A stretch of DNA of 64,000 nt from an uncultured Clostridia bacterium. Its GTDB lineage: Bacteria; Bacillota; Clostridia; Christensenellales; Borkfalkiaceae. Made by a program: the position numbers and the translations under genes. Shown here piece after piece: positions 1-64,000 of the stretch. The DNA lies in contig CALVHO010000002.1 of assembly GCA_944328445.1 (NCBI GenBank), forward strand, positions 1 to 64,000, written 5' to 3'. Numbering within the stretch: the first letter of the stretch is position 1; the number at the start of each line of letters is the position of its first letter. Below the pieces are notes generated by a model. That model made no database searches and was not told the DNA's origin. It was given only the letters and a program-made list of their open reading frames with translations.

Positions 1-21
1 ACATGAAAAAGGAGATCTGAA

Positions 22-1479
22 TTGAAGAAACTATGGAAACTTATCCCCGTTCTCGCAATCGGGCTTATCGCGGCGCTTGCATCGGTCGGCTGTGCAAGTA
101 CGGAAAGTGCAGAGCCGGCAAAAACGGAGACCGCGGAAGTGAGGCGTACAGCGGTAGCATATGCAGCCGCAATCGACGGCTCCTGCGAGCATGACTATGA
201 AGCGACGCAGACCTTTGCGGCGACTTGCACCGAGCAGGGCTATACCGTCTATACCTGTGCAAATTGCGGCGACAGCTATACGGACGATTTCGTGGCGGCA
301 AAGGGGCATACCTTTCAAGACATCACCGTGCCTGCGACCTGTACGCATAAGGGATACGTCACGCATTTCTGTACGGCTTGCGGCTATGAGTATTCGGACA
401 CGTTCGTAGACGAAACGGGGCATGACTATACGGAGGAAGTGACCGCGCCCACCTGTACGGAGCAGGGCTATACGACGCATACCTGCAACACCTGCGGCTA
501 TTCGTATAAAGACAGTTATGCGGAGGCGTTGGGGCATACCTACGCGGAAGAAGTGACGGCTCCGACCTGCACGGAAGGCGGGTACACCATCTATACCTGC
601 GAAACGTGCGGCGAAGTGATCATCGGCGACCTTATCGCTGCGACGGGGCATACATACACCGAAACTCTGCATCCCGCAACGTGCGTGAGCTACGGCTATA
701 CGGAGCATATCTGTTCCGATTGCGGCGACAGGTATGTGACGGACTATGTGAACGCAACGGGGCATACCTATACCGACATCGTAGTGGAGGCGACGGAAGA
801 CAGTCTTGGCTATACGAGGCATCTTTGCATCGTCTGCAATTACAGCTATCTTTCCGACTTTGTGACGAGCGGGGACGATGGGTATATCGAAGAGCCGAAG
901 CCCGAACACGAGCATAAGTATGAACTTCATGTGCAGGACTTTGAAGCGGACAAGTATTTCGTGGCGCTTCGCGTCTGTATCTGCGGCGACAGCAAGGCGG
1001 GAGAACTCAATATCCTTCTCACCAACGCCGCGGGGGAAACATTGCAGCTCGTTCCCAACGAATACGGGCAGGCGGACTATGCCGATCTGTATGGGGAGTG
1101 GCTCGTAACGATCACGGACAATGACGGAACGGAGCTTACCATGTTCGATCTCTCGGCGGGTGAAGCGCCCGATGTGCCGACGGGACCGGAAGACCCCGAC
1201 GAAGGGGAAGTGCCGGATGACGGCGGCGATACGCCCGAAAACCCCGACGAGGGCGGAGAGCCTTCCGAGCCTGAAAACCCTGATGACGGGCAGACCGAAA
1301 CACCCGAAAACCCTGACGGCGGAAGCGAAGGGGAAACGCCCGAAGAGCCCGACGAAATAAAAGAGAACGGCGGTTCGGGTACGGCGGTCGTACTGCTCAT
1401 CGTGTTTATCTTGCTCGTTGCGGGCGGCATCGGCGCGGTCATCTTCTTGAAGAAGAGAAAGAACAAAAATCAAAACTGA
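22..1479 (+). CDS. Surface lipoprotein with Cys-rich ~42-aa repeats and C-terminal membrane anchor
   Basis: 485 aa from a TTG start, chosen because AAGGAG (about 9-14) lies just upstream. Residues 1-24 form a lipoprotein-like signal with Cys24 after Ser-Val-Gly. Residues ~55-290 hold six repeats of the type ATCTEqGYTxYTCxxCG, each followed by a GH(T/D)(Y/F) turn; the last copy has lost its first Cys. A D/E/P-rich linker (about 385-450) leads to a membrane segment (about 453-476) with a basic tail, the form of a wall-spanning stalk. The same repeat recurs in the protein at 6604-8853. The gene precedes the pilin-like gene, so a role in cell contact during transfer is inferred. No enzyme domain is visible. 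Confidence 0.75.
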   Translation: MKKLWKLIPVLAIGLIAALASVGCASTESAEPAKTETAEVRRTAVAYAAAIDGSCEHDYEATQTFAATCTEQGYTVYTCANCGDSYTDDFVAAKGHTFQDITVPATCTHKGYVTHFCTACGYEYSDTFVDETGHDYTEEVTAPTCTEQGYTTHTCNTCGYSYKDSYAEALGHTYAEEVTAPTCTEGGYTIYTCETCGEVIIGDLIAATGHTYTETLHPATCVSYGYTEHICSDCGDRYVTDYVNATGHTYTDIVVEATEDSLGYTRHLCIVCNYSYLSDFVTSGDDGYIEEPKPEHEHKYELHVQDFEADKYFVALRVCICGDSKAGELNILLTNAAGETLQLVPNEYGQADYADLYGEWLVTITDNDGTELTMFDLSAGEAPDVPTGPEDPDEGEVPDDGGDTPENPDEGGEPSEPENPDDGQTETPENPDGGSEGETPEEPDEIKENGGSGTAVVLLIVFILLVAGGIGAVIFLKKRKNKNQN

Positions 1480-1503
1480 TAAAGAGGGAGGAATACATAC
1501 TAC

Positions 1504-1797
1504 ATGAATATCAATTTGTTGGCAGAAGGATTGGACGGCAGCCTTGCCGAGATCGTGGCGAAGCTCCAAAGCCTTATCGACAGTTTTTGGATCTATATCG
1601 TCATCGCTCTCGCGGCGGTCGTCGTTGTATGGGGTGCGTATATCGGCATTAAAATCGCCATCGCGCACCGCAACGAGGAAAAAATCAACGCCCGCGACAT
1701 GATCAAAAATCTCGTCATCGGCATCGTCATTATATTCGTCGTCGCAATGGGCGCGCCTTTGCTCATCAACGGTTTGTCCGCTTGGGTCGGCGCTTAA
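1504..1797 (+). CDS. VirB2/TrbC-like pilin candidate, two membrane helices
   Basis: 97 aa, ATG start after AGGGAGG. Two hydrophobic helices (about residues 30-55 and 68-90) are separated by a short basic/acidic loop (AHRNEEKINARDMIKN), the layout of VirB2-type conjugative pilins and of small membrane proteins of clostridial conjugative elements. There is no long cleavable signal. The loop and second helix resemble the C-terminal 76 residues of the protein at 6604-8853 (AQKNEDKEKAKRM). It lies between the repeat lipoprotein and the VirB6-like gene. Strong stem-loops follow it, which would fit a highly expressed pilin mRNA. The pilin call rests on topology and context only. Confidence 0.55.
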   Translation: MNINLLAEGLDGSLAEIVAKLQSLIDSFWIYIVIALAAVVVVWGAYIGIKIAIAHRNEEKINARDMIKNLVIGIVIIFVVAMGAPLLINGLSAWVGA

Positions 1798-1919
1798 ATC
1801 GGATATCTTTTGGGCTGATACTTTGTCGGGCTTGCGGGACCGCTCGGTTACATACGTCCTTGTATGCGCCCTCGCGGTTTCCGCACCCTCCTCGTCTGAG
1901 CCCAAAATCTTATCCGATT
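1797..1919. other. ~120-nt extended imperfect hairpin after the pilin gene
   Basis: An arm at 1797-1818 pairs with 1897-1919 (about 20 of 22 positions). Inside it TGCGG/CCGCA and CATAC/GTATG form further stems. It starts within the stop codon region of the pilin-like gene. It could be an mRNA stabiliser, an attenuator or a small RNA. No ORF of note is present. Confidence 0.5.
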
Positions 1920-1930
1920 TTTCATGAAAG

Positions 1931-1970
1931 GAAAATGAGGGCGGCGTGTTGTTCGCCGCCTTTCATTTTC
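1931..1970 (+). terminator. Strong stem-loop, likely attenuating terminator
   Basis: GAAAATGA-G-GGCGGCG pairs with CGCCGCC-TT-TCATTTTC around a 7-nt loop. The 3' arm is U-rich. It lies between the pilin-like gene and the VirB6-like gene, so it should lower expression of the downstream transfer genes relative to the pilin. Confidence 0.6.
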
Positions 1971-1988
1971 AGATAACGGAGGGGTGAA

Positions 1989-3212
1989 ATGCTGATATTT
2001 ATTCAGGAGATAGGCTTGCAGCTCTTTTTATGGCTGTTGCAGCTTATCGACGGACTTATGGAAATATTCTCCGCGATCTCCGGCGTTGCGAACGTAAACT
2101 ACCACGGGCAGCAGGTGAATATCGTTGAGTTTATCGTGGGCGATTCGACGATCGGCGCGGTGTTTTGGTGTATTTTTATAACGGCTGTGGGGCTTACCTG
2201 TATCTCCACGATCGTGGGGCTTGTAAAAAAAATGATCGCCAACAACAGGAATGTATCGACGATAGTCGGGAAGTTCTTTTTTGCGCTTTTAGGTGCTATG
2301 GCGATGCTCGCGGTCGTGATCCTCGGTATCCTCATCGCCAATTCGTTCTTACAGCTTTTGGCACGGATATTCCAAGTGAACAACACGACCAAACTTTCGA
2401 CGGCAATTTTTAATGCCTGCGTCGGCGAATGGCTGAACGGGTATTCCGCTTCGAATATCGACGTGACTTCACTTACGGTGGGGCAGATCCTCGGCGGATA
2501 CAACGCGGCATTGTTCGGCATTTGGCCCACTTCGTGGAAGTGTAACGGCATGGTCAATCCGAACACGTTCATGTATCTGCCCGCACTCATTGCAGGCGTC
2601 GCGTTGGCGATCGCGCTCATCATGGCGGTACTCAACCTTGCAAAGAGGGTGTACGAGATCGTGTTTACATATTTCACGATGCCCGTGGCAATGTCCACGC
2701 TGCCGCTCGACGACGGCGCACGGTTCAAGAACTGGCGCGAGATGTTCGTGACAAAAATCATTCTCGCGTATGGCGCGGTGTTCGCGGTCAATATCTTTGT
2801 GCTTGTGCTGCCCATTATCAACGGTATGCATATAGACGGCGTGAGCGGGTTTGCCAATTCCATGTTTACGATTTTTATGATCGTTGGCGGCGCAATGCTC
2901 ATTCCCGCAGGGCAGACGTTGTTTGCTCGGCTGTTCGGGCAGGCGGATGATATGCGTGCCGGCGGCGGGTGGCTGCGAAGCGCGTTCTACGGCGGACGCA
3001 TTGCAAGCGCAATGACGATAGGGCTTGCGGCGAAGGGCATCAGAGGGATTGCCCATGCCGTAAAGCGGAGAAGTAATAAATCGCATAATAGCGGCGATTC
3101 GGGCGACAGTTCGTCCGGCGGAGATGAAAGCGACAAGTACAGCGACGGCGGCGAAAGTGCGAGCGCACCGGACGGTGGTACGGAAACAAGTGAAGGAGGG
3201 GAAAGTACATAG
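1989..3212 (+). CDS. VirB6/TrbL-like polytopic membrane protein
   Basis: 407 aa, ATG after GGAGGGG. At least six hydrophobic segments spread over residues ~1-325, with a central loop between two of the membrane blocks, as in VirB6/TrbL proteins and the Mbov_0396-like membrane proteins of Gram-positive integrative elements. The last ~55 residues are hydrophilic, rich in Ser, Gly, Asp and Glu, and look disordered. In type IV secretion VirB6 forms the inner-membrane channel with VirB4 and VirB3. The gene precedes virB4 but is separated from it by an antisense toxin-antitoxin cassette. Family assignment is from topology and position rather than a catalytic motif. Confidence 0.65.
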   Translation: MLIFIQEIGLQLFLWLLQLIDGLMEIFSAISGVANVNYHGQQVNIVEFIVGDSTIGAVFWCIFITAVGLTCISTIVGLVKKMIANNRNVSTIVGKFFFALLGAMAMLAVVILGILIANSFLQLLARIFQVNNTTKLSTAIFNACVGEWLNGYSASNIDVTSLTVGQILGGYNAALFGIWPTSWKCNGMVNPNTFMYLPALIAGVALAIALIMAVLNLAKRVYEIVFTYFTMPVAMSTLPLDDGARFKNWREMFVTKIILAYGAVFAVNIFVLVLPIINGMHIDGVSGFANSMFTIFMIVGGAMLIPAGQTLFARLFGQADDMRAGGGWLRSAFYGGRIASAMTIGLAAKGIRGIAHAVKRRSNKSHNSGDSGDSSSGGDESDKYSDGGESASAPDGGTETSEGGEST

Positions 3213-3241
3213 AAAAGCACCCTTCCGGAAGGGAAGGGTGC
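3213..3241 (-). terminator. Terminator of the antisense toxin-antitoxin operon
   Basis: GCACCCTTCC (3217-3226) pairs with GGAAGGGTGC (3232-3241). Read on the minus strand the hairpin is followed by CTTTTC, so it ends the leftward toxin transcript just before it enters the VirB6-like gene. Confidence 0.65.
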
Positions 3242-3248
3242 GCAGGAT

Positions 3249-3668
3249 TCATTCGGTCATGAGTTTACTTAAAAAGTCTTTGGGGGAAAGTACGGGAACG
3301 GTCGATTTTACAAAATCCTGTTCGTTGCGTGTGACGATGCAATCTACTTCCGTCCGCGCCGCCGTTTCGATCATAACGGCATCTTCAAAGTCTGAAACGG
3401 GAGAGGGGATCGCTCTTCGGCAGTCGATACCTGCGGTATCGGCAACTTCAAAGAGGGAAAAGAGCTTATTGAGGACTTCGCGCGAGGCTTTATCGCTGTG
3501 GGTATGGCGGTGCATGAGATAATAAATATCCGTGGAAGCCTTCGCCGTAATGCAGCCGACAAAGAGGTTGTTAGCGGCAGCCAAAAAAAGTTCTTGCGCG
3601 TCTTTGCAAAAGGGCTCCCTGTTTTGCATGGCGTCGATGATAACGCAGGTATCCAGCAATGCTCTCAT
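3249..3668 (-). CDS. PIN-domain toxin (VapC-like RNase)
   Basis: 139 aa. The start is the ATG that overlaps the antitoxin stop (ATGA), rather than a longer upstream frame. The N-terminus MRALLDTCVIIDAM carries the first PIN acidic residue (Asp6). Further acidic residues follow in SDFEDAVMIETAAR, and the C-terminal CIVTRNEQDF matches the conserved (T/S)xND(x)DF end of PIN domains. PIN toxins are Mg-dependent endoribonucleases that cut tRNA, rRNA or mRNA. The gene forms an operon with the Phd-like antitoxin upstream and runs opposite to the transfer genes, probably stabilising the element. Confidence 0.85.
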   Translation of the reverse strand: MRALLDTCVIIDAMQNREPFCKDAQELFLAAANNLFVGCITAKASTDIYYLMHRHTHSDKASREVLNKLFSLFEVADTAGIDCRRAIPSPVSDFEDAVMIETAARTEVDCIVTRNEQDFVKSTVPVLSPKDFLSKLMTE

Positions 3669-3880
3669 ATTCTGTTCAGCCTCTCTTCGCGTGCTTCTTC
3701 TTCGGTGATGTCGTCGGGTAAAATGCCGAACAGGGACTTTGCTACGGCTACCCGTTCCTGAAAGGGGTTGGTGAGTTTGGAGATGACTTTTCCGTTTCGG
3801 GTGATATAGACGTCTTCCGTTGCCGACAGCAACAGATACTTGCTTAAATTGGCTTTCAATTCGGTAGCAGTGATCGACAT
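3665..3880 (-). CDS. Phd/YefM-family antitoxin
   Basis: 71 aa, ATG after TAGGAGG. The start MSITATELKANLSKYL and the following strand-turn ITRNGKVISKL are the Phd/YefM DNA-binding fold. The C-terminal half, rich in Glu and Arg, would bind the toxin. The stop overlaps the PIN toxin start by 4 nt, which couples their translation. A perfect consensus promoter overlaps a 10-bp inverted repeat upstream, fitting autorepression by the antitoxin or the complex. Confidence 0.88.
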   Translation of the reverse strand: MSITATELKANLSKYLLLSATEDVYITRNGKVISKLTNPFQERVAVAKSLFGILPDDITEEEAREERLNRI

Positions 3881-3909
3881 GAATCTTACCTCCTATTCTT
3901 TGTACTATT

Positions 3910-3951
3910 ATTATAATCAAAATGTACGATTTTGTCAATAGAAATCGTACA
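3910..3951 (-). promoter_or_regulatory. Consensus promoter plus operator of the Phd/PIN operon
   Basis: On the minus strand TTGACA (complement of 3933-3938) and TATAAT (complement of 3910-3915) are separated by 17 nt, a full consensus. A perfect inverted repeat TGTACGATTT / AAATCGTACA (3923-3932 and 3942-3951) covers the -35 box. This is the expected autoregulation site. Confidence 0.85.
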
Positions 3952-3970
3952 ATTTTCTTGGAGAAATAAA

Positions 3971-6607
3971 ATGAGAATTATCCCTAAAAAAATCAAAGTA
4001 AAAAATACGGTCTGGAAGTGTTATTCCATGACGGACGTTGTGGTCGCGCTGTTTGTGTTTGCGCTCATCTTCATCGCGGTCACGGCGGGGAACTGGGCGA
4101 TTGCAATTATCATGGGGCTTATAGCGGTCGTTATGTTCATGCCCACGCCGGACGGCATTTTCTATACTTGCATCTTTGAGAATGTAAAATTCCTGTTCGC
4201 CAAAAAGCGATATACGGCGGACGCAAAGAACCCGAAAGAGAATATCGACACGCTTTTGGGACTGAAAGAGATCAGGACAAACGGCTTGCTCGCGTACAAC
4301 GGCGGAATGTACGGCAGGGTCATCAAGGTGGGGCAAAAGAACTTCGGTATCGAGGACGTGGTGCAGCAGAATATCGACATCGGCTACATAGCAAACGCCC
4401 TGAAACTGCTCGATGCCAACCAAAGCGCGGACATCATCAAGATCGACCGCCCCGTCAACTTGGACGGCTTTGCAAAGGACATCTTCGACAAGCTCTCCGC
4501 GCTGCGCGAAAGCGGCGAATATTCCGACGTCAAAGACATCCGCCGCGGCATTTTGCAGGAACGCATCGACCGTATCGACAAGCTCAACAATATCCGAAAG
4601 CAGTACCTGTCCGACTATTATATTGTAGTGTATGGCAGGAGCGAACTTGATTTAGAGAGTACGGCGATCAATATCGCGGGCGAGGTCGGAAAGAGCGGAC
4701 TGTCCACGAAGCTGTTAGGTCAAAGAGAGGCGGCTGTGTTTCTGAAATACAGTTTTTCTCGCAATTTTGACGAGCGCGAGGAAAAGGAGATTGCAGACGA
4801 AGACTTGCTCGCATGGGTAAGGCCGAAAGAAGTCGTGTTCCACGGCAACAGGTACGTCATCGACGGTACGGAGGCGAGCGTGCTTGCCGTCGCGGACTAT
4901 CCTCTGCGCGTCAAAAACGCTTGGGGAGCAAAGTTGTTCAATATTCCCAACACGAAGGTCGTGATGCACGTCAAGCCCGTAGATAAGTATAAGGCGATCC
5001 GTCGAATCGACAAGTGCATCGGCGAGATGGAAACTAAGCAGATCGTGGCGGACAAGGCGAGCGAGGCAAACAGCGCGGAAACGCATCAGGAAACGATGAA
5101 CGCGCTCCTCGATAGTTTGCAGACGGAAAACGAAAGCCTTTTGGACGTTACGCTGACCGTCACCGCCTATAACTATCTCAAAAATGAAAATTACAAAAAG
5201 GCGGTGCGTAGAGCAATGCTTACGGAAAACTTCAAACCGTCCACGCTGTACGGCTTGCAGATCGAAGGCTTCAAGACAGCGGCGGTATCGCCCGTAAGCA
5301 CGCTCAAAAACCATGAGCGGGGCATCAACAGTTCAAGCCTCGCGGCGGTGTTTCCGTTTGTGCGGACTTGCGTCCTCGATAATGGCGGTATTCTTCTCGG
5401 CGAGAACAAGACGAACGGCTACCCGTTTATCCTCAATTTATGGAAGCGCGGCAATCTGTATCAGAACAGCAATGCCATGATCATCGGCAAATCGGGCTCG
5501 GGGAAGTCGTACTTTTTGAAAACACTCATCGCCAACGAATGGGCGAACGGCACGCGGGTGATCGTATTAGACCCCGAAGCCGAGTATCTGACGCTCACAC
5601 GAAACCTTGCAGGCAATATCATCGACGTGGGCAATGCAAAGGAAGGGCGGATCAATCCTTTTCATATTTATAAAATACTCACGGAGGACGGCACGCCTGC
5701 CGACCCGAAGGTCACGTTCAATACTCATCTTAAAATGTTGGAGAGCTTTTTCAAGATCGTGCTTGCGGATGCACCCGTCGATGTCATAGAACTCATCAAT
5801 AATCTCGTCGTGGAAACATACGAGCGGATGGGCATTACGGAGAATACCGACTGTTCGGCGTTTCCCGCGGACTACTTCCCGCTGTTTTCCGATCTTCTCG
5901 AAACGTTGCAAGCAAAGGATAAGGGGAGCATGGATGAGCTTACCAAGAGGGATATGCGCACGGCGGAGCTGTATTTGCAGAAGTTTGTTTCGGGCAGGTA
6001 TTCGGACATCTGGAACGCGCCGTCAACGTTAAAGACGGATGCCGACCTTATAGACTTCGATTTTCAGAGCCTGTTTGCCAACAAGAACAATACGGTGGCG
6101 AACGCGCAGATGCTGCTCGTTTTCAGATTTATTGAACAGGAAGTTATCAATGCGAGGGAAAAGAACAAGGGCGGAGCAAACCTGCATACGCTTATCATTG
6201 CGGATGAGGCGCACCTCTATATCGACCCTAAATTCCCGATCGCTCTCGATTTCTTCTATTCGATGAGCAAGAGAATCCGAAAGTACAACGGCTCGTTCAT
6301 TCCCGCAACGCAGAATATCGCGGATTGGAACGCGAACGAGGAACTTCGCGGCAAGACTTCGGCGATTATCAAGAACAGTCAGTACAGCTTTATCTTCAAG
6401 CTGTCCGCGCCCGATATGAAGGACGTGCTCGACGTTTACAAGGCGGGCGACAGCTTTAATGACGAAGAACAGAGAATGATCATCTCGGCGGTTACGGGAC
6501 AGACTTTTTTTGTCGGCTCTACGGAACTGAGAAGCTGCGTGCTTATCAAAGCGGGAGATTATACGCAAAAGCTGTTTGATGAAAAAACAGGGGAGGGATT
6601 GATTTGA
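3971..6607 (+). CDS. VirB4-type conjugation ATPase with N-terminal membrane hairpin
   Basis: 878 aa from the ATG at 3971, preferred over an in-frame start at 3932 because GGAGA lies 7 nt upstream and 3932 falls inside the toxin operator. Residues ~20-57 contain two membrane helices like those of VirB3/PrgI proteins, fused to the ATPase. Walker A is IIGKSGSGKSYF (about 503-514) and Walker B is LIIADEAHLYID (about 741-752). VirB4 powers substrate transport and pilus assembly at the inner membrane. The stop overlaps the TTG start of the next gene. Size and motifs are typical of the TraE/VirB4 family of Gram-positive conjugative elements. Confidence 0.92.
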   Translation: MRIIPKKIKVKNTVWKCYSMTDVVVALFVFALIFIAVTAGNWAIAIIMGLIAVVMFMPTPDGIFYTCIFENVKFLFAKKRYTADAKNPKENIDTLLGLKEIRTNGLLAYNGGMYGRVIKVGQKNFGIEDVVQQNIDIGYIANALKLLDANQSADIIKIDRPVNLDGFAKDIFDKLSALRESGEYSDVKDIRRGILQERIDRIDKLNNIRKQYLSDYYIVVYGRSELDLESTAINIAGEVGKSGLSTKLLGQREAAVFLKYSFSRNFDEREEKEIADEDLLAWVRPKEVVFHGNRYVIDGTEASVLAVADYPLRVKNAWGAKLFNIPNTKVVMHVKPVDKYKAIRRIDKCIGEMETKQIVADKASEANSAETHQETMNALLDSLQTENESLLDVTLTVTAYNYLKNENYKKAVRRAMLTENFKPSTLYGLQIEGFKTAAVSPVSTLKNHERGINSSSLAAVFPFVRTCVLDNGGILLGENKTNGYPFILNLWKRGNLYQNSNAMIIGKSGSGKSYFLKTLIANEWANGTRVIVLDPEAEYLTLTRNLAGNIIDVGNAKEGRINPFHIYKILTEDGTPADPKVTFNTHLKMLESFFKIVLADAPVDVIELINNLVVETYERMGITENTDCSAFPADYFPLFSDLLETLQAKDKGSMDELTKRDMRTAELYLQKFVSGRYSDIWNAPSTLKTDADLIDFDFQSLFANKNNTVANAQMLLVFRFIEQEVINAREKNKGGANLHTLIIADEAHLYIDPKFPIALDFFYSMSKRIRKYNGSFIPATQNIADWNANEELRGKTSAIIKNSQYSFIFKLSAPDMKDVLDVYKAGDSFNDEEQRMIISAVTGQTFFVGSTELRSCVLIKAGDYTQKLFDEKTGEGLI

Positions 6608-8853
6608 AAGAAAACATTAAAAAAACAGCAATATATACGACACTTATTGCTCTGCTTGTATCCTTATTGATATTGTGCATTTCAATGGGTACCGGCGGTT
6701 TGGTTGCAGAAGCGGCTACAACTCCGCGCTATGCCGTCAGTTTCGACTACACCTGCTATTATCAGTATAACACTTCAAAAACGGTAAGCAGTTCGGGAAC
6801 GGGAGCCACGTCTGCAACGGTCACAAACTCAGCGGGCGGTTCGACCACAATTTCTATTGCAATGTATGGTAGTGCGGCATCGGGAAGCGGTACTCTTGCA
6901 AATGGCGGAACTATAAAATCAAATACCGTCAACATTGTACTTACGTCCGGCTATGAATGGAATACGATGACTGTCACTAACAGCTCAGGAACAGAGGTCG
7001 GCAAAAGTTCAAATAAAACTTTGACGTTATCAAATCTGGCAGACGGGAAATATACATTTAGCGGAACCGGATATGGACGAGGCTGGAACCCGAATCCGAG
7101 AGCGTATGCAACGTATTCTACTCAGATTTCGTTTACATTTGTGGTCGATACATACGTTGATAACACGATACCGACAATCAGCGGGGCATCGATTTCTTCA
7201 ACGGGCAAGTATACAAATCAATCGTTTACGGTTACGGCGAGCGATATAGGGAGCGGCATTGATAAACTCTATTGGATGGCTCCGAACAGCGGGAGCTATT
7301 CGTCTACGACTTCGACCACTAAAACCATTTCTGCAAGTTCGGCGAACGGTTTGTATCGATTTTATGCAACGGATAAGTACGGAAACAAGTCGTTGACGTA
7401 TTATGTGTTTCTTGATACGGTTGCTCCGTCCGGAACTTTCTCGTTGCGAAACGGGAATACGATTGCATCAGGCGGCTCGACAAAAGAGGAGTTTTCCTTT
7501 TCCGCCACAGATAGCGGCAGCGGTGTGAGCAAACTCGAATACAGAACGCCGTCTTCCTCGGTATGGAAAATATATACGTCGGGAACATACATTCAGCCCA
7601 CAGAGGCGCAGGGGCTGTTCTATTTCCGTGCTACGGATAAAGCGGGGAATACTTCGACTTATACCATCACGACGATACACCCTTGCGCGGATGGGCATAC
7701 TTATGTTCCGAAAGTGACGCTGCCGACCTGTACGGCGGGTGGGTACACGAGATATACTTGTTCGGTGTGCGGCAGCAGTTATACGGGCGATGCGACGCAG
7801 GCGCTCGGACACAGTTATACGGCATCTACGATGACGGCTTCCTGCACGAGTGGCGGATATACGAGATATACTTGTGAGAGATGCGGAGATAGCTATACGG
7901 GCAACCCGACTGGAGCAACGGGGCATAGCTATGTCGCTTCGATCACAGAGCCTACTTGTACGGAACGGGGCTATACCATCTACACCTGCACAAAGTGCGG
8001 GGACAGTTACCGCGACAACGAAACGGCGGCGATCGGGCATAACTATGTGCAGGAAACGGTTTCGGCGACTTGTACGGAGCATGGGGGGATCAAATATACC
8101 TGTACCCGCTGCGGGGTAAGCTATAACGGCAGCCAGAGCGAGCCGCTCGGTCATGTGTATGTGACGGAAACGGTGGCGGCGACCTGCGAAGAGGGCGGCT
8201 ATACCAAGCATACTTGTTCGAGGTGCGGGGACAGCTATACGGATAATCAAAGCCAGCCGCTCGGACATAACTTCATTATGACGACAAAGGAAGCGTCCTG
8301 CGAAGAATTTGGCATGACGGTCTATACCTGTCAGGTGTGCGGGTACGAACGTACCTAAGAAACCGGCGCGTATCCTACGGGGCATAATTATTCTAACTTT
8401 ATCGTAAAAGCGGCAACCTGCACGGAGGACGGAGAACACAAATATGTCTGCGATAAGTGCGGCGACGAATATACGGAAGTCATCGCCGCGCCGGGGCATA
8501 GCTATGCGATCACCGATTCGGCTTCCGAAAACGGCAAGACGACGCGGGTATATACCTGTACCGTTTGCGGCGACTCCTATACGCAGGAACTTGGCGATCA
8601 GTACGACGAGGTAACGTCGTATGTGGAAGATCTGTTCGAGCAATACCGCCCGTACATGATATGGGTGTTCCTTGCGACTGCCGCCGTTTGGAGCATTGTG
8701 ATGGGCGTGTTCTTTGCGATCGCCCAAAAGAACGAGGACAAAGAGAAAGCAAAGAGGATGCTCGTGAACTACTTTGTGGGGCTGGTCGTTATCTTCTGTA
8801 TCCTCGTTGCCTGCCCGTATCTTATCCGCGGGATCGCCGCCTTGGTGACGTAA
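6604..8853 (+). pseudogene. Secreted Ig/Cys-repeat protein with pilin-like C-terminus, interrupted by in-frame TAA
   Basis: TTG start overlapping the virB4 stop. A signal peptide (about 1-37, ending AEAA) is followed by a Ser/Thr-rich region, two Ig-like modules (about 190-360, each starting near D(N/T)xxP) and Cys-rich repeats of the same type as the protein at 22-1479. A TAA at 8356-8358 stops the frame after 584 aa. The same frame continues for 164 codons with two more repeats and a two-helix C-terminus (from about 8623) like the pilin-like protein at 1504. Because homology continues across the stop, this is one gene with a nonsense change, a readthrough stop, or a sequencing error. A GTG at 8623 with GAGG about 11 nt upstream could also start a free 76-aa pilin-like peptide. 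Confidence 0.8.
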
Positions 8854-8883
8854 AAATTTTTTCGGGAAAATGCCCCGAACCCC

Positions 8884-8912
8884 TTGACAAACGGGAGAAA
8901 ATGTGATATTCG
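8884..8912 (+). promoter_or_regulatory. Possible promoter of the tnpV operon
   Basis: TTGACA (8884-8889) is followed after 17 nt by TATTCG, a poor -10. It lies just after the repeat protein and 36 nt before tnpV. Only the -35 is convincing. Confidence 0.35.
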
Positions 8913-8947
8913 TATTAACACGAAGAAAGAGAAAAGGAGACGCAATC

Positions 8948-9310
8948 ATGAACGCAAAGGAAATCATTGCGAATGCGGACAGAGGAGAGGGGCTGACCGA
9001 AGAAGAGATCAAGGTCTATCGGCAAGCAGTCAAGCCTGTCAAGCACACCTACGGTAAGTACGGAACGCTCGCCAAGAAGTATCTGGAAGAGGAGAATGTC
9101 GGCAAGTATTGGGCGATTAAAAACTTTCCCGAATACTTACACGGCATAGACCGTCAGGCGGACGAACTGTACGAAACCATGTATGCGAGGCTCTCCAAAG
9201 ACGAACGGTATAAGCGGACGGGCAACTTCATGGAGGACTACCGCAGACAGACGGAAATTCAAAAGTTGATTGAGGAAGAGATACTCAATGAACTTGTGTA
9301 TGTGGATTGA
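8948..9310 (+). CDS. TnpV-like transposon-encoded protein
   Basis: 120 aa, ATG at 8948 after AAAGGAG; a longer frame from 8903 has no better ribosome site. The segment from about residue 30 (KHTYGKYGTLAKKYLEE) through the C-terminus EEILNELVYVD matches the TnpV family found on clostridial integrative elements: G-(K)YG-x-L-x-(K)-(K/R)YL near the start, E-(I)-L-x-EL-(V)-Y at the end. The molecular role of TnpV is not established. It is a good marker for mobile elements and sits with three other small accessory genes before the recombinase. Confidence 0.75.
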   Translation: MNAKEIIANADRGEGLTEEEIKVYRQAVKPVKHTYGKYGTLAKKYLEEENVGKYWAIKNFPEYLHGIDRQADELYETMYARLSKDERYKRTGNFMEDYRRQTEIQKLIEEEILNELVYVD

Positions 9311-9322
9311 CGGAGGTGCAAG

Positions 9323-9445
9323 ATGAGAGCTGTTTTAGGGATCGGAAAGGGCTTGCTGAAAGTTTTGTTCATGGGCGTCGTGTTGATCGGAACTTGTATC
9401 ATGAACATTATCGGCGCGATCATTTGCGCGATAGCGGGAAACTGA
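9323..9445 (+). CDS. 40-aa hydrophobic peptide
   Basis: ATG at 9323 after CGGAGGTG; stop TGA at 9443-9445. After MRAVLGIGKGLLKV the rest is one membrane helix ending AIAGN. Such single-helix peptides are frequent between accessory genes of Gram-positive integrative elements, with no known function. The good ribosome site and tight spacing (12 nt after tnpV, 10 nt before the next gene) support real translation. Confidence 0.6.
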   Translation: MRAVLGIGKGLLKVLFMGVVLIGTCIMNIIGAIICAIAGN

Positions 9446-9455
9446 GAGGTGGAGC

Positions 9456-9692
9456 ATGGAGCGCAAACCGGATACGCCCGTTCGCAAGAGCCGCAGGAAG
9501 TACGAGGAGCGGAACAAGGACGAACGGAAGGAAAAGAACAAGGTGTGGGGAACGAGCATCGACCGCCAATATGCGAACGAAATAGACGAGTTCCTCGCAA
9601 GGCATAACCTTACAAAGGTGGAGCTGATCGTTGCAGGGTATCAAGCCCTGCGGGGTCACTACGGCCCGAACAAACAACAGAATCAAGAATAA
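9456..9692 (+). CDS. Small basic protein, possible ribbon-helix-helix DNA binder
   Basis: 78 aa, ATG after AGGTGGAG. The first ~30 residues are very basic (RKSRRKYEERNKDERKEKNK). They are followed by WGTSIDRQYANEIDEFLA and a helix-turn-helix-like stretch LTKVELIVAGYQAL, a pattern compatible with a ribbon-helix-helix fold as in mobilisation accessory proteins. It is the last gene before a strong terminator. The DNA-binding role is inferred from charge and pattern only. Confidence 0.5.
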   Translation: MERKPDTPVRKSRRKYEERNKDERKEKNKVWGTSIDRQYANEIDEFLARHNLTKVELIVAGYQALRGHYGPNKQQNQE

Positions 9693-9698
9693 GTTTGA

Positions 9699-9735
9699 GA
9701 GCGCAAGGACTACGGCCCTTGCGCTCCTGCTTTTA
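9699..9735 (+). terminator. Intrinsic terminator after the accessory operon
   Basis: GAGCGCAAGG (9699-9708) pairs perfectly with CCTTGCGCTC (9717-9726), followed by CTGCTTTTA. Confidence 0.8.
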
Positions 9736-9843
9736 TAGACAACTGAATAATCATGCCGAACGGCATAAGGAAGAAACGAACATCGGGAAGATGGAGCGTA
9801 ACGGACTTATGCCGACAGGTTTCATCTTCCATTGGAGGGGAAA

Positions 9844-10083
9844 TTGGATTATATAATCGGGGAAGATGAAAAAGGCAAATTTGTAAAATTTGAAAAAGAC
9901 GGTGCGCAGGCAACAATTCGTTTTGATTCGACCAATGCAGCGGATGCGTTCGCGGGGACGAAACGGATATTGGGAAGTGTGTTCGAGCGTGCAGTAAAAG
10001 ATAAGATGCGAAAAGGAGAAGAAAAATATGAAACGAGTATATTGTCTGTATCGTGTATCGACGAAGGGGCAAGTGGATCATGA
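9844..10083 (+). CDS. Small hypothetical protein overlapping the recombinase start
   Basis: 79 aa from the TTG at 9844, chosen because GGAGGGG lies 4 nt upstream; a TTG at 9832 overlaps that site. The sequence starts MDYIIGEDEKGKFVKFEK and is acidic/basic with no membrane segment. Its last 56 nt overlap the recombinase start in another frame, which suggests translational coupling. I do not recognise the family. Similar tiny genes often precede large serine recombinases on integrative elements and may be directionality factors, but nothing in the sequence proves this. Confidence 0.45.
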   Translation: MDYIIGEDEKGKFVKFEKDGAQATIRFDSTNAADAFAGTKRILGSVFERAVKDKMRKGEEKYETSILSVSCIDEGASGS

Positions 10084-11590
10084 CGATATCCCCATGCAGC
10101 GAACGGCTTGCCGAGCATTTGCGGAAAGAAACGGCTGGACAATTTGTAAAGAGTTTTTGGAAAAGGGTGTTTCTGGTTATAAGACTTCCGCCGAAGATAG
10201 TGATGCCATTCAAGATTTGAAAGTGGCTGCAGAGAAGAAAGAGTTTGACATTTTGCTCGTATTCATGTTTGACAGGCTCGGGCGTATTCCTAACGAAACG
10301 CCGTTTGTCCTTGAGTGGTTCGTGAAAACAGGTGTAGAGGTGTGGAGTGCGAAAGAGGGGCAACAGACCTTTGAAACAGACGTGGATTATCTCATGAATT
10401 ATATCCGCTTTTGGCAGGCGGGCGGGGAGAGCCGCAAAACTTCCATGCGTGTTCAAACCCGTATGCGTCAAATGGTAGAGGCGGGGCAGTTCACGGGTGG
10501 GGTATGTCTGTTCGGATACCGCTTTGTCAAGAGCGGCATGTGTAACAAAAAAGGGAAAGAATTGGTTGCGTTGGAAGTTGTGCCCGAAGAAGCCGCAATT
10601 GTGCAATTCATTTTTCATAAGACGGTGGCAGAAGGATATGGAACTTGGCGGTTGAGTGATGCCGTCAATGCGCTCGGTTATAAGACGCACCGTGGTGCTA
10701 AATTTCAGTCGAATACCATAAACCGTATCCTGCACAACCGTATCTTTACGGGAAGATTTGTTCGCGGGGGAAAGTCATCGCAGGTCATAGAAGCGCTAAA
10801 AATTGTGGAGGACAGCGAATTTGAAGAAGTACAGAAAATTGTCGCAGCGCGGCAGGGCGAAAGGCAGGAACGGATGAATATCGCATATACCACGAGAGGA
10901 GCCTCGCTATTGAGCGGCAATATCTTCTGTGCGCATTGCGGAGCAAAATTATATGCAATTACTTATTCTGATCCGGTCACGCTTGCAGATGGGACAAAAA
11001 AGAAATACAAGGGAATAAAATACATTTGCTCAAAGAGAATACATAAAAGAGGCCCTTGTGACGGGCAGACGTAATACGCGTCTAAAAAGATTGATGGTGT
11101 CGTTTTAGAAGCGATTCATGCCGTTTTACAGAAAATGCAGGGAAGCGTTAAGGATGAATCTCTAAAAAAGAGTTATGAAAAAACTTTGAAAAGCAAAAAG
11201 GCGATCTATGAGGAACTTTTGCGAGAACAGGCAAAAGAACAAGAGAAGTTGAATCGTCTGCTTGCAGAAGTGGGTAACGTATTGATGAACGAATCAAGTT
11301 TTTCTTTGGAAACTCTGAACAGGGCGATAGAACTGACGAAAGCAAAACTTGCAGAGTTCGATGAAAAAATACCCAAGACATTGAAAGAGTTGAATGAACA
11401 GAAGTCGATAATAGAGAATCTTGACACATATTACGATCAGTTCAAAGGTTGGGCAGAATCGTTTGATGTAGCGACCAATGAAGAAAAGAAAATGATCATC
11501 TGCAAACTCATCAGCCGTATTGAAGTTGGGAGGGGCTATAAAGTAAACATTGTTCTGAATATGGACTACGGGCAGTTTGTGGGAGAATAA
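10028..11590 (+). pseudogene. Large serine recombinase, frame interrupted by in-frame TAA
   Basis: ATG after AAAAGGAG. The N-terminal resolvase domain has YRVST with catalytic Ser11 and the arginine motif FMFDRLGRI. The recombinase domain follows (QFTGGVCLFGYR onward), then a zinc ribbon (FCAHCG ... CDGQT). A TAA at 11072-11074 ends the first part (348 aa). The same frame resumes at once with YASKKIDGVVLEAI and runs 171 codons through a coiled-coil tail to 11590. In intact relatives the zinc ribbon joins the coiled coil in exactly this way (GQT-x-Y-A-x-K), so the TAA replaces one residue. Such enzymes integrate and excise the element at att sites. The truncated form lacks the coiled coil needed for synapsis in known enzymes. 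Confidence 0.85.
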
Positions 11591-11630
11591 AAAAGCAAGG
11601 GGCTATTTTTTGTAGTCCCTTGCTTTTTTA
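11589..11630 (+). terminator. Intrinsic terminator of the recombinase gene
   Basis: AAAAGCAAGGG (11591-11601) pairs with CCCTTGCTTTT (11617-11627) and is followed by T residues. It begins within 1 nt of the recombinase stop. Its last bases double as the -35 of the next promoter. Confidence 0.85.
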
Positions 11631-11648
11631 CGTTATGTGCTGTATAAT
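11620..11648 (+). promoter_or_regulatory. Promoter of the SIR2 gene
   Basis: TTGCTT (11620-11625), 17 nt, TATAAT (11643-11648). The -35 lies inside the 3' arm of the recombinase terminator. The transcript would begin about 40 nt before the SIR2 ATG. Confidence 0.75.
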
Positions 11649-11692
11649 ATACGAAACATATGTATGGTAATAATTTTAATAGGAGAAAATTT

Positions 11693-14203
11693 ATGAAATC
11701 GGAAGAATTACTTAAGGATGTATTAAGAAATCGAAATCCTGCTTTATTTATAGGGGCAGGTTTTTCATGTGGAGCAATGAATGGGGAAGGGAAAGAGCTT
11801 CCTGTGGGTAATCGGTTGGCTCGTGAGTTATATGAGAAGGTTCTTCAACCTAATATTAATAATGATAAAAGTATGACAAAGCTTGATGCTGAACGGGCCC
11901 AAATAGATTTGAAGTATATCTGTGATATTTTAGAATTAAAAAAATTAAATAATGAGCGGGATAAGTTCTTAACAGGAAGGTTTAAAGGGTGTCATTGTAA
12001 TAATGATTATCATGGGATTATAAAAGATTATGACTGGAGATATATTTTTTCTTTAAATATTGATGACCTGGTGGAGAATATTTACGAGAATAGAATAAAT
12101 GTTCAGCTTTTGGGAGGAGATTCAGGGGAAATAGGGTATCCAACATTGATTAAACTACATGGATCAGTATTAAGTTCTGAACTCGGCTATGTATTTAGTC
12201 AAAAAGAATATGATCGCTATTTATCGCAGGCCTCATGGGCTATTAATGCTTTTGCGACAGAGTATTTTCGCAATGATATTATTTTTTTGGGGACAGAATT
12301 TCAGGAAGATGATTTGCGGAATATTATAAATAAATTTTCTGATGCAGGAGCGGCAACGCGTGCACATAATTATTTTTTTGTTACGCCTAAACTTAACGAT
12401 GAAATTTTAGAGATGCAGATTGACCATAATTATAATTTCCATCATATTGGAATGACTACGGAAGAATTTTTTAAATTTATAGTTGCTGATGTTGTTCAGA
12501 AGAGAACGCAGAAAAGATTATTGACTAGTCAAGGTGCTATTTTTTTAGATGATGAGAAAAAAAATTATCGTCCATCATTTTTAGATGTAGGTAGACTTTA
12601 TCAGGGGGATATACCACAGTTCGATGATTTTTTTGGCGATTGGGATATTAGGTACCCTAAAGCTGATTTGTGGATTCAACAAACCATTGATGCAAAAAAT
12701 CATACTGTTCTATCATTATACGGAGATCCGTATTGTGGAAAATCATGTGTAGCGATGAGAATGTTGGTTGATTTATATAATAGTGGATATTTTAGTTTTA
12801 AATATTCAATTAGCGTTGACGTGGACGCTATTCAATATTCTCGATTAATAATTGAATTTCTATCTTCATTGCCAACAGGAGCAAAGTGCGCAATTTTGGC
12901 AGAGAATATGGCGCACTTTTATTCGAATTTAAAATATATCGTGGAAAATTGTCCAAAAAATATTTCTCATCTAATTATTATTGTTACAGCAGAAAAAGAA
13001 GAGCATATTGTAAAACGCTATATATTTGATAGTGTTGATTGGTTTGAGGAGCATAAAATAAGTTATAAAATAAACAATAAATTTGCCCACAATATTTATG
13101 GTAAATTAGAACAGAAAAATCATTTGAATAATTTATTGAAATATGTAGACGGAAAAACTAAGTGCATTCAGTATATTAAAAAGCTTAATGATATAATTGA
13201 AGTGCTCTTTTTAGTACATGAAGGCAGAAAGTTTAGTGCGCATTTTGCTGCATGGGTAGATCAAAAAGGGAAAAATTCGGTTAATGAAAAATTATTTCAA
13301 ATGCTCTGCTTTTTAGGTGGATTAGGGATAAATGAGGTTCCGTTACAATTTTTTATGGAAATTGGATCCGAAATTGGATTTAGGGTCGGCTTTGATAATT
13401 TTATTCAAGAATATGGGGATTATCTCATTTTGGAGAAAGGTTATTTAAGAGTAAGGTGCTTACGAATCATTAATCAGAAAGTTTTGTGCGGCATAACAAA
13501 TCAGGAAAAATATCAAATAATCTTAAAAGCAGCAGGATATTACGCTCCATTGTTAGATGATCACAGAAGTTCTATTCCAGATAAGATATTCCAAATGCTA
13601 ATTAAAGTCAAAACTATATTGCGTGAAAAGATTCTTTCAAACGATCAAATTTTAAATTTATTGATTGAATTAGAAGGTAAAGCAAAACATTTAAGTTATT
13701 ATTGGATTCAGAGAGGCATAGCTAATAGGAATTTAGACAACTTCGAAGAAGCGAATAATGATTTTATGCAAGCCGTATCTGTACGCGGTCGAGTATCCTA
13801 TAATATAGAGCATGCGCAAGCAAAAAACTATATGGCATGGGGGTTATGGCTATTAAGCCATAATGTTTATGATTCGTTAGAACTATTCGAAAGAGGACAG
13901 GAAATGTTAAAAAATTTGATAATTAATTCTCCGAGAAGATACTATGTTTATTCTGTGCACAGTTATACTGACATGATGATTAAATATTTTAATATAAAAA
14001 ATACAATACCATCACAAGACGAGTTGGACTTTATAGTTCATAATTTACAAGAGATAAAACGTGCATACGAAGATGATTACTCGATTCAGATAGTTTCTCT
14101 TTTCAATCGGTATTGTAAAAAAGTAGGATTGAATATTCACTTGAAAGAAGGGAAAATAAATAATAATGATATTATAGATATTGACGATATAGGTAAAGAT
14201 TGA
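11693..14203 (+). CDS. SIR2 - P-loop NTPase - TPR-like protein, candidate anti-phage STAND (Avs5-like)
   Basis: 836 aa from the ATG at 11693, chosen over 11660 because AGGAGA (11681-11686) precedes it. The N-terminal SIR2 NADase-type domain has IGAGFS (about 20-25), SLNIDDLVE (about 120-128, the (T/S)xNxDxxxE signature) and KLHGS (about 152, catalytic His). A P-loop LYGDPYCGKSC lies near 340, and TPR-like helices are near 660-760 (YWIQRGIANRNLDNFEEA). This order is that of SIR2-STAND defence proteins (AVAST type V), in which phage protein sensing triggers NAD depletion and abortive infection. The gene is strongly AT-rich against GC-rich neighbours and stands alone between recombinase and tRNA scar, signs of recent transfer. 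A different SIR2-NTPase defence family is possible. Confidence 0.75.
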   Translation: MKSEELLKDVLRNRNPALFIGAGFSCGAMNGEGKELPVGNRLARELYEKVLQPNINNDKSMTKLDAERAQIDLKYICDILELKKLNNERDKFLTGRFKGCHCNNDYHGIIKDYDWRYIFSLNIDDLVENIYENRINVQLLGGDSGEIGYPTLIKLHGSVLSSELGYVFSQKEYDRYLSQASWAINAFATEYFRNDIIFLGTEFQEDDLRNIINKFSDAGAATRAHNYFFVTPKLNDEILEMQIDHNYNFHHIGMTTEEFFKFIVADVVQKRTQKRLLTSQGAIFLDDEKKNYRPSFLDVGRLYQGDIPQFDDFFGDWDIRYPKADLWIQQTIDAKNHTVLSLYGDPYCGKSCVAMRMLVDLYNSGYFSFKYSISVDVDAIQYSRLIIEFLSSLPTGAKCAILAENMAHFYSNLKYIVENCPKNISHLIIIVTAEKEEHIVKRYIFDSVDWFEEHKISYKINNKFAHNIYGKLEQKNHLNNLLKYVDGKTKCIQYIKKLNDIIEVLFLVHEGRKFSAHFAAWVDQKGKNSVNEKLFQMLCFLGGLGINEVPLQFFMEIGSEIGFRVGFDNFIQEYGDYLILEKGYLRVRCLRIINQKVLCGITNQEKYQIILKAAGYYAPLLDDHRSSIPDKIFQMLIKVKTILREKILSNDQILNLLIELEGKAKHLSYYWIQRGIANRNLDNFEEANNDFMQAVSVRGRVSYNIEHAQAKNYMAWGLWLLSHNVYDSLELFERGQEMLKNLIINSPRRYYVYSVHSYTDMMIKYFNIKNTIPSQDELDFIVHNLQEIKRAYEDDYSIQIVSLFNRYCKKVGLNIHLKEGKINNNDIIDIDDIGKD

Positions 14204-14224
14204 ATATTGATTATTCTTCATAAA

Positions 14225-14294
14225 CCTCTACGATTGGTAGAGCATTCGGCTGTTAACCGAAGTGTCGTCAGTTCGAGTCTGTCAGGGGCAGCCA
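14225..14294 (+). pseudogene. 5'-truncated tRNA-Asn (anticodon GTT)
   Basis: Perfect anticodon stem TTCGG/CCGAA around loop CTGTTAA (anticodon 14252-14254 = GTT, Asn), T-arm GTCAG-TTCGAGT-CTGTC with one mismatch, 3' acceptor AGGGGCA, discriminator G and CCA (14292-14294). The 5' acceptor strand (expected TGCCCCT) is missing; the sequence there is the end of the SIR2 region, and the D-stem is only 3 of 4 paired. This is what integration into a tRNA gene leaves behind, so it probably marks an element boundary. A functional tRNA is unlikely. Confidence 0.7.
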
Positions 14295-14527
14295 ACGGAA
14301 AGAGAGGTGTTACCTCTCTTTTTTCGTTGGCTGCCCCTGACAATTGAGGAGAAATGAAGCCCGCGCAAGAAAGACATGGGAACAGGGGCGCGAGGGCGCG
14401 GGCATGTCAGTTCGTGCTCGGAGCGAAAGCGGAGAGCTTTGCGCCGCAGGCGCAAGCCCTGTCAGGGGCAAAAGAAGAAGAGCAAGGGAACTGCATAAGC
14501 GGTTCTTTTTTCGTTGGCTGCCCCTGA
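14280..14527. repeat. Two copies of a tRNA-end/terminator unit
   Basis: TGTCAGGGGCA occurs at 14280-14290 and 14460-14470. A 22-bp repeat (six T, then CGTTGGCTGCCCCTGA) occurs at 14319-14340 and 14506-14527. In each unit the two ends are complementary and enclose a terminator-like hairpin. The first unit is the tRNA 3' end with its terminator; the second is a diverged copy. The rest of 14204-14598 holds no convincing gene. Confidence 0.6.
14302..14324 (+). terminator. Terminator after the tRNA remnant
   Basis: GAGAGGT / ACCTCTC with a 3-nt loop and six T residues. It is enclosed by an outer 18-bp inverted repeat formed by the tRNA 3' end and its reverse complement. Confidence 0.8.
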
Positions 14528-14598
14528 ATAAAACACACGCGGCAAAAGGAAAGAAGGGGAGCGCGGAAAACCCGGCCGAAGGTGTTTCGGGACGAGGC

Positions 14599-14647
14599 TT
14601 GATTTCCGCGACCAAACGTGCTATAATGGTTGCAATAGCATTGCAAC
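14599..14647 (+). promoter_or_regulatory. Promoter and operator of the restriction-modification operon
   Basis: TTGATT (14599-14604), 17 nt, TATAAT (14622-14627). A perfect inverted repeat GTTGCAAT-AGC-ATTGCAAC (14629-14647) covers the expected start of transcription, 14 nt before the HTH gene. This is a clear repressor site, most simply for that HTH protein. Confidence 0.8.
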
Positions 14648-14660
14648 GAGGTTGAACTCT

Positions 14661-14858
14661 ATGGAATTTAAGGATCGGATCAAATATGCCAGAGAAACAG
14701 TCCACATGAGTCAGCAGGAATTTGCGGCGGCCATAGGCGTGGCGCACTCCTCGCTGAACCGTTGGGAGCTGGGCGTTCGCAAACCCACCTATGCGCTCCA
14801 ACGCAAATTCTACGACTATTGCAAAAATAACGGGATAACGTTCGAGGATAAAAACTGA
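14661..14858 (+). CDS. HTH (XRE-type) regulator of the type I RM operon
   Basis: 65 aa. The ATG at 14661 is preferred (GAGG 9 nt upstream) over an in-frame start at 14652. The protein is almost only an HTH domain: MSQQEFAAAIGVAHSSLNRWELG is the helix-turn-helix with a typical WE motif, then KPTYALQRKFYDYC. Its stop overlaps the hsdM start (TGATG), so regulator and methylase are translationally coupled. A perfect palindrome in the promoter is its likely site. It may act like the controller proteins that delay restriction until methylation is established. Confidence 0.75.
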   Translation: MEFKDRIKYARETVHMSQQEFAAAIGVAHSSLNRWELGVRKPTYALQRKFYDYCKNNGITFEDKN

Positions 14859-16633
14859 TGGCGATCAACGAATTGCAGAAGCAAACAAATATAAACATTC
14901 AGGAAAAAGCCAACCTTATTTGGGAGATCGCGACGCATCTGGTAGGTTTTTACAAACCGCACGAGTACGGAAAGGTCATCCTTCCCATGACGGTGTTAAA
15001 GCGTTTTGACGACGCTCTGGCGGCGACGAAGGACAAAGTTTTAGCCGCCTATCAGACGCTGAACGAGCAGGGCTATGAGGGCGCGATCCGCGACGGCGCC
15101 CTTTGCCGCGCCTCGGGCTATTCCTTTTACAATACGAGCAAATTCGACTTTGCCCGTCTGCTTGCCGACCCCGATAACATTCACGTCAATTTTGAAGATT
15201 ATCTGCAAGGATATTCGGATAATGTCAAGGATATCCTCGCCAACTTCAAATTCGCCGACGAAGTAAAGAACATGGTCAAAGGCAACGTCCTTTACGTCGT
15301 GATACAAGAGTTCAACTCCAAAAAGGCGGATATGTCCCCCGATAAGATCACATCGACGGACATGGGCTACATCTTTGAAGAGCTCATCCGCAAATTTTCC
15401 GAAAGTTACAACGAAGAAGCAGGGGCGCACTTTACCAGCCGCGATATCATCTATCTGATGACCGAACTCCTCATTTCTCCCGAAAAGGAGGAGATCAAAC
15501 AAAACGGCTGTTTTAAGACGGCTTACGACATGGCGATGGGCACGAGCCAGATGCTCGGGTGCCTGACCGAACGCCTCAAAGAGATCAATCCCGAAGCCGA
15601 CCTCACCTGCTTCGGGCAGGAATTCAACCCCGAAACTTACGCCATCGCAAAAGCGGATATGCTGATCAAGGGCGGCAACGCAAGCGGCATGAAGTTCGGC
15701 GACACCCTTTCCGAGGACGCCTACGCGGGGTTTGAATTCGATTATATCATCTCCAATCCTCCCTTCGGCATCGATTGGAAGCGCGAAAAGGACGCCGTGG
15801 AGCGGGAGGCAAAGCTCGGCTACGACGGCAGGTTCGGGCCCGGGCTCCCGAGCATTTCCGACGGGCAGATGCTGTTCATGCTCAACGGCGTGAAAAAGCT
15901 GAAAGAAGGTTCGGGCAGAATGGCGATCATTCAGAACGGCTCTTCGCTGTTCACGGGTGACGCGGGCAGCGGCCCTTCGGAGATCCGCCGCTACCTCATC
16001 ACGAGCGACCTTGTAGAGGCGATCGTGCAGCTGCCCACCGATCTTTTTTACAACACCGGCATCGCAACGTACATTTGGGTGATCAGCAAAGATAAAAAGG
16101 CCGAAAGGCTCGGCAAAGTTCAGCTCATCGACGCGAGCAAATGCTTTGTTAAGCGCCGCAAAAACATCGGCAACAAGCGCGTGGATCTGGATGATGACTG
16201 CATTGCGCTGATCATACGGGCGTATAACGAGTTTGAAAATAAGGCATATACCGAAGGATCGCTCTTTGCCGAAAGCAAGGTGTTTGAAAATGAATTTTTC
16301 GGCTACACCAAAGTGACGGTGGAAACGCCCGTGACCGACGAGACGGGCAACCCCGTTTTGAAAAAGGGCAAGCCGCAGCCCGATAAAGCCAAGAACGATA
16401 CCGAAATGATCCCGCTTTGCGAAAATATCGACGACTATTTTGCAAAAAACGTCCTTCCTTACAATCCCGTCGCCTATATGGATAGGAGCAAGGACAAAAT
16501 CGGCTATGAGATCCCGTTTACCCGCCTGTTTTACAAGTTTACGCCGCCGCGGAAGTCCGACGAAATTTTTGCCGAATTTAAGGCGTTGACCCACGAAGAA
16601 GCCGATCTGATGAAGGAGATTTTGGGGGAATGA
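14858..16633 (+). CDS. hsdM: Type I RM methyltransferase subunit HsdM
   Basis: 591 aa. The N-terminal helical domain (NLIWEIATHLVGFYKPHEYGKV) is typical of HsdM. The catalytic motif IV is SNPPFG (about residues 298-303), that is N6-adenine methylation. Motif I reads YDMAMGTSQMLG near 223-234 in place of the usual DPxxGTGxxL, so two small residues differ. HsdM methylates the adenine of the target defined by HsdS and forms the R2M2S complex. It overlaps both the HTH gene and the KAP ATPase gene (ATGA). Its GC content matches the chromosome, unlike the genes that follow. Confidence 0.93.
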   Translation: MAINELQKQTNINIQEKANLIWEIATHLVGFYKPHEYGKVILPMTVLKRFDDALAATKDKVLAAYQTLNEQGYEGAIRDGALCRASGYSFYNTSKFDFARLLADPDNIHVNFEDYLQGYSDNVKDILANFKFADEVKNMVKGNVLYVVIQEFNSKKADMSPDKITSTDMGYIFEELIRKFSESYNEEAGAHFTSRDIIYLMTELLISPEKEEIKQNGCFKTAYDMAMGTSQMLGCLTERLKEINPEADLTCFGQEFNPETYAIAKADMLIKGGNASGMKFGDTLSEDAYAGFEFDYIISNPPFGIDWKREKDAVEREAKLGYDGRFGPGLPSISDGQMLFMLNGVKKLKEGSGRMAIIQNGSSLFTGDAGSGPSEIRRYLITSDLVEAIVQLPTDLFYNTGIATYIWVISKDKKAERLGKVQLIDASKCFVKRRKNIGNKRVDLDDDCIALIIRAYNEFENKAYTEGSLFAESKVFENEFFGYTKVTVETPVTDETGNPVLKKGKPQPDKAKNDTEMIPLCENIDDYFAKNVLPYNPVAYMDRSKDKIGYEIPFTRLFYKFTPPRKSDEIFAEFKALTHEEADLMKEILGE

Positions 16634-18051
16634 ATGATTTATCAAAAGATAAAATCGGCAGGCAGCCGCTTGTCTACAAAATAAAATATCTGATTGAAAA
16701 TCTGCCGCAAGACGAGCATTTTTGCCTTGCGCTTGACGGCAAATGGGGGAGCGGTAAAACGTTTGTAATGGAAATGCTGCGGAAGAGTTTGAAAGAGCAT
16801 TCCGAATATATTGTAATAGATTACGACGCTTGGAAGAATAACTTTTATCCCGATCCACTCATTGCTATTTTATATTGCGTTTTAGATTCGATACCAAAAC
16901 AACACCTTGCCAAAAAGGATTTGCGGTTTGTATTGCGGGCGGTAAAACAAGTAGTAAAAGATAAAATTGTAAATGGAGTGGATTGCTTTATATGCAAACT
17001 TTATCAAAAAGGTTGGTCTTCTGTTTGCGCTTTTGCAATGGAAATTATCAAATTTGTAATTAAACAAGCAAAGAGTTCGATTTTAGATAATAAATTGTTT
17101 GACGACTACAAATCATATCAAACATTGCTGAATGAAAGTCTTGCCGTTTTGAATGCGTTGACGGCACAAAAAATAGCCGACGGCAAGCAACGTCGCCTCA
17201 TTATTATGGTCGATGAAATCGACCGATGCCTGCCAAATGAACAGTTGATTGTTTTAGAACGCTTACACCACCTATTTGCTGTTAAAAATTGCGCAGTAAT
17301 TGTTGCCCTTAACAAAAAAGCAATATACTCGACTTTTGACAATCAATATGGCGGCAATGGAATAGAATATCTACGAAAATTTTTTTCATATAATTTCGTT
17401 GTGGAAACGGAATATAGCACTTTTTTACGCAATCTCATCAAAGATTTTATTGATGATATCAATAATTCAAAAAGGAAAAACTACGTTTATACGGAACAAG
17501 AAATCGAACCTTTGATTTCTGCTTTGTTAAATGAATTTCGCAGAATATCTTTAATCTATAAATTTTCTTATAGCAACAGAGATATCCAAAATTATTTTGA
17601 TAAGTTCCATAGAATTTGGACGAAAGACAAACCTTTGGATATTGTTTTTATCAGTTTTTTATTATTTATGGTCCTTTACAAGCAATATGACGAAACAAAC
17701 TATCAAGCGTACAAAGAAGGCAGATGGAACAATACTCCGTTTGAAACTTTCAATTTCGGAGATAAAATTCAGCTATCGGGTGAGTATTCTTTTCCCTATG
17801 GGGAAGTAGGGTCAAGTTATCCTTGGTATAACAATAGTTTTAGCAATAAATTTACTTCTTTTATGAATAGCGTTCGTTTTAGAAAGAATAAAACAGTGCT
17901 TAATTGGTTTCAAATATTAAAGAATAGAAATATTTATCAGCTATATACTTTGAGCGAAAACGACAGCGTAACAGTCGAAGATAATTTTAAAGAAATAGAG
18001 AATTACGGAACAATGACAAAAGGCAAGAGCAATGAAAAACAGCGGAATTGA
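16630..18051 (+). CDS. KAP-family P-loop ATPase within the RM operon
   Basis: 473 aa, start overlapping the hsdM stop by 4 nt. Walker A GKWGSGKT (about 37-44), the downstream YDAWKNNFYPDPL that KAP NTPases carry as (F/Y)(N/D)AW...P(L/I), and Walker B LIIMVDEIDRC (about 189-199) followed by LERLHHLFAVKNCAVIVALNK identify the KAP family. A hydrophobic stretch lies around 125-145 between the two motifs, where KAP proteins often have membrane helices. The second half is AT-rich and unlike known domains. KAP ATPases occur in defence islands. Here the gene is locked between hsdM and hsdS by overlaps at both ends, so co-function with the RM system is likely but its role is unknown. Confidence 0.8.
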   Translation: MNDLSKDKIGRQPLVYKIKYLIENLPQDEHFCLALDGKWGSGKTFVMEMLRKSLKEHSEYIVIDYDAWKNNFYPDPLIAILYCVLDSIPKQHLAKKDLRFVLRAVKQVVKDKIVNGVDCFICKLYQKGWSSVCAFAMEIIKFVIKQAKSSILDNKLFDDYKSYQTLLNESLAVLNALTAQKIADGKQRRLIIMVDEIDRCLPNEQLIVLERLHHLFAVKNCAVIVALNKKAIYSTFDNQYGGNGIEYLRKFFSYNFVVETEYSTFLRNLIKDFIDDINNSKRKNYVYTEQEIEPLISALLNEFRRISLIYKFSYSNRDIQNYFDKFHRIWTKDKPLDIVFISFLLFMVLYKQYDETNYQAYKEGRWNNTPFETFNFGDKIQLSGEYSFPYGEVGSSYPWYNNSFSNKFTSFMNSVRFRKNKTVLNWFQILKNRNIYQLYTLSENDSVTVEDNFKEIENYGTMTKGKSNEKQRN

Positions 18052-19300
18052 ATGGATCGGGGAAATTCCCGATGATTGGAATTTAATAAAGGTCGGTTCG
18101 ATTTTTCAATGCAGAAATGAAAAAGTAAATGATACCGATTATCCTCCCTTATCTGTTTCAAAGGGCGGCGTTGTTCCGCAAATGGATTCGGTTGCCAAAT
18201 CGGACGCGAACGACAACCGAAAATTGGTTTTGCAAAATGATTTTGTTATAAATTCTCGCTCTGACAGAAAACAATCATGCGGTTATTCTACTTTGCAAGG
18301 CTCCGTATCCTTAATAAATACTGTACTCTATACAATAAACGATAAGATTATATTGCCATACTATACCGATTATTTAATGAAAAATTACGGTTTTGCAGAA
18401 GAGTTTTATCGGTGGGGACATGGCATAGTTGCTGATTTATGGACTACTCGTTGGCAGGAAATGAAAAGCATAGTTTTGCCTATCCCGTCTATTGCTATTC
18501 AACAAAAAATTGCCGATTATTTGGATCAAAAGTGTGCGGCGGTGGATAGATTGATCGAAAACCAGCGGGCGCAGATTGAAAAATTGAAAGAGTACAAGCA
18601 GTCCGTTATTGCCGAGGCGGTGACCCGCGGGCTTGATCCTTCCGCCCCCATGAAAGATAGCGGCGTCGAATGGATCGGGGAAATTCCCGAAAAATGGAAA
18701 GTAAAGCGGACAAAATATGTTGCAACCTCCATTTTCAAAGGCAATGGTATAACGAAAGAAGATATTGTAATTGATGGTGATACTCCCTGTGTGCGTTATG
18801 GCGAAATATATACCAAATACAATATATCGTTCAGTCAATGCAAAACAAGAACAAATAAATCTAATGTAATAGTATTGCAATATTTTCATTATGGAGATAT
18901 ATTATTTGCCGGAACCGGAGAATTAGTAGAAGAAATAGGCAAAAATATTGTTTATTTAGGTAAAGAGGAATGTTTGGCGGGAGGAGATATTGTTGTGTTA
19001 AGACATAAACAAAACCCTGCTTTCCTGAATTATGCCTTATACGCAACTTGTTCGCAAATGCAAAAAAGTCGCGGTAAAGCAAAACTAAAAGTTGTGCATA
19101 TTTCGGCAGCGGAAATAGGCAATATATACATTGCAATGCCTTCAATTACCGAGCAACAACAAATCGCCGATCATCTCGATAAAAAGTGCGCGGAGATAGA
19201 CAAATTGATTTCTATCAAGCAGCAGAAAATCGAAACCTTGACCGAATATAAAAAATCTCTCATATACGAATACGTTACAGGAAAAAAAGAGGTGGGATAA
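18032..19300 (+). CDS. hsdS: Type I RM specificity subunit HsdS
   Basis: 422 aa, overlapping the KAP gene by 20 nt. Two target-recognition halves each begin with the same box, MKNSGIEWIGEIPDDW (residue 1) and MKDSGVEWIGEIPEKW (about 207), and each ends in a coiled coil, LDQKCAAVDRLIENQ (about 168) and LDKKCAEIDKLIS (about 383). HsdS sets the bipartite DNA target and joins HsdM and HsdR. The two variable halves are AT-rich while the conserved boxes are GC-richer, the usual mosaic of HsdS genes that exchange recognition domains. Confidence 0.92.
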   Translation: MKNSGIEWIGEIPDDWNLIKVGSIFQCRNEKVNDTDYPPLSVSKGGVVPQMDSVAKSDANDNRKLVLQNDFVINSRSDRKQSCGYSTLQGSVSLINTVLYTINDKIILPYYTDYLMKNYGFAEEFYRWGHGIVADLWTTRWQEMKSIVLPIPSIAIQQKIADYLDQKCAAVDRLIENQRAQIEKLKEYKQSVIAEAVTRGLDPSAPMKDSGVEWIGEIPEKWKVKRTKYVATSIFKGNGITKEDIVIDGDTPCVRYGEIYTKYNISFSQCKTRTNKSNVIVLQYFHYGDILFAGTGELVEEIGKNIVYLGKEECLAGGDIVVLRHKQNPAFLNYALYATCSQMQKSRGKAKLKVVHISAAEIGNIYIAMPSITEQQQIADHLDKKCAEIDKLISIKQQKIETLTEYKKSLIYEYVTGKKEVG

Positions 19301-19303
19301 GCT

Positions 19304-19972
19304 ATGCTTGGCACAATAATAAAAGTTTTTGATGACATCCGATGGGCAAAGAATTTTCTTAATCAAGGAGAAATGAAATTCAGTCATGTAACGGTCATGC
19401 AAAAAATTGAAGACGCGGCAAGAAATGATGAAAGAGAAGGAAAGCTGCAAGAAAGTTATGCTGTCAACATTCAAGAAAATCTCCCGTTCGTTCGGATCGG
19501 AGATAAACATATTCTTGATTTAGAAAAAATGGCGGCTGACGGATTAGATATTCGAGGGAAGAATGTAAAGTTAAGAAATTTTTACACAGCCGATGTTTTT
19601 ATTTATTCTGCGGCTTTTATTGTAGAATTTTATGACGATATCCAAGCAAGGTTTGCGGAAATAAAGAAGTTTGGTCCTTATGCCGTTGTAATTAAAAATT
19701 GCCAAGAATTTTTGTCACGTGTTCAGTCTGTATTGCCTCAGGTTCAAGTAGGAAGAGTAGTATATACGAATACTCCGCAAACAATATTTGAAAAACCTTT
19801 AAAATACTCTTTGGAGTCAGAATTGCGTTTTGTGACGCAAGGTGAAAAGAATAGCGATAAAACTCTTTTTAAACACGTTGGTTCTTTACAGGATATTGCA
19901 TATATATGCGATGTAAGTTATTTTGATAATTTGGCATTCGCGTTTGAGTTATCAAAGAAGAGCCATTTATAA
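19304..19972 (+). CDS. Hypothetical protein between hsdS and hsdR
   Basis: 222 aa, ATG 3 nt after the hsdS stop. Soluble, no membrane segment, AT-rich. Short segments such as KPLKYSLESELRFV near 165 recall the (Y/F)xxExExR element of some defence-associated proteins (DUF2971-like), but the match is too short to assign a family. Tight packing between hsdS and hsdR means it is co-expressed with the RM enzymes. It could be a regulator, an anti-restriction guard or an added effector. Confidence 0.6.
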   Translation: MLGTIIKVFDDIRWAKNFLNQGEMKFSHVTVMQKIEDAARNDEREGKLQESYAVNIQENLPFVRIGDKHILDLEKMAADGLDIRGKNVKLRNFYTADVFIYSAAFIVEFYDDIQARFAEIKKFGPYAVVIKNCQEFLSRVQSVLPQVQVGRVVYTNTPQTIFEKPLKYSLESELRFVTQGEKNSDKTLFKHVGSLQDIAYICDVSYFDNLAFAFELSKKSHL

Positions 19973-19985
19973 GGGGAGAAAAACC

Positions 19986-22900
19986 ATGGACACATCCGAA
20001 AAACGGTTTGAAAGCGACATCGAAAGTTTTTTAATAAGCCCTGCGGGCGGGTACGAGCAGTTTTCTTACCTCAATCCGGACGGGCACAGGATCCATAAAT
20101 ACGTTTACGACAAGGAGAAGGCGCTCTACCCGGAAGTGCTTCTCTATTTTATCGAGCGCACCCAGCCCAAACAGTGGGCGAGATATGTGCGCTATTACGG
20201 CGATAACGCGCCCGAAAAATTTTATCTCCGTTTGGAAAAGAGCATTTCCGAACACGGGCTTGTTCACGTCCTCAAACACGGCGTGGACGACATGGGGATC
20301 AACATCAAACTTTGCTTTTTTCAGCCCGAATCGGAACTGAACGAAAACCAGAACGCGCTGTACAAAAGCAACATTTTGGGCGTTACGCGCCAATTTTCGT
20401 ATTCCAAGCAAAACGCCAACACGATCGATATGGTGCTGTCGCTCAACGGCATCCCCGTCGTCGCGCTGGAACTCAAAAACCAATACAAGGGGCAGACCGT
20501 TCAGCACGCTATCAAGCAATTCAAAAACGACAGAGACCCGAAGGAATTTTGTTTCCGCTTCAATCACAGGTTCCTCGTGTATTTCGCCGTCGATCTTTAC
20601 GAGGCGTATATGACCACGCAGTTAAAAGGCGGCGATACTTCCTTTATGCCCTTCAACCAGGGATCGGAAGGCGCGGGCAATTCGGGCGGCAAGGGCAACC
20701 CCGCAAACCGCGAAGGGGGATATCCCACTTCTTACCTTTGGGAAGAGGTGTTGCAGCGCGACAGCCTTTTGGACCTGATCCACCGCTTTCTCTGCCACGT
20801 CAAGGAAAAAGAGGAGGTCGCCCAAAACGGCGCGACGCGCATCGTGGAAAGGGAAAAACTTCTGTTTCCTCGCTTTCATCAATACGACGTCGTGAAAAAA
20901 GTCATCTCCAACGTCAGGGAAAACGGCGTGGGCAGAAGCTATCTTATCGAACATTCGGCGGGCAGCGGCAAATCCAATTCCATCGCGTGGCTCGCCTATC
21001 GGCTGGCGTCTTTACATAACGAAGACAACGACCCCGTTTTCGACACCGTCATCGTCGTGACGAACCGCGTCGTTTTGGACAGCCAGTTGCAGGACACCAT
21101 CAACAGCTTTGAGCATACGCCGGGACTTGTGGAAGCGATCGACGATAAAAAGCGTTCGCGCGGGCTGGTGGAGGCGATCAACGATAAAAAGCGCATCATC
21201 ATCTGCACGATACAGAAGTTTTTATTCGCGTATAAGGATTTCGACAGCCTTGTCGGGCGGAAGTTTGCCATCATCATCGACGAGGCGCACCAGGGGCAAT
21301 CCGGGGAGAGCGCAAAGACGCTGCGCAGATCTTTGCTCGACCTGGATAAGGCGATCAAGGCATACGCCGAAGAAGAGGGCATCGACGAATCCGAAGTGGA
21401 TGTTTCGTCTGATATCGTATGTTCGATCTTGGCGCAGGGAAAACATGAGAACCAATCCTTCTTTGCGTTTACCGCCACGCCGAAAAATAAGACGATAGAA
21501 CTTTTCGGGACGTATGACGAGAAAAGCAAAAGAATGCGCCCGTTCCATATCTACTCGATGCGCCAAGCCATCGAAGAAGGGTTCATTTTGGACGTATTGC
21601 AGAGTTATACCACCATCAAAGAGGCGTTCAAGCTGGTGAAAATTTCTGCGGATAATCCCGAACTCGTCGAAGGCCCCGCCATGCGGACGCTGATCAAGTA
21701 TTACAAAGAACACGGCTATACCATCGCCGACAAAACGGAAATGATCATGTCCAATTTCCTGGAAAGCGGGCGGTTTAAGATCGGCGGCAAGGGGAAGGCC
21801 ATGGTCGTTGCAGACAGCCGCGCCAATGCGGTGCGGTATTATTTCGCGATCAAAGAGTACATGAAAAAACACCCCGCGGAGAGCAAGGGGTGCGGCGTGA
21901 TGGTGGCATTTTCCGGTACCGTCAAAATCGACGGGCTTGAATACACCGAGGCGGGGCTGAATACGGACGAAAACGGCGCGCCCGTCACTTCGGATAAAAA
22001 ATTCCGCAGGGCGTTCCACAGCGAAAGATACAATATCCTTGTCGTTGCCAATAAGTATCAGACGGGATTTGACGAGCCGCTGCTGCACTCCATGTATGTG
22101 GATAAAAAGCTGAAAGACGTCAACGCCGTGCAGACGCTTTCGCGGCTCAACAGAACTTGCAAAGAAAAATACGATACCTTTGTCCTCGATTTTGAGAACA
22201 CCGACGAGCAGATCAAGGAAAGTTTTCAGCCCTATTACGAGACGACTCTTTTAGACGGCAGAACGGATTTTAATAAGATCTACGACTTGCGGACAAAAAT
22301 TCAGCCGTATATGCTATATAATTTTCAAGACGTGGAAGCCTATTACGATTTCATGTCGAAGCACAAAGCCGAAAAACAAAACGCCGCTGATTTGGGAAGG
22401 CTGAGCAGCATCATCAAACCCGTCGTGGATCGGTATGCGGATCTCGCGACCGAAGAAGAACGCTTTCATTGCAGGTTCGCGATCAGAAACTTTGTGAAAT
22501 GCTATGCCTATATCACGCAGCTTGTACGGCTTCACGACGAAGAATTGTTTAAGGAATACGTGTTTTTGTCCAACTTGCTGCCGCTTTTGCCCGTCGACGA
22601 GCATTTTCAGCCGGATATTCTGGATAAGATCAAGCTGGAATACACGTCTTTGAAGGAGTCCTTCGCGGGTGCGATCCTGCTGGATAAAAAGGATACGGAT
22701 CTGGTGCCTTCGTCGGAAAAAAGTAAGCCGAAAATTTCTAAAAAAGACACGCTGCAAAATATCATCGACAAGGTAAACGAGCGTTTCGACGGCGATTTCA
22801 GCGAAAGCGACCGCGTGATCATCGAGAGCATTTATCAGATGTTCATGTCCGATAAGGAAGTGAAAAAATTCCGTCGTTACGCGCACGATACCACACCCGA

Positions 22901-23066
22901 AATGTTTGTGACGTCTCTGTTCCCCGATAAGTTCAAAGAGATCGCCACGCAATGCTATCTCGAAAACGCGGATTCTTATAAGAAACTTTTCAGCGACACC
23001 GAATTCTACCAAAAAGTTATGGATGCAATGGCGCGGGAACTTTATAAGAGTTTGAGAAAAGACTGA
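19986..23066 (+). CDS. hsdR: Type I RM restriction subunit HsdR
   Basis: 1026 aa from the ATG at 19986 (AAGGGGAG upstream; a longer frame from 19923 overlaps the previous gene). The nuclease motif lies near 155-165 with VALELKNQ (E-x-K of the PD-(D/E)xK fold). Walker A is HSAGSGKSNS (about 324) and the DEAH box is IIIDEAHQGQSGES (about 429), then helicase motifs (FAFTATPKNK, QTGFDEP, LSRLNR). The C-terminal helical part is the HsdM/S-docking region. A 13-residue tandem similarity (GLVEAIDDKKRSR / GLVEAINDKKR) lies near residues 379-402. HsdR translocates and cuts unmethylated DNA. Last gene of the operon. Confidence 0.95.
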   Translation: MDTSEKRFESDIESFLISPAGGYEQFSYLNPDGHRIHKYVYDKEKALYPEVLLYFIERTQPKQWARYVRYYGDNAPEKFYLRLEKSISEHGLVHVLKHGVDDMGINIKLCFFQPESELNENQNALYKSNILGVTRQFSYSKQNANTIDMVLSLNGIPVVALELKNQYKGQTVQHAIKQFKNDRDPKEFCFRFNHRFLVYFAVDLYEAYMTTQLKGGDTSFMPFNQGSEGAGNSGGKGNPANREGGYPTSYLWEEVLQRDSLLDLIHRFLCHVKEKEEVAQNGATRIVEREKLLFPRFHQYDVVKKVISNVRENGVGRSYLIEHSAGSGKSNSIAWLAYRLASLHNEDNDPVFDTVIVVTNRVVLDSQLQDTINSFEHTPGLVEAIDDKKRSRGLVEAINDKKRIIICTIQKFLFAYKDFDSLVGRKFAIIIDEAHQGQSGESAKTLRRSLLDLDKAIKAYAEEEGIDESEVDVSSDIVCSILAQGKHENQSFFAFTATPKNKTIELFGTYDEKSKRMRPFHIYSMRQAIEEGFILDVLQSYTTIKEAFKLVKISADNPELVEGPAMRTLIKYYKEHGYTIADKTEMIMSNFLESGRFKIGGKGKAMVVADSRANAVRYYFAIKEYMKKHPAESKGCGVMVAFSGTVKIDGLEYTEAGLNTDENGAPVTSDKKFRRAFHSERYNILVVANKYQTGFDEPLLHSMYVDKKLKDVNAVQTLSRLNRTCKEKYDTFVLDFENTDEQIKESFQPYYETTLLDGRTDFNKIYDLRTKIQPYMLYNFQDVEAYYDFMSKHKAEKQNAADLGRLSSIIKPVVDRYADLATEEERFHCRFAIRNFVKCYAYITQLVRLHDEELFKEYVFLSNLLPLLPVDEHFQPDILDKIKLEYTSLKESFAGAILLDKKDTDLVPSSEKSKPKISKKDTLQNIIDKVNERFDGDFSESDRVIIESIYQMFMSDKEVKKFRRYAHDTTPEMFVTSLFPDKFKEIATQCYLENADSYKKLFSDTEFYQKVMDAMARELYKSLRKD

Positions 23067-23130
23067 CGGGAGCGGGGCGATCCATGAAAGCGACCATTGT
23101 TCCGGCGGTATAGAAGAGGGGACAACGGTT

Positions 23131-23286
23131 TTAATTTGCATGTGATTTTCCAAAGCCACGGCACGGCATTCGCTGCGCCGTGGCTTTGCTTTGCCCCTGC
23201 TGTCCTTCGGGATCGGAGCAACCCATAAAGACAAATACGAGCGCGCACACCAACGCCGCAAGGGCGAGAAACCACTTGTGTTTCAT
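23131..23286 (-). CDS. 51-aa lipoprotein
   Basis: ATG at 23286 after AAGGAG, 11 nt downstream of the acetyltransferase stop, so same operon. MKHKWFLALAALVCALVFVFMGC is a lipoprotein signal with Cys23, followed by a short polar tail. The last ~15 codons overlap a strong hairpin (23152-23189), so the 3' end of the reading frame also forms the terminator. Function unknown. Confidence 0.55.
   Translation of the reverse strand: MKHKWFLALAALVCALVFVFMGCSDPEGQQGQSKATAQRMPCRGFGKSHAN
23152..23189. terminator. Bidirectional hairpin between hsdR and the small lipoprotein
   Basis: CAAAGCCACGGC (23152-23163) pairs with GCCGTGGCTTTG (23178-23189). It lies 85 nt after hsdR and inside the 3' end of the minus-strand lipoprotein frame. 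T-tracts are weak on both sides. Confidence 0.55.
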
Positions 23287-23297
23287 ATCCGTTCTCC

Positions 23298-23855
23298 TTA
23301 TATTTTTCTGATGACTTTGGCGGGGTTTCCCGCCGCGACGGTATTGGCGGGGACGTCGTGCGTGACGACGCTTCCCGCGCCGACGACGGCGTTTTCTCCC
23401 ACGGTCACGCCGGGAAGGACGATGGCGCCCGCCCCGATCCATACGCCGCGTTCGATATGAATGGGCTTGGAAGTGAGCGTGCGGCGCTGCGCAGGCTCTG
23501 ATCCGTGGTTTTCGGTGATGAGGCAGACCTTCGGGCCGATGAACACGCCGTCGCCGATTACAATGCCGCCCCTGTCCATAAAGGTGCAGGCGTGGTTGAT
23601 GAACACGTTTTTGCCGACGCGGATGTTTTTGCCGAAGTCGGTGTAAAATGGTGTCCACAGCGTGAAGCCGCTTGCGGCCTTTTGCCCTGTCAGTTCAAAA
23701 AACAGCCGCCGTATCTCTTCTTCGCCCAAGACCTGCGTATTGAGCTGCTGCGTCAGCCGTTTCGCCCTGTCGATGACCGCCTTGATCTTGAAATATTCGG
23801 GATCGTCGCAGGAGACGGGCTCGCCCGACCGGTCCCGTTCCAAAATGTCTTTCAT
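23298..23855 (-). CDS. Maltose/galactoside O-acetyltransferase family (hexapeptide repeat)
   Basis: 185 aa. The ATG at 23855 (GGAGG 8 nt upstream) is preferred over a longer frame. The N-terminal helical Mac domain is followed by left-handed beta-helix hexapeptides (VGKNVFINHACTFMD, IGDGVFIGPKV, IERGVWIGAGAIVLPGV, VGENAVVGAGSVV). The catalytic His lies in TENHG and the end AAGNPAKVIR is the family signature. These enzymes transfer acetyl from acetyl-CoA to sugars. It has its own promoter with an operator shared with the gene at 24978-25733, hence probably under the neighbouring LysR protein. Confidence 0.88.
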   Translation of the reverse strand: MKDILERDRSGEPVSCDDPEYFKIKAVIDRAKRLTQQLNTQVLGEEEIRRLFFELTGQKAASGFTLWTPFYTDFGKNIRVGKNVFINHACTFMDRGGIVIGDGVFIGPKVCLITENHGSEPAQRRTLTSKPIHIERGVWIGAGAIVLPGVTVGENAVVGAGSVVTHDVPANTVAAGNPAKVIRKI

Positions 23856-23879
23856 CCGCGTCGGCCTCCCAAAAAATAC

Positions 23880-23951
23880 GTGTGCCAAGACTTGTCCGTC
23901 TTTGCACACGCATTATACCGCAATCGTTTTGTTATGTAAAATACATATTTT
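23880..23951 (-). promoter_or_regulatory. Promoter, leader hairpin and LysR-type operator of the acetyltransferase
   Basis: Minus strand TTTACA (23935-23940) and TATAAT (23912-23917) with 17-nt spacing. Upstream is the palindrome AAAATA-CA-TATTTT (23938-23951). Downstream, GTGTGCCAAGAC / GTCTTTGCACAC forms a leader inverted repeat at 23880-23910. Confidence 0.75.
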
Positions 23952-24007
23952 TTATTTCAAGTTATGCGAGAAAATTATGTCTGCGTCGGCGGGCGGCGGA
24001 GGAAAGG

Positions 24008-24886
24008 TCAAGCCTCCTTGCAGCGTTCACGGACAAATTCGATGAATTTGCTCACCGTGCGCGTCATCGGCTGCGCCTTGTAGATGAGGGTGTTTTTTGC
24101 GGTCAGTTCGGGGTAGAATGGCTTGAAGATGACGTTCGGCGAATTGTAGAGGGAGACCGCGCCTTCGATGCAGAGCGCGGCGCCTATCCCGCTGTCCACG
24201 AGCACGGCGGCATTGTATACGAGGTTGTACGTGGCGTAAATGTCCAGCTTGCCGTAATATTCGCCGAACCAATCGGCAACGCCGTGCGAAACGCCCTGTT
24301 TGGACACAAATACCCTGTGACCTACGAGGTCTTCGCGCGTGGCGTGCTCCTTTTGCGAGAGCGGGCATTTGGCGGGCACGAGCACGCCCCAGCGCTCCAT
24401 GACGGGCAGGGGGATGGTCTCGTATTTGGAGAGATCGCTGTTTCCGATGATGACGCCGAGATCGAGCGTGCCGCGCTCCAACCGTTCTTTGACGTGTTCG
24501 GCGTTGTTGGAATAGATGTCAAAGCGGACGGCGGGGTGCCGCCCGCTGAATTCACGCATCATCCCCGCCAAAAAGCGCATGACGGCGCCTTCGCCGCTGC
24601 CGATGGAGATCAAGCCTCCGATCTCTTCTTTGCCCGTCAAAAATTCCTGCTCCGTCTTTTCGGTGAGTTCGACGATTTCCTGCGCACGGCGCCGCAGGAG
24701 CATCCCTTCCTCGGTGAGGGTGGTGCTGTGCCTGCCGCGCACAAAGAGCTGCGTGCCGAGCTCTTCTTCCAGCTGCATGATCTGGCGGGAGAGCGCGGGC
24801 TGGGAAATGTGCAAAACGTCCGCCGCGCGCGTGATGTTCTCCTCCCGCGCGACCGTTAAAAAGTATTTTAAGATGCGGTATTCCAT
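24008..24886 (-). CDS. LysR-family transcriptional regulator
   Basis: 292 aa, ATG after AAAAGGAG. The N-terminal winged HTH (MEYRILKYFLTVAREENITRAADVLHISQPALSRQI) is the LysR signature. The effector-binding domain follows from about residue 90 (ISIGSGEGAVMRFLAGMM). It lies between an acetyltransferase and a carboxymuconolactone decarboxylase-like gene, all on the minus strand and each with its own promoter. The promoters of both neighbours, but not its own, carry AAAATACWTATTTT, a plausible binding site. The inducer is unknown. Confidence 0.92.
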   Translation of the reverse strand: MEYRILKYFLTVAREENITRAADVLHISQPALSRQIMQLEEELGTQLFVRGRHSTTLTEEGMLLRRRAQEIVELTEKTEQEFLTGKEEIGGLISIGSGEGAVMRFLAGMMREFSGRHPAVRFDIYSNNAEHVKERLERGTLDLGVIIGNSDLSKYETIPLPVMERWGVLVPAKCPLSQKEHATREDLVGHRVFVSKQGVSHGVADWFGEYYGKLDIYATYNLVYNAAVLVDSGIGAALCIEGAVSLYNSPNVIFKPFYPELTAKNTLIYKAQPMTRTVSKFIEFVRERCKEA

Positions 24887-24931
24887 TTGTTTCTCCTTTT
24901 GGGCATGGCAGAGCCTTTTTCATGCAAAATG

Positions 24932-24960
24932 ATTATACCATGAACGCGGCCGCTTGGCAA
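24932..24960 (-). promoter_or_regulatory. Promoter of the LysR gene
   Basis: Minus strand TTGCCA (24955-24960), 17 nt, TATAAT (24932-24937), about 45 nt before the ATG. Confidence 0.75.
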
Positions 24961-24977
24961 GAGGGCGTTCGGGGCGG

Positions 24978-25733
24978 TCAGTCGCGCAACAGCTCTTTGG
25001 CGCAGCCCAGCGCGTTGAAAAGGCGCGGAAAGCCCATGTACGGCATGGCATGAACGAGCGCGCAGACGATTTCTTCCTTGGTACTGCCCGTCTTCAACGC
25101 GCCCTCGACGTGGGAGCGTACCTGCGCTTCCGCGCCGCCGAGCGCCGCCAAAAGGACGACGGTCAAAAGTTCGCGCGTCTTTTTGTCTAAGCCCTTTCTC
25201 GTCATGAAGTCGGAAAAGCAGAGCTCGGTCAAAAAGCGCGGCACCGCCTCGGCAAACGCCGCGGGCAGCCATGCGTAGCGCTCCTTGATCTCGTCGCCGT
25301 ATACGGGCTTTTGCAGGGCGAGCCCCTGCTCCAAGCGATTTTCTTCCGTCACCGTCTCGCCGCTTTCGAGGGGGAGGGCAATGCCGTTTGCGGCAAACAC
25401 CTCGTCCGTCGCGGCGATGGCGTTGAGCGTTTTGGGAAAGCCGATAAAAGGCGCGCATTGATAGACCGTTTCGCGGATGGCGACGGGCGCAATGCCGATA
25501 TGCAGGCAGGCGGCGACGTGCGCTTTGAGCTGCGGAAGCGTCTGGTTGACGGTCAGAACGGTGATCGTGACAAGTTCGCGCATTTTATCGTCGAGCGGGC
25601 CCGTGTAGCTCACCTCGCCGAAGATGAACCGCTGTAAAATGCGCATGAATTCGGGGTCGTTTCCCTCGTTCTGCGTCGGCTTGCCGCCGAAGAGTTTTTC
25701 AAATTTTTCTTGGCAGTTTTGGATCCTGTCCAT
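24978..25733 (-). CDS. Carboxymuconolactone decarboxylase (CMD/AhpD-like) family protein, two domains
   Basis: 251 aa. The ATG at 25733 follows GGAGG; a longer frame is not supported. Two CMD repeats: residues ~30-115 (DDKMRELVTITVLTV ... HIGIAPVAIRETVYQ) and ~160-250 (DKKTRELLTVVLLAALGG ... KTGSTKEEIVCALVHAMPYMGFP). The CxxC of AhpD peroxidases is absent, so a decarboxylase/isomerase-like or unknown activity is more likely than alkylhydroperoxidase. Its promoter carries the same palindrome as the acetyltransferase promoter. Confidence 0.85.
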   Translation of the reverse strand: MDRIQNCQEKFEKLFGGKPTQNEGNDPEFMRILQRFIFGEVSYTGPLDDKMRELVTITVLTVNQTLPQLKAHVAACLHIGIAPVAIRETVYQCAPFIGFPKTLNAIAATDEVFAANGIALPLESGETVTEENRLEQGLALQKPVYGDEIKERYAWLPAAFAEAVPRFLTELCFSDFMTRKGLDKKTRELLTVVLLAALGGAEAQVRSHVEGALKTGSTKEEIVCALVHAMPYMGFPRLFNALGCAKELLRD

Positions 25734-25766
25734 GCCGTTTTCCTCCGCATGTTTTTTTCGTATCCC

Positions 25767-25806
25767 ATTATACGCCGCGCGCATGGCGATGTAAAATACT
25801 TATTTT
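25767..25806 (-). promoter_or_regulatory. Promoter and LysR-type operator of the CMD gene
   Basis: Minus strand TTTACA (25790-25795), 17 nt, TATAAT (25767-25772). The palindrome AAAATA-CT-TATTTT (25793-25806) overlaps the -35 in the same position as at the acetyltransferase promoter. Confidence 0.75.
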
Positions 25807-26021
25807 TCATCGTGAACAATGCAGGCAAGGCATTCCTTCGCCGCCCGCGCGGAAGGGGCTGAACAGCCCGTCTGCGCGGGCGGCGGTGCGCCCGTGTGGC
25901 GGGGTGACCGTGTAGCAGGGTGGCCCGCGGCGCAGGTGTGCTCGGCGGTGTGGAGGTGCGTTCGCGGAGCGGGCAGCTCGGCGGCTGCGGGAAATTTCCT
26001 GCGCGGGCGGGGGCAAAACGG
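25807..26021. other. Gene-free GC-rich spacer
   Basis: Very GC-rich DNA with imperfect inverted repeats. The long open frames in it are compositional and have no ribosome sites. Together with the following promoter and leader the gene-free stretch reaches 26232. I see no gene. Confidence 0.5.
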
Positions 26022-26073
26022 TTGACGGCGGGGGCGCCTTTGCGTTACAATAAATGCAACTAAACAAGTTGCA
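26022..26073 (+). promoter_or_regulatory. Promoter and operator of the Rrf2-cysteine desulfurase operon
   Basis: TTGACG (26022-26027), 18 nt, TACAAT (26046-26051), then inverted repeat TGCAACT-AAACA-AGTTGCA (26055-26073) over the expected start site. The position fits repression by the Rrf2 protein encoded 160 nt downstream. Confidence 0.6.
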
Positions 26074-26232
26074 ATTTGTCCAGCGGCCGTCCGCCGATAC
26101 GCGCGGGCGGGGTGCGGGCGGGCGTTTCCGCCCAAAGCCGTCGCGGCCGTGCGGGCGTTGCCGCACAAAAGCGGGGGCGGGTGCAAAGGCGCCGCGCGCT
26201 TGCGGGCGGCGGGCAACGAGGAGGGTGGTTTC

Positions 26233-26775
26233 ATGCGGTTGTCTTCCAAATCGCAATACGGGTTGAAGGCTTGCTTCATCCTGGCGCAAAATTATCCCAA
26301 GCGCTGCGTCAGCGCTTCGGCGCTCGAAAAGGAGATCGCCGTTTCGGGCAAGTACATCGAAAAGATCATGCGCATGCTCTCGGGGCACGGCATCGTCGCG
26401 GCCGAGCGCGGCGTCACGGGCGGGTACAAGCTCACGCGCGCGCCGCAGTCGGTCACCATCGGAGACATCGCCCGCGCCCTCGAAGACAACATGGAGATCG
26501 CCGACTGCATCACCGCCATGTGCGACCGCTGCGCTTCGGGTGCGGTCTGGCGCAAGCTGTACGACGGCATCAACGCCGTGCTCGATTCCATGACCTTGCA
26601 GACCATGCTCGACGACAGCGGCGGCGTCGGCGTGTGCGGCTGCGGGCATGAAGACTGCACCTGCGGGCAGGGCCATGCGTCGCCGCACGCGGCGGGCGCG
26701 GGCAAGGAAGCGGCCAACGAAGCGGGCGCGGAAGGCGGCCGCGCGGGCTGCGCGTGCGCCGCCCGCGGGGCGTAG
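26233..26775 (+). CDS. Rrf2-family (IscR-like) regulator with Cys-rich tail
   Basis: 180 aa, ATG at 26233 after GAGGAGGGTGG. The winged HTH MRLSSKSQYGLKACFILA ... VSGKYIEKIMRMLSGHG ... GVTGGYKL is the Rrf2 signature. Three Cys in DCITAMCDRC (about 95-104) match the Fe-S ligand region, with C-x4-C-x2-C spacing rather than IscR's. After residue ~135 comes an unusual tail with VCGCGHEDCTCGQGH and a final GCACAARGA that may bind metal. Nine nt separate it from the cysteine desulfurase gene, so it probably controls sulfur or Fe-S supply. Confidence 0.85.
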   Translation: MRLSSKSQYGLKACFILAQNYPKRCVSASALEKEIAVSGKYIEKIMRMLSGHGIVAAERGVTGGYKLTRAPQSVTIGDIARALEDNMEIADCITAMCDRCASGAVWRKLYDGINAVLDSMTLQTMLDDSGGVGVCGCGHEDCTCGQGHASPHAAGAGKEAANEAGAEGGRAGCACAARGA

Positions 26776-26784
26776 GAGGGGAGC

Positions 26785-27945
26785 ATGGAGCGCATCTACC
26801 TCGACCACGCCGCCACCACACCTCTCGACGCGCGCGTTCTGGAAAAAATGCAGCCGTATTTTTGCGAGGTGTTCGGCAACCCCGATTCGCCGCACGCCTT
26901 CGGCCGCCGTGCCGTGGCCGCCGTCGACGCCGCGCGCGACGAAGTGGCGTCCCTGCTCGGCGCCAAGCCGAACGAGATCTTCTTCACGTCGGGCGGCACC
27001 GAATCGGACAACTGGGCGCTGCGCGGCGCTGCACACGCGCTGGCGGACAGGGGTCGGCACGTCGTCGTCTCCGCCGTCGAACACGCCGCCGTGCTCGAAG
27101 CGGCCGCCCTGCTCGAAGGGGAGGGCTTTTCCGTCTCCCGCGCGCCCGTGGACGCGGAAGGCGCCGTAGACGTGGAGCAGTTTTCGCGGCTGTTGCGGCC
27201 CGATACCGTCCTCGCCGCCGTGATGGCGGCCAACAACGAGGTGGGCACCGTGCAGCCGCTCGGCGAAATTTCCGCGCTCTGCCGTGAACGCGGCATCGTG
27301 CTCTTTTGCGACGCGGTGCAGGCGGCGGGTGCGCTCCCGCTCGGCGTGAACGCGCCGCACGTCGACCTTCTGTCCATCTCGGCGCACAAGTTCTACGGCC
27401 CGAAAGGCGCGGGCGCGCTGTACGTGCGGGCGGGTATCCGCCTCGGCAAGCTCATCGCAGGCGGGCACCAGGAGCGCGGCCTGCGCGGCGGCACCACCAA
27501 CGTGGCGGGCGCCGTGGGCCTTGCGGAGGCGCTGCGCATCGCCTGCGCCGAGCGGGAACAAAACGCCGCCCGCCTCCGTGCCCTGCGCGACGGGTTTTGT
27601 GCCGAGATCGCGCGCAACCTCGGCGGCGTGCACCGCAACGGCGCGCAAAACGGCCTTCCCGGCCTTGCCAACCTGCGCTTCGACGGCGTCGACGGCGAGG
27701 CACTCCTGTACAGCCTCGACCTCGCGGGCGTCGCCGCCTCGGCGGGGGCGGCCTGCTCGTCGGGCTCGCCCGAGCCCTCGCACGTGCTGCTCGCCATGGG
27801 CCTTGCCGCAAGCGAGGCGCGCTCCTGCGTCCGCTTCTCCTTCGGCCGCGGCAACACCGCGCAGGACGCGGCCCGCGCCGCCGCCGCCGTCTGCGCGTGT
27901 GTAGAGCGCCTGCGCGGCCGCGCGCCGCGCCCGTATGCGGGCTGA
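26785..27945 (+). CDS. Cysteine desulfurase (IscS/NifS family)
   Basis: 386 aa, ATG after AGGAGGGG. A PLP fold type I enzyme that takes sulfur from cysteine to make a persulfide for Fe-S clusters or tRNA thiolation. Visible signatures: IYLDHAATTPLD at the start, SGGTESDNWAL, EVGTVQP, SAHKFYGPKG with the PLP lysine at about 202, and the sulfur-carrying Cys at about 324 in AGAACSSGSPEPSHVL. It is encoded with an Rrf2 regulator, as in isc operons, but no iscU or mnmA follows. The scaffold partner must be elsewhere. Confidence 0.93.
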   Translation: MERIYLDHAATTPLDARVLEKMQPYFCEVFGNPDSPHAFGRRAVAAVDAARDEVASLLGAKPNEIFFTSGGTESDNWALRGAAHALADRGRHVVVSAVEHAAVLEAAALLEGEGFSVSRAPVDAEGAVDVEQFSRLLRPDTVLAAVMAANNEVGTVQPLGEISALCRERGIVLFCDAVQAAGALPLGVNAPHVDLLSISAHKFYGPKGAGALYVRAGIRLGKLIAGGHQERGLRGGTTNVAGAVGLAEALRIACAEREQNAARLRALRDGFCAEIARNLGGVHRNGAQNGLPGLANLRFDGVDGEALLYSLDLAGVAASAGAACSSGSPEPSHVLLAMGLAASEARSCVRFSFGRGNTAQDAARAAAAVCACVERLRGRAPRPYAG

Positions 27946-28024
27946 GCGTCCGCACTTGCCGCTTTCGGCCGCGAACGCGCGCCCGTCCGCGGGGCGAAAA
28001 ATGTCGTAAAAACAGGGGTACGTT

Positions 28025-28513
28025 ATGCGAAAATTTGAACGCGAAGTCACCGACGAAGGGGAAAAATTCGCCGCGCTCATGCGCTGCGGCTACCTCGTTC
28101 TGGCCATGGAAGGGGAGGGCGCTCCCTACCAGGTGCCCTTGAATTTCGGCGCGGAACTGGCGGGCGGCGCGCTCACGCTGTACTTTCACTGCGCGCGCGA
28201 GGGGGCCAAACTCGGCTTCCTCCGCCGCGGCGGGGCGGTGTCCTTCTGCGCGGCGGATATGCGCCGCGTGTTCAACAAGGGCACGGCGCCCTGCGGCTAC
28301 ACCGCCGACTACGAGAGCGTGTGCGGCACGGGCCGCGCGCACGTCGTGGAGGACGAGGCCGAACGCCTGCACGGCCTGCGGGTGCTGCTTTCTCACTACA
28401 CGCCCGAGCGCTTTGCCCCCTCCGCCTTCGACGCGCGCGTCTTGGCCATGACCGAGGTGGTGCGTCTCGACGCCGACAGCTGGACGTGCAAGCGCCTCCT
28501 CCGCCCGCAATAG
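28025..28513 (+). CDS. Pyridoxamine 5'-phosphate oxidase-like flavoprotein (NimA-like)
   Basis: 162 aa, ATG preceded by AGGGG. The order YLVLAMEGEGAPYQVPLNFG ... LYFHCAREGAKLGFLRR ... CGTGRAHVVED is the split beta-barrel FMN-binding fold of the PNPOx-like / 5-nitroimidazole reductase family (the H in FHCA is the usual cofactor contact). It lies 79 nt after the cysteine desulfurase and may share its transcript. Substrate not predictable; heme, flavin or nitro-compound reduction are known in the family. Confidence 0.82.
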   Translation: MRKFEREVTDEGEKFAALMRCGYLVLAMEGEGAPYQVPLNFGAELAGGALTLYFHCAREGAKLGFLRRGGAVSFCAADMRRVFNKGTAPCGYTADYESVCGTGRAHVVEDEAERLHGLRVLLSHYTPERFAPSAFDARVLAMTEVVRLDADSWTCKRLLRPQ

Positions 28514-28596
28514 CCCGCCGCGCGCACGCGCCTTTTGCGGCGGGGGAGGGCGTACGCCATGCGGGGAAGCCGTGAACGTTTTTTCTTTGTCCGAAC

Positions 28597-28631
28597 GGCA
28601 GGCGCCCGCGGCTGTGCCGCGGGCGCCTGCC
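28597..28631. terminator. Perfect 15-bp hairpin between convergent genes
   Basis: GGCAGGCGCCCGCGG / CCGCGGGCGCCTGCC with a 5-nt loop, between the plus-strand PNPOx-like gene and the end of the minus-strand Cys-rich gene. No strong T-tract on either side. Confidence 0.6.
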
Positions 28632-28645
28632 TTGCAAAAAAGCGG

Positions 28646-28951
28646 TCAACGCAAGGACCGTTGCAGTTCTTCGGCGAAGGCCTCGGCCTTTGCCAGGCTT
28701 TCGCTCCCTCTTTGCAGCAGCGCCCGCGCTTCCTGCAACTGCCCGCGCAGCTGCGCGAGCGCGCTTTCGCCCTCCTTGCGCGCGGCCTGCGGTTCCCACC
28801 CGTAGCAGAGCCCTCCGCCTTCGCACGTTCCGCCCTGCTCCGTGCAGCGCCCCGCGTCCGCCTGCGCAAACCCGTCGCCGCAACGGCGGTAGAGCGGCTC
28901 GAAATGCGCGCAGGTGCGGCACGCTTTGCCTCGTTCGCTCCCGTTTTCCAT
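28646..28951 (-). CDS. Small Cys-rich / coiled-coil hypothetical protein
   Basis: 101 aa from the ATG at 28951, with GAGGTG 5-6 nt upstream; a GTG at 28960 lies in that site. The N-terminal half has six Cys (CRTCAHF, RRCGDGF, RCTEQGGTCEGG, CYGW), a likely metal-binding knuckle. The C-terminal half (about 60-101) is a Glu/Ala/Leu coiled coil. It is divergent from an XRE regulator, with paired palindromes between them, so it is probably that regulator's target. I do not recognise the family. Confidence 0.55.
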   Translation of the reverse strand: MENGSERGKACRTCAHFEPLYRRCGDGFAQADAGRCTEQGGTCEGGGLCYGWEPQAARKEGESALAQLRGQLQEARALLQRGSESLAKAEAFAEELQRSLR

Positions 28952-28979
28952 GTCGTTCACCTCACAAAGACAGTATATA

Positions 28980-29022
28980 ACAAAAATTTTTGTAAATCAA
29001 GTGGTGTCACATAAATTTTTGT
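28980..29022. promoter_or_regulatory. Paired operators in a divergent promoter region
   Basis: Perfect palindrome ACAAAAATTTTTGT (28980-28993) and a one-mismatch copy ACATAAATTTTTGT (29009-29022), 29 bp centre to centre. They lie between the XRE gene and the divergent Cys-rich gene. Confidence 0.65.
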
Positions 29023-29045
29023 AGCATATTGTCAGAGGTGACGAT

Positions 29046-29264
29046 ATGTTGAACTATGGCGAAGCGCTGCGCTACCAGCGGGAGATCAACGGCTATACGC
29101 AGTCCGCACTGGCCAAGGCTACGGGCCTGAGCCAGCAGCTGATCAGCTGGTGGGAGGCGGGCAAGGGTCTGCCCAACATCGATTTTTGTGTGCGCCTGGC
29201 CGATTTTTACGGCATCACGCTGGACGAGCTCGTCGGGCGGGACCACCCCGCGGGCGAGGGCTGA
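29046..29264 (+). CDS. XRE-family HTH regulator
   Basis: 72 aa, ATG after AGAGGTGA. Nearly the whole protein is an HTH: EALRYQREINGYTQSALAKATGLSQQ, then the WWEAGKG turn and a dimerisation end GITLDELVGRD. Two palindromes just upstream are its likely autoregulatory sites and lie between it and a divergent Cys-rich gene. Confidence 0.85.
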   Translation: MLNYGEALRYQREINGYTQSALAKATGLSQQLISWWEAGKGLPNIDFCVRLADFYGITLDELVGRDHPAGEG

Positions 29265-29326
29265 ACGGACCCGCGGGCAAAGCTGAATGTTTCCGCAATG
29301 CGGGCGTGCGGGGCAGGGCTGCGGCC

Positions 29327-29355
29327 TTGCTTTTTCGCGTCTTGTGTGGTACAAT
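29327..29355 (+). promoter_or_regulatory. Promoter of queH, probably leaderless
   Basis: TTGCTT (29327-29332), 17 nt, TACAAT (29350-29355). The ATG of queH is at 29362, the expected transcription start, and no Shine-Dalgarno fits between. Confidence 0.6.
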
Positions 29356-29361
29356 GGCGGC

Positions 29362-29985
29362 ATGAACAGGGTCAACTTTCACGAAGAGATGCTCAAAACG
29401 CTGCAAGCGGTGCCGAAAGGGGAACGGCTGCTCCTGCACAGCTGCTGCGGGCCGTGCTCTTCGCGCTGCCTCGAACTGTTGAAGGACGCCTTTTCCGTCA
29501 CCGTCTTTTACTACAACCCCAACATCACGGACGCCGCCGAGTACGCGCACCGCAAAAGCGAACAGCTGCGGCTGCTGCGCGAAACGGGCTGGGCGGACGT
29601 CCTGGAATGCGGCTACGACCCCGGCGAATTTTACGCCGCCGCGGCGGGGCTGGAAGGGGAGCCCGAGGGCGGCGAGCGCTGCCGCGCCTGCTTCGCCCTG
29701 CGCCTGGGCCGCACCGCCCGCGCCGCCGCGGAGGGCGGGTACGGCTGGTTCTGTTCCACGCTCTCGGTCAGCCCGCACAAAAACGCGGCCCTGCTCAACG
29801 AGATCGGCGCCGCCCTCGAACGGCAGTGCGGCGTGCGCTGGCTGCAAAACGACTTCAAAAAACAGGACGGCTACCTGCGTTCGGTGCGGCTGGCCGGGCG
29901 CTACGGGCTGTACCGCCAAAGCTATTGCGGCTGTGAATTTTCGCAGCGCCCCGCACCGGGCGAAGGCGTGAAAAAGGAAGACTGA
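29362..29985 (+). CDS. queH: Epoxyqueuosine reductase QueH
   Basis: 207 aa from the ATG at 29362. QueH makes the last step to queuosine in tRNA in many anaerobes that lack QueG. Signatures: LLHSCCGPCSSRCLE (CCxPC iron-sulfur ligands) near 24-38, VFYYNPNI, GGERCRACFALRL, WFCSTLSVSPHK and YRQSYCGCEFS near the end. It stands alone with its own promoter, whose -10 lies so close to the ATG that the mRNA is probably leaderless. Confidence 0.9.
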   Translation: MNRVNFHEEMLKTLQAVPKGERLLLHSCCGPCSSRCLELLKDAFSVTVFYYNPNITDAAEYAHRKSEQLRLLRETGWADVLECGYDPGEFYAAAAGLEGEPEGGERCRACFALRLGRTARAAAEGGYGWFCSTLSVSPHKNAALLNEIGAALERQCGVRWLQNDFKKQDGYLRSVRLAGRYGLYRQSYCGCEFSQRPAPGEGVKKED

Positions 29986-30058
29986 ACATCCCCGCGGAGG
30001 GCCGCCCCGCCGCGGGGGCCGAGGCAAACCGCCCCGCAAAGAGGAGGGAGGAGATCGT

Positions 30059-32410
30059 ATGGAGAGGACATTTTCAAGGCCCGAGGACGTGGTCGTCACC
30101 GAGCCCTATGCCGTGAACGGTCTGCAAAAGGAGCTGACGTACCTAAAAAAGCTGGACGCGGACAGGCTCCTGGCGGGCTTTTACCAAAATTCCGCGCTGC
30201 AAAGCAACGGGCACGCGATGTACGGCGGCGGCTGGGAGGGCGCGCTCATCGGCGGGCACACGATGGGGCACTACCTCTCGGCGCTGTCGCAGGCCGTCTC
30301 CAACGCGGGCACGCCCGCGGGCGATCGTGCCGCGCTGCAAACCAAACTGTCGTACATCGTTTCCGAGCTCCGAAAATGCCAAAACGCCCCCGATCCCTCC
30401 GCCAAGGCTGGATTTTTGTGGGGCGCGGCGCGGCGTGGAAACGAGAACGCCGAATTCCAGTTTGACAACGTCGAACAGGGCCGCACGGACATCGTCACCG
30501 AAGCGTGGGTGCCCTGGTACACCCTGCACAAGATCCTGGCGGGGCTTTTGGACGCCTATGCGCTGGCGGGCAGTTCGGAGGCGCTGGCCGTCGCCAAAGC
30601 GCTGGGCGGCTGGGTATGCGGGCGCGTCTTTGCATGGAGCGAGGAGACGCGCGCGGCCGTGCTCGCCGTCGAGTACGGCGGCATGAACGACGCCCTCTAC
30701 AACCTCTACGCCGCGACGGGCGAGGAGCGGTTCGCCGACGCGGCGCACAAGTTCGACGAGGAGGCGCTGTTCGCCCTGATCGACGGGGAGGGGAAGGACT
30801 ACCTGGACGGCCGCCACGCCAACACCACCATCCCCAAGGTCATCGGCGCGCTCAACCGCTACGTGACGCTGCACGGAAAAACGCTGCACGGGCGGCGGGT
30901 GGACGCATCGTACTACCTGCGCGTCGCCGAAAAGTTCTGGACGTGCGTGACCGAGCGGCACACCTACGTTACGGGCGGCAATTCGGAGTGGGAGCATTTC
31001 GGCAAGGACTACGTCCTGGACGCGGAGCGCACCAACTGCAACTGCGAAACGTGCAACACCTACAACATGCTCAAACTTTCGCGCGCCCTCTTTTCCGTCA
31101 CGGGGGAGAAAAAATACCTCGACTATTACGAGAACACCTACTACAACGCCATCTGGTCCTCGCAGGACCCCGCAACGGGCATGACGACCTATTTCCAGCC
31201 CATGGCGGGCGGCTATTTCAAGGTGTATTCGTCGGAGGAGGGGCACTTCTGGTGCTGCACGGGCAGCGGCATGGAGAGTTTCACCAAACTCAACGACAGT
31301 ATCTATTACGGCGGGGAAGGCGCCACGTACGTGGCGATGTACCTCTCGTCGCGCTGCGATACGGGCGCCGTTTCGCTGTCCGTGCAGGCCGACCTCGAAC
31401 ATTCGGACACCGTGCGCATCGCCGTGAACGGGGGCGCCACCCTCTTGCGGCTGCGGGTGCCCGCCTGGACGGCCGCCTTCCGCGTCTTTTTGAACGGCGC
31501 GCCCGCGGCGAGCGAAGAGGAGGGCGGGTTTGTTTCGGTCGGCGTGAAGGCGGGTGACGAGGTCCGCGTCGAACTGCAAAAAACGGTCACCGCCCACGGC
31601 CTGCCCGACAACGGGAACGTGTTCGCCTTCAAGTACGGGCCCTTCGCGCTCTCGGCGGAGCTGGGCCGCGAAAATATGGTCCGCGGGGTGACGGGCGTCA
31701 ACGTCTCCGTCCCCGCTTCCCCCGTGCCCGTCCGCCCGCAGGAGATCGCGGGGCCGGAGCCTGTGGCGGCGTTCGTGCGGGACATCGCCTCTCACCTCGT
31801 GCGGAATGCGGACGGCACCTTCACGCTGACGGGCACCGCGTCGGAGCCGCCGCTCGTGTTCTCCTGCCATTTCCGCCAGAGCACGCAGCGCTACGCCCTC
31901 TACATCCCGTTCGTGCCCCGCGGCGGGGCGGCCGCCGCCCCCGCTTGCCGCTGGGAGCGGACGGACGCCGTGCAGCCCGGTTACGGCCAGTACGAGACGG
32001 ACGAACTGCACGCCATGCGCGGCGCCTCCGTGGGCGCCCCCAACCTGCCCGCGCTCGGCACCGCCCGCCATGCGCGCGCGGGCGGCTCCTTCACCTACAC
32101 CGTGGCCGTGAAAAAGGGCGCCGAAAACCGCCTCGTCATCCACCTCGCCGCGGCGGACAACGGCAAGCCGCTGCACATCGCGGCGGACGGCGCGGAGGTG
32201 TTCGCGTCCGCCGCCCTCGCCTACGCGGGGGAAGAGGCGGTGTACGCCGTGCCGATCGCGCTGCCCGCGGGCGTCGTCGCGGCCGCGCGCCCCAAGGCGG
32301 CCAACGGGCGCCGCTACGACGTGATCGATGTCACCGTTTCGGGCGCGCAGGGCTGCGAGAGCGCGCGGCTTTGCTCCTTCCTCTATTCGGAGGCAAAAAC
32401 AAAGGCGTGA
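30059..32410 (+). CDS. Glycoside hydrolase family 127 (DUF1680) beta-L-arabinofuranosidase
   Basis: 783 aa, ATG after GAGGAGGGAGGAG, no signal peptide, so cytoplasmic. The alpha/alpha-barrel carries GGHTMGHYLSALS, HANTTIPK and the zinc/nucleophile set: Glu330 and Cys332 in CNCETCNT, Cys399-Cys400 in HFWCCTGSG, matching the Glu/Cys/Cys/Cys site of characterised GH127 enzymes where a Cys is the nucleophile. The C-terminal third is beta-sandwich-like. It likely releases L-arabinose from plant or glycoprotein arabinosides taken up as short oligosaccharides. No transporter is adjacent. Confidence 0.9.
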   Translation: MERTFSRPEDVVVTEPYAVNGLQKELTYLKKLDADRLLAGFYQNSALQSNGHAMYGGGWEGALIGGHTMGHYLSALSQAVSNAGTPAGDRAALQTKLSYIVSELRKCQNAPDPSAKAGFLWGAARRGNENAEFQFDNVEQGRTDIVTEAWVPWYTLHKILAGLLDAYALAGSSEALAVAKALGGWVCGRVFAWSEETRAAVLAVEYGGMNDALYNLYAATGEERFADAAHKFDEEALFALIDGEGKDYLDGRHANTTIPKVIGALNRYVTLHGKTLHGRRVDASYYLRVAEKFWTCVTERHTYVTGGNSEWEHFGKDYVLDAERTNCNCETCNTYNMLKLSRALFSVTGEKKYLDYYENTYYNAIWSSQDPATGMTTYFQPMAGGYFKVYSSEEGHFWCCTGSGMESFTKLNDSIYYGGEGATYVAMYLSSRCDTGAVSLSVQADLEHSDTVRIAVNGGATLLRLRVPAWTAAFRVFLNGAPAASEEEGGFVSVGVKAGDEVRVELQKTVTAHGLPDNGNVFAFKYGPFALSAELGRENMVRGVTGVNVSVPASPVPVRPQEIAGPEPVAAFVRDIASHLVRNADGTFTLTGTASEPPLVFSCHFRQSTQRYALYIPFVPRGGAAAAPACRWERTDAVQPGYGQYETDELHAMRGASVGAPNLPALGTARHARAGGSFTYTVAVKKGAENRLVIHLAAADNGKPLHIAADGAEVFASAALAYAGEEAVYAVPIALPAGVVAAARPKAANGRRYDVIDVTVSGAQGCESARLCSFLYSEAKTKA

Positions 32411-32483
32411 ACGTGCGCCGCGGAAAAAGCGCCGCGGCAGGAACGGCATGAACAATCGAACGCCGTGCAGCGCACGGAAAAAA

Positions 32484-32518
32484 CGAGCGGCGCCGCCCTT
32501 TCGGGGCGGCGCCGCTCG
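32484..32518 (-). terminator. Terminator of the GntR-ABC operon
   Basis: Perfect 15-bp stem CGAGCGGCGCCGCCC / GGGCGGCGCCGCTCG with TTTTTT following on the minus strand. It also lies 73 nt after the GH127 gene on the plus strand. Confidence 0.8.
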
Positions 32519-32584
32519 CGCATGTTCGCGTTTTGTGCGGTGGTTTGGCAGTAAATTGGTTGATTGATCCGCATCGCGGCGGGG

Positions 32585-33610
32585 TCAGAGTCTGTTGCCG
32601 ACGACCCCGAGCGCGATCCCGATCGCCAGCGCCCCTGCCAGTACGGCGAGGTCCTGCCAGTGCAGGCGGAAGGAGCGGCGGTACACGAACAGCAGCACCA
32701 GCCCGAATACGGCGGCGGGCACGTACAGGATAAAGAGCACGTCGACGGCGGCGATGGCGGCCACATAGGCGGGCACGAACAGGCGGTAGCCGAACGGGCT
32801 GTCCGATGTCTGTCCCGCGTTTTCCGCCTTGCGGCGGCGTTCGAGCAGGAACAGACCGCACCAGGCCGCGATGCCCTCGGCGGCGGCCAGGGGGTAGGCG
32901 ATCGCCACGCAGTCGGGCAGGGTGAACACAATTTCCAGCAGCATCTTGTCGAATTGCTCGAAGGTGATGGCCAGCGGCCCGCAGGTGAAGTAGATCAGGG
33001 AGTTTTCCGCGCCGATCTCGGTGTACGGGGTCACGTGGTTTTGCAGGTAGATGAGCGGCAGCGCCAACAGCAGCAGCCAGCCGAGCATGAACACCACGCC
33101 GTCGCCGACGCGGTTGGCCCGCGTGAACAGGAAGGACTGTACCCCGTAAAAGCACACGCCGAGCGGCAGCGAAAGCGCGTACAGCTCTGCGTACAGCGCG
33201 AAGTCGAAGTAGTTTGGCTGCGTCGCGATGTACGCGATCCCCGCCCAGAAGCTGACGGTGTAGGGCACGAAGATGAGCGCCAGCCCGCCGAGGGCGCGCG
33301 CGAAGAGCAGCTTTTCCCGCCGCACGGGCAGGCTGAACCAAAGGTCGGTGCCGCGCTTGTTCATGCGGTAGGAAAATTGCAGCGCGGGCGCCAGCGTGCA
33401 CAGCAGGCACAGGGCGACGCACGGGAACCAGACCATCGAGTTTTTGGGCCCTTCGGCCAGGCCGAAGCCGCCGCCGAGCAGCGGTCTTTGGGTGTATCCG
33501 ACGTAGTCCGTGTAGAACACGAGGGCCAAAAACAGCAGCGTGGCGATGCCCGTCAGCACGCAAAGCGGCAGCAAAATGCGCCTGAATTCAAAGCGTAACA
33601 GCTTGTTCAT
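32585..33610 (-). CDS. ABC-2-type transporter permease
   Basis: 341 aa. About eight hydrophobic segments spread along the protein, beginning MNKLLRFEFRRILLPLCVLTG, with a conserved-looking cytoplasmic FSYRMNKRGTDLWFSLPVRREKLLFARALGG (about 79-109) as in ABC-2 permeases of the bacitracin/YtrC type. The start overlaps the ATPase stop by 4 nt. With the GntR protein this forms a YtrA-like regulator / ATPase / permease operon, typical of cell-envelope stress or peptide antibiotic export. Substrate unknown. Confidence 0.85.
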   Translation of the reverse strand: MNKLLRFEFRRILLPLCVLTGIATLLFLALVFYTDYVGYTQRPLLGGGFGLAEGPKNSMVWFPCVALCLLCTLAPALQFSYRMNKRGTDLWFSLPVRREKLLFARALGGLALIFVPYTVSFWAGIAYIATQPNYFDFALYAELYALSLPLGVCFYGVQSFLFTRANRVGDGVVFMLGWLLLLALPLIYLQNHVTPYTEIGAENSLIYFTCGPLAITFEQFDKMLLEIVFTLPDCVAIAYPLAAAEGIAAWCGLFLLERRRKAENAGQTSDSPFGYRLFVPAYVAAIAAVDVLFILYVPAAVFGLVLLFVYRRSFRLHWQDLAVLAGALAIGIALGVVGNRL

Positions 33611-34572
33611 CGTCCGTCCCTCCCGTCGTCTTTTTCGCCTTGCGCGGCGCTTTGCCCGTCACCTGCGCGCTGCTTTTCGCCCTTTTCGCTGCGGGCGGCG
33701 GGGCCGTTCGTGCCCTCCGTTTCGGCGATAAAAAATTCTTCCAGGTCCACGGGCTGCTCTTCGACGAACAGCGGGCCGAGCGCCTCGATGGCGGCGCGCA
33801 GCGCGGCCCCGTCCCCGCGGGCAACGAAGGTGGCCAGCCGCCCGCTGCTTTCAAAGGTCAGGCAGGGGAAGGGCAGCGCCTCGCGCGCGATCCCTTGGGC
33901 AAAGGCGGCCGTGAACTTATGCGTATGCTCTTGCAGCTGCGCCAGTTCGCCGCAGCTTTGCACCCGCCCGCCGCCGAGCAGGGCAAAGCGGTCGCAGATG
34001 TCGGAGAGTTCGCGCAGCGAATGGCTGGCGATGACGGCCGTCATGCCCCCTTCGCCGCAGCTTTGCGCCAGTTCGCGGCGCAGTTCCAGGCGCGACTGCG
34101 CGTCCAGCCCGTCGAACGCCTCGTCCAAAAGCAGCCAGCGCGGGCGGCAGGAGAGGGCGAGGGAGAGGAACAGCTGCCTGCGCATGCCCTTGGAAAAGTT
34201 GCGCACGGGCTTTTTCTGCGGCAGGGAAAACAGCTCCGCCCGGCCGCGGTAGGCCGCCGTGTCCAGCGGGTAAAAGGCGGCGTACAGCCTGCAAAGGTCC
34301 GCCGCCGTCACGCCCGCGGCGAAGTAGGGCTCGTCGGGCAGGAAAAACAGGCCGCGTTTGACCTGCGTATTCTCGAACACCTCCTGCCCGTCGTAGCGCA
34401 CGCTGCCCGCGTCGGCGCGCATCACGCCCGCCAGGATGCGCAGCAGCGTCGATTTGCCCGCGCCGTTCACGCCGACCAGCCCGAGCACGCTGCCTTGCGG
34501 CACCGCGAAGGTGACGCCGCCGAGCACCTCGTCCTTTCCGTAGCGCTTGCATACCCCGTTGACTTCGATCAT
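33607..34572 (-). CDS. ABC transporter ATP-binding protein
   Basis: 321 aa from the ATG at 34572 (GGGAGGAAG upstream), overlapping the GntR stop by 4 nt. Walker A GVNGAGKST (about 38-46), signature region FSKGMRRQLFLSLAL (about 131) in place of LSGGQ, as in ABC-2 exporters, and Walker B WLLLDEAFDGLD (about 150). The C-terminal ~100 residues beyond the ATPase end in a low-complexity charged tail (GEKQRAGDGQ...GRDGR). It pairs with the permease downstream. Confidence 0.92.
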   Translation of the reverse strand: MIEVNGVCKRYGKDEVLGGVTFAVPQGSVLGLVGVNGAGKSTLLRILAGVMRADAGSVRYDGQEVFENTQVKRGLFFLPDEPYFAAGVTAADLCRLYAAFYPLDTAAYRGRAELFSLPQKKPVRNFSKGMRRQLFLSLALSCRPRWLLLDEAFDGLDAQSRLELRRELAQSCGEGGMTAVIASHSLRELSDICDRFALLGGGRVQSCGELAQLQEHTHKFTAAFAQGIAREALPFPCLTFESSGRLATFVARGDGAALRAAIEALGPLFVEEQPVDLEEFFIAETEGTNGPAARSEKGEKQRAGDGQSAAQGEKDDGRDGR

Positions 34573-35021
34573 CGCTCTTCCTCCCGATCCGTCGGCCCCT
34601 CCGCCGCTCCTTGCCCGCCCCCGCCGTACACGGCATGAACGAGCTCCAATGCTTTTTCCAACGTCAGCCCCGCGCGCTTCATCTCCTCGATGTGCGCCCG
34701 CGCCGCGGCCTCGGCAAAAGCGGTCGCCTCCGCGGGCGGCGGCTTTGGCGCGTCGCCTTGCGGCCCTTGCGCGGGCCGTGCGTCCTGCGCCTCGAAGGCC
34801 ACGAACACCCCGCTCTTTGGCAGCGTGACCGCCAGCCCCCGCCTTTCCAGGATGGAGTAGGCGCGCTCCACCGTGTTGGGGTTGATGCCCAGCATCCCCG
34901 CCATGGCGCGGCAGGAGGGCAGCTTTTCCCCCTTGCGCAGCGCCCCCGCGCGGATGTACTTTTCGCATTCGTCCGCCAGCTCTTCGCTGACGTTTTTGAT
35001 GCCCGGCAGCCGTATCTGCAT
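34569..35021 (-). CDS. GntR-family regulator (YtrA-type)
   Basis: 150 aa. The ATG at 35021 is chosen because GGAGAGG precedes it; an in-frame ATG at 35033 has no ribosome site and lies in the operator. The winged HTH (IRAGALRKGEKLPSCRAMAGMLGINPNTVERAYSIL) is followed by only a short dimerisation tail (AHIEEMKRAGLTLEKALELV), the YtrA layout. Autoregulation of the operon is expected. Confidence 0.9.
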   Translation of the reverse strand: MQIRLPGIKNVSEELADECEKYIRAGALRKGEKLPSCRAMAGMLGINPNTVERAYSILERRGLAVTLPKSGVFVAFEAQDARPAQGPQGDAPKPPPAEATAFAEAAARAHIEEMKRAGLTLEKALELVHAVYGGGGQGAAEGPTDREEER

Positions 35022-35033
35022 CGCCCTCTCCAT

Positions 35034-35088
35034 CTGTATTAACTGTATTATCTGTCTATATTATACTATGCAAGGCCGGTTTTGTCAA
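35034..35088 (-). promoter_or_regulatory. Consensus promoter and triple 9-bp operator of the GntR operon
   Basis: Minus strand TTGACA (35083-35088), 17 nt, TATAAT (35060-35065). Between it and the start codon are three direct 9-bp repeats, CTGTATTAA, CTGTATTAT and CTGTCTATA (35034-35060, read on the plus strand). Confidence 0.75.
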
Positions 35089-35118
35089 CCCCCTTTTTTG
35101 AAAATTGCCGAAAAAAAG

Positions 35119-35154
35119 TTCCCGCCCGCGCGTTGCCTTGCGCGCGGGCGGGAA
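35119..35154 (-). terminator. Terminator of the S4-ispDF-radA operon
   Basis: TTCCCGCCCGCGCG / CGCGCGGGCGGGAA, 14 bp perfect. On the minus strand it is followed by ACTTTTTTT. It sits 57 nt after radA. Confidence 0.8.
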
Positions 35155-35178
35155 GGATAGGGGAGCGGTGGCTCCTTA

Positions 35179-35220
35179 TTTCAGGGTACGTCATCCGTTT
35201 TTAGGGTACATTATCCGTTT
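35179..35220. repeat. 21-bp tandem duplication at the radA stop
   Basis: AGGGTACGTCATCCGTTTTT and AGGGTACATTATCCGTTTT follow each other directly. The second copy contains the end of radA and its stop; the first lies just beyond it. Confidence 0.6.
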
Positions 35221-36590
35221 TCGGGAGAAGAAAAGAGCTTTTCGATGGCGCGGCTCACGCTCGTGACGGGCACGAGTTCGATCTTGCCTTCAAACTTTTT
35301 CACGCTCTTGAAGTTCTTGGCGGGGAAGATCACGCGCTTGAAGCCCATCTTCACGCATTCGTTGACCCGCTTTTCGGCAAAGGTCACGCCGCGCACTTCG
35401 CCGGTCAGGCCCACCTCGCCGAACACGGCGCAGGCCTTGCCGACGGGGATGTTCTTGTACCCGCTCGCCAGCGCCGCGCACACGGCGAGGTCGACGGCGG
35501 GCTCGTTCAGGCGGATGCCGCCCATGGCGTTGAGGTACACGTCCTGGTTGAAAAAGGGCAGCCCGCACCGCTTTTCGAGCACGGCGATGAGCAGCACGAG
35601 CTTGTTGTAGTCGATGCCCAGCGGCATGCGGCGGGGCAGGCCGTAAGCCGTCTTGGCCATCAGCGTCTGGATCTCCACGAGCATGCAGCGGTTGCCCGTC
35701 TCGGCGGGGGTCACGCAGCTGCCCGCGGCCTGCCCGCGCGCGTCCGAGAGAAAGATGTCCGCGTAGTCGGAAACGCCGTAAATGCCCTCGCCTGTCATCT
35801 CGAACACGCCCACTTCCTGCACCGAGCCGAAGCGGTTTTTGTAGGCGCGCAGGATCTTGAAGTTGTCCTCCTTTTCTCCCTCGAAGTAGAGCACGGTGTC
35901 CATGATGTGTTCGAGCACCTTCGGCCCCGCGAGCGAGCCCTCCTTGGTCACGTGCCCGACGATGAAAAAGGTGATGCCGCGGCTCTTGGCGATGCGCTGC
36001 AACTTGCCCGCGCATTCGCGCACCTGCGCCACGCTGCCCGCGGCGGAAGAGAGCTCGCTCGTGTACACCGCCTGGATGGAGTCGATGACGACGAACCGCT
36101 CGTCCCCGATGGCCTCTTCGATGTCTTCGAGACAGGTCTCGTTGAGCAGCAGCAGGCCGGAAGCGCCCAGCCCCAGCCGCGCGCAGCGCATCTTGACCTG
36201 CGAACAGCTCTCCTCGGCGGAAACGTACAAAACGCTGTGCTCCTTGGCCAGGTGCGCCGCCACCTCGGTCAGCAGGGTGCTCTTGCCGATGCCGGGGTCG
36301 CCGCCGATGAGCACGAGGGAGCCGGGCACGATGCCCCCGCCGAGCACGGTGTCCAGTTCGGCGATGCCCGAGGGCACGCGCTCGGTCTTCGTTTCGTGAA
36401 CGAGCGACAGGGGCACGGGGCGTGCGGAAAGGGCGGAGCGCTCGCGCTTGGGTTCTCTTTTGGGCGCGGGCGCCTCGGCCACTTCCTCGACGAGGGTGCC
36501 GAACTTGCCGCAGCCGGGGCAGCGGCCCAGCCACTGCGCGCTCTGCGCTCCGCATTCGGAGCATACGTATACGCTTTTACTCTTTGCCAT
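35211..36590 (-). CDS. radA: DNA repair protein RadA
   Basis: 459 aa from the ATG at 36590 (TGAGGAACG upstream). C4 zinc finger CSECG ... CPGCG (about 10-28), Walker A GGDPGIGKST (about 94-103), the RadA-specific YKNRFG (about 244) and a Lon-like C-terminal domain. RadA drives branch migration in recombination repair. Third gene of the S4-ispDF-radA operon, 70 nt after ispDF, followed by a terminator. Confidence 0.95.
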   Translation of the reverse strand: MAKSKSVYVCSECGAQSAQWLGRCPGCGKFGTLVEEVAEAPAPKREPKRERSALSARPVPLSLVHETKTERVPSGIAELDTVLGGGIVPGSLVLIGGDPGIGKSTLLTEVAAHLAKEHSVLYVSAEESCSQVKMRCARLGLGASGLLLLNETCLEDIEEAIGDERFVVIDSIQAVYTSELSSAAGSVAQVRECAGKLQRIAKSRGITFFIVGHVTKEGSLAGPKVLEHIMDTVLYFEGEKEDNFKILRAYKNRFGSVQEVGVFEMTGEGIYGVSDYADIFLSDARGQAAGSCVTPAETGNRCMLVEIQTLMAKTAYGLPRRMPLGIDYNKLVLLIAVLEKRCGLPFFNQDVYLNAMGGIRLNEPAVDLAVCAALASGYKNIPVGKACAVFGEVGLTGEVRGVTFAEKRVNECVKMGFKRVIFPAKNFKSVKKFEGKIELVPVTSVSRAIEKLFSSPENG

Positions 36591-36660
36591 GGCGTTCCTC
36601 AATGTTGCATTCTGCATCCGCAAGACCCGCAAAAGGGGACCTTGCGGCAAGGCGGTTTGT

Positions 36661-37800
36661 TCAAAGGCTTTTCCGTGAACAGAGCGTCGCGCTCGCGATC
36701 GCGGCGATGCCTTCGCCGCGGCCGAGGAAGCCCAAGCCCTCGTTCGTGCCCGCCGAAATGCCGACGGCGTGTTGCGGGATCTGCAATACGTCTGCAAGAT
36801 TTTGCTTCATCTTCGCGATGTGCGGCGCCAGCTTGGGCGCCTCGGCGACGACGGATACGGAAACGTTGTTCACGGCAAAGCCCTCGCCCTCGACGAGCGC
36901 GCGCACCTCGGCAAGCAGCGCCAGGCTGTTTGCGCCCTCGTACCGCGGGTCGGTATCGGGGAAAAAGTGCCCGATGTCGGCAAGCCCCGCCGCCGAGAGC
37001 AGGGCGTCCATCACCGCGTGGCAGAGCACGTCTCCGTCGCTGTGGGCGCGCAGCGCCCGCCCGTGCGGGATGTGCACGCCGCCGAGCACGACTTCGTTTC
37101 CCTCGCAGAAGGCGTGCGTGTCCACGCCCACGCCCGTGCGGTATCCGTCCATGGCAAAATCCTCCGCGAAAGTCAGTTTTACGTTCCCCCGTTCGCCCGC
37201 AAAGAGCTTGGGCGGCGCCACGAAGGCCGCCCACACGCCCGAGTCGTCGGTAAAGCGGTCATCGGGCCCGATCTTGCGGTAGGCCGCCAGCAGCGCGGGG
37301 AAGGAAAAGCCCTGCGGCGTCTGCAACGTGAACAGCCCTTCGCGCTCCACCCGCTGCACGGCGAAACCGTCCGCCGCGCGCACGGCGGTGTCGGTGCAGG
37401 GCAGGGCGCACACGGCGCTTTGGCAGCGCGCGGCCGTCTCGATGCAGCGGCCGATGAGCTCTTGCGATACGAAGGGCCGCGCCGCGTCGTGCACGAGCAC
37501 GAGGTCGGGCGGGCAGGGGAGGGCGGCCAGCGCTTCGAGGGCGTTTTTCACCGACGCGGTGCGCGTGGCGCCCCCTTCGCAGCAGGCGGTGCCCGCCAGC
37601 CCCGCCAGCTCCCGCTCCGCTTCCGCGCGGTCGGCCGCGTTCACGCACACGAGCACGCCGTCCACCTGCGGGTGGCGGGCGAAGGCGGAAGCCGTGCGCC
37701 GCAAAACGCTGGCGCCGCCGATCTTTTGCAGCACTTTGTTTTTGCTGAACCCCGCGCGCGAGCCCGTGCCCGCCGCGGGGAGGACCGCGAATACCTTCAT
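36661..37800 (-). CDS. ispDF: Bifunctional IspD/IspF (MEP isoprenoid pathway)
   Basis: 379 aa. IspD part (about 1-218): VLPAAGTGSRAGFSKNKVLQ is the CTP-binding loop and VLVHDAARPFV the second motif. IspF part (about 219-379): GVGVDTHAF, ILGGVHIPH-like VLGGVHIPHG, AHSDGDVLCHAVMDALL and DIGHFFPDTD are the zinc and active-site motifs. It therefore catalyses CDP-ME synthesis and MEcPP cyclisation in one chain. The start overlaps the S4 gene stop (ATGA). Confidence 0.95.
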   Translation of the reverse strand: MKVFAVLPAAGTGSRAGFSKNKVLQKIGGASVLRRTASAFARHPQVDGVLVCVNAADRAEAERELAGLAGTACCEGGATRTASVKNALEALAALPCPPDLVLVHDAARPFVSQELIGRCIETAARCQSAVCALPCTDTAVRAADGFAVQRVEREGLFTLQTPQGFSFPALLAAYRKIGPDDRFTDDSGVWAAFVAPPKLFAGERGNVKLTFAEDFAMDGYRTGVGVDTHAFCEGNEVVLGGVHIPHGRALRAHSDGDVLCHAVMDALLSAAGLADIGHFFPDTDPRYEGANSLALLAEVRALVEGEGFAVNNVSVSVVAEAPKLAPHIAKMKQNLADVLQIPQHAVGISAGTNEGLGFLGRGEGIAAIASATLCSRKSL

Positions 37801-38054
37801 GCGTCCGCTCCGCCGGGCAAGACCTCGTACAGCGAGGCCGCCTCGTCCTTTTTGACCGTCTCTTTGAGCGCGAGCACGCGGAAGGTGAGTTCCCCCGCCG
37901 CGAAGTGCAAAGTGACCACGTCCCCCGCTTTGAGGGTGCACGAGGGCTTTGCGTCCCGCCCGTTGACGCTCACTTTGCCCGCCTTGCAGGCCTCGGCCGC
38001 CACCGTGCGGCGTTTGAGGATGCGCGAAACCTTCAAAAACTTGTCCAGACGCAT
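37797..38054 (-). CDS. S4-domain RNA-binding protein (RqcP/Hsp15-like)
   Basis: 85 aa, ATG after AAAGGAGAAGG. MRLDKFLKVSRILKRRTVAAEACKAGKVSVNG is a full S4 fold, followed by the short strand region of the YabO/RqcP family, which binds 50S subunits with stalled peptidyl-tRNA in ribosome quality control. First gene of an operon with ispDF and radA. Confidence 0.88.
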   Translation of the reverse strand: MRLDKFLKVSRILKRRTVAAEACKAGKVSVNGRDAKPSCTLKAGDVVTLHFAAGELTFRVLALKETVKKDEAASLYEVLPGGADA

Positions 38055-38189
38055 GCCTTCTCCTTTGCGGGCGCGTCGCCGCGCCCTGAAAAAATTTGTC
38101 GTATTTTGTCCCGATCTGTCCGCTTTCGGCGCGGCGCGGAAAATTTTCGGATTTTTCCCGAAAATCGTCCGAAGACGCGCAAAAAATCA

Positions 38190-38218
38190 TTGACAATTTT
38201 CCCGCGATTTTATATAAT
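38190..38218 (+). promoter_or_regulatory. Consensus promoter of rpoBC
   Basis: TTGACA (38190-38195), 17 nt, TATAAT (38213-38218). It gives a ~250-nt leader before rpoB. A second TATAAT-like box lies near 38240. The divergent spacer 38055-38476 holds this and the minus-strand promoter but no gene; no rplL precedes rpoB. Confidence 0.85.
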
Positions 38219-38367
38219 GTCAAAATGTATCATTATGGAGTATAATGTGCTTTCTGCCCTTTTTCGGGTCTTTCCTCGCCCGTGGGGGCGGCAGGGCGCC
38301 CCGCGTCTTTTATAATAATGAAAGCGCGGCGGCGGGCCGTGCGGCGCACGTTCGCGGTACGGCAACC

Positions 38368-38396
38368 ATTATACAAAATTTTCGGCGCGTTGTAAA
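38368..38396 (-). promoter_or_regulatory. Promoter reading towards the S4-ispDF-radA operon
   Basis: Minus strand TTTACA (38391-38396), 17 nt, TATAAT (38368-38373). Its transcript overlaps the rpoBC leader in antisense and would carry a ~310-nt leader. Confidence 0.6.
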
Positions 38397-38476
38397 GGCC
38401 GGGGAGAAAAAAGCGCGGATTTTTTTTCGCGGGACCCTTTGCGGCGGGTAAGCAAAATGTAAGGAGCGTTTGTCTG

Positions 38477-42484
<4,008 letters not shown>

Positions 42485-42501
42485 GCAAGCGGGAGGTTTG
42501 T

Positions 42502-46218
<3,717 letters not shown>

Positions 46219-46247
46219 GCCGCGGGGCATACAACGCAAAACCCAAA

Positions 46248-46286
46248 GGCGCGGGTCCGCACGGCGGTCCCGCGCCCGCTCTTTTT
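46248..46286 (+). terminator. Terminator of rpoBC
   Basis: GGCGCGGG (46248-46255) pairs with CCCGCGCC (46269-46276), followed by CGCTCTTTTTC. Confidence 0.8.
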
Positions 46287-46371
46287 CGCGCGCGTGAGCC
46301 CGCGTCCGCCTTTGCGCCTTTTTTTCTTTGTCCGTCCGCCTTCCCGCCGCGGCGGCGGTTTGGGGCCGACG

Positions 46372-46409
46372 GGCGGCATTTTCGCGCAAATTTGCGCGAA
46401 AATGCCGCC
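46372..46409. repeat. 38-bp perfect palindrome
   Basis: Two 19-nt arms with no spacer, GGCGGCATTTTCGCGCAAA and its exact complement, midway between the rpoC terminator and the rpsL promoter. No T-tract; possible cruciform or protein site. The rest of the 46219-46617 gap holds the terminator, the promoter and the rpsL leader only. Confidence 0.7.
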
Positions 46410-46436
46410 GCGCGGCGAAAAATTTTGCGCAAATGT

Positions 46437-46466
46437 TTGACAAATGCCCCGCAACAATGGTACAAT
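46437..46466 (+). promoter_or_regulatory. Promoter of the str operon (rpsL)
   Basis: TTGACA (46437-46442), 18 nt, TACAAT (46461-46466), about 145 nt before rpsL. Confidence 0.75.
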
Positions 46467-46617
46467 AATCTTCGCGACCGTGGGCGCATATTTTTTTGCA
46501 TGCCCAAAAACCGCGGCAAAAACGCCCGCAGGCGGTTTGCGCGGACGCACAAAAAAGGTTCTTCCGGATCGCGTAAGGTCCGCAAGATATATTCCAAATT
46601 TTACAAGGAGGTAAACA

Positions 46618-46989
46618 ATGCCTACCATCAACCAGCTCATCAAGCACGGCAGGGAACGCCGCGTCGAAAAGAGCAAGACCCCGATCATGGCCCAGTGCCC
46701 GCAGAAGAGGGGGGTGTGCCTTTCCGTTTCCACGACGTCGCCCAAAAAGCCGAACTCGGCGCTCCGCAAGATCGCCCGCGTGCGCTTGACGAACAAGCAG
46801 GAAGGTACCGTCTACATCCCCGGCGAAGGTCACAACCTCAACGAACACAGCTCCGTGCTCATCCGCGGCGGCCGTGTGCGCGACCTCCCCGGCGTGCGTT
46901 ACCACATCATCCGCGGCGCGCTCGATACCGCAGGCGTCGCCAAGAGAAGGCAAGCCCGTTCCAAGTACGGCGCCAAGCGCCCCAAATAA
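46618..46989 (+). CDS. rpsL: 30S ribosomal protein S12
   Basis: 123 aa, ATG after AAGGAGG. Starts [15 protein letters not shown]. The decoding-site loops [13 protein letters not shown] and the [14 protein letters not shown] segment are intact. Lys at the classic streptomycin position (PKKPN) is present, so no resistance change is seen. First gene of the str operon. Confidence 0.98.
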
Positions 46990-47181
46990 GCAGGCAGCCA
47001 CAGTCCCAACGCGCGGCGCAAAGCCGCAAACCTACTTGTCGGAATATATCTTAGCCCGATGAAAGTAGGCAGTATGCCGCAAGGCAGAAGGTTCGCTACT
47101 GTTTGCGCAGGCAAAGAGCAAGCGATAGCTGTACTGAGGGCAAAGCCCTTACGCAACAAAAATTCGGAGGAGGTAATCACC
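46990..47181 (+). promoter_or_regulatory. 192-nt structured rpsL-rpsG intercistronic region
   Basis: No gene. CCTACTT ... AAAGTAGG and GGGC-AAA-GCCC form stems. In E. coli the same spacer is the S7 autoregulatory site; a similar role here is inferred. Confidence 0.4.
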
Positions 47182-47652
47182 ATGCCCAGGAGAGGCAATG
47201 TTCCCAAAAGAGACGTTCTGCCCGATCCCGTATACGGGAATAAAGTCGTGGCCAAACTCATCAACCAGATCATGCTCGACGGCAACAAGGCCACGGCCCA
47301 GAAGATCGTCTACGACGCATTTTCGGCGATGCAGGAAAAGCTCGGCAAAGACGCCTTGGAGATCTTCAACCAGGCGATGGCCAACGTCATGCCCATGCTC
47401 GAAGTGAAGGCCCGCCGCGTCGGCGGCGCCAACTACCAGGTGCCGATCGAGATCCGTCCCGAACGCCGCCAGACGCTTGCCATCCGCTGGATCGTCATCA
47501 ATACGAGAAAGCGCAGCGAGCGCGAAATGAGCAAAAAGCTCGCGGCCGAGCTCATGGACGCCTACAACAACACGGGCGGTTCGGTCAAAAAGAAAGAAGA
47601 TACCCACCGCATGGCGGAGGCGAACAAGGCGTTCGCGCATTTCCGCTGGTAA
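47182..47652 (+). CDS. rpsG: 30S ribosomal protein S7
   Basis: 156 aa from the ATG at 47182 after GGAGGAGG; an upstream in-frame start at 47059 lies in the structured spacer. [19 protein letters not shown] to the C-terminal [15 protein letters not shown] is standard S7, the 16S 3'-domain assembly protein. Translated just before fusA (12 nt spacing). Confidence 0.98.
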
Positions 47653-47664
47653 AAGGAGAAAACT

Positions 47665-49749
<2,085 letters not shown>

Positions 49750-49797
49750 GCCGCCCGCGCCGCGCACCCGCGCGGCAGGGCACCCCGCCTGCAAAAA

Positions 49798-49821
49798 TTT
49801 TTGCGGAATGTTCCGCAAAAA
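49798..49821. terminator. Palindromic hairpin after fusA
   Basis: TTTTTGCGGAA-TG-TTCCGCAAAAA, 11 bp perfect, 48 nt after the fusA stop and just before the tuf promoter. It has no T-tract on the plus strand beyond the stem. Confidence 0.5.
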
Positions 49822-49823
49822 GG

Positions 49824-49852
49824 TTGATATTCTTGCGGTTTTCCTATATAAT
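49824..49852 (+). promoter_or_regulatory. Promoter of tuf
   Basis: TTGATA (49824-49829), 17 nt, TATAAT (49847-49852). Confidence 0.8.
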
Positions 49853-49930
49853 GGTACTTGGCCGTATGCAGAGGGAGCCTTTTGCGGCGCCTCTTCGGCA
49901 CAAGGCCCGTTTGCGGGCCGCACAAGCGTG

Positions 49931-49986
49931 TTTAATGATAGATAGCTGCAAGGGCCGTTTCGCACGGCGCACAAGTTATCATTAAA
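49931..49986 (+). promoter_or_regulatory. Structured tuf leader
   Basis: TTTAATGATA (49931-49940) pairs perfectly with TATCATTAAA (49977-49986) and encloses GCCGT / ACGGC. It lies 29 nt before the ATG and leaves the ribosome site free. Confidence 0.5.
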
Positions 49987-50015
49987 AAAATCGAAATTTT
50001 ATTGGAGGAACGAAA

Positions 50016-51236
<1,221 letters not shown>

Positions 51237-51256
51237 TCCATTCCGCAAGGCGGATC

Positions 51257-51288
51257 AAAAAGCCTCGGCCGCGCGCCGGGGCTTTTTT
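51257..51288 (+). terminator. Terminator of tuf
   Basis: AAAAGCCTCGG / CCGGGGCTTTT with one G-T pair, followed by TT, 21 nt after the stop. Confidence 0.85.
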
Positions 51289-51315
51289 CCGCCCCTCGCG
51301 TAAGTTTTGCACGCC

Positions 51316-52779
51316 ATGAACGAACAGAGATCTTCCGCCGCGCTTTCGGAAACGCCCGCACCCGCGAACGAAGCGCCCGCACCCGCGTCCGTGAACGAAA
51401 CGGCGCCCGCGGGAACCGCGGCGCTTTCGGCTCCGCTTTCGGAAACTTCCGCGCCTTCGGGCCCCGCCCGCGGGCCGCTTTTGCGCGCCTTTTTGCGCAG
51501 CGTCCTGCCCGCCCTCCTTTCGAGCGTGGTTTTGGGCACCTTTTCCATCGTCGACGGGCTCTTCATCGGCAACAAGGTGTTCGACGACGGCCTATCGGCC
51601 ATCAACTTTGCCTACCCGCTCACCGCCTTCATCCAGGCCGTCGGGTTCGGCATCGGCATGGGCGGCTCGGTGTGCATCTCGCTGGCGCGGGGCAGGGGAG
51701 ACGGCGCGGCCGCCGCGCGCTTCCTCTTCAACACCTATCTCGCGCTTTTGGCGGTCTCGCTCGTGCTCTTTCCTTCGCTATACTTCACGTCTCCCCACAT
51801 CCTGCGCGCCTTCGGGGCGCGGGGCGTGGTGCTCGCCTACGCGCAGGAGTACACGGACGTCATCCTCTACGGCACCTTGTTCCAGGTGCTGGGCCAGGGG
51901 CTTGTGCCCATCGTGCGCAACTTCGGCCATAACGCCTACACCATGGGCTCGATGTGCGCGGGCTTCGGCGTCAACATCTTTCTGGACTGGCTGTTCATCT
52001 ACGTGTTCGACATGAAGCTCGCGGGCGCGGCCTGGGGCACCTTTGCGGCGCAGGCCGTCACAGCCGCGATGTGCGCGGCGGTGCTGTGCAGGCGCGCCTA
52101 CCGCCCCGCCTTCCGCGCGGGCGCGCGCGAGCTCGGCGCGCTGCTGCGCGTGGGGCTTTCGCCCTTCGGCATCTTCTTTTCCCCCAACATCGTGCTCATC
52201 CTCATCAACAAGGCGGCCGAACTCAACGGCGGCACCGTGGCCGTGGCGGCGTATACGGCGGTCTCCTATGTCACCTTTGTGGCCATGCGCCTCATCCAGG
52301 GCGTGGGAGACGGCGCCCAGCCCCTCCTTTCCTACTTCGAGGGCAGGGGGGATATGTGCACCAAGCACGCCGTTCTCGCCTACGGGCTCGTCTCCATGGC
52401 CGTCATCACCCTGCCCGTGACCCTGCTCTGCATCTTTTTGCGCGCGCCGCTGAGCGGGTTGTTCGGCCTGTCGCAGGAAGGACGTGAGCTGTTTTCGCAG
52501 GCACTGCTCGTCATGATCCTGCCGCTGGCGGCCTTCGGGCTGATGCGCATCGCCATGTCCTACTTCTACGCGCAGGACAAAAATCTCTTTTCCAACATCC
52601 TCGTCTACGGCGAGCCCGTCATCGTGGCGGCGGTGGTGTTCACGCTGCCCTCCGCCTGCGGGCTGTTCGGCATCTGGCTTTCGGCGCCGATCTCGCAGGT
52701 CTTTCTGGCGCTGCTGGCCCTCGCCTTTTTGGCGTCGATGCTCCGCCGCGAACGCGCCCGCCGTCTGCCGCCCGCATGA
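51316..52779 (+). CDS. MATE-family multidrug/organic cation exporter
   Basis: 487 aa from the ATG at 51316; no clear Shine-Dalgarno, so the start is uncertain. Residues 1-~55 are a Pro/Ala/Glu/Ser low-complexity tail (ETPAPANEAPAPAS). Then twelve membrane helices follow with the MATE pattern: LRSVLPALLSSVVLGTFSIVDGLFIGN in helix 1 and the related GLSPFGIFFSPNIVLILINK in the second half. Na+ or H+ antiport of cationic drugs is the family activity; substrate unknown. Confidence 0.9.
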   Translation: MNEQRSSAALSETPAPANEAPAPASVNETAPAGTAALSAPLSETSAPSGPARGPLLRAFLRSVLPALLSSVVLGTFSIVDGLFIGNKVFDDGLSAINFAYPLTAFIQAVGFGIGMGGSVCISLARGRGDGAAAARFLFNTYLALLAVSLVLFPSLYFTSPHILRAFGARGVVLAYAQEYTDVILYGTLFQVLGQGLVPIVRNFGHNAYTMGSMCAGFGVNIFLDWLFIYVFDMKLAGAAWGTFAAQAVTAAMCAAVLCRRAYRPAFRAGARELGALLRVGLSPFGIFFSPNIVLILINKAAELNGGTVAVAAYTAVSYVTFVAMRLIQGVGDGAQPLLSYFEGRGDMCTKHAVLAYGLVSMAVITLPVTLLCIFLRAPLSGLFGLSQEGRELFSQALLVMILPLAAFGLMRIAMSYFYAQDKNLFSNILVYGEPVIVAAVVFTLPSACGLFGIWLSAPISQVFLALLALAFLASMLRRERARRLPPA

Positions 52780-52909
52780 ACGCCGCGCACTTTCGCCCGC
52801 AGCACTTTTGCGGCTCGCCCGCACGGACCCGCGCCCGCAGCGCGCCCGTGCCCGCGGCGAACCCTTCGCCCCGTGTCCGCGGGGCGGGAGAGCGTGGAAA
52901 AATTTTTTC

Positions 52910-52955
52910 GCGGCGGGCGCCGTTTGCTTGACGGCGCCCGCCGCTTTGGTATAAT
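52910..52955 (+). promoter_or_regulatory. Promoter overlapping a 14-bp palindrome
   Basis: TTGACG (52928-52933), 16 nt, TATAAT (52950-52955). GCGGCGGGCGCCGT / ACGGCGCCCGCCGC with a 7-nt loop (52910-52944) covers the -35 and spacer; it may be the MATE gene's 3' hairpin, an operator, or both. Confidence 0.65.
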
Positions 52956-52976
52956 GGTAGGAGAGAGGGATCGTTC

Positions 52977-53702
52977 ATGACCATTCATCACGACAAGATG
53001 GCCTACGGGCGCCTGGCTTCGCTTACGGACGACTTTTCCGAAGAGCGTCTGCAAGCGATGGCGCGCGAACTGGCCGAAGAGGAGGAGACCGTGCGCGAAT
53101 ACGACAAGATGATCGCGGGGCAGCTGTACAACCCCGCCGACGCCGAGCTGGTGGCCATGCGCACCCGCGTGCGCAAGCTGTTCGGCGAATACAACCGCAG
53201 CGGCGAGGACGAGCAGCCCCGCCGCAAAGAGCTCTTGGAGCAGATGCTCGGCTCGCACGGCGAGTATTTCTACTGCGAGCCGCCCGTGCGCTTCGATTAC
53301 GGCATCAACACCCACGTGGGTGACAACTTTTTTTCCAACTTCAACTTCGTCGTTTTGGACTGCGCCCCCGTGCGCATCGGCAAACAATGCTTCATCGGCC
53401 CCAACGTGACCATCGCCACCCCCGTTCACCCGCTTTTGGCCTGTGACCGCAACATGCGCCCCGGCCCCGACGGGCAGAAGTTCGACTACGAATACGCCCG
53501 CCCCATCACCATCGAGGACAACGTGTGGCTGGCCTCCAACGTGGTGGTGTGCGGCGGCGTGACCATCGGGCACGATACCGTCATCGGCGCGGGCAGCGTT
53601 GTCACGCGGGATATCCCCGCGGGCGTTCTGGCCGCGGGCAATCCTTGCCGCGTCATCCGCCCCCTCGGCGAAAAGGACAAGATGAAGCTGCCCTGCGAAT
53701 AA
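52977..53702 (+). CDS. Sugar O-acetyltransferase (LacA/Maa family)
   Basis: 241 aa, ATG after AGGAGAGAGG. An N-terminal extension of about 45 residues precedes the Mac domain (DKMIAGQLYNPADAELV). Hexapeptide repeats follow (IGKQCFIGPNVTIATPVHPLL with the catalytic His, IEDNVWLASNVVVCGGVTIG, AAGNPCRVIRPL). The start is supported by its own promoter. It is a paralogue of the enzyme at 23298-23855. Confidence 0.88.
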   Translation: MTIHHDKMAYGRLASLTDDFSEERLQAMARELAEEEETVREYDKMIAGQLYNPADAELVAMRTRVRKLFGEYNRSGEDEQPRRKELLEQMLGSHGEYFYCEPPVRFDYGINTHVGDNFFSNFNFVVLDCAPVRIGKQCFIGPNVTIATPVHPLLACDRNMRPGPDGQKFDYEYARPITIEDNVWLASNVVVCGGVTIGHDTVIGAGSVVTRDIPAGVLAAGNPCRVIRPLGEKDKMKLPCE

Positions 53703-53778
53703 GCTCCGCCCGCCGCACCGGGCCGTTTTGCCCGCGTGAAGGCGCTCCGCCCGTTCGCCGCCATTTTTTGGCGCCGCC

Positions 53779-53807
53779 TTGACAAACGCGCATGGCGGCG
53801 GTATAAT
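53779..53807 (+). promoter_or_regulatory. Consensus promoter of the zinc-ribbon gene
   Basis: TTGACA (53779-53784), 17 nt, TATAAT (53802-53807), 35 nt before the ATG. Confidence 0.85.
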
Positions 53808-53841
53808 ACAGAAAACGCAAAACCTTTGGGGAAGGTGTACC

Positions 53842-55062
53842 ATGAGCAAAAAAGACGATCTGTTCGGCTTTGACGACGCGCCGAAGGCCGCGCCCGCGGA
53901 CCCTTTCGGGCTCGGCGCGCCCGCGCGGCAGGAGGACGCCCGCGCGCAGGAAGCGGCCGCCGAGGAGGACCTCGGGGACGAGGCCCCGCCCGCCGAGGGC
54001 TGGGAGGATGAGACCCGCACCGACGTCACCAAATGCCCCGCCTGCGGCGCGAACATGGTGTTCGATTCCGGGCGCGGCAAGCTCTATTGCGAACACTGCG
54101 GCACCGAAAAGGACGTAGACGCGCGGCGCAGCGAGGAGCTCGCCTTTGAAACGCTTTTGCAAAACAGCCACGAGTGGGCGGCGGAGTCCTATTCCTTCCG
54201 CTGCCAAAACTGCGGCGCGCGCGGCGTGGTGGCCAAGGGCGAGATCACCCAAACCTGCCCGTACTGCGGCACGAGCAACATCGTCGAGGAAGAGGAGCTG
54301 CCTTCCCTGCGCCCCACGGCGGTGGTGCCGTTCGCGCTGGACAAGGAACAGGCCGTGGGCGGCGTGCGCAAGTGGGCGCGCAAACGCGCCTTCGCGCCCC
54401 GCCGCTTCCGCAAGAGCGCCAAGCCCGATAAGATGAGCGCCGTCTACATGCCCGCCTTTTCCTTCGATTCCAATACGCAGTCGGAGTACAGCGCGGTGCT
54501 CGGCAAGTACTATTACACGACCCGCCGCGTCAACGGCCGCGTGCAGCAGGTGCGCAAGATCCGCTACTTCCGCGTCCGCGGTCATTTCGAGATGGGCTTT
54601 GACGACGTGCTCATCCAGGCTTCGGCCAACATCGACCAAAAATCGCTCAACAAGTTGCAGCCGTTCAACACCAACGACAGCCGCGAATACCGCGCCGAAT
54701 ACCTCAGCGGCTACACCGCCAACCAGACGGACAAGAGCGGCGTGCAGTGCTGGGAGGAGGCCAAGCTCGTCATCCGCTCCCGCCTGCAAACGGCCATCCT
54801 GCGGCAGTACGATTACGACGTCGTATCCTCCTTCAACATCAGCACGCAGTGTTACGACATTACATACAAATACCTGCTGCTGCCCGTGTATGTCGGCCAT
54901 TGCCCGTGGCACAAAAAGGTGTACAACTTTTTCGTGAACGGTCTCAACGGCAGGGTGACGGGCAAGGCGCCCGTATCCCCGCTCAAAGTGACGGCGCTGG
55001 TGGTGGGCATCGCCGCCGTCATCGTGGGGCTGTACTTCCTGTTCCGCTACTTCGCGGGGTAG
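53842..55062 (+). CDS. Zinc-ribbon membrane-anchored protein
   Basis: 406 aa from the ATG at 53842 (GGGAAGGTG upstream). An acidic, Pro/Ala-rich start is followed by two zinc ribbons, CPACG ... CEHCG (about 66-92) and CQNCG ... CPYCG (about 122-148), as in TFIIB-type zinc-domain proteins. A beta-rich region covers about 150-380 and one C-terminal membrane helix (about 380-404) ends the protein. Such proteins are common in Bacillota and have no settled function. Confidence 0.75.
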   Translation: MSKKDDLFGFDDAPKAAPADPFGLGAPARQEDARAQEAAAEEDLGDEAPPAEGWEDETRTDVTKCPACGANMVFDSGRGKLYCEHCGTEKDVDARRSEELAFETLLQNSHEWAAESYSFRCQNCGARGVVAKGEITQTCPYCGTSNIVEEEELPSLRPTAVVPFALDKEQAVGGVRKWARKRAFAPRRFRKSAKPDKMSAVYMPAFSFDSNTQSEYSAVLGKYYYTTRRVNGRVQQVRKIRYFRVRGHFEMGFDDVLIQASANIDQKSLNKLQPFNTNDSREYRAEYLSGYTANQTDKSGVQCWEEAKLVIRSRLQTAILRQYDYDVVSSFNISTQCYDITYKYLLLPVYVGHCPWHKKVYNFFVNGLNGRVTGKAPVSPLKVTALVVGIAAVIVGLYFLFRYFAG

Positions 55063-55103
55063 GGCTGTTTGTGAACGCCGCCCGCGGCCGAAGCGTGCAA
55101 AAA

Positions 55104-55143
55104 AAGCCGCCTTGCGCATTGCAAAGAATGCGCAAGGCGGCTT
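55104..55143 (-). terminator. Terminator of spoVAC (bidirectional hairpin)
   Basis: AAGCCGCCTTGCGCATT / AATGCGCAAGGCGGCTT, 17 bp perfect. On the minus strand it runs into TTTTTT. It also ends the convergent zinc-ribbon gene. Confidence 0.8.
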
Positions 55144-55157
55144 ATCGTTTGCCCCGT

Positions 55158-55700
55158 TCACAGCCCCAACAAAAAGTACACGAGCCCTACGGCGGTGCCT
55201 GCCAACACGCCGTACACGATGATGGGCCCCGCCACGGTGAACATCTTGGCTGCCAGGCCCGTGATCATGCCCTCGGCCTTGAATTCGAGCGCGGGCGAGG
55301 CGACGCTGTTGGCAAACCCCGTGATGGGCACGATGGACCCCGCGCCCGCCGCCTTGCCGATGCGGTCGTACACGCCGAGGCCGGTCAAAAGGCAGCCCAA
55401 AAAGATGAGCGCCATCGAAACGGCGCCCGCCAGTTCGTCGCCCGCCAGCCCCAAAAGGGTGGCAAATTCGATGCGCAAAAACTGGCCCACGCAGCAGATC
55501 AGCCCGCCCACGATAAAGGCGCGCAGGCAGTTGTGGAAGTGCTTCGTCGGCGGCGCAAAGGAGCGTACGTAGGCGAGGTAATTTTCGTTGGGCCCGCCCG
55601 CGGGCCCCGCTTGGGCGCTGCCCGCGCCCTTTCCGCCCGTGAACGCGGCATGCCCGCCTTGCCCCTGCTTTGTTTGGGCCTTTTCGGAACGCTCAGCCAT
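55158..55700 (-). CDS. spoVAC: Stage V sporulation protein AC-like (SpoVAC)
   Basis: 180 aa. After a ~38-residue Gly/Ala-rich tail come helices with GGLICCVGQFLR, GAGSIVPITGFANSVASPALEF and EGMITGLAAKMFTVAGP, the hallmark of SpoVAC/SpoVAE. SpoVA proteins form the dipicolinic acid channel of the spore inner membrane. Neither spoVAD nor spoVAE is adjacent: upstream is a toxin-antitoxin locus, so the usual triplet is split or lost. The start codon is uncertain within the low-complexity tail. Confidence 0.88.
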   Translation of the reverse strand: MAERSEKAQTKQGQGGHAAFTGGKGAGSAQAGPAGGPNENYLAYVRSFAPPTKHFHNCLRAFIVGGLICCVGQFLRIEFATLLGLAGDELAGAVSMALIFLGCLLTGLGVYDRIGKAAGAGSIVPITGFANSVASPALEFKAEGMITGLAAKMFTVAGPIIVYGVLAGTAVGLVYFLLGL

Positions 55701-55872
55701 CGCAGCCCCCGTCCGCCGCGGCCCTGGGCGAAAGGCGCGGCACCAGGCTCTCGCGCTCGTCCCGCCCGCGCAGCCCGTCGTTTTGGCGTGTTCTCGCTTT
55801 CATGCCCTTAGTTTCGGCACGCCCGCCGCAATTTATACGCCTCGGCCCGCGCGGAAAAAGGGGAGCAAACCC

Positions 55873-55901
55873 TTGACAAATCGGAAAAAACGGTGTACAA
55901 T
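55873..55901 (+). promoter_or_regulatory. Promoter of the antitoxin-like RNA
   Basis: TTGACA (55873-55878), 17 nt, TACAAT (55896-55901). Confidence 0.75.
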
Positions 55902-55907
55902 AAAATC

Positions 55908-55997
55908 ACAACAAGGGCAGGACCTTTTCAACGGTCAGCCTGCTATGTGTTAAAAAATAACCGCCGATAGCTGCTAACTGGGGCGGTTATTTTTTTA
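55908..55997 (+). ncRNA. Candidate antitoxin RNA of a par-like type I TA locus
   Basis: About 90 nt from the promoter to the shared terminator, with no credible reading frame. Its first ~35 nt (AACAAGGGCAGGACC... CGGTCAGCC) resemble the 5' end of the opposing toxin mRNA, and its 3' end is antisense to the toxin codons. Both traits are known from the Enterococcus par RNA I/RNA II pair. Confidence 0.65.
55953..55997. terminator. Bidirectional terminator shared by the type I TA transcripts
   Basis: AATAACCGCC / GGGCGGTTATT with A-tract before and T-tract after, so it works in both directions. Confidence 0.8.
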
Positions 55998-56088
55998 TGA
56001 TTATATAGATGCCTTTCTCCGTCACTTTGAAAGAAGTGATGATCCCGAGCCCGATCAAACGTTCGAGCAGGGCGAGAACGAGATCCAT
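55987..56088 (-). CDS. 33-aa candidate type I toxin peptide
   Basis: MDLVLALLERLIGLGIITSF... ending YIIIKK: an amphipathic/hydrophobic N-terminal helix and basic end, the size of Fst-type toxins (33 aa), though the sequence is not an obvious Fst homologue. ATG with GGGGGTGAT just upstream. It has its own promoter about 110 nt upstream (56177-56205). Its stop lies in the shared terminator. Too short for normal gene finders. Confidence 0.6.
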   Translation of the reverse strand: MDLVLALLERLIGLGIITSFKVTEKGIYIIIKK

Positions 56089-56176
56089 AGCATCACCCCC
56101 TTGTCAAGAAAATACTCATCGCATTTTCCCCCAAGAGGCTAACCGCCGCAAAGGCCTGTCCTTGTTGCTTGCATTC

Positions 56177-56205
56177 ATCATACAAAATACGGCAAAATTT
56201 GTCAA
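56177..56205 (-). promoter_or_regulatory. Promoter of the toxin mRNA
   Basis: Minus strand TTGACA (56200-56205), 17 nt, TATGAT (56177-56182). The leader 56137-56166 carries the repeat shared with the opposing RNA. Confidence 0.75.
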
Positions 56206-56230
56206 GTATATTTTGGGCGAACCGCCCCCT

Positions 56231-56520
56231 GCGCCCCGCCTGTCATCCCGAGCGGCCCTACTGTCATCCCGAGCTTGTCGAGGGATCTCATTGTCGGGCT
56301 CAACGGTGGGCGGGCGAGTGAGATCCTTCGACTGCGCCTCACTTCGTTCGGCTCCGCTCAGGATGACGGGAAAGGGGGCGCCTCGCTTCGTTCGGCGTCC
56401 CCCCTTAAAGCGCTTTGCGCGTTAAGGGGGGCAATGGGTACGGCCCCCGAGTGTCCCGCCTGTCATCCCGAGCCCGCCCCAAGCGCCCCGACGCGAATGC
56501 GTCGGGGCGCTCGGGGCGGT
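56231..56520. repeat. Intergenic repeat cluster, left of the surface protein gene
   Basis: Copies of GTCATCCCGAGC at several places. A long unit at 56263-56367 runs from GTCATCCCGAGCTTGTCG through GAGATCCTTCGACTGCGCC to CTCAGGATGAC and recurs inverted at 60949-61038. A CCCCCCTTAA/TTAAGGGGGG stem lies near 56400-56435, and a stem of the type CGCCCCGACGC/GCGTCGGGGCG near 56485-56515. No gene is credible here. Confidence 0.75.
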
Positions 56521-56579
56521 TTCCGTCACTTTTCCCCAAAAATTTTTTCAAGCGAAACGTTTATTTTTTCAAATGCATC

Positions 56580-56619
56580 TTGACAGCATTGTCAATTTGT
56601 TTTATAATATTGTTAACAA
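56580..56619 (+). promoter_or_regulatory. Promoter of the surface protein with two palindromes
   Basis: TTGACA (56580-56585), 17 nt, TATAAT (56603-56608). TTGACA-GCAT-TGTCAA (56580-56595) includes the -35, and TTGTTAACAA (56610-56619) follows the -10. A ~240-nt leader precedes the ATG. Confidence 0.7.
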
Positions 56620-56854
56620 CTTTCATGTTGGGGCGTTCTGCCGTTCTTCGGGCGGCCGCAAGCGCCCGTGCCCCCGCGCTGCGCCGCGCAAACGCGCCCC
56701 GCAAAAGCGGGCACCAAGCCAAGAAATGTCAAAGCTGTTTTTCTGTGAAAAACAGGCGGCAAACGAAGTTTGCCGCCGATCCGTTTAACAGCTTTGGGAT
56801 AAAAAACCGCAGGCGCGGCCGCCTATGGGCTGCCCGCCGCAAAAGGGAGGAAAA

Positions 56855-59800
56855 ATGAAAAAGAGACTCTGCTTGCTCGCGCTGTGCCTGGCGGCGCTGC
56901 TGGGCTTGTCGCTGTTCTTCGTCGCCTGTGACGACGAACCCGCGCCCGGTCCCACGCCCACGCCCGTCGAGCACACGCACAGCTACACGTCCGTCACGAT
57001 AGCGATGGCGGACTACATGGGTAAGGAAGGGGCAAACGCCGGCAAGTTCATCAAGGACGTTGCCGTCCCTTGCAGCGGGGAGGATTGCGACAGCACGCTC
57101 ACCCTCACCAAGGACGAGCTCAACGCCGTCTTTGCCGCTATCATGGAAGACGAGGACGCGGCCGGCTACACGGCCAAAGTGGAGGGCGGCAACAATATCA
57201 CGTCTTTCAAGGTCACCAAGGGCGAGTACACCGTCACCGTGAACTTGACGCAGCCGCACACCCATACTTTCAACGCGGTCACGATCTCCTTCGATGAATA
57301 CATCGACATGGCAAATGAGACCTGGAAAAAGCCCCTCGAAGTGCCCTGCTTCTACAGTCCGAGAGGCTGCACGGGCAAACTCACCTTCACCGTGGGCGAG
57401 CTCAATGCCCAGATGGAGCAAGAGCCGAAGCCGGTCGATGAAACAACGGTAAAACTCACCCTTACCAAGGACGGGCACGCGGTCACTGTTACCGTCACGG
57501 GCTTCCCTACGAGCGAAGGCCCCGGCTCCGATGAGCCCTATCCCCCCGTGGAATCGCCTTTTTCAATTGCCGTTAAAATTGGCCAAGAAGGATTGGTGGA
57601 CGACGCAACGTATACCTACTGCGTCGGCACGACGGTCGCCTACACCGTGACCGTGACCGACACGAGTACGGGCGAACCCGTCACGGGTGATGCTCTGCAA
57701 TATTTGTCGGCAACCTATCAAATCGATGGCGGCGACGCCGTAGGTTTTACGCAACAGGCGGCAAACTTCACCTTTGCTACGGTCGGTACATATACGATCG
57801 TAGTCACGTATAATAACGATGTGGACGAGCCCGCCACCTTCACATGCACTGCGGAGGTGAGTGAACACGAGGGCACCTATCACGCCGCCAAGCATGCAAC
57901 TTGCACCGAGGACGGCACCGTTGCCTATCTGTATTGCGAAGACTGCCGTAAGTATTTCAAAGTCACGGGTACGGCGGATGACTACGTCCTCGGTAATGAG
58001 TTCGATTACAACAACGGCGAGGGCATTATCAACCAAGAAGATCCCGCCAAAGGCCACAGCTACACGTCCGTCACGATAGCGATGGCGGACTACATCGGCA
58101 CGGCAGACGAAACTCGTGACCAGTTCATTAAAGACGTTTCCGTTCCTTGCGACAGGGATGACTGCAACAGCACGCTTACCCTCACCAAGGACGAACTCAA
58201 CGCCCAGATAGAGCAAGAGCCGGTGCAGGTCGATGAAACAACGGTACAGTTCACCCTTACCAAGGACGGGCACGAGGTCACTGTTACCGTTACGGGCGTC
58301 TCTATGCCTACGCCGCAGGCGCAGTACACCGTCGGCCTGAACATTGGTGAAGATCCTGTGACCAGCGGTGGTAGCAGCACGATTTGCGTCGGCTCGTCCG
58401 TTGCGTACGCCGTGACCATGACCAAGGACGGCAGCCCCGTTGCGGATGTCGCTGCCGAAGCGGCTGCCGCGAGGTTGAGCGCTTTTTATACGATCGGTGA
58501 CGGGAATTCCACTCCCTTGATTAACGTTTCGGGCAACTTCACCTTCGAACAGACGGGCACCTATGTGTTTACCATCTCCGTAACGGGGAGCACCTTCACT
58601 TACACCGTGGAAGTGCAGGAGCATACCTGGGCATATACGGCAAGCAACGGCGCAGGCCATTATCGCGCGTGCTCCGTCTGCGGGCACGAGGATGAGCAGT
58701 TGTACAACCACGAAGGCGCGTATGCGTACGACGCCGAAAAGGACGCGGTCGTGTTCACGTGCAGCGTGTGCAATGGCACCGTCGACTGCGAGATCACGGG
58801 CCTTACGCTGACGGGCGACAACGTCACCGTGGACGGCAATGATGTGAGCGGCGTTACCGTCACGGCCGCGTATGACGCTGTGACCGGCGTCACTGCTACG
58901 GCCGTCGATGTGACAGAGTATGTCGCCTTTACCGTTTCGATCAAGGCAGGGGATACGGGCTGCGAATATACCATTCAAGCGCAGATCGATGGTGTAGAAG
59001 CCGCCATCGGTACGATGACTTTCACGAAAGACCATCAGTACGACGCCGTGGCTTTGAACGAGCAGACCGCTGCCGTCGAGCAGACTTGTTCCGTCTGCGA
59101 CAAGGTCAATACCATCGCTACGCTGACCGATCTTTCCGTCGATTGGGCGGAGGCCGCTGTTGGCAGCTATACCGTCGGGGCGACCATTCAGCCCGCCGAT
59201 TTTGAAGTTTCGTACACGTACAGCGCCGACGTGACCGCGTATGCGGAAACGATCGAGGCAGCGATCACCGACAACATCGGCACGCTCAGCACCGCTACCG
59301 CGGGCATCGTCACCGTCGAATTCCAGCTCGGCGACAAAACCGCGAGCATCGAGGTGAGGGTGTATGATACGGCGATAGATGCTGGGTCTGTTACTGCGGC
59401 TGCATATTTGGATAGGGCTGTCAGTGTTGGTGATTTTGTAGGTGAGTTCACGCTTTCTTATTCCATTAGTGATTTGACTGTGGGGGCAAAACCTTACAAT
59501 TCATGGGTGATCACATTTGCAGCTAATAACGGAGCCATTGCAGTGCTTCGGCCAGACGATTACATCTTGAATGGTTGGAGAGTCCAGGATTGCAACGCCT
59601 TTACAAATGATTGGTTTAAGAAAACGGAAGGCGCTAACGGGACGTATATTCATAATGGTAACTTTATTATAGAGCGCATGTTTGTGACCGACCATTACGA
59701 GATCGTGGTTACGATTGCGGACGGTACTAGCACAGTGGCGTATAAACTTGTGGAGCCTACAACCAATGGTGTTACGATGTCTGTATTCTTTGGCGGCGAC

Positions 59801-60730
59801 GGGCTTGGAGGTACAGGTTCCTACAATTATAGCGATGTTCTGTATTGTCCTGAGAATGTGCCCGCGGTGAGCAGCATTTCTGCAACCGCAACGACAGCTG
59901 TGACAGGTACTTCGGTTACGAATGCGTTGCAGGGTTCTTCTGTCACTGTCAATTACGAAGGCATCTCTTTGACGGACGTTATTCCTGCATCCGCTTGCAC
60001 AGTGGAGGATGAAGGGAATTACGATGCAATGGTTGCCGCGACGTACTCCGTCACGATCTCCTACGGGGGGAAGCAGACAACGGTTTCTATAACGTTGGAA
60101 GAGCCTGCATATTCCTTGTTAACGAAATATGCCGTAGACGGTGAAAGCTTTACGAATGGCACGGCGGCTGTCGGCAACGGGGAGAATGGCACTTTCGCAA
60201 ACAGCGGTTTCAAGGCCAATGCCATCGACACAGTGATGGCAGACAATCCGTATGTTGGGCAAAGCGTAGCGCAGGGTGTAACGATCCATTTGGAAGTGTA
60301 CGCAAATACAATTTCCGAAATCGAGACGCCCATTATCAGTATTGAAAATACCGAGAATAATGCGTTTTTGACGATTACGCAGAATAACGGTACGATTTGG
60401 GTCCGTTACAATGACATGGTTCCCAACTATATTGATGGCTCTGTGGCTGGTGCTACGATTGTTGAGGGACAGACGACGGAAATCGTTGTGGAAATTTCTA
60501 TCGCGGGTAACGTGACTGTATTTGTCAATGGTGAAGCAAAGGAATTTACGATTGCTACGTCGGGTGGTACGCTTGCAACTGGCTGTATCGCTTCTATTAC
60601 CAATGCGGATTTTGACAAGGTAGTGTTTTTTGGTGGTGCGACGTATTGGCCGAACTTGTTTGACGGTTATATCCAAAGCTGTTCGTTCTACAACGGGTTG
60701 GTTCCGGCCGAAGAAATTTCTGCACTGTAA
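56855..60730 (+). CDS. Large surface lipoprotein with repeats and LamG-like C-terminal domain
   Basis: 1291 aa from the ATG at 56855 (GGGAGG upstream). A lipoprotein signal ends at Cys25 (LSLFFVAC). The segment HSYTSVTIAMADY occurs near residues 45 and 405, each time followed by VPC(S/D)xxDCxSTLTLTKDELNA. Cys pairs such as CTEDG...YCEDC (about 350) and CSVCGHED (about 605) recall the repeats of the element-borne proteins. Residues ~1085-1291 look like a concanavalin/LamG carbohydrate-binding sandwich. From about 59370 the DNA turns more AT-rich, as if the C-terminal part had another origin. A polysaccharide-binding or adhesive role is inferred. Confidence 0.8.
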   Translation: MKKRLCLLALCLAALLGLSLFFVACDDEPAPGPTPTPVEHTHSYTSVTIAMADYMGKEGANAGKFIKDVAVPCSGEDCDSTLTLTKDELNAVFAAIMEDEDAAGYTAKVEGGNNITSFKVTKGEYTVTVNLTQPHTHTFNAVTISFDEYIDMANETWKKPLEVPCFYSPRGCTGKLTFTVGELNAQMEQEPKPVDETTVKLTLTKDGHAVTVTVTGFPTSEGPGSDEPYPPVESPFSIAVKIGQEGLVDDATYTYCVGTTVAYTVTVTDTSTGEPVTGDALQYLSATYQIDGGDAVGFTQQAANFTFATVGTYTIVVTYNNDVDEPATFTCTAEVSEHEGTYHAAKHATCTEDGTVAYLYCEDCRKYFKVTGTADDYVLGNEFDYNNGEGIINQEDPAKGHSYTSVTIAMADYIGTADETRDQFIKDVSVPCDRDDCNSTLTLTKDELNAQIEQEPVQVDETTVQFTLTKDGHEVTVTVTGVSMPTPQAQYTVGLNIGEDPVTSGGSSTICVGSSVAYAVTMTKDGSPVADVAAEAAAARLSAFYTIGDGNSTPLINVSGNFTFEQTGTYVFTISVTGSTFTYTVEVQEHTWAYTASNGAGHYRACSVCGHEDEQLYNHEGAYAYDAEKDAVVFTCSVCNGTVDCEITGLTLTGDNVTVDGNDVSGVTVTAAYDAVTGVTATAVDVTEYVAFTVSIKAGDTGCEYTIQAQIDGVEAAIGTMTFTKDHQYDAVALNEQTAAVEQTCSVCDKVNTIATLTDLSVDWAEAAVGSYTVGATIQPADFEVSYTYSADVTAYAETIEAAITDNIGTLSTATAGIVTVEFQLGDKTASIEVRVYDTAIDAGSVTAAAYLDRAVSVGDFVGEFTLSYSISDLTVGAKPYNSWVITFAANNGAIAVLRPDDYILNGWRVQDCNAFTNDWFKKTEGANGTYIHNGNFIIERMFVTDHYEIVVTIADGTSTVAYKLVEPTTNGVTMSVFFGGDGLGGTGSYNYSDVLYCPENVPAVSSISATATTAVTGTSVTNALQGSSVTVNYEGISLTDVIPASACTVEDEGNYDAMVAATYSVTISYGGKQTTVSITLEEPAYSLLTKYAVDGESFTNGTAAVGNGENGTFANSGFKANAIDTVMADNPYVGQSVAQGVTIHLEVYANTISEIETPIISIENTENNAFLTITQNNGTIWVRYNDMVPNYIDGSVAGATIVEGQTTEIVVEISIAGNVTVFVNGEAKEFTIATSGGTLATGCIASITNADFDKVVFFGGATYWPNLFDGYIQSCSFYNGLVPAEEISAL

Positions 60731-60746
60731 ATTACTCCAAAATACG

Positions 60747-60780
60747 CCGAGCGCGGGCAGTTGCCCGCGCTCGGTTTTGT
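60747..60780 (+). terminator. Terminator of the surface protein gene
   Basis: CCGAGCGCGGGCA / TGCCCGCGCTCGG, 13 bp perfect, followed by TTTTGTTGT. Confidence 0.85.
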
Positions 60781-60812
60781 TGTACGGTTTTTCCTTTCAA
60801 GAGCAAACAAAG

Positions 60813-61275
60813 CCCCCCTTAACGCCGAAGGCTTTAAAGGGGGGGATGGACGGAGCGAAGCGCTCCCTCCGTCATCCTGAGCGGAGCCGAACGAAGCCGC
60901 GCTCCCTCCGTCATCCTGAGCGGAGCCGAACGAAGCCGCGCTCCCTCTGTCATCCTGAGCGGAGCCGAACGAAGTGAGGCGCAGTCGAAGGATCTCACTC
61001 GCCCGCCCACAGCAAAGCCCGACAAGGAGATCCCTCGGCGGCGGCTCCGCACGAGGCCGGTTTCTCACGGCCGCCCATACGGGCGGCTGCTCGCTTCCGC
61101 CTCGGCTCCGCCGCTTTGTTCACAAAAATCTCGGGCTTCGCCCTGCGATTTTTCGTGAGAGAGTTGGTCGTATTTATAGAAATGAGATCCCTCGGCAAGC
61201 TCGGGATGACAGCAGGGGCTCGGGATGACATAAGGGTCGTCCAAAATTCTACACTCTACATTCTACACCCTACAT
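60813..61275. repeat. Intergenic repeat cluster, right of the surface protein gene
   Basis: A CCCCCCTTAA ... TTTAAAGGGGGG stem, then three 39-bp tandem units starting at 60871, 60910 and 60949 (GTCATCCTGAGCGGAGCCGA...). The third extends to 61038 as an inverted copy of 56263-56367. Further right come GAGATCCCTCGGCAAGCTCG and a first CTACACTCTACATTC block (about 61250). No gene is credible here. Confidence 0.75.
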
Positions 61276-61277
61276 TC

Positions 61278-61314
61278 GCCCGCCCGCCGGGAGCAAAGCT
61301 CTCGGCGGGCGGGC
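61278..61314. terminator. Hairpin next to the rsmA stop
   Basis: A 16-bp stem GCCCGCCCGCCGGGAG / CTCTCGGCGGGCGGGC, 10 nt beyond the rsmA stop on the minus strand, without a T-tract. Confidence 0.55.
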
Positions 61315-61323
61315 CAAGTTTGT

Positions 61324-62163
61324 TCACGTCACGATGCCGCGGGCAAAGAGCGCGTCGGCCAGGGCGGCCAGGCGGGCGGGGGAAAGCGTTTCGCCGCGGG
61401 CGCCTTCGGGCACGTCCGCCGCGGCCAAAACCGCTTTGGCCTGTTCGCGCGGGAGCGAAAATGCGTTCATGAGGTTGTTTTCGAGCGTCTTGCGGCGGGA
61501 TAAAAAGGCGGCGCGCACGGCGGCACGGTAGGCCTTGGCGCTCTGCACGGGGATGCGCCCGTCTTCAAACGTCAGTTTGACCACGGCGCTGTCGACGTTC
61601 GGCACGGGGTAAAACAGCGTCCGCGGCACTTTTTTGACGATCTCCGCCGACGCCCGACGCGCCACCGCGGCCGTGACGGCGCCGTATTCGGGCGTGCCTT
61701 CGCGCGCGCAGAGACGGCGCGCCACGTCGTCTTGCACCATCACGACGAGCGCCCGCGCCCGCGTGCTGCCGTCGACAAACTTCATGATGAGCGGCGAGGT
61801 GATGTAGTAGGGCAGGTTGGCCACCACGGTGTACGGGCCCAGTTTTTGCTCGACGGCGGCAAGGTCCTCGCGCAAAAAGTCGGCGAACACGACCTCGGCA
61901 TTGGCGCAGCCCGCGAGCGTCTCCTGCAAGACGGGCGCGAGGTTTTTGTCGATCTCGTACCCGAGCACGCGGCGGGCGGCCGCGGCAAGTTCGCGCGTGA
62001 GCGTGCCCGCGCCGCAGCCGATCTCCAAAACGGCGTCGTCTTTTCCGATGCCCGCGGCCTGCACGATGCTTTTGAGCAGGTTCACGTCGCTGATGAAGTT
62101 TTGGCCGAACTGCTTTTTGAAGGTGAAGCGGTTGCGCGCCAGGATGTCGCGAAGGGTTTCCAT
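61324..62163 (-). CDS. rsmA: 16S rRNA dimethyladenosine transferase RsmA (KsgA)
   Basis: 279 aa from the ATG at 62163 (GAGGAA upstream); the longer upstream frame has no family match. FTFKKQFGQNFISD is the N-terminal signature, VLEIGCGAGTLT the SAM loop (about 45-56), and VANLPYYITSPLI motif IV (about 110-122). Dimethylates two adjacent adenines near the 16S 3' end. The usual neighbour rnmV is absent; radical SAM and tatD lie upstream beyond a repeat array. Confidence 0.95.
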   Translation of the reverse strand: METLRDILARNRFTFKKQFGQNFISDVNLLKSIVQAAGIGKDDAVLEIGCGAGTLTRELAAAARRVLGYEIDKNLAPVLQETLAGCANAEVVFADFLREDLAAVEQKLGPYTVVANLPYYITSPLIMKFVDGSTRARALVVMVQDDVARRLCAREGTPEYGAVTAAVARRASAEIVKKVPRTLFYPVPNVDSAVVKLTFEDGRIPVQSAKAYRAAVRAAFLSRRKTLENNLMNAFSLPREQAKAVLAAADVPEGARGETLSPARLAALADALFARGIVT

Positions 62164-62429
62164 AAAATTCCTCGAAGGTGCGATGTATAGCGGGGCCGCC
62201 GCGGCGCATACTGTGGCTGTAAACGCGGCGCCGAGCGAACAGCCGCAAGGCGCGTTTGCCGCGATGGCGCCGGTTTGCGGAACAAAGGAAGGGAAGCCCG
62301 CTTTTTGCTTTGCAGGAAGCGGGCTTTCTGTTTTGCTTTTCGTGCGGGCTACATTCGGCAAAGCCTGCCACGAGATCCCTCGGCGGCGGTTCCGCTTCTT
62401 TCACAAAAACCGCGGACTTCTGCGTGCCG

Positions 62430-62923
62430 AATGTAAAATGTAAAATGTAGAATGTAGAGTTGTGGATAATTTTTCAATAAAGCAAAAATTCTACACTTTA
62501 CATTCTACACTCTACATTCTGCAAAGCCTGCCACGAGATCCCTCGACAAGCTCGGGATGACATAAGGGTCGTCCAAAACTCTACACTCTACATTCTACAC
62601 TCTACATTCCGAAGGCCCTGCCATGAGATCCCTCGACAGGCTCGGGATGACAGGTGGGGCGCTCGGGAGGATATAAGGTTTGTCCTCAATTCTACACTCT
62701 ACATTCTACACTCTACATTCAAAAAAGCCCGCGCATGAGATCCCTCGACAAGCTCGGGATGACATAAGGGTCGTCCAAAATTCTACATTCTACATTCTAC
62801 ACTCTACATTCCGAAGGCCCTACCATGAGATCCCTCGACAAGCTCGGGATGACAGTGGGGTGGCTCGGGATGACATAAGGGTCGTCCAAAATTCTACACT
62901 CTACATTCTACACTCTACATTCC
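62430..62923. repeat. Dense array of TCTACAYTC tracts and GAGATCCCTCGACAAGCTC units
   Basis: Four units start with GAGATCCCTCGACA at 62535, 62625, 62737 and 62827. They contain GGGATGACATAAGGGTCGTC or variants and end in a CTACACTCTACATTCTACAC tract. The left edge (62430-62461) carries the tract in reverse complement and pairs with 62488-62519 across GTGGATAATTTTTC. Intergenic, no credible gene in 62164-62935. Confidence 0.85.
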
Positions 62924-62935
62924 GAAGGCCCCGCC

Positions 62936-63541
62936 TCAGCCGATGTAGGGGCGGACTTTGAGCGCCACGCCGCAGCGCGCGGCGATCTCGCGGCAGAGCT
63001 CTACCTTTTGCGCTCCGATGACGTCCACCACCGAAAACCAGGTGTCGATGCCACGCCGCGCGCATTTTTGGGCAAAGTCTTGCAGGCCGTCGAAGGCCGC
63101 CGCGCCGTAGGCGGGGCGGCACAGCCGCACGTAGTCTTCGGCCGTGGCCTCGTTGAGGCTGACGTTGATCTTGTCCACCTTTCCAAAAAGTTCGCCCGTC
63201 ACGTCGCGCCCCGCGATCATGTTGGCTTGCCCGTTGGTGTTGAGGCGGGTCACGCCGCCGCGCCGCTTGATGAAGGCGGCCACTTCGAGCAGGGTGCCGA
63301 GCCGCAGCGTCGGTTCGCCGAAGCCGCAGAACACGTATTCGTTGTAGCGCGAAATGTCTTCGGGCAGTCGCGCCGTCACCTCCTCGGCGGCGGGTTCACG
63401 CGCCAGCCAAAGTTTGTGGCCGAAGTAGTCTGCCTTTTCATTGCGCACGCAAAAGGTGCAGGCGTTGGTGCAGCGGCTGGTGAGGTTGATGTAGAGGTTG
63501 CCGCCGATCTCGTACGTGAAATTTTCGTATGCTTCTTTCAT
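62936..63541 (-). CDS. TatD-associated radical SAM protein
   Basis: 201 aa, start overlapping the tatD stop by 4 nt (ATGA). CTNACTFC is the CxxxCxxC Fe4S4 site (about 23-30), followed by YVFCGFGEPTLR and TRLNTNGQANM, SAM-contact strands. This is the short radical SAM family that is regularly linked to tatD in Bacillota; its substrate is unknown. Confidence 0.88.
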   Translation of the reverse strand: MKEAYENFTYEIGGNLYINLTSRCTNACTFCVRNEKADYFGHKLWLAREPAAEEVTARLPEDISRYNEYVFCGFGEPTLRLGTLLEVAAFIKRRGGVTRLNTNGQANMIAGRDVTGELFGKVDKINVSLNEATAEDYVRLCRPAYGAAAFDGLQDFAQKCARRGIDTWFSVVDVIGAQKVELCREIAARCGVALKVRPYIG

Positions 63542-64000
63542 GGTTCGGGTTGGTCCATCTTTTTGAATAACGTATGCGCGTTTTTGCGTACCTGTGCGGC
63601 CAGCTCCGCGGTGGGCACGCCGCGCAGGAGCGCCAGTTTTTCGTACACCCGCACGACGTTTGCGGGGGTGTTGAGGGTGCCGCGCAGCGGCTCGGGCGCG
63701 AGGTAGGGCGAGTCCGTTTCGGCCAGAATGCGGTCGGCGGGCACGGCTTTGGCCACCTCGTCGAGCCTGCGCGCGTTTTTGAAGGTCACGGGCCCCGCAA
63801 AGGAGATGTACAGGCCGAGTTTGAGGTACTCCTTGGCCGTTTCGGGGCTGCCCGAAAAGCAGTGCATGACCCCGCCCGCGGCCAGTTTCGTGCGGTTTTC
63901 TTGGAGCAGCGCCAAGGTGTCGGCCGCGGCGTCGCGGCTGTGGATGACGACGGGCAGCCCGAGCGAATGCGCCAGTTCGAGCTGCGCGGCAAACGCGCGC
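63538..64000 (-). CDS. tatD: TatD-family metal-dependent DNase (partial)
   Basis: The C-terminal ~153 residues; the start lies beyond the window. FAAQLELAHSLGLPVVIHSRDA is the central TatD segment with a metal-binding His, then GVMHCFSG, YISFAGPVTF and ILAETDSPYLAPEP (metal-binding Asp) follow in order. TatD proteins are 3'-5' DNases or related hydrolases. Operon with the radical SAM gene. Confidence 0.93.
   Translation of the reverse strand, partial: RAFAAQLELAHSLGLPVVIHSRDAAADTLALLQENRTKLAAGGVMHCFSGSPETAKEYLKLGLYISFAGPVTFKNARRLDEVAKAVPADRILAETDSPYLAPEPLRGTLNTPANVVRVYEKLALLRGVPTAELAAQVRKNAHTLFKKMDQPEP

Follow-up and report, generated by a model that had tools for sequence, protein, structure and literature searches.

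The window analysed here, a 64,000-nucleotide stretch of a Clostridia contig, contained at 11693-14203 an AT-rich gene whose product joins a SIR2 domain to a P-loop and TPR-like helices, and the locus raised the question of which kind of protein this is and what it does for its carrier. The gene is most probably a single-gene Avs5 (AVAST type 5, SIR2-STAND) immune receptor that is predicted to destroy NAD+ and is likely triggered by phages. The domain order, the motifs, the predicted fold, the whole-length homology to Avs5 and the position of the gene, at one end of a mobile element, were established here.

Gene, domains and conserved residues

The gene and its parts, all on the forward strand, are given below.

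11681-11686, +, ribosome-binding site AGGAGA, 6 nt before ATG 11693 (read from the sequence)
11693-14203, +, SIR2-STAND (Avs5-type) gene, 836 amino acids, stop codon included in the coordinates (ORF listing, SIR2_2 match, orthologues, PDB matches)
11693-12460, +, predicted SIR2-like NADase effector domain, residues 1-256 (Pfam, AlphaFold2 model, motif conservation)
12056-12058, 12062-12064 and 12158-12160, +, putative catalytic residues N122, D124 and H156, respectively (N and D by analogy with N110 and D112 of PaAvs5, PMC12931631)
12590-13117, +, STAND NTPase core, residues 300-475 (model, motifs)
12722-12745, +, Walker A motif GDPYCGKS of the NTPase core, residues 344-351
12890-12907, +, Walker B-like motif AILAEN of the NTPase core, residues 400-405
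13154-13453, +, helical and winged-helix-like segment, residues 488-587, with a predicted beta hairpin at 578-587 (AlphaFold2 secondary structure)
13460-14122, +, TPR-like helical repeats, residues 590-810, the presumed sensor (AlphaFold2 models, clade motifs)

The ORF listing showed that the reading frame could also open at an in-frame ATG at 11660, upstream of 11693; ATG 11693 was taken as the right start because the AGGAGA stands 6 nt before it. The GC content of the gene was 0.315 (GC3 0.253), compared with 0.50 (GC3 0.67) in the VirB4-like gene and a GC of 0.565 across the whole window. The initial annotation had called the gene AT-rich and foreign in composition, and a GC of 31.5% against ~56% in the window agreed with this.

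Pfam analysis of the window protein identified SIR2_2 (PF13289) at residues 118-250 (E=8.6e-15), and the P-loop and TPR parts gave sub-cut-off matches only (AAA_24, 3.5e-4; TPR_2, 0.045). Neither nSTAND3 (PF20720) nor nSTAND5 reached the Pfam cut-off in the window protein, and in its 40% identical orthologue L092 both also fell below it, at 7e-4 and 9.7e-4, respectively. The window protein carried GAGFS (21-25), N122, D124, H156-G157 and the Walker A motif. The SIR2 features listed for Avs5 in PMC12931631, a catalytic Asn/Asp pair and an HG or NG motif, are represented here by N122, D124 and H156-G157. Among 28 aligned sequences, G21, G23, F24, S25, N122, I123, D124, G157, G344, G349 and K350 were invariant, while H156 was kept in 27 of the 28 and the Walker B-like position 404 was D or E in the same number. 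The order of SIR2, P-loop and TPR-like helices proposed initially was recovered in the SIR2_2 match, GDPYCGKS at 344-351 and the C-terminal TPR-like helices, and the active site, described as intact, had N122, D124 and H156 all present. In the repeats, the close clade described below conserved the motifs HxSYxW (666-671), SYxxxHxxA (702-710) and YSVHxY (753-758).

Mobile element and neighbouring genes

The window starts at contig base 1, and its left 11.6 kb contained conjugation-type genes and a serine recombinase. The features that define the element are as follows.

3932-6607, +, VirB4/TraG-type conjugation ATPase of the same element (P-loop_TraG, 2e-12)
10028-11590, +, serine recombinase (phrog_95 integrase) with an in-frame TAA at codon 349 (11072-11074), the frame running on to 11590
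14236-14294, +, 3' 59 nt of tRNA-Asn(GTT), with the 5' 17 nt replaced (congener comparison); right-hand element junction

The serine recombinase gene, with its in-frame TAA, looks disrupted or split. On the other side, ARAGORN called no tRNA in the window; similarity to the intact tRNA-Asn of congeners began exactly at 14236 in four separate genomes. Since the 5' 17 nt of the tRNA-Asn are replaced, the right junction of the mobile element was placed at ~14235. The element inserted in tRNA-Asn is of conjugative type, and the SIR2-STAND gene is its last gene, stopping 33 bp inside the right junction. The gene had been described as standing alone between a recombinase and a tRNA scar, and it was indeed found with the broken serine recombinase on one side and the truncated tRNA-Asn on the other. 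No second tRNA-Asn(GTT) anticodon stem was found in the assembled genome, the sole copy being that of the truncated gene (14240-14262); an intact tRNA-Asn therefore probably lies at the left end of the element, beyond the contig, and is presumably missing from the assembly.

Two further observations were made on the element and its edge. Two predicted surface proteins (22-1479 and 6604-8358) share repeated CTxxGYTxYTCxxCG-type units. The region 14280-14342 contains a terminator hairpin (RNA fold z = -10.9) flanked by a perfect, inverted 18-bp copy of the 3' end of tRNA-Asn; this arrangement of tRNA-Asn with inverted copy and hairpin was also present in a congener (L107/L109), and pieces of 14236-14527 recurred in many congeners.

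A type I RM locus lies downstream of the gene, as was noted at the outset, but the two do not form one unit, because the element edge at ~14235 falls between them. Within that locus, a KAP-family P-loop NTPase gene (16630-18051; Pfam 8.4e-32; PADLOC candidate PDC-S20, 155 bits) stands between hsdM and hsdS, with a GC of 0.337 against 0.515 for hsdM, and is likely a second defence cargo. Between hsdS and hsdR, a 222-aa ORF (19304-19972) was matched in none of Pfam, PADLOC and NCBIfam and gave only weak PHROG matches (phrog_26561, 1.8e-6; phrog_13198, 3.2e-4).

Homology to Avs5, predicted fold and close relatives

A broad family profile searched against PDB sequences matched EfAvs5 of Escherichia fergusonii (9jap) at residues 45-828 (E=1.8e-32) and the AVAST5 chain 9nah at residues 23-388 (E=2e-15). 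A profile built from the five close sequences alone found no Avs5 among the PDB sequences, so alignment depth mattered, and phmmer with the window protein found nothing in the PDB. RecA matches of the broad profile were set aside as repeated P-loop matches and not kin. HHalign was used to compare the set of five close sequences (A5) with the EfAvs5 clade (A6), which includes L097, a 98% match to the 9jap chain; it gave a probability of 98.5 and E=2.2e-15 over 712 colinear columns. Minus SIR2, the two sets still aligned at E=5.9e-7 over 441 columns, compared with 0.16 for the reversed and 0.3-0.8 for the column-shuffled controls; the C-terminus only gave E=1e-5 (0.06 reversed) and the NTPase only 8e-5. 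The EfAvs5-clade profile did not match 9nah at E 0.01, and the solved Avs5 are therefore about as distant in sequence from each other as from this clade. The PADLOC Avs5 profile PDLC02170 matched neither the window protein nor the 98% EfAvs5 match, and because it fails equally on the latter, its silence is no evidence against membership.

An AlphaFold2 model of the whole protein was obtained from a 28-sequence alignment of the window protein and its relatives (pLDDT 84.1, pTM 0.70). It showed a SIR2 domain of Rossmann type, a P-loop NTPase, a helical stretch whose beta hairpin at 578-587 would fit a winged helix, and helix pairs at 590-810. A predicted fold lacking a STAND ATPase had been named beforehand as what would refute the Avs5-like reading; the reading survived, the model showing a P-loop NTPase core, a winged-helix-like hairpin and helical repeats. 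A structural comparison with Avs5, DSR and ThsA had also been proposed, and in Foldseek against the PDB two Avs5 filaments ranked first, 9jap EfAvs5(SIR2-STAND) at E=3.9e-24 and the AVAST5 filament 9nc9 at E=5.0e-19, both matching over the entire length including the NTPase, followed by SAMD9, DSR2, the STAND-TPR protein 6mfv and ThsA. TM-scores of the whole model against the Avs5 filaments were low (0.28), which may be due to a different domain arrangement, a monomer model being compared with a filament. The BFVD fold search returned generic AAA and replication-factor ATPases only. With Avs5 structures as the best PDB folds and a profile homology that covers the whole length and holds without SIR2, the SIR2-STAND (Avs5-like) reading of the initial annotation was upheld.

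The C-terminal 351 residues were also modelled separately (pLDDT 85, pTM 0.80), and the top PDB match in Foldseek was again 9jap EfAvs5 (E=5.2e-4, TM 0.50), with STAND-TPR and SAMD9 ranked lower and AVAST5 further down. It had been suggested that the C-terminal part might define a new sensor; since its model alone found EfAvs5 first, the sensor is of the Avs5 repeat type and its fold is not new. The sequence of the repeats, the presumed sensor, was unlike that of every characterised Avs5.

No full-length match was found in 39 congeners, in 395 other genomes of the same order or in 397 genomes of the phylum, and a profile search of the class found none in 390 genomes, so that the genome of the window was the only one of 391. 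Single-sequence scans of genome contigs and viral contigs, and tblastn against plasmids and phages, gave nothing, while a PF25199 search at E<=0.01 was of little use, returning almost all genomes. Among the other SIR2_2 proteins of the order, two (L017 and L022) shared the domain order. An alignment seeded with L022, the IMG/VR proteins L064 and L065 and the plasmid protein L067 yielded ~20 distant proteins of 770-830 aa and four full-length orthologues of 30-40% identity, which were reached only via distant-relative anchoring. These were L092 (40%), L070 from Flavonifractor (32-33%), L071 from Oscillibacter valericigenes (30-32%, with an identical copy in L093) and L072 (30-31%). The existence of four full-length orthologues at this level of identity speaks for more than chance.

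In a quick tree of 38 proteins, the five close sequences grouped together with full support on a long stem, apart from the EfAvs5 clade and from a 23-member SIR2-nSTAND5 group; the deeper joins are unsure owing to long branches. The window protein, L092 and L070-L072 are a rare, deeply divergent Avs5-type branch on gut Clostridia mobile elements. L070 has a tRNA-Leu on one side and, on the other, two serine recombinases and then a MobA relaxase. L092 belongs to a prophage, where its neighbours are a regulator of the phage repressor type and an integrase. L072 and L071 are both found at prophage ends, the former adjoining terminase, portal and major head genes, and the latter with a large phage-family protein on one side and, by reading, apparent host sporulation genes on the other. 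On an Oscillospiraceae plasmid (L067, 3007-7388), a related SIR2-nSTAND5 gene directly follows Ku and DNA ligase genes.

Proposed mechanism, alternative readings and known systems

By analogy with characterised Avs5 proteins, the receptor would be expected to have NADase activity, to depend on ATP, to form filaments, to sense a protein and to protect against phages. In the resting state, the TPR-like C-terminal repeats and the NTPase would keep it inactive. When the repeats have bound their trigger, for which a phage protein is the likeliest candidate, an ATP-dependent rearrangement, with opening of the NTPase, would permit oligomerisation, probably into an EfAvs5-like filament; PMC12700824 cites filament activation for EfAvs5. 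Once activated, the SIR2 domains would hydrolyse NAD+ via N122, D124 and H156, and infection would stop. The NAD+ drop of PaAvs5 was transient (PMC12931631), and strict "abortive infection" is therefore not to be taken for granted. The trigger of PaAvs5-1 is JADA, from jumbo phages (PMC12931631). It is suggested only tentatively that the trigger of the present clade differs from those of all characterised Avs5, being for example a Clostridia-phage protein or a feature of a competing element, and that its SIR2 domain, with SLNID and HG, is perhaps regulated differently.

All close relatives are on or beside mobile elements, and the window copy is the outermost gene of its element, next to the junction at 14235; this would also suit a SIR2-STAND receptor whose main target is the mobile DNA of competitors (plasmids, ICEs or other prophages), that is, an exclusion cargo protecting its carrier element. 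Such a role is unlikely, as characterised Avs5 proteins counter phages (PMC12931631), and prophages and ICEs typically carry phage defence genes too, so the context separates neither reading from the other. The diverse roles of STAND proteins leave room for a signalling protein whose SIR2 domain does some other NAD-dependent job, deacylation or ADP-ribosylation, and not immune NAD+ depletion, but the nearest folds are two Avs5 immune filaments, followed by the NADases DSR2 and ThsA, and the gene occurs in 1 of 391 class genomes and in none of 39 congeners. Being rare and absent from the congeners, it is accessory and not housekeeping, and a role of this kind is very improbable. Hardly credible is a decaying gene without functional product on a defunct element: the in-frame TAA at 11072-11074 in the adjoining recombinase and the truncated tRNA-Asn would fit decay, but the gene itself has 836 open codons, intact catalytic and Walker motifs and a good ribosome-binding site.

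The Avs5-type immune receptor is therefore preferred. The rare divergent clade is new, while the Avs5 receptor type was already known. Avs5-type immunity is extended from Proteobacteria, the source of the examples considered, to a separate clade in gut Clostridia, whose genes lie at the ends of prophages and integrative elements. Both this clade and the near-identical EfAvs5 match escape the PADLOC Avs5 model, and Avs5 counts obtained from it are therefore underestimates. For a trigger search in Clostridia, the repeat motifs that the clade strongly conserves offer a direct starting point.

Among the known systems compared, the SIR2-nSTAND_NTPase5 proteins of 770-830 aa (L064, L065, L067 and L073-L096) have the same domain order and alignable invariant motifs, but share 15-17% identity with the window protein, form a separate branch and mostly carry TTNID where the window protein has SLNID. 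ThsA of Thoeris, the name given by PADLOC, shares the SIR2 NADase domain (E=1.8e-7, residues 11-252) and has a C-terminal SLOG, whereas the window protein has an NTPase and repeats; it was rejected because the match ends with the SIR2 domain and EfAvs5 is given the same label. DSR2 likewise joins a SIR2 NADase to a long helical sensor, with a weaker fold match (E=1.8e-9) and solved chains of ~1,000 aa; it is not known to contain a P-loop NTPase of the kind seen here, and it was rejected for a protein of 836 aa with an intact P-loop.

The AVAST type 5 filament protein (9nah/9nc9) shares the SIR2-STAND-helical architecture, but is shorter (769 aa) and matches in sequence over the SIR2 domain and the start of the NTPase only. 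PaAvs5-1 of Pseudomonas aeruginosa, by its published description, has SIR2, nSTAND3 and repeats, an architecture like the SIR2, NTPase and repeats of the window protein, and its N110 and D112 would correspond to N122 and D124 (PMC12931631). Its Walker B-like IIFIE and the AILAE of the window protein both contain a single acidic residue, while its SIR2 motif is NG and not HG; the two forms are reported to be about equally frequent (PMC12931631). EfAvs5 likewise carries NG (seen as HING) where the window protein has HG, and a degenerate Walker A, SDLGNGKS, in place of the canonical GDPYCGKS. It stands in a separate deep clade at ~22% identity across ~500 residues, and its SIR2 effector, NTPase and C-terminal helical repeats follow one another as in the window protein.
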